From Chloroflexota bacterium (lineage in GTDB: Bacteria > Chloroflexota > Limnocylindria > Limnocylindrales > CSP1-4): a DNA stretch of 34,285 nucleotides. Positions within the stretch are counted from its first letter, which is position 1. Every line of letters begins with the position of its first letter. The position numbers and the translations under genes were made by a program. The notes beneath the pieces are model-generated. The model was given only the letters and a program-made list of their open reading frames with translations. It made no database searches and was not told the DNA's origin. This document shows, piece after piece, positions 1 through 34,285 of this stretch. Location: positions 1 to 34,285 of the forward strand of contig VBGT01000011.1 of assembly GCA_005889475.1 (NCBI GenBank). Direction: 5' to 3'.

Positions 1-125
1 AGTCGGCCGAACCGCCCGACGCTGAACTCGCCCTCCAGGGTGGTCCCGCAGGAGCGGCAGTGCAGTCGGGTCACGGCGAGCTCGCCGGAGCAGACGGGGC
101 ACGTTGAGATCACATCGTGCGGCAT
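1..125 (-). CDS. DUF2089-like zinc-ribbon regulator, N-terminal fragment (runs off window edge)
   Basis: Reverse complement from ATG at 125 reads MPHDVISTCPVCSGELAVTRLHCRSCGTTLEGEFSVGRFGR..., with CxxC...CxxC and the DUF2089-type 'TRLHCxSCGTTLEGxF' pattern. Confidence 0.75.
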   Translation of the reverse strand, partial: MPHDVISTCPVCSGELAVTRLHCRSCGTTLEGEFSVGRFGR

Positions 126-336
126 GCGGTTCCTTTCGTATGTGCCACGACTCTCGCATACCGATTTTCACTTTGTCAATAGTGTCTTTCTATTTAGGTA
201 TTCCGCTGGACGTGGTTCGCACCACCGCGCGCTCGTGCGCAATGCACCGTTGGGCGGGGCGGGTGGGCATTCCCGGATGACCCCACCGGGAGCATTGGAC
301 GCCACGAGGGTCGTGCCGCGACGCGCCGCCATGCGG

Positions 337-370
337 ATTCATCCCGTGCCACGCTCACGCCGGGATGATT
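337..370. repeat. Inverted repeat ATTCATCCCG-N14-CGGGATGATT (9/10 arm match), possible hairpin
   Basis: Read directly; lies in the noncoding region downstream of the 488-1000 gene. Confidence 0.4.
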
Positions 371-416
371 TCGCGCCGAGCGGGCGGCCAGAAGTCGTGC
401 TCAGGCGTGTAATGCA

Positions 417-457
417 CCGGGGGGAGAATCCGGGGAGAATCCGGGGAGAACCGGGGG
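417..457. repeat. Short tandem repeat, unit about CCGGGGAGAAT (11 bp, ~3 copies)
   Basis: ccggggggagaat/ccggggagaat/ccggggagaa/ccggggg read directly. Confidence 0.7.
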
Positions 458-487
458 CGGCCGCCACGCAGGCGCGCCCCCACGGGA

Positions 488-1000
488 TCAGCCGACGGGC
501 GCGGCCTCCTGCGGGACCAGGGTGGCGCCGGGGAAGTAGAACCCGAGCATCAGGCTCGCCGCGACGCGCTCGACGGCATACCGATTCACGTGCACGTGCT
601 CGCGGGTGGCGCGGGCGACGTCGTCGCGGTCGATCAGCTCGATGGTGGCGTCGCGCAGGCTGACGAAGGTACTCCCCGGGCGAGCGATGGCGCGCTCCGG
701 ATCGAAGCCCGGATGCGTCGCGAGCGACCCGGCGACGCGGTACGGCCCGACCTCGAGGGTGATCGAGTACCAGGTCATGTGCACCGTCATCTCGAGCTCG
801 GGGGTGACGATCAGCAGGATGTCGTCGGGTGGCACCTTGAGGTCGCCGCGGTGGCTGGGCGGGCCGCCGTCAATCGGGTACCAGCGAGCGTCGGTGAGTG
901 TGAGGGGCATGGTGAGATCGGGCCCGTTGTTGCTCAACGGCACCCGCGCTGTCGTCCCGGCGAGCACGCCGGTCGGCGTGAAGATCTCGACCTCAGCCAT
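488..1000 (-). CDS. Conserved hypothetical protein
   Basis: 170-aa ORF (MAEVEIFTPTGVLAGTTARVPL...) with purine-rich SD-like GGGGGAAG upstream of ATG; no family recognised. Confidence 0.65.
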   Translation of the reverse strand: MAEVEIFTPTGVLAGTTARVPLSNNGPDLTMPLTLTDARWYPIDGGPPSHRGDLKVPPDDILLIVTPELEMTVHMTWYSITLEVGPYRVAGSLATHPGFDPERAIARPGSTFVSLRDATIELIDRDDVARATREHVHVNRYAVERVAASLMLGFYFPGATLVPQEAAPVG

Positions 1001-1106
1001 CGACTTCCCCCGAAGCGGCCGCTGGTCGAGCCATCTTCGCGCGCGCGGGCTCGTTGTCGAGCGGGCATCCCGTACTCGCCGGGGAGGCCAGTGGTACCGT
1101 CCGCCG

Positions 1107-2372
1107 GTGGCCGGACCGGACCGAGGCGCAGCCGAGCTGATCCGCTCGATCGGGCTCCTTGCGGACGGGCCGGTGCGCTGGGGCCAGCCGGTGCCGGCCC
1201 GCGGCCCGGGTATCTACGTCGTCGAGCTGGGGGCACCGCTGCCGACGGCCCCGCTGGAGCTGACCAGAGTCGGCAAGTGGCTGGAGCGCCTGCCCGGGCT
1301 GCAGCTCGACGGTGCTCGGCCGAACTCCCGGGCGCTGTCGGCGCGACTGGCCGCGCTTTGGTGGCCCGATGCGAGAGTGCTGTACGCCGGCGCCACGGAC
1401 CGCTCGATCGGCGGCCGCGCGGCGGGACTCGTCGCGCACGTGCCCGGCGATCGGCAGCCGCATCCCGACGGCCAGTGGCTGCACCTGCTGCGCGGGGTGG
1501 AAGGGACGTTGGGATTGCGGCTCTGGTGGGCGCAGACCGACGCGACCGAGGAGTATCTCGACGCCCTGCTCGACGCCTTCGGGGCGGATCGTGGCCCGTC
1601 CCGGGACCGGCCCGCCGGCGCGCTCGCGCTGCCGTGGGCGAACACGCGTCGGCCGACCGGTGAGCGACAGGGCCACGGGATCACCGGCTCGATCCTCCCG
1701 GAGCCGGTGCGCGCTCCTGTGCCGCCACCGCGCGTGGTCGACCTGCCGCCGGGCGACGCCGAAGGGGCCAGGCTCGAGGATAAAGGCGCGGGAACGACCC
1801 GTCGGGCGCCGCAGGGACCAATCGCTCCCCAACGCCCCGCTCGCCCGCTTGCGCCGGCGAAGCCCGTCGCGGCTCGCACCCCGAGGCGCACGCCGGCCGC
1901 GCACGTCACCAAGGCGCCCGAGCCCGTCGAGCTGTCACAGGGCGCGCTCGACCGGATGACGGCCGAGCTGGACGAGCTGACGCGCGTCAAGCGTCCCGAG
2001 GTCGTCGCCCGGATCAAGACCGCGCGCGAGCACGGCGACCTCAAGGAGAACGCCGAGTACCACGCCGCGCGCGAGGAGCAGTCGTTCCTCGAGGGCCGCG
2101 TCCAGGCACTGGAGGACCGGATCCGGCGGGCCGTCGTCGCGGACGAGACGGCGACGGGGCGGGTCCTCATCGGATCGACGGTCAAGGTCGAGACGGGCGG
2201 CGACGAGGTCACGTATACGATCGTCGGGAGCGCCGAGGCGAATCCCGCCGCGGGTCGGCTCAGCAGCGCCTCACCCGTGGGCGCGGCGCTGCTCGGGGCG
2301 CTGCCTGGCGCCGAGGTCGAGGTCAGGACCCCCCGGGGGCCGGTCCGCTACCGGGTGCTCGCCGTCGACTGA
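1107..2372 (+). CDS. GIY-YIG-like domain fused to GreA/GreB-type transcription elongation factor
   Basis: In-frame GTG at 1107 preceded by TACCGT-N6. N-terminus has PGIYVVEL...VLYAGATDRSIGGRAAGL...TEEYLDALL. C-terminus is GreA-like: LSQGALDRMTAELDEL...HGDLKENAEYHAAREEQSFLEGRVQALEDRI plus FKBP-like C-terminal domain. No ATG/GTG/TTG in frame immediately before the GreA part. Confidence 0.75.
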   Translation: MAGPDRGAAELIRSIGLLADGPVRWGQPVPARGPGIYVVELGAPLPTAPLELTRVGKWLERLPGLQLDGARPNSRALSARLAALWWPDARVLYAGATDRSIGGRAAGLVAHVPGDRQPHPDGQWLHLLRGVEGTLGLRLWWAQTDATEEYLDALLDAFGADRGPSRDRPAGALALPWANTRRPTGERQGHGITGSILPEPVRAPVPPPRVVDLPPGDAEGARLEDKGAGTTRRAPQGPIAPQRPARPLAPAKPVAARTPRRTPAAHVTKAPEPVELSQGALDRMTAELDELTRVKRPEVVARIKTAREHGDLKENAEYHAAREEQSFLEGRVQALEDRIRRAVVADETATGRVLIGSTVKVETGGDEVTYTIVGSAEANPAAGRLSSASPVGAALLGALPGAEVEVRTPRGPVRYRVLAVD

Positions 2373-2380
2373 CCCGGCGG

Positions 2381-2935
2381 TCAGATGCGGCCGCGCCGGC
2401 CCATGGCGCCCAGCACCAGGATCGCGGCGCCGAGGACGATCAACCCGGTGGCGAGGACCGGCTCGGCCAGGGGCAGGGCATCGCCGCTCAGGTGGAGCAG
2501 GCCCTCGAAGAACAGCCCGAAGGCGACGAACAGCCCGAGCCCGGTGAGCAGGATCGGCACGCCGTTGCGAGCCAGGTCCGGCTGGCGCGTGATGAGCCCG
2601 TAGACGATGAACGCGAGGCCGACGCCGCCGGGCGCGACCAGCGCCCAGGCGTACGCCCACGTCGCCCACAGCCCGGTCGCGGCCTGGACCGACAGCACGA
2701 TGCCGGCCATCGACACGATGCCACCCGGGATCGCGAGCCCGAGCCCGGCACGCCCGCCGATCGCAACCCCGCCGGCGAACATCACGATGCCGGGGATCAG
2801 CACGAACAGGGGCCAGCCGAGGCCCAGGATGTCGATCGACAGCGCCCGGCCGAGCAACGCGAGTCCGCCGATGACCACCAGCGCGAGGCCGAGGACGACG
2901 GTGCCTCGCTCGGCCTGGTTGCGACCCATGTGCAT
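2381..2935 (-). CDS. Multi-pass membrane protein
   Basis: Start MHMGRNQAERGTVVLGLALVVIGGLALLGRAL... with several hydrophobic segments; GGAG upstream of ATG at 2935; last gene of a minus-strand cluster. Confidence 0.7.
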   Translation of the reverse strand: MHMGRNQAERGTVVLGLALVVIGGLALLGRALSIDILGLGWPLFVLIPGIVMFAGGVAIGGRAGLGLAIPGGIVSMAGIVLSVQAATGLWATWAYAWALVAPGGVGLAFIVYGLITRQPDLARNGVPILLTGLGLFVAFGLFFEGLLHLSGDALPLAEPVLATGLIVLGAAILVLGAMGRRGRI

Positions 2936-2949
2936 GCCGCTGGGCTCCT

Positions 2950-3486
2950 TCAGGGGCGGTGCGCCGGCAGCGCGTCGACGAACGCGCGAACCCGATCGAG
3001 GACGTCCTCGAGCACCGGCCGAAGGGTATGCCCGAGCCGCGGATAGGTCACGAGGCTTGCGTCGGGCAGCTGCTCCACCGCGGCACGCAGGAGCGCGATC
3101 CGCGCGAAGGGGTCCGCCTCGCCCGAGAGGAGCAGGACGGGACAGGCGATCGACGGCCAGTGCGCGATCCGCGCGTCGGTCCGGTCCGGCCGGCCGGGTG
3201 GATGGAGCGGGTAGCTGAACAGCACGAGCCCGGCGTAGCCCGCCCCCGCCGCGGCGGCGAGGCTCGCCACCCGGCCGCCGTACGACTGCCCGCCTGCCAC
3301 CGTCCGAGCACCATCCGGCACGGCGGCACGCCAGGCGGGGACGGCGTCCTCGGCGCGACGCTTCGGCAGGTCGACGGCGTCGGCGGTGATGCCGCGCCGG
3401 CGCAGGCCGTCGGCGAACGGCGCCATGCTCGCGGCCGTGCCGCTCGCCCCGTGGCCGAGGTAGACGTGGATCGGGCTGTGCGCCAC
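2950..3486 (-). CDS. Alpha/beta hydrolase (KANL3/Tex30/dienelactone-hydrolase-like)
   Basis: Nucleophile elbow GGQSYGGR, acid in SGEADPF, His in RLGHTL; N-terminal LGHGASG. Confidence 0.8.
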   Translation of the reverse strand: MAHSPIHVYLGHGASGTAASMAPFADGLRRRGITADAVDLPKRRAEDAVPAWRAAVPDGARTVAGGQSYGGRVASLAAAAGAGYAGLVLFSYPLHPPGRPDRTDARIAHWPSIACPVLLLSGEADPFARIALLRAAVEQLPDASLVTYPRLGHTLRPVLEDVLDRVRAFVDALPAHRP

Positions 3487-3501
3487 GCGGGCTCCCGGTG
3501 C

Positions 3502-4347
3502 CTACAGCTCGCGCCGGCGCAGCTGGGTCACGGCGAGGGCGAGGATGAGCACGACCCAGATCACGCTCCAGGCGACGATCGCCGGCGCGGGACCGGTCGC
3601 CGCGAAGAACGGGCTGGTCCGGGCGACGAACTCGCCTTCGCCCGCGTTGATCACGAACGACGGCTCGAGGCCGTAGACGACGCCCTGCCACAGCGCGTCC
3701 GTCGGCAGCAGGAAGCGCGACGCGTCGCTGGCGGTCACAAGCGACGTCGTCCCCAGGGCCAGGCCGATCTTGCCCAGCACCCCGGCCATCCACGCGAGCC
3801 CGTACGCGACCACCGCGATCGCGCCACCCGCGATCGGCGGCAGCCGGGTCGACAGCAGCACCGTGAGCGACAGCAGCACCAGTGCCTGGCCGGCGAGGTA
3901 CGCCACCGGCAGGATCGGGTCGGGCGGCACGTAGCCCGACACGAGGCCCACGACGCCGATGGCCAGGAAGCCGGACACCGCGGCGTAGCCGACGATCACG
4001 ATCGCGAGCCCGAACCAGCGGCCGAGCAGGTACGAGGCCCGCGGGAGCGGCCGCGCGAGCATCGCCTGGGCGATGCCGTTCTCGAGCTCGGTGGCGATCG
4101 CCGGCGAGCCGAAGAACGCGGCGGTCATGACCAGCACGAAGCCGAACATGAAGGCGATGAAGATCAGGATCTGCGAGACAGCGAACTTGATCTCGAGATC
4201 GGTGACGCCGTGGTCGCGGGCGGCAGCGATCAGGCTCGAGACGCCCCAGGCGGTGAGCGAGACCGCGATCGCGGCGAGGATGACGAGCACCCATAGCACG
4301 CGCCGGCGAGCGGCCTCGCCGATGGTCAGCCTGGTGATCGCGAGCAT
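3502..4347 (-). CDS. ABC-2 type transporter permease
   Basis: 281-aa hydrophobic protein directly downstream of an ABC ATPase; ELENGIAQAMLARPLPRASYLLGRW motif typical of ABC-2 permeases. Confidence 0.8.
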   Translation of the reverse strand: MLAITRLTIGEAARRRVLWVLVILAAIAVSLTAWGVSSLIAAARDHGVTDLEIKFAVSQILIFIAFMFGFVLVMTAAFFGSPAIATELENGIAQAMLARPLPRASYLLGRWFGLAIVIVGYAAVSGFLAIGVVGLVSGYVPPDPILPVAYLAGQALVLLSLTVLLSTRLPPIAGGAIAVVAYGLAWMAGVLGKIGLALGTTSLVTASDASRFLLPTDALWQGVVYGLEPSFVINAGEGEFVARTSPFFAATGPAPAIVAWSVIWVVLILALAVTQLRRREL

Positions 4348-4351
4348 CAGC

Positions 4352-5317
4352 TCAGCGCAGGCGTGGCGCGCTCGGCGTGCCGGCCGGCGGCCGGTCGCGG
4401 GCGACGAGCTCGAGGAAGCGCTGCTCGAGCGAGCTCCGGCCCGATCGGACCTCGCTGATCTTCGCGCCCATCGACACGAGCTGGGCGACGAGCTCGGGGA
4501 CGTCCTCCGCGTTCATCGGCCGGATCGCGAGGAGGTCGCCCTCGAGCGTGGGCGGGCCGAAGCGCTCGATCGCCGGCAGGTCGGACTCGCTCAGGCCAGT
4601 CAGGCGGATCAGCGTCTCGGCCTGGCCGAGCACGTCGTCGAGCTCGCCGCTGGCGACGACCCGGCCGTGGTCGATGATCGCCACGCGGTCGCAGACCTGC
4701 TCGACCTCGCTCAGCAGGTGCGAGTTGAGGAACACCGCGGCACCCCGAGCCGCGGCGCCTCGCACGATGCCCCGAACGTCGACGCGGCCGACGGGGTCGA
4801 GGGCCGAGGTCGGCTCATCGAGGACGACGAGCGCCGGCTCGCCGAGCAGGGCGACGCCCAGCCCGAGTCGCTGCTGCATGCCCTTGGAGAAGCGCCCGAC
4901 GAGGTCGCCGGCCCGATCGGCGAGCCCCACGATCCCGAGCGCCTCGTCGGCTGCCTTGCCGCGTCGCGAGCGGGGCATGCCCATCAGCTCGCCGTGCAGC
5001 GTCAGCACCTCGCGCGCCTTGAGCCAGGGCTGGTAACGGAACAGCTCCGGCAGGTAGCCGACCTTGCGTCGCGCCCCAAGGTCACCCAGCGGAGCACCGA
5101 GGATCTTGCCACTGCCGCCGGTCGGCCGGGCGAGGCCGAGCAGGAGCTTGACGGTCGTGGTCTTGCCGGCGCCGTTCGGGCCGAGGAAGCCGAAGACCTC
5201 GCCTCGCCCGACGGTCATCGTCAATCCGGCCACCGCCTCGATCTGGCCGTACCGCTTCTGGAGATCGGTGACCTCGATCGCCGGCAGGTCGAGCGACAGG
5301 CGCGGCATGGGAATCAT
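4352..5317 (-). CDS. ABC transporter ATP-binding protein
   Basis: Walker A GPNGAGKTTTVK, signature FSKGMQQRLGL, Walker B LVVLDEPTSALDP, H-loop NSHLLSE. Start taken at ATG 5317 (alternative 5308); the track ORF begins at TTG 5329. Confidence 0.92.
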   Translation of the reverse strand: MIPMPRLSLDLPAIEVTDLQKRYGQIEAVAGLTMTVGRGEVFGFLGPNGAGKTTTVKLLLGLARPTGGSGKILGAPLGDLGARRKVGYLPELFRYQPWLKAREVLTLHGELMGMPRSRRGKAADEALGIVGLADRAGDLVGRFSKGMQQRLGLGVALLGEPALVVLDEPTSALDPVGRVDVRGIVRGAAARGAAVFLNSHLLSEVEQVCDRVAIIDHGRVVASGELDDVLGQAETLIRLTGLSESDLPAIERFGPPTLEGDLLAIRPMNAEDVPELVAQLVSMGAKISEVRSGRSSLEQRFLELVARDRPPAGTPSAPRLR

Positions 5318-5360
5318 CGTGACAGACAAGCTGACACGACGTCACGGCAACCTCAGCGGC

Positions 5361-5498
5361 ATGATCGAGATCGAGATGCCCTGCTGTGGGACCGCGACCC
5401 TGGTCGAGGAGCTGACGGACAGCGTCGGCTGCGAGACCTGCGGCGTGGTCCTGGAGCTGGACAGTCCAGCAACCGAGGCGCTCCCCGTCGCTGCCTGA
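5361..5498 (+). CDS. Small (45 aa) zinc-ribbon-like protein
   Basis: MIEIEMPCCGTATLVEELTDSVGCETCGVVLELDSPATEALPVAA, in frame inside ORF 5064-5498; CC...CxxC. Confidence 0.5.
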   Translation: MIEIEMPCCGTATLVEELTDSVGCETCGVVLELDSPATEALPVAA

Positions 5499-5526
5499 TC
5501 CCGGGCGGTCGGTAGGATGGCGCGCG

Positions 5527-6261
5527 ATGCCGTCGCGCTCCCCTGCCCCGTCCTCGGCCGGCGCTCGCCTTCGCGACGCCATCGTGGCCGCCGGGCGCCG
5601 GCTCGGCGCGCGCGGCCTCATTGCAGCCGGCGAGGGCAACCTCAGCATGCGGCTCAGTGACGAGCAGCTGCTGATCACGCCTGCCGGCAGGCGCAAGGAC
5701 GAGCTCGCGGCCACGGACCTCGTGGTGGTGCCCGATCGTGGCGGGCGAGCGGCGTCACCCGGCGCTGGCCTGCAGCCGAGCTCGGACATCGCCATCCACC
5801 GTGCGATCTACGCCGCCCGGCCGGACGTGCAGGCGGTCGTCCACGCGCATCTGCCGGCCGCCATGGCGCTGACGCTCGCCGGCCTGGTTCCGGACCCGGC
5901 GGTCCTGCCAGAGACCGCCCTCTTCCTGCCGCGGCTGCCGTTCGTGCCATTCGCGGCGGCCGGCAGCGCCGAGCTCGCGCGGGCCGTGGCACGGGCGATG
6001 TCGGAGGCCCCGGCGCCGCTCCCGGGCGCTGCCCTCCTCGATCGCCATGGCGCGATTGCGGTTGGCGGCGGGGGCTCGGATCCCGCGGCCGCCATCGACC
6101 AGGCGCTGGATCGCCTCGAGCTGGTCGAGGTGCTGTGTCGGGCCTGGCGCGACGCGCTGCTGCTCCAAGGCGCCGCGACCACGCCGAGCGGTGGGGCTAT
6201 CCTTCGGCCGCCGAGCACCAGCCCGGGAGCGCCGGCGCGAGGGAGGACCAGGAGGCAATGA
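5527..6261 (+). CDS. Class II aldolase/adducin family protein
   Basis: AGEGNLSMRL...LLITPAGRRKDEL...PSSDIAIHRAIYAARPDVQAVVHAHLPAAMALT; TAGGAT-N8-ATG upstream. Confidence 0.85.
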   Translation: MPSRSPAPSSAGARLRDAIVAAGRRLGARGLIAAGEGNLSMRLSDEQLLITPAGRRKDELAATDLVVVPDRGGRAASPGAGLQPSSDIAIHRAIYAARPDVQAVVHAHLPAAMALTLAGLVPDPAVLPETALFLPRLPFVPFAAAGSAELARAVARAMSEAPAPLPGAALLDRHGAIAVGGGGSDPAAAIDQALDRLELVEVLCRAWRDALLLQGAATTPSGGAILRPPSTSPGAPARGRTRRQ

Positions 6262-7025
6262 TCAACGTCCGTGCGCTCGTCGCGGAGGCCGTCGGCACGT
6301 TCGTGCTCGTGGGCGTGGGCTCGCTCGGCGTCGCGAGCGCCGTCATCGTCGGCGGGCAGAACGCCGGCCTGCTGGTCGTGATCCTGATCGTGCCCTTCGC
6401 CTTCGGACTTGGCCTCCTGGCGGCGATCGCCATCGCCGGCGACGTGTCCGGCGGGCACTTCAACCCGGCGGTGACCCTCGCAGCCGTGCTCGACAACCGC
6501 ATCGGTTGGGCCACGGGCCTTGCGTACGCGGTCGCGCAGGCGGTGGGCGCCTTCGCCGCGTCGCTGTTCATCCAGCTCGTCCTGTCGGCCGACTTCGTCC
6601 GAGCCACGGTCAACCAGCCGGGGCCGATCGGTCAATCCCCGCTCGACCAGGACCTGCACGCCTTCTCAGTCGAGATCGTGCTCACCGCGATCCTCGTCGC
6701 CGTGATCCTGACCGTCACCGCCAGGCGACCGCAAGCGGCGCTGTTCGTGATCCCGCTGACCCTGGTCGTCATCCATTTCGCGGGCATCCCGATCAGCGGC
6801 GCCTCGGTCAACCCGGTGCGATCGCTCGCGCCGGCGGTCGTGTCGGGGACGTACACCGGGCTTTGGATCTACCTGACCGCGCCGTTCCTCGGCGCGATCA
6901 TCGGCTGGGGCCTGTTCCGCTTGTTCAACCCGGCCGAGGACGAGGACGCCGAAGCGGCGGACGAGTACGACCAGGACGAGGACGACGACCTCGACCTGGA
7001 CGACGAGGAGCTCGAGCCCGCCTGA
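6258..7025 (+). CDS. MIP/aquaporin family channel with acidic C-terminal tail
   Basis: MINVRALVAEAVGTFVLVGVGS...GGHFNPAVTL...GASVNPVRSLAPA; ATGA overlap with the aldolase stop; GGAGG upstream. Confidence 0.88.
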   Translation: MINVRALVAEAVGTFVLVGVGSLGVASAVIVGGQNAGLLVVILIVPFAFGLGLLAAIAIAGDVSGGHFNPAVTLAAVLDNRIGWATGLAYAVAQAVGAFAASLFIQLVLSADFVRATVNQPGPIGQSPLDQDLHAFSVEIVLTAILVAVILTVTARRPQAALFVIPLTLVVIHFAGIPISGASVNPVRSLAPAVVSGTYTGLWIYLTAPFLGAIIGWGLFRLFNPAEDEDAEAADEYDQDEDDDLDLDDEELEPA

Positions 7026-7048
7026 TCACGCTCGGCCCCGCCGCGCGG

Positions 7049-8635
7049 TCAGGCCGCCGGGGCGCCCGCCGTGAGACGGTCGAGGATCGTGCCCAGGTCC
7101 CGCCGGTACGGCAACCCCTCGAAGTCGTGCAGCGGGTCCGGCTCGAGTGCGTGCTCCTCCTGCTTGCCGCCGCGGCGCACGTACACCACGGGGTAGATCG
7201 ACGCCCCATCCGACTCGATCGTCATCGCGACGGCGTCCGGACCGCCCGCGTCGAGGAAGTGGGTCAGCGGCAGGATGCCCTCGTCGCGCGGCCCCTCGTC
7301 GGGATCGAGGCTGACCACGCTCGCGAGGTAGGCCTTCTGGTGCCACAGCTCGGGGGCGCGGGTCGCCTCGGCGAGCAGGTGGTCACGCAGGTCACCGATG
7401 TCGAGCGCCGGCCGCTCCGGCTCGATGCCGAAGTGGCGTCGAGCGAGCTCCCGGACCAGGACTCTCGCGTTGTAGCGGTACCCGTGGAGGGCGCCGGAGT
7501 TGGCCGGGATGCCGTGCTTCTTCAGTCCGGCGGCGCCCTGGGTGATCGTGCCGGCGAAGGAGATCCCGGGCACCGACGCGCTCTCCCAGTAGTCGGTCTG
7601 GGCGGGCAGCTTCGACTGGCCGAACGTGGCCACGCCGAGTGCTGGGAGGTCGCGCAGCGGGCAGACGAACCCGGTCGCGGCGATGACCTCGTCGGCCTCG
7701 ACGCTCAGGGGCATCGCGTTGTCGCTGCGCTCGAGGTTGACCTCGAACCTGCCGGACTCCAAGCGCCGGATGCCCTTGGTGCTCGCCGACAGGATGTCGA
7801 CGCCCCCGCCCAGGATCGAGTCCTCGAACGGCTGGACGTAGCGGGCACGCACCCCGACCAGCGAGCGCGTCTCGATCGAGGTCTTGGCCGGCGACGGCGA
7901 CGAGAGCGAGATCCGGCTCGCCCACTGGAGCAGGCCGGTCGCCAGCTCGAACCCCGAGTTCTGCTTGCCGATGATGAACAGCCGCTTGCCCGCATACGAC
8001 GCTGCATCTCGGGTGTCGGCGTAGTGGACCGCGAGCTCGATGCCCGGGGTCGCGGGCGCGTATGGATCGGCCACGCCGACGGCGAAGATCGGGAAGCGGC
8101 AGCGGTACTCGCCGTCGGAGGTCACGATGACGAACCGGTCGCCGTCGGCGGCCTCCTCGCGCCGGGTCGAGTCCCAGCGGCAGCCGTATCGAACGGCAAC
8201 CCCGGCGCGCGCCGCAAACGCTTCGAGATTGGACTGCATCTCCGGTCGCGACGGGAAGTCGGACGTGCCGTCCATGAACTCGGTAGCGATGCCGCGCAGC
8301 TCAGGCTCGAGCGCGAGCAGGCTGTTCCAGTCCCAGCGCTCGAACTCGCGCGACGCCCGGTCCGCCGGCGCGTACGGCTTGGTCCAGGACAGCAGTCGCT
8401 GGAAGAACGGCCAGCGCCGGAACATGCCGCCGGGACCGTCGTCGCCAGAGATGACCGCGTGCTCGATGCCTAGCCGACCCAGGAAGTACGAAGCCTGGAG
8501 CGCGCCCGGCCCCGAGCCGACGATGACGATCGGGTATTCGCCCGGCGGGTACGGACGCGCCGAGCCGGCAGCCGGCGCGGGACCTGCGGCGGCGCTCGGC
8601 GCTGCGACCGGCCGGGGCGCGGGCCCTCGGTCCAT
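7049..8635 (-). CDS. FAD-dependent oxidoreductase / flavin-containing monooxygenase-like
   Basis: IVIVGSGPGALQASYFLGRLGIEHAVISGDDGPGGMFRRWPFFQRL; second motif IIGKQNSGFELATGL; VIAATGF. Start ATG 8635 overlaps upstream stop (ATGA). Confidence 0.85.
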   Translation of the reverse strand: MDRGPAPRPVAAPSAAAGPAPAAGSARPYPPGEYPIVIVGSGPGALQASYFLGRLGIEHAVISGDDGPGGMFRRWPFFQRLLSWTKPYAPADRASREFERWDWNSLLALEPELRGIATEFMDGTSDFPSRPEMQSNLEAFAARAGVAVRYGCRWDSTRREEAADGDRFVIVTSDGEYRCRFPIFAVGVADPYAPATPGIELAVHYADTRDAASYAGKRLFIIGKQNSGFELATGLLQWASRISLSSPSPAKTSIETRSLVGVRARYVQPFEDSILGGGVDILSASTKGIRRLESGRFEVNLERSDNAMPLSVEADEVIAATGFVCPLRDLPALGVATFGQSKLPAQTDYWESASVPGISFAGTITQGAAGLKKHGIPANSGALHGYRYNARVLVRELARRHFGIEPERPALDIGDLRDHLLAEATRAPELWHQKAYLASVVSLDPDEGPRDEGILPLTHFLDAGGPDAVAMTIESDGASIYPVVYVRRGGKQEEHALEPDPLHDFEGLPYRRDLGTILDRLTAGAPAA

Positions 8636-9066
8636 CACTGGTTCGCCGTCAGCCGCCGGTTCGCGTTGCGCAGGCGGCGCGCCTGCGCCTGGAGCATCCG
8701 GAACATGACCCGCGGGTGGTCGACGAGGAAGGCCTCGACGGCGGGGCCGCCGAGGACGATGCACCGCAGCGGCCGGGTCGCGACGATGTCGGCCGTCGGC
8801 GGCTCGCCGAGGAGCACGCTGACCTCGCCGAAGAAGTCGCCGCGCGCGAGCGTTGCCAGCTTCTGCCCGTCGGCAACGACGTCTGCCTCGCCGTCGAGGA
8901 TCACGTAGAAGCCGGAGCCGGTGAGCCCTTGTCGCAGCACCCGCGAGTCCTGGGGAAAGAAGGCCTCCTCGAACCGGCTCGCGACGCCGATCAGCTGCGG
9001 TCGCGCCAGGTCGACGAAGATCGCCATCCCGGCGATCGCGTCGGCGATCTCGTCACGGGTCGCCAT
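8635..9066 (-). CDS. Cyclic nucleotide-binding (CAP_ED) domain protein
   Basis: GSGFYVILDGEADVVADGQKLATLARGDFFGEVSVLLGEPPTADIVATRPLRCIVL; no HTH; GGAGG SD before ATG 9066. Confidence 0.85.
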   Translation of the reverse strand: MATRDEIADAIAGMAIFVDLARPQLIGVASRFEEAFFPQDSRVLRQGLTGSGFYVILDGEADVVADGQKLATLARGDFFGEVSVLLGEPPTADIVATRPLRCIVLGGPAVEAFLVDHPRVMFRMLQAQARRLRNANRRLTANQ

Positions 9067-9119
9067 CGAGTCCTCCAGGTCCGCGGGGCGGTGCAGACGT
9101 GGGCGGAATTCTGCATCAG

Positions 9120-9148
9120 TTGACGCGATGCGGGCGCGGAGTCAGCAT
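9120..9148 (+). promoter_or_regulatory. Candidate sigma70-type promoter for the 9180 gene (TTGACG-N17-CAGCAT)
   Basis: Hexamers and 17-bp spacer read directly; GCATC-N9-GATGC inverted repeat (9113-9131) overlaps the -35. Confidence 0.45.
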
Positions 9149-9179
9149 CGAGCCGCGTATCGACGCTGGGAGGAACCGA

Positions 9180-12100
9180 TGACGCTCACCCACGACCGGC
9201 GGGCGGAGCTGCTGGCCGGCTGCCCGCTGTTCAAGGGCATCGATGCGGAGGGGCTGGCGAAGCTCGCCGCCCTGTCGACACCGGTCGACTTCCCGGCCGG
9301 CCACGTGATCGCCCGCCAGGGCGAGATCGGCACGGGCTTCTTCGTGATCGTGTCGGGCGAGGTCCGGGTCGTCCGTGACGGCGCCGTCGTGGCCCGGCTC
9401 GGGCCGGGCGAGTTCTTCGGCGAGCTCTCGGTGCTGGATCGAATGCCGCGCAACGCCACCGTTGCCGCCGACGTCGAGACAAGCTGCCTCGCCCTCGCGT
9501 CGTGGGACTTCCGATCCTGCGAGGCGTCGCCACTCGACTGCGCGAAGTCACCGAATCCACCCGCCACTAGGCGCCGCGCAGCGATGACCGACGCGCCGGG
9601 GACGGGCGGCGGCACGCGGACATTCCTGTTCTCGGACATCGAGGGCTCCACCCGCCTGCTCGACGAGCTCGGCCGCGACGCCTACACGTCCGTGCTCGAG
9701 CGTCACAGGGCGCTCCTGCGCGCCGCGTTCGCGCGACACGGCGGGCACGAGGAGGGCACCGAGGGCGACTCGTTCTTCGTGGTGTTCGACGGAGCGGTCG
9801 AGGCGGTCACCGCCGCGGTCGAGGCCCAGCGGGCGCTCGCCGCCGAGCCCTGGCCGACGGGTGTCGAGGTCAAGGTCCGGATAGGCCTCCACGCAGGTGA
9901 GGCATCGAGCTCGGCGGCGGGGCTCGTCGGCCTCGACGTCCACCGCGCGGCACGCATCGCGGCCGCGGCGCACGGCGGCCAGGTCGTGGTCTCCGACGCG
10001 GTCCGGGCACTCGTGACGCCAGGGCTCCAGGCGAGCATCTCGCTCCACGGCCTGGGCAGCCACCGGCTGAAGGACCTGCGCGAGCCACAGCCGCTGAGCC
10101 AGGTCGTGGCCGACGGGCTACGGATGGACTTCCCGCCGCTGCGCTCGCTCGACGCGCGACCGAACAACCTGCCGACGCAGCTCACCTCGTTCGTCGGGCG
10201 GGAGCGCGAGCTCGCCGAGGCGGGCGGCCTCCTCGAGACGAACCGCCTCGTCACCTTCACCGGACCGGGCGGCACGGGCAAGACCCGGTTGTCGCTGCAG
10301 GTTGCGGCGAACGCCGCCGAGCGTTACCCCGATGGGCTGTTCTTCGTCCCGCTGGAGACCGTGCGCGAGCCGGCGCTCGTCGCGTCGCGCGTGGCCGGCG
10401 CGATCGGCCTGTCCGAGTCGGGCAACCGCGGTGCCGACGTGGTGCTCCGCGAGTGGCTGGCATCGAAGCAGGTGCTCCTGGTGCTCGACAACTTCGAGCA
10501 GGTGCTCGGCGCCGGGCCGATCGTGGCCGAACTGCTGCGCGATGCACCCGGCCTGTCGGTGCTGGTGACGTCGCGGGCCGCACTGCACGTGTCGGGCGAG
10601 CAGGAATACCCCGTCCCCGGGCTGCCCACGCCACCGGACCTCGCCCAGTTGTCCAGCCTGGAGCTGGCGAGCCTGCCGGCAGAGGCACGCACCGTCGACG
10701 CCGCCTCGCTCTCGACGTACGAGTCGGTCAGGCTGTTCATCGCCCGCGCGACCGCGGTGCGCCCGGACTTCCGGGTGACGAACGAGAACGCGCCGGCGGT
10801 CGCGGCCATCGCGGCGCGCCTCCACGGCATGCCCCTCGCCATCGAGCTCGCCGCGGCGCGCATCAAGCTCTTCTCGCCCGATGCGCTCCGCACACGACTG
10901 GAGGACCAGCTCGGCCTCCTCTCGGCGGGTGCGCGGGACCTGCCTGAACGGCAGCAGACGCTCCGCGGCGCGATCGCCTGGAGCTACGACCTCCTCGACG
11001 AGGGCCACCGCCGGTTGCTGGACCGACTCTCGATCTTCGAGGGCGGGATCGATCTCCCCGCCGCCGAGGCGGTGTGCGGCCCCGCGTCCGAGCTCGGCAT
11101 GGACGTGCTCGACGGCCTGGTCTCGCTCGCCGACCAGAGCCTGATCCGGAGCGTCGAGACGAGCGGCGAACCGCGGTTCGAGGTCCTCGACACGATCCGG
11201 GAGTACGCCGCGGAACGGCTCGCCGAGCGAAGCGAGACGGCAGCGGTCACGGGCCGCCACGGCGCGTGGTTCCTCGCGCTCGCGCAGCGCATCGCGCCGG
11301 AGCTCGCCGGCGTAGACCAGCGCCGCCTCCTCGACGAGCTCGAGCGCGAGCACGACAACATCCGCGCGGTCCTCGATCGGGCGACCGCCGGCGGCGACGC
11401 GTCGACGGCGATCGGTCTCGCCTTCGCGGTGTGGCGCTTCTGGCAGAAGCGCGGCCACCTGTACGAGGCCCGCCGTCGTCTGGAGGCGATGGCCGCCGAA
11501 CCCTGGTCGCGCGAGGATCCGGTGCTGCGCGCGAGGCTCATGGAGGCCCTGGGCGGCGTCTGCTGGTGGCAGGCCGACATCAGGGCCATGGGTTCGGCTT
11601 ATTTCGAGGCCGTCGAGATCTGGCGCCGGCTTGGCGACAAGGCCGAGCTGGCGAACGCGCTCTACAACTACTCGTTCGTGTTCAGCGTCCCGGAGGACAC
11701 CACCAGGACGACGATCGAGGTCGATCCGGACGGCGAGGGCATGCGCATCCAGGACGAGGCGCTGGCGCTGTACCGGGAGCTCGGCGACGAGCGGGGCGAG
11801 GCCAACGTGCTGTGGGGTCGCGGCAACGCCAAGTACTTCAGCGACAAGGCCGATGCGGGGTCCGAGGAGTTCCTGGCCGCGCTCGAGAAGTTCCGGCGTG
11901 TCGGCGACCGGACGATGGAGGCGTGGTCGCTGCACATGGTCGGCGGGGCACTGCTCCGCGGCGGGCGCCCGGACGAGTCGCGACCGTACCTCCAGGAAGC
12001 CCTGCGCCACTTCTTCCGCGCCGGCGACGCCGCCGGCGTGACCCTGGTCATCGATGACCTGTCGGCGCAGGCGCTGGCCGACGAGGAGCCGGAACGCGCC

Positions 12101-12340
12101 GCCAGGCTGTGGGGGGCGGGGCGCGCGCTCGCCAAGGCGACCGGCGCGACGCTGGCCTCGTTCACGGACGGGTGGATCGAAGCCCTGCTGCGCCCGAACG
12201 TCCGCACCGCGATCGACCCGGTCGACCTCGAGCGGTGGGCCGCCGAGGGCGCCGCGCTGGGCCTCGACGAGGCCGTGGCCTACGCCCTGGGCATCCCGGT
12301 CGGGGGCCTCTCGACGCTGACCGAGGCACACGTCGACTAG
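9180..12340 (+). CDS. CAP_ED domain + class III cyclase homology domain + STAND (NB-ARC-like) ATPase + TPR protein, apparently a deletion-generated gene fusion
   Basis: ATG 9180 with GGGAGG SD. CAP_ED: GTGFFVIVSGEVRVVRDG...GEFFGELSVLDRMPRNATV. Cyclase: FLFSDIEGSTRLLDELG...GTEGDSFFVVF...GLHAGEA. P-loop GPGGTGKTRLSLQVA, Walker B VLLVLDNFEQVL, then TPR-like helices. Pre-fusion cyclase start probably ATG 9584. Confidence 0.85.
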
Positions 12341-12349
12341 ACTCGCGAC

Positions 12350-13216
12350 ATGACCGTCGAGGCCACTTCCCGCGAGCCGACCGGCATCCCGAAGAACCCC
12401 GGTCGAGCCGAGCTCGGCCTCAGGGCGACGCTCCTGTTCCCGAACCGCGAGATCGTCGAGCAGTACTACGTCCCGCTGATCTACACGGCCTGCCGGACGT
12501 GCTACTCGGAGCTCGAGCCCGACGAGATCTTCCGGCGCGCGGAGGGCGGCGAGATCGAGGTCGCCAAGATGCAGCGCCTGATCTCGAACGTGATCGAGTC
12601 AGGTCACGGCAGCACGATCGAGCACGTCGTCTTCACGTTCGGCATCAGCGGCGTGTCGCGCACGCTCTCGCACCAGCTCGTCCGCCACCGCGCGGGCGTG
12701 GCCTTCGACCAGCAGAGCCAGCGCTACGTCACGTTCAAGAAGGCGGCGACGATGCTGCCCCAGACGATCGCCGAGGCGGACCCGGACGTCCGCGAGCGCT
12801 ACGAGGAGCAGATCGAAGGCGCCATGTCGCTCTACGGCGACCTCGTCGGCGCCGGCATCCCCGGCGAGGACGCGCGGTTCGTGTTCCCCAACGCGACCCG
12901 GACCAACCTGGTCATGACCACGAACCTGCGCGCGCTGATCCACATGTCGGGCCTGCGCCTGTGCACGATGGCCCAGTGGGAGATCCGGCGGCTGTTCCAG
13001 CTGATCCGCCACGAGATCTTCTCGGTGAGCCCGTTCCTGGGCGCATTCCTTGCGCCCAAGTGCGTGCCGCTCGGCTACTGCGACGAGATGAACAACCGCG
13101 ACGGCCACTGCCCGATCCGGCCGCACAAGGACCGCGTCCTCGAAGCGTGGGCCGAGAAGGCGCAGGCAGCCCGCGCTGCCGGCAAGGAGCTCAAGGTCAA
13201 CCAGCCGGCCAGCTGA
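12350..13216 (+). CDS. thyX: FAD-dependent thymidylate synthase ThyX
   Basis: ESGHGSTIEHVVFTFGISGVSRTLSHQLVRHRAGVAFDQQSQRYV; NATRTNLVMTTNLRALIHMSGLRLC; TAGACT-N6-ATG upstream. Confidence 0.92.
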   Translation: MTVEATSREPTGIPKNPGRAELGLRATLLFPNREIVEQYYVPLIYTACRTCYSELEPDEIFRRAEGGEIEVAKMQRLISNVIESGHGSTIEHVVFTFGISGVSRTLSHQLVRHRAGVAFDQQSQRYVTFKKAATMLPQTIAEADPDVRERYEEQIEGAMSLYGDLVGAGIPGEDARFVFPNATRTNLVMTTNLRALIHMSGLRLCTMAQWEIRRLFQLIRHEIFSVSPFLGAFLAPKCVPLGYCDEMNNRDGHCPIRPHKDRVLEAWAEKAQAARAAGKELKVNQPAS

Positions 13217-13238
13217 TCCCCCGAGCAACCTCCCGAGC

Positions 13239-13400
13239 GAAGTTTTCGGTCAAATCTGCCGAATACGCAGCGCGTGCACGGCTCGACCCGCTCAGACACC
13301 CGGCTGTCCTGCCATATCTGCCAACCACGCAGCGGTGACGGAAAGCAGCCGGTCCACCGGTGAACGGGCTGCGTATATGGGCGAATTGACAGAAACCGTC
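13239..13400. repeat. 162-bp intergenic element with imperfect ~33-nt terminal inverted repeats and an internal partial copy
   Basis: 13239-13271 versus reverse complement of 13368-13400 match 25/33; internal copy TCTGCCAACCACGCAGC at 13317-13333; inner hairpin GCAGCC(13345-13350)/GGCTGC(13367-13372). Confidence 0.5.
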
Positions 13401-13469
13401 ATCGCCGGACCGCTACGAGATCGAGGTCCTCGGTGACGCGAGAGGTTCGGATCAGCGCGAGCTGAACCC

Positions 13470-14324
13470 TCAGGCGCCGAGATCGGCGACGAAGCGCCGG
13501 ATGACGCGGGCCAGGCGCGGACCGGCCTCGGCGCCGGCGGCGAGGACCTCCTCGTGGCTGAGCGGCTCGCCCGTGTAGCCGGCGCCGGCGTTCGTGACCA
13601 GCGAGAAGCCACAGACCTCGAGACCGGCCCAGCGCGCGGCGATGCATTCCATGACCGTCGACATGCCCACGGCGTGACCGCCGAGCGAGGCATACAGCCG
13701 GACCTCGGCCGGCGTCTCGTAGTTCGGGCCGAGCAGGCCGACGTAGATGCCCTCGGCGAGGGCGATGCCCTCGGCGGCGCCCGCCGCGTGGAGGCGCTCG
13801 CGCAATCGGGCGCTCCAGGCGTCGGTCATGTCCGGGAACCGCTCCCCGATCGCCTCGGCATTCGGCCCGAGCAGCGGGTTCTGGCCGGTCAGGTTGAGGT
13901 GGTCGCGGATGACCATGAGCGTGCCCGGCCTGAACGACGGGTCGAGCCCGCCCGCGGCGTTCGTGAGCACGACCACGCGCGCCCCGAGCCGCCCGAACAG
14001 GAGGACCGGCTGGACGACCAATCCGGGAGCATTGCCCTCGTACAGGTGGAAGCGGCCCTGGAGCATCGCGACGGGGCGCCCGCCGAGCCGGCCGAGCAGG
14101 AGCCGGCCGACGTGGCCCGGGGCGGTGGCGGCGGGCCAGCCCGGGAGCTCGGCGAACGGCACCGCGACCGGGTCCTCGAGGTCGTCGGCCAGGCCACCCA
14201 GCCCGGATCCCAGCACGATGCCGACCTCGGGCACGAGGTCGGTGCGGGCGCGCACGACCGCCTCGAGGGCGTCGAGGCGCGCGGGCTGATCGATCGGGGG
14301 GATGGGCGTGGCCGGATCCGGCAT
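13470..14324 (-). CDS. Purine nucleoside phosphorylase (trimeric PNP family)
   Basis: VGIVLGSGLGGLAD, GRFHLYEGN, LTNAAGGLDPSFRPGTLMVIRDHLNLTGQNPL, GPNYETPAEVR, GMSTVMECIAAR. Confidence 0.92.
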   Translation of the reverse strand: MPDPATPIPPIDQPARLDALEAVVRARTDLVPEVGIVLGSGLGGLADDLEDPVAVPFAELPGWPAATAPGHVGRLLLGRLGGRPVAMLQGRFHLYEGNAPGLVVQPVLLFGRLGARVVVLTNAAGGLDPSFRPGTLMVIRDHLNLTGQNPLLGPNAEAIGERFPDMTDAWSARLRERLHAAGAAEGIALAEGIYVGLLGPNYETPAEVRLYASLGGHAVGMSTVMECIAARWAGLEVCGFSLVTNAGAGYTGEPLSHEEVLAAGAEAGPRLARVIRRFVADLGA

Positions 14325-14570
14325 CAAATGATGTTGGCCCACGCCGTCGCGGAGTGCGGGCCTCCAGAACTTCGTCCAGGGGTCGACGGCCGGTGGCCCG
14401 CATGCTTCTGCGGGCCCGACGAGAGTACCGACACCGGGATGCCGGTCACGTCCCGCCGGGCTCGCCCGGGGACGGCGCAGGAACGCCGTCGCGACCAGGT
14501 ACAGAAGCGCCCGAAGCGACCGACCCTGGCTCGAGGTCCCCTTGATGTGATCTCGGTTTCCTCGCTCCCT

Positions 14571-14614
14571 GGTGGCCCCTTCGGGCAAGACCTACGGTAC
14601 GAATCCGGGCCACC
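14571..14614. repeat. 8-bp perfect stem GGTGGCCC...GGGCCACC, candidate structured RNA/hairpin
   Basis: Read directly in the 14325-14755 intergenic region. Confidence 0.4.
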
Positions 14615-14628
14615 GCAGGTCAACGTTG

Positions 14629-14703
14629 TTATCCACGAGTTTCGGCGTTGCGGCCCCGGGTCTGTCCACGAGTTACGCACCGTTGTGGACAGGCGGTGGA
14701 CAA
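14629..14703. promoter_or_regulatory. Cluster of four DnaA-box-like 9-mers
   Basis: TTATCCACG (+,14629-14637), CTGTCCACG (+,14662-14670), CTGTCCACA (-,14684-14692), TTGTCCACC (-,14695-14703). Confidence 0.4.
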
Positions 14704-14755
14704 ATCCTCGGGCCGAGGGCTGGCAGGGGCGCCGCTTCGGCCCTCGGAGGGTCTA

Positions 14756-15820
14756 TCAGCCGCCGAGGGCGAACATCTCGATCTTGGGCAGCCGTTCCGT
14801 CGCCGCCGCCCGCCGCTCCGAGTAGCGATCGTCCCGCCCGGCCCAGATGCCGGCGACGAGCCCCGCCAATTGGTCGTCGGTGACGCCGCCGCGCAGCGGG
14901 GCGCGCAGGTCGTGTCCGATGGCGCTGAACAGGCACGTGTACAGCTTGCCCTCGGCGGACAGCCGCGCCCGCGTGCAGTCGCCGCAGAACGGTTGGGTGA
15001 CCGAGGCGATGACGCCGATCTCGCCCCGTCCGTCGACGTATCGCCAGCGCTCGGCGACCTCGCCTCGATAGCCGGCGTCAAGTGGCTCGAGCGGCCACTC
15101 GCGCGCGATCGTCTCGACGACCTCCGCCGCGGGCACGACATCGTCGAGCCGCCAGCCGTTCGTCGTGCCCACGTCCATGTACTCGATGAAGCGCAGGATG
15201 TGGCCGGCCTCGCGCGCCCACCGCGCGAGCTGGACGATCCCGCCGTCGTTCTCGGCGCGCTTGAGGACGACGTTGATCTTCACGGGACCGAGCCCGGCCT
15301 CGACCGCCGCATCGATCCCGTCGAGCACCTTCGCGACCGGGAAGTCGACGCCGTTCATGCGCCGGAACACCTGGTCGTCGAGCGAGTCGAGCGAGACCGT
15401 CACGCGCCGCAGCCCGGCGTCAGCCAGTGGGCGCGCGAGGTGGCGGAGCGCCGAGCCGTTGGTCGTGAGCGCGAGGTCGACCGGCTCGTTCTCCGGGGTG
15501 CGCAGGGGAGCCAGCATCGCGATGAGGCTCGGCAGCCCGCGGCGGACCGTCGGCTCGCCGCCGGTGATCCGCAGCTTCTGGACGCCCAGGCCCACGAAGA
15601 CCTCGGCCAGGCGGTGGATCTCCTCGTACGACAGGATCTCGTCCCGGGGCAGGAACTGGTAGTCGCGCCCGAAGACGTCGCCGGGCATGCAATACGGGCA
15701 TCGGAAGTTGCACCGATCGGTGACCGAGATGCGCAGGTCGCGAAGGGCGCGACCGCGCCGGTCGAGCTGGCCGAGCCGGCCGTCGAACGTGATCGAACCC
15801 TGGACTGCCTGGTCGAGCAT
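14756..15820 (-). CDS. moaA: GTP 3',8-cyclase MoaA (radical SAM, molybdenum cofactor biosynthesis)
   Basis: DLRISVTDRCNFRCPYCMP, LRITGGEPTVRRGLP, SLDSLDDQVFRRMNG, C-terminal FeS ligands CGDCTRARLSAEGKLYTC, terminal GG; TACTCT-N7-ATG upstream. Confidence 0.95.
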   Translation of the reverse strand: MLDQAVQGSITFDGRLGQLDRRGRALRDLRISVTDRCNFRCPYCMPGDVFGRDYQFLPRDEILSYEEIHRLAEVFVGLGVQKLRITGGEPTVRRGLPSLIAMLAPLRTPENEPVDLALTTNGSALRHLARPLADAGLRRVTVSLDSLDDQVFRRMNGVDFPVAKVLDGIDAAVEAGLGPVKINVVLKRAENDGGIVQLARWAREAGHILRFIEYMDVGTTNGWRLDDVVPAAEVVETIAREWPLEPLDAGYRGEVAERWRYVDGRGEIGVIASVTQPFCGDCTRARLSAEGKLYTCLFSAIGHDLRAPLRGGVTDDQLAGLVAGIWAGRDDRYSERRAAATERLPKIEMFALGG

Positions 15821-15905
15821 CGGGACAAGAGTAAACCGCGGCTGCAGAACGGCCTCAGGACGAAGCTCGACTACCACGATCGGGAACGTCTCGTTGCGGA
15901 GGCGC

Positions 15906-15936
15906 TGGTACCTCCGTCCGGGACCCTGCGGTACCA
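15906..15936. repeat. Inverted repeat TGGTACC-N17-GGTACCA between divergent genes
   Basis: Read directly in the moaA/16030 intergenic region. Confidence 0.45.
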
Positions 15937-16029
15937 CCGGTGCACTACCCCGGAAGCGACTGCACCACGACCATCCCATACGTCCGGCACCGGATTGAGC
16001 CGGGCTACCACGCCCCGAGGATCGTCGCT

Positions 16030-17400
16030 ATGTCGAGCCAGCAGAAACGCGGCTTCCGCCTCCCGTGGGCGGCTGAACGCGAGCCCGGCGATGACGCCGG
16101 CGCGGCGACATTGGAGAACGGGCAGCAGACCCCGCCCGTCCGCCTCGATCTGCTCAAGGGTGCGGTCGGCGCCGGCCTCGGCGAGGGCCCCTTCCATTTC
16201 GCCGAGGAACCGATGCCGCATGCGTCAACGGACGCGTCGCCGGATGCGCCCGATATGCCCGAGACGACTGCCGAGGCCGCCATGATCGACACGGAGAGTG
16301 GAACCACCGAGCTCGCGGAAGCCGCCCCGACGACGGACGCCGACGCCTGGCCGACGACGGACCAGGAGGTCGTCGCAGAGGCCGAAGCTGTGCCTGACGG
16401 CGCACCGGCCGAGCCCGAGGCTCCGGCCGGCGAGGCCGATGCCGAGACGCCGGCACCCGCGCCCCCGAAGACCAAGGTCGAGGGCGACCAGCGCGCCACC
16501 CGCTCCAACCCGCTCGTCGCCGGCCTGGTCAAGGCCATGCGCGAGGCCGCCATCGCGAGCCGCGCCGAGACGACGACCCGGCTCCAGGCCGAGGCCACCG
16601 CCCGCGTCGAGGCGATCCGCACCGACGCCACGGAGGACTCGGCGGCGCTGCGCAAGCGCGTCGACGAGGACATCGCCGGGATCCGCGACTGGTCGAAGGG
16701 CGAGATGGCCCGCATCCGCCAGCAGACGGAAGAGCGCATCGAGGGCCGACGCGCCGATGCCATCGCCGAGAACGATCGGCACACTGCGCACGTCGAGCAT
16801 CTCGTCGCGGAGGTGCAGGCCCGCGTCGACGCGTTCGAGTCCGACATGGACGGCTTCTTCAAGCGACTCCTCGCCGAGAACGATCCGGCCCATCTGGCCG
16901 CGCTTGCCGAGCAGGCGCCGGAGCCGCCGGACCTGACCGAGGAGACTGAGTCCGAGGCCAAGGCAAGCGAGTGGCAGGACGTTGCCTGGACCAACCCGGG
17001 CCTCGAGGCCGATGCGGCCGCCGAGGCCGAGGCCGAGGCCACCGAAGGCCTCGACCTCTCGAGCGATGAGCAGTGGCCCGCGTCCGTGCTGGCCGCCGCG
17101 CGACGCAACGACGCCACGGACGAGGATGCCCCCACAGGCGCCGGCAACAGCCGGCTCTTCGTCAACGGGCTCACCAGCGTCGCCGGCATCTCGGCGTTCA
17201 AGGGCGCGGTCGGCCAGCTGCCGGGCATCAGCTCGGTCAGCGTCTCGTCGGGAGAGCCGGGCGTGTTCATCTTCGCCGTGGCCCACAGCCCGGACCTCGA
17301 CATCCAGGCCGCCATCGCCGGCCTGACCCAGTTCTCGACCCTTGTGACCGACGCGTCCGGCGACAGCCTGACCGTCAGCGCGCACGAGCCCGCTGCCTGA
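16030..17400 (+). CDS. Acidic/disordered coiled-coil protein with small C-terminal alpha/beta (ferredoxin-like?) domain
   Basis: Start MSSQQKRGFRLPW; long E/A/P-rich N-terminus; heptad-rich AIASRAETTTRLQAEATARVEAIRTDATEDSAALRKRVDEDIAGIRDW...RRADAIAENDRHTAHVEHLVAEVQARVDAFESDMDGFFKRLL; C-terminal SRLFVNGLTSVAGISAFKGAVGQLPGISSVSVSSGEPGVFIFAV. Stop overlaps the next start (TGATG). Confidence 0.8.
   Translation: MSSQQKRGFRLPWAAEREPGDDAGAATLENGQQTPPVRLDLLKGAVGAGLGEGPFHFAEEPMPHASTDASPDAPDMPETTAEAAMIDTESGTTELAEAAPTTDADAWPTTDQEVVAEAEAVPDGAPAEPEAPAGEADAETPAPAPPKTKVEGDQRATRSNPLVAGLVKAMREAAIASRAETTTRLQAEATARVEAIRTDATEDSAALRKRVDEDIAGIRDWSKGEMARIRQQTEERIEGRRADAIAENDRHTAHVEHLVAEVQARVDAFESDMDGFFKRLLAENDPAHLAALAEQAPEPPDLTEETESEAKASEWQDVAWTNPGLEADAAAEAEAEATEGLDLSSDEQWPASVLAAARRNDATDEDAPTGAGNSRLFVNGLTSVAGISAFKGAVGQLPGISSVSVSSGEPGVFIFAVAHSPDLDIQAAIAGLTQFSTLVTDASGDSLTVSAHEPAA
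17021..17040. repeat. Hexanucleotide repeat (GAGGCC)n within CDS encoding AEAEAEA
   Basis: ccgaggccgaggccgaggcc read directly. Confidence 0.7.
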
Positions 17401-18635
17401 TGGGCGCGACGCGGTCGCCCGTAGAGCCCTCCCGCCCCAGCATCGCGATCTCGCTCGCCGAGCCGGAGCGATCCGAGCTCGACGCGGCCCTCACCGCCGC
17501 CGGCTACAACACGATCCAGCTCCAGCCCGGCGAGTCGATCGTCGAGGCCTTCTCGGCGTCCACGCCGACCCTGATCGCGGTCGTCGACGTCGCCGGCGAT
17601 CCGGCGGCCGCCGCGGCACGGGTGGAGGAGGCGCGACGCGGTCGCGCCGGCCACCTCTCGGTCATGTTCCTCGCCGGCGACGCCGAGCTCGACGGGCTCG
17701 AGGCCGCCGGCCTCGTCGACGTCGACGAGATCTGGCGCGTGGAGGCGATGGCCATCCGCGCCCAGGTCCCGACCGAGCACAGCAGCGACGCGGTGCTCTC
17801 GGGCGGCAACGTGGACTCGACATGGACGCCGGCCGCGCCGGTGTTCGCGGTGTTCAACCCGAAGGGCGGGGTGGGCAAGACCACGATCGCCACGAATCTC
17901 GCCGCCGTGCTCCAGATCCGGAAGCGTTTGAACGTGCTGCTGCTCGACGCCGACACCGTGACCGGCCATGTCGCGATGTCGCTCGGGCTGCCCAACGGTC
18001 GCTCCGCCGCCGATAGCTGGATCGACGAGGATGCGGGCTACACCCACGAGTCCCTGCTCGATCTGGCCACCGTCCACAGCTCGGGCATCCGCGTCGTCGC
18101 GCTGTCGAGCAACCCGCTCAGCCACCCGACGCTGAAGCCAGATCGCGTCACCGACGCGATCTCCGAGGCGCGCCACGCGGTCGACGCGATCATCGTGGAC
18201 ATGCATCCGTCGTACAGCGACGTGAACCTCGGCATCTTCGCGATCGCCGATCGGATCATCGTCCCGGTCACCCCGGACCTGCCCGCGATGCGGGCCGCGA
18301 TCCAGCTCAAGGAAGTCGCGGTCGAGGTCGGCGTGCGTGACCGGCTCGCGATGATCATCAACCGCGCGAACAGCGGCGTGACCGTGGCCGACATGGAGTC
18401 GACCGTCGGGCTACCGGCCGTCGCCCACATCCGCTCTGCCGGCCTCCACTTCGTGTGGTCGGCGAACGCCGGCATGACCCTCATCGACAAGTTCCCGCGC
18501 CACCAGGCGACGCAGGACTTCGAGCACCTGGCAAACCGGCTGGTCGCCTCCTACTCGGGCGAGCCGGCGCCGCAGCGGTCCACGAGCTCGCTGCTCAGGA
18601 ACCTGTTCGGCCGGAAGGCGATCGTCGAGGCCTAA
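17400..18635 (+). CDS. CpaE/TadZ-like ParA/MinD superfamily ATPase with N-terminal pseudo-receiver-like domain
   Basis: Deviant Walker A NPKGGVGKTTIATNLA, A' LLLDADTVTGHVAMSLGL, AIIVDMHPSYSDVNL, ADRIIVPVTPDLPAMRAA; N-terminal SIAISLAEPERSELDAALTAAGYNTIQL...LIAVVDVAGD...VMFLAG. Confidence 0.88.
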   Translation: MGATRSPVEPSRPSIAISLAEPERSELDAALTAAGYNTIQLQPGESIVEAFSASTPTLIAVVDVAGDPAAAAARVEEARRGRAGHLSVMFLAGDAELDGLEAAGLVDVDEIWRVEAMAIRAQVPTEHSSDAVLSGGNVDSTWTPAAPVFAVFNPKGGVGKTTIATNLAAVLQIRKRLNVLLLDADTVTGHVAMSLGLPNGRSAADSWIDEDAGYTHESLLDLATVHSSGIRVVALSSNPLSHPTLKPDRVTDAISEARHAVDAIIVDMHPSYSDVNLGIFAIADRIIVPVTPDLPAMRAAIQLKEVAVEVGVRDRLAMIINRANSGVTVADMESTVGLPAVAHIRSAGLHFVWSANAGMTLIDKFPRHQATQDFEHLANRLVASYSGEPAPQRSTSSLLRNLFGRKAIVEA

Positions 18636-18674
18636 CCGCGGGGGGCGGCAGACGCCCTCGTTCATCTGGGCACG

Positions 18675-19343
18675 TCAGGGCGGCGGGCTGAGGCCCGCCG
18701 CTCTGAGCTTCCCGGGCAGGGTTGCCAGGTCCTCGACCACCAGCGCAGGCTCGCGCGGGACGCCGCGGCCAGCCTGGATCCAGGCCCACGGCCCGCGGCG
18801 GACCCAGACCGCGACCATGCCGGCGGCGCGGGCCGGCCGGACGTCGTTGTCGAGCCGGTCACCGACGTAGGCGATCTGCCCGTGCGGGAGCCCGAGCTCA
18901 GCACCGATCCGATCGAAGAACGCACGCGCCGGCTTCTCGATGCCCCAGCCGGCCGAGGTCGCGATCAGCTCGAGCGGGATGTCGAGCTCGGCGAGGACGT
19001 GCGCGGTTGCTTCGGGCTGATTGGCCGCGATCCCGAGGCGGTAACCGGCCGAGGCGAGCTCGCGCAGGCATGGCAGCGCGTCGGGATACAGGTCGTCGAG
19101 CGAGACGACCACCGGCTGCCCGGCCTCCCCGAGCCGGTCAAGCTCGGCCTGGAGGTCGATGCCCGGCCGGAACAGCTCGAAGGCGTCGCGATGTGTCCCG
19201 CCGCGGGCAATCATCGCGCCCGCGATCGCGAAGAAGGTCAGCCGCGGGACGCCCAGATGATCGGCGAGGATCGCGTAGAAGCGCGTCTCATCCACGATCG
19301 TCTCGCCGACGTCGAAGACGATTGCCGCGAGGGGGCCGGGCAC
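18675..19343 (-). CDS. HAD family hydrolase
   Basis: IVFDVGETIVDETRFYAILADHLGV, LGIAANQPE, IEKPARAFFDRIGAELG, IAYVGDRLDNDVRPARAAGM; GTG start with AGGAG upstream. Confidence 0.9.
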   Translation of the reverse strand: MPGPLAAIVFDVGETIVDETRFYAILADHLGVPRLTFFAIAGAMIARGGTHRDAFELFRPGIDLQAELDRLGEAGQPVVVSLDDLYPDALPCLRELASAGYRLGIAANQPEATAHVLAELDIPLELIATSAGWGIEKPARAFFDRIGAELGLPHGQIAYVGDRLDNDVRPARAAGMVAVWVRRGPWAWIQAGRGVPREPALVVEDLATLPGKLRAAGLSPPP

Positions 19344-19384
19344 GATCGCGCTCCTGGGATGCTCAGCTCGCCCTGCGGCTGGGC

Positions 19385-21382
19385 CTACTCCTCGGACTTG
19401 CCCGAGTTCTCGCGGATCGTCTCGACCACGGTTGCGTCGGCAAGGGTGGTCGTGTCGCCCAGGGCTCGACCCTGGGCGATGTCGCGCAGGAGCCGGCGCA
19501 TGATCTTGCCCGAGCGGGTCTTGGGCAGGTCCGGCGTGAACATGAGCGATTTCGGCTTCGCGATCGGGCTGATCTTGCGGGCAACGTGCTCGCGCAGCTC
19601 CCGCCCCAGCTCGTCGGTCGGCTCGTTGCCGCGGCGCAGGATGACGAAGGCGTTGATGGCTTCCCCCGTCACCGGATCCGGTCCACCGACGACCGCCGCT
19701 TCGGCGACGGCCGGGTGGGACACGAGCGCACTCTCGATCTCGGTCGTCGACAGGCGGTGGCCGGAGACGTTCATGACGTCATCGACCCTGCCCAGCAGCC
19801 AGAAGTAGCCGTCCTCGTCGCGCTTGGCGCCGTCGCCGGCGAAGTACATGCCCGGGAACCGGCTCCAGTAGGTGGCCTTGTACCGCTCCGGGTCGCCGTA
19901 GATCCCGCGGAGCATGGCCGGCCAGGGCCGCTTGAGGACGAGGTAGCCGCCCCCGCCGAGGGGCACCGACTCGCCGCTGCCGTCGACGACGTCGGCCCTG
20001 ATGCCCGGGAACGGGAACGTGGCGCTGCCGGGCTTGGTCGTGGTCACGCCCGGGAGGGGCGTGATCAGGATCTGGCCGGTCTCGGTCTGCCACCACGTGT
20101 CGACGATTGGTGCATGGCCGCCGCCGATGTGCTCGTGGTACCAGAGCCAGGCCTCCGGGTTGATCGGCTCGCCGACCGAGCCCAGTACCCGCAGCGACGA
20201 CAGGTCGTGCTTCGCCGGGTACTCCTCGCCCTGCTTCATGAACGCCCGGATGGCCGTCGGGGCGCAGTACAGGATGCTGACCTTGTAGTCCTCGATGATC
20301 TGCCACCAGCGATCCCACTCGGGCGTGTCGGGCGTGCCCTCGTACATCACCCCGGTGGTCGCGTTGGCGAGCGGCCCGTAGACGATGTAGCTGTGCCCGG
20401 TCACCCAGCCGACGTCGGCCGCGCACCAGTACACGTCGTCCGGCTTGACGTCGAAGATCATCTCGTGCGTGTAGCTGGTCCCGAGCAGGTAGCCGGCCGT
20501 CGTGTGGATGATCCCCTTGGGCTTGGCCGTCGTCCCGGACGTGTACAGCAGGTAGAGCATGTGCTCGCTGTCGAGCGGCTCGGGCGGGCAGTCGGCCAGC
20601 TGCGTCTCGACGATGTCGTGCCACCAGTGGTCACGGTCGTCGACCATGGTCACGTTCGGCGCCTGGTCGCCGAGCCGGCGCACCACCAGCACGGCCTGCA
20701 CCGATGGCGTCGACTCGAGAGCCTCGTCGACCGCCGGCTTGAGCTCGGCGGGCTTGCCCCGGCGCCAGCCGCCGTCGGCGGTGATCACGACCTTTGCCTC
20801 GGCGTCGTTGATCCGGCCGGCGAGGGCCTCGGCCGAGAAGCCGCCGAAGACCACCGTGTGCGGCGCCCCGATCCGGGCGCAGGCGAGCATCGCGATCGGC
20901 AGCTCCGGGATCATGGGCATGTAGATCGCCACCCGATCGCCCTTCACGACGCCCAGCCGGAGCAGGGCGTTGGCCGCCGTCTGGACCTCGCGGTGGAGAT
21001 CGGCATAGGTGATCGTCCGGGTGTCGCCCGGCTCGCCGATCCAGTGGTAGGCGACCTTGCTGCCGAGGCCGTTCTCGACGTGGCGATCGACGCAGTTGTA
21101 GCTGATGTTGAGCTCGCCACCCACGAACCAGCGGGCGAACGGGAGGTTCCACTCGAGCGTGGTCGCGAACGGCTTCGTCCAGCTGATGCGCTCGCGGGCA
21201 AGCCGCTCCCAGAACGCCTCGAAGTCCGTCTCGGCCTCGAGGTACAGGTCCGCCCTGGCATTCGCCTGCTCGGTGAAGGCGGGGTCGGGCGGGAACGTCC
21301 TGACCTCGCGCAGCAGGTTCTCGATCTCGGGCGTTGTCCCGGACGCGGTCGCGGGGGACGAAGCGGGCTGTTCGACGGCCAC
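19385..21382 (-). CDS. acs: Acetate--CoA ligase (acetyl-CoA synthetase)
   Basis: [100 protein letters not shown] start with GGGAGG upstream. Confidence 0.96.
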
Positions 21383-21470
21383 GGGCGGCCTCCCAGTCAG
21401 TGGTCGGCCGATGCTACCAGCGTGGCCGCCGAGCGTCGGCGCGGCTCCACGCCGGACTTGTATCGGGCGA

Positions 21471-21487
21471 TGTTCACCTGACGATCA
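21471..21487 (-). promoter_or_regulatory. Operator-like site 1: TGATCGTCAGGTGAACA
   Basis: 14/17 match to site 2; upstream of acs. Confidence 0.45.
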
Positions 21488-21556
21488 GATTCGGCACATG
21501 GATGGGCACAAGGCTGCACGTGCTCACGTGAAGCCGTCGTCAGGGCCCGGACACTT

Positions 21557-21573
21557 TGATCATGGGGTGAACA
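21557..21573 (+). promoter_or_regulatory. Operator-like site 2: TGATCATGGGGTGAACA
   Basis: 15/17 match to site 3. Confidence 0.5.
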
Positions 21574-21638
21574 CTCGAACAGACACCGGAGGGGACGGGC
21601 GCCGACGCCAATCCTTAGGCCGCTTCTAGCCCCGATTC

Positions 21639-21655
21639 TGTTCATGGCGTGAACA
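21639..21655 (+). promoter_or_regulatory. Operator-like site 3: TGTTCATGGCGTGAACA, perfect TGTTCA-N5-TGAACA palindrome
   Basis: Read directly. Confidence 0.55.
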
Positions 21656-21690
21656 CGCCTGATCTGGTGGATCGCCTCGGGCCGCCCGCC

Positions 21691-23166
21691 TCACGTCACG
21701 GTGGCCCGCCCTGGTGCGGAGGGTGCAGGAGCGGGCGACGGCACGGCGTCGATCCCGCCGACCTCGTCCCAGATCCTCACGTGCCGGGTCTCGCGGATGA
21801 ACAGGCCGCCGACGACCACCGTGATCAGGGCGACCGTGATCGGGTAGATCAAGCCGGCGTAGAGGTTGCCGGTCGAGGCCAGCAGCGCGGCCGCGATGAG
21901 CGGCAGGAACCCGCCGAACCAGCCGTTGCCGAGGTGGTACGGGATCGACAGGCTCGTGTACCGGATGCGCGCCGGGAAGTACTCGACGAGGAACGCCGCG
22001 ATCGGGCCGTAGACCATCGTCACATAGACGATCTGGACCCAGACGAGGGCGATCAGTGGCAGGATCTCGGGCTGCGCGACCGTGACGGCGCCGGACGCGT
22101 CGACGAACTTGCCCGCGTTGGCGCCCGAGATGGCGAGCGCGCCCTGCGGGTGGGCGAACAGCGTCATCAGGGTGTAGATCGGGTAGTACGTGAGCGCGGC
22201 GATGAGCGCGCCCGCGAGGATCACCGGCTTGCGCCCGATCCTGTCGGACAACCGCCCGAAGAAGTAGAAGAACGGCGTCCCGAGGACGATCGCCGTGCCG
22301 ACGATCAGGTACGCGTCCTGGAACCTCACGCCGAGGTTCGTGCCGAGGAAGAAGAGCGCCTGGAACTGGCCCTGGTACCAGACCACGGCCTGGCCTGCGG
22401 TCGCGCCGAACAGCGCGAGCAGGATCAGCTTCGCGTTGGCACGGTTGCCGAAGCTCTCGCGCCACGGCGAGCTGCTCGACTTGCCCTGGTCCTTGAGCCG
22501 GGCGAAGAGCGGGGTCTCCTGGAGCCGCAGCCGGATGTACAGCGCGAGGACGACCAGGATCGCCGACAGGAGGAACGGGATCCGCCAGCCGAACGCGGCG
22601 AAGTCCTCGGCTTGCATCGACGTGCGCGTGACGAAGACGACGATCAGGGCGAGCAGGAGCCCGAGCGTTGCCGTGGTCTGGATCCAGCTCGTGTTGCGGC
22701 CACGGTCCTTGTCCGGGCTGTGCTCGGCGACGTAGATCGCGGCGCCGCCGTACTCACCGCCGAGCGCGAGGCCCTGGGCGAGGCGCAGCGCGACGAGGAT
22801 GATCGGGGCGAAGATGCCGATCTGGGTGTACGTCGGGAGGATGCCCACGAGGGCGGTCGAGACGCCCATCACGGTGATCGTCACGAGGAACGTGAACTTG
22901 CGGCCCACGATGTCGCCGATGCGGCCGAACACGGCTGCTCCGAACGGCCGTACTGCAAACCCGGCGCCGAACGTCGCGAGCGAGGCGAGGAGCGCCGCGG
23001 TCGGGTTGTCCTTGGGGAAGAACTGCGTCGAGAAGAACGCGGCGAGGACGCCGTAGAGATAGAAGTCGTACCACTCGATGACCGTCCCGGCTGCCGAGGC
23101 GCCGATGACGAACGGGAGCCGGTACGTGGGCGCATCCGCGCGCGCAGAAACGGTGGTCGCGGCCAT
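21691..23166 (-). CDS. MFS transporter, metabolite:H+ symporter (MHS/ShiA/ProP-like)
   Basis: GASAAGTVIEWYDFYLYGVLAAFF, FGAGFAVRPFGAAVFGRIGDIVGRK, RLAQGLALGGEYGGAAIYVAEHSP, FFGRLSDRIGRKP; GGGAGG SD. Confidence 0.92.
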   Translation of the reverse strand: MAATTVSARADAPTYRLPFVIGASAAGTVIEWYDFYLYGVLAAFFSTQFFPKDNPTAALLASLATFGAGFAVRPFGAAVFGRIGDIVGRKFTFLVTITVMGVSTALVGILPTYTQIGIFAPIILVALRLAQGLALGGEYGGAAIYVAEHSPDKDRGRNTSWIQTTATLGLLLALIVVFVTRTSMQAEDFAAFGWRIPFLLSAILVVLALYIRLRLQETPLFARLKDQGKSSSSPWRESFGNRANAKLILLALFGATAGQAVVWYQGQFQALFFLGTNLGVRFQDAYLIVGTAIVLGTPFFYFFGRLSDRIGRKPVILAGALIAALTYYPIYTLMTLFAHPQGALAISGANAGKFVDASGAVTVAQPEILPLIALVWVQIVYVTMVYGPIAAFLVEYFPARIRYTSLSIPYHLGNGWFGGFLPLIAAALLASTGNLYAGLIYPITVALITVVVGGLFIRETRHVRIWDEVGGIDAVPSPAPAPSAPGRATVT

Positions 23167-23334
23167 CCGTAAGCCTCCCTCATCCGCCTATTCAAGTGGG
23201 GCAAGGCGGCTGAGTGAAACGTGCTCGGCGCGCATCACGCCTGCGCCCGCACCCGCACGGCGCCGTGTTGCAAGCGTCTCTAAGGGCCCGCCGCGACGGC
23301 TGAGCCGTACCCGGCGGTCGACGTCCGGGCGTGC

Positions 23335-24735
23335 CTAGCTGGTCGGTGTCGCCGCCACGTGCTCGCCCGTGCCCATGCCGAGGAAGTGGTGGTCGTTCGC
23401 ACCCGCGGCACGCGACTCGAGCGCGGCGTCGAGCGAGTCGGCGAAGATCGACACGACCCGGTCGACGATGTCCTCGCGGGCGTGCGCCTCGCAGATGAAC
23501 CAGGGCTCGCGCGAGTCGGGCTCGGGCATCGCGCCTCGGGCGTGCATGCCCATCGCGACCGCGTCGTACAGGTCGTGGTCGGAGTTGGCCCAGTCCCGGT
23601 ACTCGTTCGGCGCCGTCTCGGTGAACATGATCCCGAACATCGCAGGGTGGCCGGTGAAGACATACGGCAGGCCACGCTCCGAGATCACCTCGGCAAGGCC
23701 CGCCTGCAACGCCCTACCGACCTGGTGGATGCTCGCGAGCGCGTCGGTGTCGCGCAGGATCTTGAGCGTCGCGACGACAGCCGCAGCGGCCACCCGATTG
23801 CCGGCGTAGGTGCCGCCATGGCTGACCTTGTCGGGCAGGACCGACATCACCTCGTCGGTGCCGGCGAAGCACGCGGCCGGGTAGCCGTTCCCGATCGCCT
23901 TCGCGTAGGTCACCAGGTCCGGGGTGACGCCGAAGTACTCCGCGGCGCCGCCGCGGGCGATCCGGAAACCGGTCTTGACCTCGTCGAAGATCAGCAGTGC
24001 CCCGAACTCGCGGGTGAGCGCCCGCATCTCCTCGTGGAAGCCCTCGCGGGGCAGGATCGCCTGGGCATTGCCCAGGATCGGCTCGACGATCACCGCCGCG
24101 ATGTCGTGGCCGTCGCGCTCGAAGATGCGGCGCAGGACGTCGACACGATTGAACCGGGCCGGGATCACGGTGCGGGACACGGCCTCGGGAATGCCCCGGC
24201 CCCAGGCGAGGGCGACCGGGTTGTCCTCGTCGCCGAGCTCCGACATGTCGTTCGGCGTAACCGAGATCAGGGCGTAGTCGTGGACGCCGTGATACTGGCC
24301 CTCGAACTTGACGATCTTGTTGCGGCCCGTGTAGCCGCGGGCGACGCGCATCGCGTGCATCGTCGCCTCGGTGCCGGACACGGTCATGCGCGCCTTGCCC
24401 ACCCAGCCCGTCATCTGCTTGATGAGCTCCATCGCCTCGACCTCGTCCTCCGAGGTGAGCGAGAAGCTGACCCCCCGGCGCATCCGCTCGTTGACGTGGT
24501 CGTCGACGCGCGCGTCGCCGTGGCCGAGGATGACCGGTCCATAGCCCAGCCGAAGATCGATGTACTCATTGCCGTCGATGTCCCAGACGCGACCGCCCTG
24601 GCCCCGGTCGACGTAGACGGTGTCGTCGCCCCAGGCTCGGAAGTTCGAGTCGGTGCCGCCGGGCATGGTTTCCTGAGCACGGCGGTACAGCTCACGCTGG
24701 CGGCTTCGGCGGAGCGTCGGCACGGGCTCGGACAC
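23335..24735 (-). CDS. Class-III PLP aminotransferase (glutamate-1-semialdehyde aminomutase-like family)
   Basis: VSGTEATMHAMRVARGYTGRNKIVKFEGQYHG, LLIFDEVKTGFRIARGGAAEYFGVTPDLVTYAKAIGNGYPAACFAG; GTG start with AGAGG SD. Confidence 0.88.
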   Translation of the reverse strand: MSEPVPTLRRSRQRELYRRAQETMPGGTDSNFRAWGDDTVYVDRGQGGRVWDIDGNEYIDLRLGYGPVILGHGDARVDDHVNERMRRGVSFSLTSEDEVEAMELIKQMTGWVGKARMTVSGTEATMHAMRVARGYTGRNKIVKFEGQYHGVHDYALISVTPNDMSELGDEDNPVALAWGRGIPEAVSRTVIPARFNRVDVLRRIFERDGHDIAAVIVEPILGNAQAILPREGFHEEMRALTREFGALLIFDEVKTGFRIARGGAAEYFGVTPDLVTYAKAIGNGYPAACFAGTDEVMSVLPDKVSHGGTYAGNRVAAAAVVATLKILRDTDALASIHQVGRALQAGLAEVISERGLPYVFTGHPAMFGIMFTETAPNEYRDWANSDHDLYDAVAMGMHARGAMPEPDSREPWFICEAHAREDIVDRVVSIFADSLDAALESRAAGANDHHFLGMGTGEHVAATPTS

Positions 24736-24824
24736 AGGACCTCTTCAGCGCTTCGGGCGCGGGTGGTGGGCTTGGGCAGCCGAATCGTGCCACGGGCCGT
24801 CATGCCCCGTCAAAGCGAGATTCG

Positions 24825-24856
24825 TCGTGATTCGGCTCTGGTCGTGCGAATCACGA
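24825..24856. repeat. Perfect 10-bp inverted repeat TCGTGATTCG-N12-CGAATCACGA
   Basis: Read directly between the DUF885 gene 3' end and the aminotransferase start. Confidence 0.6.
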
Positions 24857-24903
24857 ACGCTCGGGCGCTGCGCGCGAGTCGATCCGCCGGGAACGAGGTT
24901 GCG

Positions 24904-26577
24904 TCAGACCGGCGCGGACACCCAGTTGGGGAGCTCCTGCGCGATGGTCGCGAGCGGCATCGAGCCATGGCCCAGGAGCTGGTCGTGGAACTCGCGCAGA
25001 TCGAACGCGGCCCCGTCGCGCGCGCCGATCTCGCGCCGCAGGCGCTCGATCTCGCGCTGGCCGGTCTTGTACGTGAGCGCCTGGGCGGGCCAGGCGATGT
25101 AGCGGTCGGTCTCGATGACCGCGTCGGTCTCGGTCAGGCCCGCCGAGAGCAGCAGGTCGATCGACTGCTGGCGCGTCCAGCGCAGCTCATGCATGCCGGT
25201 GTCGACGACGAGGCGCGCGGCCCGCCACGCCTGCGCGTCCAGCATCCCGAAGCGCTCCGCCTCGTTTCGATACAGGCCCATCTCGTCGGCGAGGCGCTCG
25301 GCATACAGGCCCCAGCCCTCGACGTACGCGCCGCCGGCGTAGCGCGCGGCGAAGCGCCGGAAGCGGTTCAGCGACTGATTCTCGCTCTCGAGCGAGATCT
25401 GGAAGTGGTGGCCCGGAATCGCCTCGTGGTAGGTCGTCGAGGCGAGGCGCGAGTACGTCCGCGAGGGCAGGTCGAACGTGTTGACGTAGTACGTCCCGGG
25501 GCGGGTCGTGTCGGCCGACGGCGGGTAGTAGTACGCGAACGGCGCGTCGCGCTCCTTGTACTCCTCGACCGGGATCACCACGCAGCCCGACCGCGGGATC
25601 CGCCGAAACATCGACGGCGCCTTCGCGAGGGCGCGGTCGATGTCCTCGACGGCACGCGCGATCAGGGTGTCGCGCGAGGCCGGCACATTCGCCGGATCCG
25701 AGGCGAGGGCCGCGCGATAGCCGGTCGTGTCGTCGCCGAAGCCCGCGCCGCGGGCGATGGCCCGCCGCTCCGACTCGATGGCCTCGAGCTCGTCGAGCCC
25801 GATCTCGTGGACCTTGCGCGGCTCGAGCTGGAGGGTCGTCCAGCGCAGGATCTGCGTCCCGTACAGCGTCTCGCCGTTCGGCGCCGACCAGAGCCCATTC
25901 TTGGTGCGGCTGGCCGCGAGGTAGTCGCCCTGCAGCGCCTCGAGGAATGCCGCGTCGGCGGGATAGACCTCGTCCCGGACGACGGCGCGAATCGCCTCGC
26001 GATCCTCGTCGCGCGCCACGCGGATGAGCGAGGGCACGACGGCCTCGTCGATGGGCGTCGCGAGCATGCGCTGGAGCTGGGCGATCGTGCGCTCGGCGAC
26101 GATGCGTGGCGCAGTCAGGCCGCTCGCCCTGGCCTCGCGGAGTAGCTCGCGGTTGTCGGCCATGTACTGGGGATAGGCGTGCAGCCGGGCCAGGAACAGC
26201 TCGAGCCGCTCGGGCGTGTCCGCGGCCTGGAACTGGCACAGCTGGGGCAGCATCGTCTGGGGGCCGCCCATCTGGTCGACGACCTGGAGCGTGTCGATCC
26301 GCTGGTCGTCCTGGACCAGGAAGATCGCGCCGATCACGCGTAGGACATCGCGCGTGATCCTGTCCTCGACCGACAGGCCATCGTCGGGGATGGCCAGCGC
26401 GGCATCGCGCATGTCCTGTGCCAGCTGCCGGCGCTTCGCCCGGCCGGCGGGACTGGGGTCGGGCAGCCGGTCGTCGTAGCGCGTGTCGCCGTTGATCGTG
26501 GCGCTGATCGGGCTGACCTCGAGGAACCGCTCCCAGAAGCCATCGGCAAGCTGGTCGATCGCGGAGGGCTCGGGCAC
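24904..26577 (-). CDS. DUF885 family protein (putative metallopeptidase-like)
   Basis: TYHEAIPGHHFQISLE with AYVEGWGLYAERLADEMGLY, characteristic of DUF885; TACCCT-N7-GTG upstream. Confidence 0.88.
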   Translation of the reverse strand: MPEPSAIDQLADGFWERFLEVSPISATINGDTRYDDRLPDPSPAGRAKRRQLAQDMRDAALAIPDDGLSVEDRITRDVLRVIGAIFLVQDDQRIDTLQVVDQMGGPQTMLPQLCQFQAADTPERLELFLARLHAYPQYMADNRELLREARASGLTAPRIVAERTIAQLQRMLATPIDEAVVPSLIRVARDEDREAIRAVVRDEVYPADAAFLEALQGDYLAASRTKNGLWSAPNGETLYGTQILRWTTLQLEPRKVHEIGLDELEAIESERRAIARGAGFGDDTTGYRAALASDPANVPASRDTLIARAVEDIDRALAKAPSMFRRIPRSGCVVIPVEEYKERDAPFAYYYPPSADTTRPGTYYVNTFDLPSRTYSRLASTTYHEAIPGHHFQISLESENQSLNRFRRFAARYAGGAYVEGWGLYAERLADEMGLYRNEAERFGMLDAQAWRAARLVVDTGMHELRWTRQQSIDLLLSAGLTETDAVIETDRYIAWPAQALTYKTGQREIERLRREIGARDGAAFDLREFHDQLLGHGSMPLATIAQELPNWVSAPV

Positions 26578-26582
26578 GGCGG

Positions 26583-29324
26583 CTAGGGTAGCGCCTTCGG
26601 CAGCTCGAAAAGTCCGAGCTGCTCGGCCCGCCGCTCGATCGCAGGGTCGAGGCCGAGATACGGCTCGAGGGCCGCCAGGTCGGGCGGCTCACGCTCGAGC
26701 CAGGCGCGCAGGTGCGGCCAGAGCACGACGTGCCAGTTGCCGGTCTCCATCGCGGCCCGCAGCACCGGCGACGACTCGAGCTTGTGCCGGGCCAGCTCGC
26801 GCCGCTCCGGGGCGAGGACGAGGAAGCGGACGATCCGCTCGTTCGCCGGGATCCGGGCATGGCGCCGCAGCAGGACGTCGCCGAGCATCGCCGTCCATTC
26901 GACCTCGAACAGCAGCGCCGAACCGCCGCGCTGGTACCAGATGCAGTCGACCGCCTCGCCGTCCTCCTTCGGAACGAGCGAAGTGGTGGGGAACCACGGC
27001 TCGCGCTCCCGGTGTGGATCGAGGAAGTCGGCGAGCGTGCGATCGCCGATCCGCCGTGCCTGCTCGCGGCGCCCGAGCCAGACGCGCATGCCGAGGCGAT
27101 GGCCGCCGTTGGCGAGGTGGGCCAGAAGCTCAGTGTGCTCGGCGGTCCGGCGCCGGAGATCCTCGCCGGTGATCAGCCGGCCCCCGGTAGAGGCGGGGCT
27201 GCGGTAGCTCGTCAGGCAGGCGCGGACGAGGGTCTCGTCGGGCAGGTCGTGTCCCGGGAAGAGTGAAGCAACGCGCTCGAAGAACGCGGTCTCGGCGATC
27301 GGGCCGGCGGTCGACAGGAGGCTGTACACCGCCCACTCGACCCGATCCGCGAGCGGAATCGACGCGGCCTCGCGTTCGGAGCGCTCGCCGAGCCACCAGC
27401 GACCGGGCTCGATCTCCTCCACGCGGTGCTGGTCCGAGCGACCGAGCTCCTCGTTGACGAGGGCGAGCACGCGCTCGACGGGGTCGCGCGACGGCGCCGG
27501 CCGGGTGAACGTGCGCGTCCTCGTGAACGACCGGCCGGCGGCGCCGATCGCGGCCTCGGTCGCCGTGCCGAGCATGCCCGGGCCGGCATCGAACGCCGGT
27601 CCCTCGTCGGGCGCGGGCTCGGCCGGCTCCTCGAGCGCCTCGCTGGCGAGCAGCCGGCGCAGCTGCCCGACGCGGTCGAGGCCGACGAGGATCTCGCCCA
27701 GCAGCCGCTCGTAGCGCGCCGGCTCGCCCCTCGCTCGGAGCACCTCGACCGCCGTGTCCATGACCGTCGTTGCCGCCTCGCGCGCCGAGAAGGGCCGAGC
27801 CTCGATGTGCTCCGGTGGCGCGAACAGTCCCGGCCCGGGTACGAGCTCGGGATCGCCCCGGCCGCCGCTCGCCTCGAGCGGGATGTTGCTCCGCGTCCTC
27901 GGCCCGGGCGGCAGCACGCCACCAGGCGGAACCAGCTCGACGACGCCGCCGACCTCGTCGTCGGGATCGCTGAGCCGCGCCTCGACGAGCCGGTAGCCGG
28001 CCCCGACGCCGCCGAGCACGGCGGCGACGAGCGCCTCGGGCCCGCCGTGGTCGAGCAGGATGATCGCCCGCGCGTCGCGGGCGAGATGCGGCGAGACAGC
28101 CTCGAGCGAGCGCCGCAGGGCGGCGGCCTGCCACGACCACGGCGCCCGGATCGCCGGCCCGAGCAACGGCTCCAGCGGGAGCAATGCCGCGGCCTCGCGC
28201 CCCAGCGCCCACGCCGTGCCGTGGTACGCCATCCCCAGCCGCTCCTGGCTGAACCGCGGCGGCGGCTGCCCGAGCACGAGGCGAATCCGCGGTCCCGCCC
28301 CGGCATCCCGCACCTCGTCGACGAGGCGCTCGAGGGCGCCCGGCGTCATGACCCGGACGATCGCGTTGTTGGAGCCCTCGACCAGGCTGCGCAGGTCCGT
28401 GCCGAATCTCGCCTCCAGCCCGGCGAGCGGGCCGCTCTCGAGCCGCTGCACGAAGCCTCGAACCTGCCGGTAGCCGTCCTCGAACGCGAGCCATGGGTTG
28501 CGCTCCCGCCAGCGCTCCGGGATCGGGCTGCGGACGGTCCCGCCGGCGATGCGCAGATTGGGCATCCGCCCGCCGCCGAGCCCGAGCCGGCTCGCGGGCA
28601 GGACCGCGTGGAGGAACGCGAGCCGAAGCGCGGACTCGATCGGCGCGGCACGCAGCTCGCCCTCCACGCGGGCGAGAATCGCCGCGAGCCCGACGAGCTG
28701 CCGATCCGTGTGCAGCCGCAGGATTGCGTCGACCAGCCCATCTCCCCCGTCGGGCACCGGGAAGCGCTCCCGCAGCCTCACCCGGACGTCGTCCGCGCCG
28801 ACGTCGCTCGTCGCTCGGTCCATGTCCATGGGGCCGGGCTCGACCGCCTGGTGCTCGGGCCGGTTCTGCTGATCGCGGCACAGCTGGCAGCGGTAGTGCA
28901 CGCGGGCCGGCTGCTCGCCCTGCCATTCGACCTCCTCGACCGGGAGCGTGCGGCCGCACGACCCGCAGCGGGTCGCGAACAGGTCGGTGATGAACAGGCG
29001 CAGGCTCGTGTCGCCGTGGGGCGACGTCCCGAGCGTCGAGAATGCGGCATCGAGGTGGCGCAGGTCGGGCGGCCGGAGCACCACCTCGGCGAGCAGCCGG
29101 GTCAGCGGCCCGGTCTCGAGGCTGAAGCCGCGACGCTGCCGATCGACCGCCGCCCGGGCGATCCAGCCGCCGCGTCCGTGCAGGTCGGCGACGATGTCGC
29201 CCGGCGCGGAGTTCGCCTCGAGCCGGGCGTGGACGAGGTCGGGCGGGGGCGGCGGCGCGAGCCGTTCGTAGGCGGGCAGGGTGAACCCGGGTTCCGCCCG
29301 TGAGAGGAGCAGCCTCCCGACCAT
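26583..29324 (-). CDS. Degenerate DNA-methylase-like protein with Zn finger, winged-helix-like segment and PD-(D/E)XK-like C-terminus
   Basis: Start MVGRLLLSRAEPGFTLPAYERL. SAM-motif-like PGDIVADLHGRGGWIARAAVDRQRRGFSLETGPLTRLLAEVVLRPPD; CGSCGR...YRCQLC; LGQPPPRFSQERLG at the motif IV position, then ALRRSLEAVSPHLARDARAIILLDH; C-terminal VDCIWYQRGGSALLFEVEWTAMLGDVLLRRH...RFLVLAPERRELARHKLE. Confidence 0.7.
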   Translation of the reverse strand: MVGRLLLSRAEPGFTLPAYERLAPPPPPDLVHARLEANSAPGDIVADLHGRGGWIARAAVDRQRRGFSLETGPLTRLLAEVVLRPPDLRHLDAAFSTLGTSPHGDTSLRLFITDLFATRCGSCGRTLPVEEVEWQGEQPARVHYRCQLCRDQQNRPEHQAVEPGPMDMDRATSDVGADDVRVRLRERFPVPDGGDGLVDAILRLHTDRQLVGLAAILARVEGELRAAPIESALRLAFLHAVLPASRLGLGGGRMPNLRIAGGTVRSPIPERWRERNPWLAFEDGYRQVRGFVQRLESGPLAGLEARFGTDLRSLVEGSNNAIVRVMTPGALERLVDEVRDAGAGPRIRLVLGQPPPRFSQERLGMAYHGTAWALGREAAALLPLEPLLGPAIRAPWSWQAAALRRSLEAVSPHLARDARAIILLDHGGPEALVAAVLGGVGAGYRLVEARLSDPDDEVGGVVELVPPGGVLPPGPRTRSNIPLEASGGRGDPELVPGPGLFAPPEHIEARPFSAREAATTVMDTAVEVLRARGEPARYERLLGEILVGLDRVGQLRRLLASEALEEPAEPAPDEGPAFDAGPGMLGTATEAAIGAAGRSFTRTRTFTRPAPSRDPVERVLALVNEELGRSDQHRVEEIEPGRWWLGERSEREAASIPLADRVEWAVYSLLSTAGPIAETAFFERVASLFPGHDLPDETLVRACLTSYRSPASTGGRLITGEDLRRRTAEHTELLAHLANGGHRLGMRVWLGRREQARRIGDRTLADFLDPHREREPWFPTTSLVPKEDGEAVDCIWYQRGGSALLFEVEWTAMLGDVLLRRHARIPANERIVRFLVLAPERRELARHKLESSPVLRAAMETGNWHVVLWPHLRAWLEREPPDLAALEPYLGLDPAIERRAEQLGLFELPKALP

Positions 29325-29368
29325 CGGCGCCGATTGTGGCAGGTCGATTCGGCGGCTACGCTCGATCG

Positions 29369-30313
29369 ATGACGACCATCGAACGATCACCGATCGACCT
29401 GCCCGCGGCGCTCACCTCCACAACGAGCCCCAGCCTGCCCGGCTCGACCCTGCGCGCCAGGGCGGCGCTCGCGGACGCCTCGGCCGACTACCTGGCGATC
29501 CCCGACTCGGCGCTCCTTCGAACGTGGCTATTCCGTGGCATCGACACCGAAGACGGCGTGCGCTACGGCATCTATCGCGGCGCCGAGACCGTCGAGGCGG
29601 CCTCAGCCGAGCTCGTGGCGGCCCTCGCGGGAGCTCGGGCGCGCGCGGCGGCCACCATTCGCACCGCGCCGGCGACGATCGCGCGCTGGGCGCTCCAGGG
29701 CCGGCTCGCGGCGCTCGGCGACGACGTGCTCGATCGTGTGGCCAAGGAGGGCGAGTGGACCGTACGCGAGACGCTGGCGCACACGATCGCCGGCCAGCGC
29801 AGCTACGGCTGGTTCTCGCGCTGGTGGCTGTCGCAGCCGCTCGGTCCGGATCGACCGAGCCGCGTCCCCGACGAGGTCGACACCCAGTCCCAGCGGGAAC
29901 TGCCGTCAGACGAGGCCGAGGGCCGGGGCTCGCTCGCCGACATCCGGTCCCGCCTCGACGCGGTGCTCGACGAGTGGGCGCTGCGTTACGCGAACCTGGA
30001 CTCGGTGGCGCTCGGCCTCCCGGCGAGGTGGGCCGGCGTCCCCGGCGACATCGACTTCCGGCTCGGTCGATGGGCGTCGCACATCGCCGAGCACACGGTC
30101 CAGCTCGACAAGACGCTTGCCTGGCTGGGCTATGAGCCCTCCGAAGCCGCACGGATCGTTCGAGACCTGTACACGGCCTGGGGCAGGCTGGAGGCGCAGG
30201 TCTTTCCGGTCGCGCCAGCCGGTACGGAGGGTGCGGTCGACTCCATCCTCGAGCGCATGGCGGCGACGCTCGTCAGCGAGGCGCGCGACGTTCGCGAGGC
30301 CGCCGGCGCGTAG
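29369..30313 (+). CDS. DinB/DUF664-like four-helix protein
   Basis: EGEWTVRETLAHTIAGQRSYGWF...FRLGRWASHIAEHTVQLDKTLAWLG, a DinB-like His pattern; TACGCT-N6-ATG with TTGTGG 17 bp upstream of it. Confidence 0.7.
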   Translation: MTTIERSPIDLPAALTSTTSPSLPGSTLRARAALADASADYLAIPDSALLRTWLFRGIDTEDGVRYGIYRGAETVEAASAELVAALAGARARAAATIRTAPATIARWALQGRLAALGDDVLDRVAKEGEWTVRETLAHTIAGQRSYGWFSRWWLSQPLGPDRPSRVPDEVDTQSQRELPSDEAEGRGSLADIRSRLDAVLDEWALRYANLDSVALGLPARWAGVPGDIDFRLGRWASHIAEHTVQLDKTLAWLGYEPSEAARIVRDLYTAWGRLEAQVFPVAPAGTEGAVDSILERMAATLVSEARDVREAAGA

Positions 30314-30557
30314 TCAGACGCGAGGCGCCCTGGCATCCAGTCTCAGCCGCACGCCACCGGTTCGTTCGATCGGGATTCTCTTGAGCTCATGGCGCCTCCG
30401 CCCTCGCGGACTGGCATCTCGGCGGACCCTGCCGATCGCCGATTGGGCTCCACGGTGGCCGAACGACAATCTGTTGCCCCTGCCCGACGCCGCCGGAGAG
30501 CGTCGCAGGTCATACGCACCCATGGCGTGCATCTGAGAACTCGTACGGCCGAACCGG

Positions 30558-31415
30558 TTAGGTCTCTTCGACCTCGTCCGTCTCCTCGACGAACGCCTCG
30601 TCCGTCGTGTCCTCCGGCGGGATGACGCTCTCGAGGTCAGTGATCTCCTCGTCCTCGACGTCGTCCTCGAGATCCTCGTCGAGCTCCTCGTCCTCGCGCA
30701 GGAGCGTGCCCTTGGTGTAGGGCCGGAGGTCGGTGGACTTGGCCGCCGTCGGGAAGCTGACCTTCCCGTAGTTGCGCGGGTCCTGGTAGACCTCGCGGAT
30801 GATGATCCGCACATCCTGCGCGCCGAGCGAGGTGACGCCGGCAAGGTACTTGTTGCCGTCGGCGATGAGCTTCAGCAGGCGCGCGGCGACACGCGGCTCG
30901 ACGACCCCGATGCGCATGCCGTTGCTGATCGCCATCAGCTTGTTGCCCTCGGGCGAGAGCTCGACCGAGTCGCCCGGGTTGACCTGGGCGAGCTTCTTCG
31001 CGTCGGGCAGCTCGATGAGGTGAGCGAAGCCGGTCTTGCCCGTCTCCTCGACGAAGATGCGGACCGGCGCCTTGCTGCCCTCCTGCGCCGCCACGGTCTT
31101 CTCGCCGGCCGCGACGAGGAGCGTGCGCAGGCGGTCGATGTTGCGCTCGGCGATGCGGTTCGTCGGGTCGAGGGCGAGCGCGGCCTGGTAGTGCTCGCGG
31201 GCGGAGCCCAACTCGCCCAGCTCCCACAGCGCCTTCGCGAGGCGGTTCTCGGCCTCAGCCTCGGCGCCCATCTCCAGGAGCTTGCGGTTCGTGTCGGCGG
31301 CGTCCGACCACTGCCCGGCGGCAGCCTGCGCGATCGCCTGCTCCGCCAGCTGGCGCTTGACGCGCGTCGCGGCGGCCGGGCTGCTGGCGGTCGCGTCGGT
31401 CTCGGGGAAGGTCAC
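30558..31415 (-). CDS. TPR-containing protein with C-terminal acidic tail
   Basis: LAKALWELGELGSAREHYQAALALDPTNRIAERNIDRLRTLL (TPR) then VRIFVEETGKTGFAHLIEL...GMRIGVVEPRVAARLLKLIADGNKYLAGVT and acidic C-terminus; GTG start. Confidence 0.8.
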   Translation of the reverse strand: MTFPETDATASSPAAATRVKRQLAEQAIAQAAAGQWSDAADTNRKLLEMGAEAEAENRLAKALWELGELGSAREHYQAALALDPTNRIAERNIDRLRTLLVAAGEKTVAAQEGSKAPVRIFVEETGKTGFAHLIELPDAKKLAQVNPGDSVELSPEGNKLMAISNGMRIGVVEPRVAARLLKLIADGNKYLAGVTSLGAQDVRIIIREVYQDPRNYGKVSFPTAAKSTDLRPYTKGTLLREDEELDEDLEDDVEDEEITDLESVIPPEDTTDEAFVEETDEVEET

Positions 31416-31527
31416 GTGGTCAGATCCTTTCGGGGGGTCTCGGGTCTGGGTCGCGGTCGGGGCCCGGTGGGGTGCCGCGATCGAGCGATTCTGGGGCCAG
31501 GCGCGCGATCCGGCAACGTGCCGACCG

Positions 31528-32349
31528 TCAGACGCCGCGCTGCCCGAGGGTCCAGCCGATCACGGCGATCGCGAGCACCGCGAGGAGCGCGGTCTCCCAG
31601 ACGCGCCACGGATCGCGCCGGCGGCGCGTGCGCCCGCCGCTATGGATCGCGTCCCACAGGAAGAAGACGACGACGAGCAGCGCGGGCCCGAGGATCCGCG
31701 GGATCTCGATCGAGCGGAGCGCCACGGCAGCGATGGCGACGACGGCGGCGCCCGTGAGCGCGAACCAGGTGACGTCCCGGAAGCTCGACGATCGCAGGGC
31801 AGCGGCCCGGTAGCCCAGCAGGAATGCGATGAGGGCGTCGGCGCCCGCGTGCGCGACCCACGCCAGTGGCGCCGGATTCAGCCCCCCGTCGACCTGTCCC
31901 GGGGTCGGCAGCCCACCCGGCACCAGGGCCGCAACACCCGCGAAGCCGAGGAACCCGATGAGCAGGATCTCGGTGAGGACCACGGTCCGGTCCGTGCTCG
32001 AGGGCGGGCCGCTCTGGCGGGCAATCCGGAGCTCGGTGACCATGGTCAGACCGACGAGCCCGCCGGCGAGCACGAATGCCGGCGCGAGCGCGAGCCCGGT
32101 GGGGACGAGCCTGACCGCGCCGAGCGCCGCGAGCGATGCGGCGGCCGGCAGGAAGACCGACTCGACGGGGACGCCGGCGCTCTGCGCCGCGGGATCCGCC
32201 TCGCCCACGATCTGCAGGGCGCCGAGGTATACCCCGGCGAGCAGCACGACCGCGATCGGCCAGACGAAGCCATCGGGCGCGAATCGCGACAGCGCGACAA
32301 TCGCGCCGACCGCGATCGCGAGATCGCGGGCCCCGCTCTTTCCTCTCAC
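31528..32349 (-). CDS. Multi-pass membrane protein of unknown function
   Basis: ~273 aa with many hydrophobic segments from GTG 32349 (RDLAIAVGAIVALSRF...); ORF track start 32427 overlaps the polX end, so a shorter start is preferred. Confidence 0.7.
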   Translation of the reverse strand: MRGKSGARDLAIAVGAIVALSRFAPDGFVWPIAVVLLAGVYLGALQIVGEADPAAQSAGVPVESVFLPAAASLAALGAVRLVPTGLALAPAFVLAGGLVGLTMVTELRIARQSGPPSSTDRTVVLTEILLIGFLGFAGVAALVPGGLPTPGQVDGGLNPAPLAWVAHAGADALIAFLLGYRAAALRSSSFRDVTWFALTGAAVVAIAAVALRSIEIPRILGPALLVVVFFLWDAIHSGGRTRRRRDPWRVWETALLAVLAIAVIGWTLGQRGV

Positions 32350-32359
32350 GCCCTGATTC

Positions 32360-34273
32360 TCACCCGCGGGATGGTACGCCGACCCTCCGTGGCTTCGGCT
32401 CGGCGAGCCAGGCCAGCAGGTCGGCACGGGAGCGCGTGTTCAGCACGTTTCCGGGCTCGACCCACGCCCGGCGCGCCTGCGACACGCCCCAGCCAAGGTA
32501 GGCGAATTCGCGGGTGTGGTGGGCGTCCGAGTCGATCGACAGCAGGCAGCCGAGCTCGAGCGCGCGCCGGGCACGCTCCACCGAGAGGTCGAGCCGGTGC
32601 GGCGAGCCGTTGATCTCGAGCACCGTGCCGGTGCGCGCGGCGGCGCGGTAGACGATGTCCCAGTCGAGGTCGAGGTCGTCGCGGGTGCCGATCATCCGCC
32701 CCGACGGGTGCGCGATCACGTCGACGTGCGGGTTCTCGATCGCGTTGAGGACGCGCTGGGTCAGCTCGGCACGCGTCTGGCGGCGCGCGACGTGGAGCGA
32801 AGCGACGACCAGGTCGAACGTCGCGAGCAGCTGGTCTGGATAGTCGAGCTGGCCGTCGGCGCGGATCTCGAGCTCGCAGCCGTGCAGCAGGCGGAAGCCC
32901 TCCTCGTTCGTCTCGGGCGGCGCCGTCCCAGCCTCCTCCTCCGCCGCGAAGCGCTCGTTGAGGGAGCGGATGAGCGCGCGCTCCTCCTCGACGCGCTCGG
33001 GGGTGAGGCCGCGCGCGATCGCGAGCGACTGCGTGTGATCGGTCATGACCTGGTAGGCGTGGCCGCGGCGGCGCGCGAACTCGGCCATGGCTTCGACCGA
33101 CATCGCGCCGTCGGACCAGTCCGAGTGGGAGTGGAGGTCGCCCTGGAGGTCGGCCTCGGTGACGAGATTCGGCAGGCGGCCGGCGAGGGCCGCCTCAATC
33201 TCGCCGCGATCCTCGCGCAGCTCCGACTCGATGAACGGCAGCCCGAGAAAGTCATATGCCTCCGCCTCCGTGGCGAAGACGCGGAGCTCACCGCCTTCGT
33301 CCGCGGCGATGATCTCGCCGGCCTCGTCGATCCGGGCGAAGCCGTACTCGCTCAGGCTCCAGCCCTTGTCGCGGGCCATCGCCCGGAGCCGGACGTTGTG
33401 CTCCTTCGAGCCGGTGAAGTGGATGAGGTAGGTGCCGGCCTGGCCCGGGCGCATGACCATGAGGTCGACCTGTGGGCCGCGGCCACCGAGGCGGACCGTC
33501 GCCTTGTGCAAGCCGCGGCCGACGACCGCCTCGACCGAGGGCAGACGGCAGAACATCTCGATGACGTCGTCCGGGTTGTCGGTCTCCGCCAGGAGATCGA
33601 GGTCACCGATCGTTTCCCGCCGCCGGCGGTACGAGCCGGCGGGCACGATGCGTCGCAAGTCGAGCACGTCGAGGAGGCCTTCCGCGATCTCGTCAACGAG
33701 CACCTTGGCCTGGTTGAGGAGCAGCCGCCCCTCGCGGCGCTCGAGCCGGGCGATGCCCTCGAGGATCAGCTGCTCGGTGCGCTCCGAGAGACCCTTCAGG
33801 CCGCGAATCCGGCCGCTCTCGGCCGCCACCCGGAGCTCCTCGACCGTCTTTACCCCGAGGTCGCGGTAGATCAGTCGAACGGTCTTCGGCCCGACGCCGG
33901 GCAGCCGGAGCATCTCGAGGAGGCTGGTGGGGAACTCGGCGAGCAGCTTGTCGCGGTACTCCGAGCGGCCGGTCGTGGCCAGCTCGTCGAGCTTGTCGGC
34001 GATCGCCTTGCCGACGCCCGGAATGATCGGCGGCTTGCCCTCGCGGTATGCGCGCGCGACCTCGACCGGGGATCGCCCGATGGCGTCCGCGGCGCGGTGG
34101 TAGGCCACGGTCTTGTACACCAGCTCGCCCTTGACCTCGAGCAGGTCGCCGATGTCGTGGAACACCTCCGCGAGCTGGCCGTTGCTCAGCAGGGGGACCT
34201 CGCCCGCCGCGGTCGCCTCCTCCTCGGCCGCTGCCTCCGCCTCGGCCTCCTCGTCGTGGCTGTCGTCGATCAT
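32360..34273 (-). CDS. polX: DNA polymerase/3'-5' exonuclease PolX (Pol X + HhH + PHP domain)
   Basis: HhH IPGVGKAIADKL and LPGVGPKTVRLIY; Pol X AGSYRRRRETIGDLDLL; PHP DLHSHSDWSDGAMSVEAMAEFARRRGHAYQVMTDHTQSL, IAHPSGR, SIDSDAHHTREF. True start may lie outside the window. Confidence 0.93.
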   Translation of the reverse strand: MIDDSHDEEAEAEAAAEEEATAAGEVPLLSNGQLAEVFHDIGDLLEVKGELVYKTVAYHRAADAIGRSPVEVARAYREGKPPIIPGVGKAIADKLDELATTGRSEYRDKLLAEFPTSLLEMLRLPGVGPKTVRLIYRDLGVKTVEELRVAAESGRIRGLKGLSERTEQLILEGIARLERREGRLLLNQAKVLVDEIAEGLLDVLDLRRIVPAGSYRRRRETIGDLDLLAETDNPDDVIEMFCRLPSVEAVVGRGLHKATVRLGGRGPQVDLMVMRPGQAGTYLIHFTGSKEHNVRLRAMARDKGWSLSEYGFARIDEAGEIIAADEGGELRVFATEAEAYDFLGLPFIESELREDRGEIEAALAGRLPNLVTEADLQGDLHSHSDWSDGAMSVEAMAEFARRRGHAYQVMTDHTQSLAIARGLTPERVEEERALIRSLNERFAAEEEAGTAPPETNEEGFRLLHGCELEIRADGQLDYPDQLLATFDLVVASLHVARRQTRAELTQRVLNAIENPHVDVIAHPSGRMIGTRDDLDLDWDIVYRAAARTGTVLEINGSPHRLDLSVERARRALELGCLLSIDSDAHHTREFAYLGWGVSQARRAWVEPGNVLNTRSRADLLAWLAEPKPRRVGVPSRG

Positions 34274-34285
34274 GCGGTCGATGGT

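Follow-up and report, generated by a model that had tools for sequence, protein, structure and literature searches.

The gene and its neighbours

We analysed a stretch of 34,285 nucleotides from a Chloroflexota bacterium of the class Limnocylindria (contig VBGT01000011.1), hereafter the window. The target gene (26583..29324 (-)) starts with an ATG at 29324, ends with a stop codon at 26583-26585 and contains no internal stops. It encodes a protein of 913 aa, which we describe as a clamp-tethered pseudo-methyltransferase/nuclease-like protein, the clamp tether being predicted. The AlphaFold2 model of the whole protein reached a mean pLDDT of 89.1 and a pTM of 0.88. Since the family is carried by 59 of 61 relatives (genus to class), homolog pairs show dN/dS values of 0.07-0.27 and the model is confident, the open reading frame is real and beyond chance. 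Single-sequence searches of Pfam, NCBIfam and the PDB with the protein returned no usable relative, and Pfam scans did not find a DUF1156 match, the mark of the COG1743/DUF1156 zinc-ribbon adenine methylases. The protein is previously undescribed and represents a Chloroflexota family. All the segments, motif positions and the zinc finger named by an initial annotation of this DNA are present in the 913-aa frame.

As that annotation had stated, a DUF885 gene (PF05960, E=2.3e-148) lies 5 bp downstream of the target stop codon, beginning at 26577. The DUF885 and aminotransferase neighbours are kept solely inside the order. PolX is frequently found near the target gene in loci of the class, and it is the only repair protein among the gene neighbours, in the class only. 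At the loci of two other host families (f8 and f39; the window belongs to f1), the target is accompanied by genes for penicillin-binding protein, amylase and cyclase. PADLOC models gave no match to the window neighbours that were tested.

Twenty class loci, the window among them (30558-31415 (-)), have a gene for a TPR protein upstream of the target on the same strand. Its product has a conserved C-terminal domain of ~110 aa and an acidic tail, occurs in most Chloroflexota and, in the class, adjoins both the target and PolX. This gene was considered as an obligate partner and rejected: because it is common in the phylum without the target, and its f8 and f39 matches are weak and at TPR level, it is no dependable partner. 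Between the TPR gene and the target lies a divergent gene of the DinB_2 superfamily (29369-30313 (+)), whose site holds other insertions or nothing in other loci.

Domains of the protein

The first part of the protein (residues 17-115; 28980..29276 (-)) has a methyltransferase fold according to profile alignment to RsrI and 2ZIE and to the AlphaFold2 model, and covers beta1 with the motif I position and the acidic residue of motif II. Residues 46-54 read ADLHGRGGW, within which the family alignment and the comparison with an intact methylase mark DLHGRGGW (residues 47-54; 29163..29186 (-)) as a degenerate motif I. The motif IV position falls in LVLGQPPPRF (residues 349-358). Here QPPP (residues 353-356; 28257..28268 (-)) stands in place of the [DNS]PP[YFW] of amino-methyltransferases and aligns with the TSPPY of an intact paralog. 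The family profile around motif I aligned with RsrI (E=1.4e-4) and 2ZIE (E=1.8e-4), and the QPP site aligned with their DPPY/SPPY at a sub-threshold level. A Foldseek search of the PDB with the full model retrieved mostly class I methyltransferases, including CcrM, all with E >= 0.027. The best match in the viral library was a Pandoravirus DNA methyltransferase (N4-cytosine; E=5.8e-5). These matches agree with the degenerate methyltransferase that the initial annotation had proposed.

The decay extends across the family, as that annotation had suspected. Canonical motif IV is found in 0/72 homologs, its forms being QPPP, QAPL, SPPP, APPP, RPPY, DPPR, ALPRPN, or absent, and the catalytic D/N/S and the aromatic residue never occur together in any homolog. 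Among the same 72 homologs, motif I of the DP[FW]xGxG type is restricted to f4, as DPW[AS]GTGW; the loop is gone in f2 and f8, and the glycine-rich GRGG loop and the motif II Glu (SLE/TLE) are still present in most f1 members, which may therefore still bind SAM. The matching positions of L057, a methylase of the window genome that served as positive control, read DPFSGRGT and TSPPY. Judged by its sequence, the N-terminal half is a DNA methyltransferase fold with decayed motifs I and IV.

Compared with amino-type DNA methyltransferases (RsrI, 2ZIE, CcrM, PF01555), the fold and the motif I region are recognisable in the target, but its motif IV is decayed in every homolog and its motif I in most, and it adds large zinc-finger and C-terminal parts and a clamp motif. 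The methylase L057 (PADLOC MTase_II, E=1.9e-38) places motif I before motif IV, as the target does, with local similarity at E=8e-4; unlike the target, it has intact motifs, is 447 aa long and lacks the zinc finger and the C-terminal domains. In another genome, one open frame (L101:1347-4406, genome G262) begins with a methylase-like segment (DPFGGNGTT, TEPPF; PF01555, E=1.1e-12) and continues into an oxidoreductase segment that holds an Fe-S binding domain of the dihydroorotate-dehydrogenase-B type; it is either a fusion or a frame artefact.

A four-cysteine zinc finger (C120/C123/C146/C149, C-x2-C...C-x2-C; 28878..28967 (-)) is invariant in all 72 homologs across the phylum. Conservation and the AlphaFold2 model define a helical region at residues 500-565 (27630..27827 (-)), with a near-invariant RGEP (532-535). 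The winged-helix-like region (residues 613-718; 27171..27488 (-)) was delimited by the secondary structure of the model, conservation and a dN/dS of 0.10. It contains DRVEWAVYSLL at residues 660-670, of which D660, R661 and E663 are near-invariant. The winged helix named by the initial annotation is putative: it agrees with the secondary structure of the model, and no library match confirms it.

The last domain is restriction-enzyme-like and putatively PD-(D/E)XK-like (residues 719-900; 26625..27170 (-)), on the evidence of PADLOC, the AlphaFold2 model and Foldseek. In the model (pLDDT 90.5 for this domain), a helix is followed by a strand, a strand with D793, a strand with E807-V808-E809, a helix and a strand, an order that fits the alpha-beta-beta-beta-alpha-beta core of the PD-(D/E)XK superfamily. 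The shared-residue alignment gives D793 (26946..26948 (-)) as a putative first metal ligand and E807-V808-E809 (26898..26906 (-)) as a putative E-x-E replacing (D/E)-x-K, both within the segment VDCIWYQRGGSALLFEVEWTAM at residues 792-813. BamHI is a known E-x-E case. The sole consistent library match was the PADLOC model REase_II (PDLC03534), found for 24 of 47 members and for the window protein at E=3.1e-4. Foldseek with the C-terminal domain gave nothing below E=0.001, and its weak top ranks were rich in PD-(D/E)XK enzymes (SfsA, XPF, EndoMS in third place, Cdn1, MUS81, EcoO109I, MspJI). The structure search proposed by the initial annotation recovered methyltransferases for the full model and a list rich in PD-(D/E)XK enzymes for the C-terminal domain, both at weak E-values. 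The D...E-x-E core that it had read is a putative catalytic signature; by sequence, the domain shows kinship with a type II restriction-enzyme family, and its topology resembles that of PD-(D/E)XK enzymes. Families f1, f4, f13, f21 and f29 retain the E-x-E, and f2, f3/f5, f8, f39, f60, f61 and f77 have lost it. Since the site is lost in f2, f3, f5, f8 and f39, nuclease activity is not the universal function of the family.

The same domain was also found fused to EVE, a modified-base reader, in L106:1299-2432 (G138) and L105:1781-2923 (G232), the former matching PADLOC REase_II at E=3.4e-15. These two proteins and PDLC03534 have D...FE[VI]E...R in common with the target's C-terminal domain. Unlike the target, L105 and L106 consist of EVE and the nuclease-like domain in ~380 aa, without a methylase part, and they are candidate modification-dependent restriction enzymes.

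Distribution and inheritance in the Chloroflexota

We searched a phylum sample of 399 Chloroflexota genomes (61 of the class and 338 others) and found the target in 60/61 Limnocylindria genomes; the exception, G031, gave a weak match alone (E=3.7e-6). The distant family f8 has matches in 54 of 59 genomes, almost all at one locus. The weakest matches of the phylum search are probably generic methylases. The gene is single-copy and is retained even in genomes of 1.1 Mb. A quick tree required 12 label changes over 13 families, the smallest possible number, and thus follows the host families; f1 is paraphyletic to the long-branched f2. The dN/dS values of homolog pairs indicate purifying selection. 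For the window protein and that of G003, most folded regions gave dN/dS values of 0.10-0.22, with higher values in the zinc-finger region (0.43) and the linker (0.64). Near-universal presence, a tree that follows families and low dN/dS together show that the target is a vertically inherited, constrained core gene.

The f2 proteins, from 1.1-Mb genomes (L031-L043), stand on a very long branch of 3.3 changes per site. They no longer have either catalytic site or the canonical clamp motif, and the dN/dS of close pairs is still ~0.2.

The C-terminal tail and possible functions

The initial annotation did not mention the tail of the protein, where QLGLF (residues 902-906; 26607..26621 (-)) matches the consensus QLxLF for binding the beta sliding clamp. 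This consensus, a C-terminal QLxLF or QL(S/D)LF, is that of clamp-binding proteins such as Pol IV, MutS, MutL and transposases, which have the same C-terminal peptide as the target and unrelated bodies (PMC4549789, PMC9690074). Q902 is present in 136/138 homologs, among them members of lineages in which both catalytic sites are decayed. The strict motif is present in 115/140 homologs, often as the final five residues, and persists though overall identity is 20-30%. Against a background of other genes and ORFs from the target-bearing loci, the strict pattern occurred near the C-terminus in 27/41 targets, compared with 0/360 other conserved genes and 2/3867 ORFs. The tail has low pLDDT in the AlphaFold2 model, as expected of a flexible docking peptide. 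Y-family polymerases (DinB, ImuB-like) of target-bearing genomes carry similar motifs: QLGMF and QLPLF in the window genome (G000), QIALF and QLSLF in G025, QLTLF in G059 and QLELW in G404. The gene dnaN was found in every genome checked, that of the window genome lying at G000:C22:27732-28841. The clamp motif itself is conserved in sequence, and from it we infer that the tail docks the protein on DnaN. This tail is the most informative element of the protein and points to replication-coupled DNA maintenance.

We therefore favour, with a probability of about 0.6, a clamp-tethered, DNA-binding pseudo-methyltransferase with a part in the replication-coupled maintenance or repair of DNA. Its ancestor would have been an amino-type DNA methyltransferase that became a conserved housekeeping protein of the Chloroflexota. 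The methyltransferase fold with the inserted zinc finger would serve as a DNA-binding scaffold that has lost methylation, followed by the winged-helix-like region and the restriction-enzyme-like domain. The flexible QLxLF peptide would dock on DnaN and so bring the protein to newly replicated DNA, where it may act in maintenance or repair. Cutting may be possible where D...E-x-E is intact, as in f1 (the family of the window), f4 and a few other lineages; in lineages with a decayed site the protein would be a binding platform. Clamp binding, DNA binding, any cleavage and the repair role are what we infer for a protein whose sequences hold decayed methylase motifs, a zinc finger, a nuclease-like signature and a clamp motif, under purifying selection and vertical inheritance. 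Against this reading stand the weaker tails of f2 (QLDLS/A) and f3/f5 (QLxFxW, e.g. QLAFKW), the loss of the nuclease site in several families, the C-terminal domain's lack of a Foldseek match below E=0.001, possible SAM binding in f1, and a gene neighbourhood in which PolX, in the class, is the only repair gene.

A more specific role in mismatch repair was also considered. MutS1 was found in 0/61 class genomes, compared with 327/338 other Chloroflexota, and MutL in 0/16 class genomes tested, compared with 11/11 others. We found no convincing NucS in class genomes, where NucS_C matches were short and weak and MutS2-like matches were present; NucS_C (PF01939) had no match in the window genome and none to the target protein. 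Very few organisms are without both mismatch-repair pathways (PMC8228993). Because the class lacks MutS1, MutL and a convincing NucS, the protein is a candidate substitute: it could be an alternative mismatch-repair endonuclease of Limnocylindria, replacing MutS-MutL as NucS does in Actinobacteria. The methylase-fold/zinc-finger part would sense errors, the clamp motif would give access to the fork, and the D...E-x-E domain, intact in f1 and f4, would cut. EndoMS/NucS is a clamp-bound nuclease with a PD-(D/E)XK-type catalytic domain and a C-terminal clamp motif (PMC8228993), and EndoMS ranked among the weak Foldseek matches. The likeness is one of way of working only, since in the target a methylase part replaces the NucS N-domain and E-x-E replaces a K-containing site. 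However, the intact nuclease site does not track MutS loss: f2, f3 and f5 of the MutS-less class are without E-x-E, and f13, f21 and f29 keep it despite having MutS1 and MutL. A simple replacement of MutS by the nuclease was rejected on this pattern. The protein is also older than the loss of MutS, and we regard a mismatch-repair role as unlikely.

It is rather improbable that the protein is a sequence-specific DNA-binding regulator or nucleoid protein with an incidental clamp motif. After the tail, the best conserved parts are indeed the zinc finger, the winged-helix-like region and the RGEP and DRxE motifs, and both catalytic sites are dispensable; a motif so conserved at such low overall identity, and so rare in other genes, is hard to call incidental. 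We also doubt strongly that the protein is a still-active, divergent SAM-dependent methyltransferase with non-canonical motifs. The persistent GRGG loop and motif II Glu of most f1 members and the near-canonical motif I of f4 (DPWAGTGW) would suit such an enzyme, but motif IV is never canonical, with its two key residues never together, and f2 and f8 have no motif I loop. Least probable is a restriction or anti-phage protein whose dead methylase reads modified or unmodified DNA while the C-terminal domain cuts invaders: in its favour are the type II restriction enzyme model that this domain matches and the domain's fusion to EVE elsewhere, but the gene is near-universal, single-copy, tracks host taxonomy, persists in 1.1-Mb genomes, lies among housekeeping genes, with no PADLOC match to the window neighbours tested, and has lost its catalytic site in many lineages while conserving the clamp motif.

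The initial annotation had suggested a novel defence or repair design. A defence system was rejected on the near-universal, vertical distribution and the housekeeping context, with no sign of the defence-island context that it had proposed to check. The repair half of the proposal is more plausible, because of the beta-clamp-binding tail. With this docking tag at its C-terminus, the protein more likely serves DNA replication or repair than defence against phages.

Among the core proteins of these soil and freshwater bacteria, the target is a large one, and neither Pfam nor NCBIfam has a family that it matches. It offers a concrete test candidate in a bacterial class without MutS1 and MutL; if the mismatch-repair role were true, a retired restriction-modification enzyme would have supplied the parts for a third clamp-bound mismatch-repair pathway of independent origin. 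A methylase-nuclease architecture that loses both active sites, yet keeps its zinc finger and clamp-docking peptide, suggests that restriction-modification parts were domesticated for replication-linked work.
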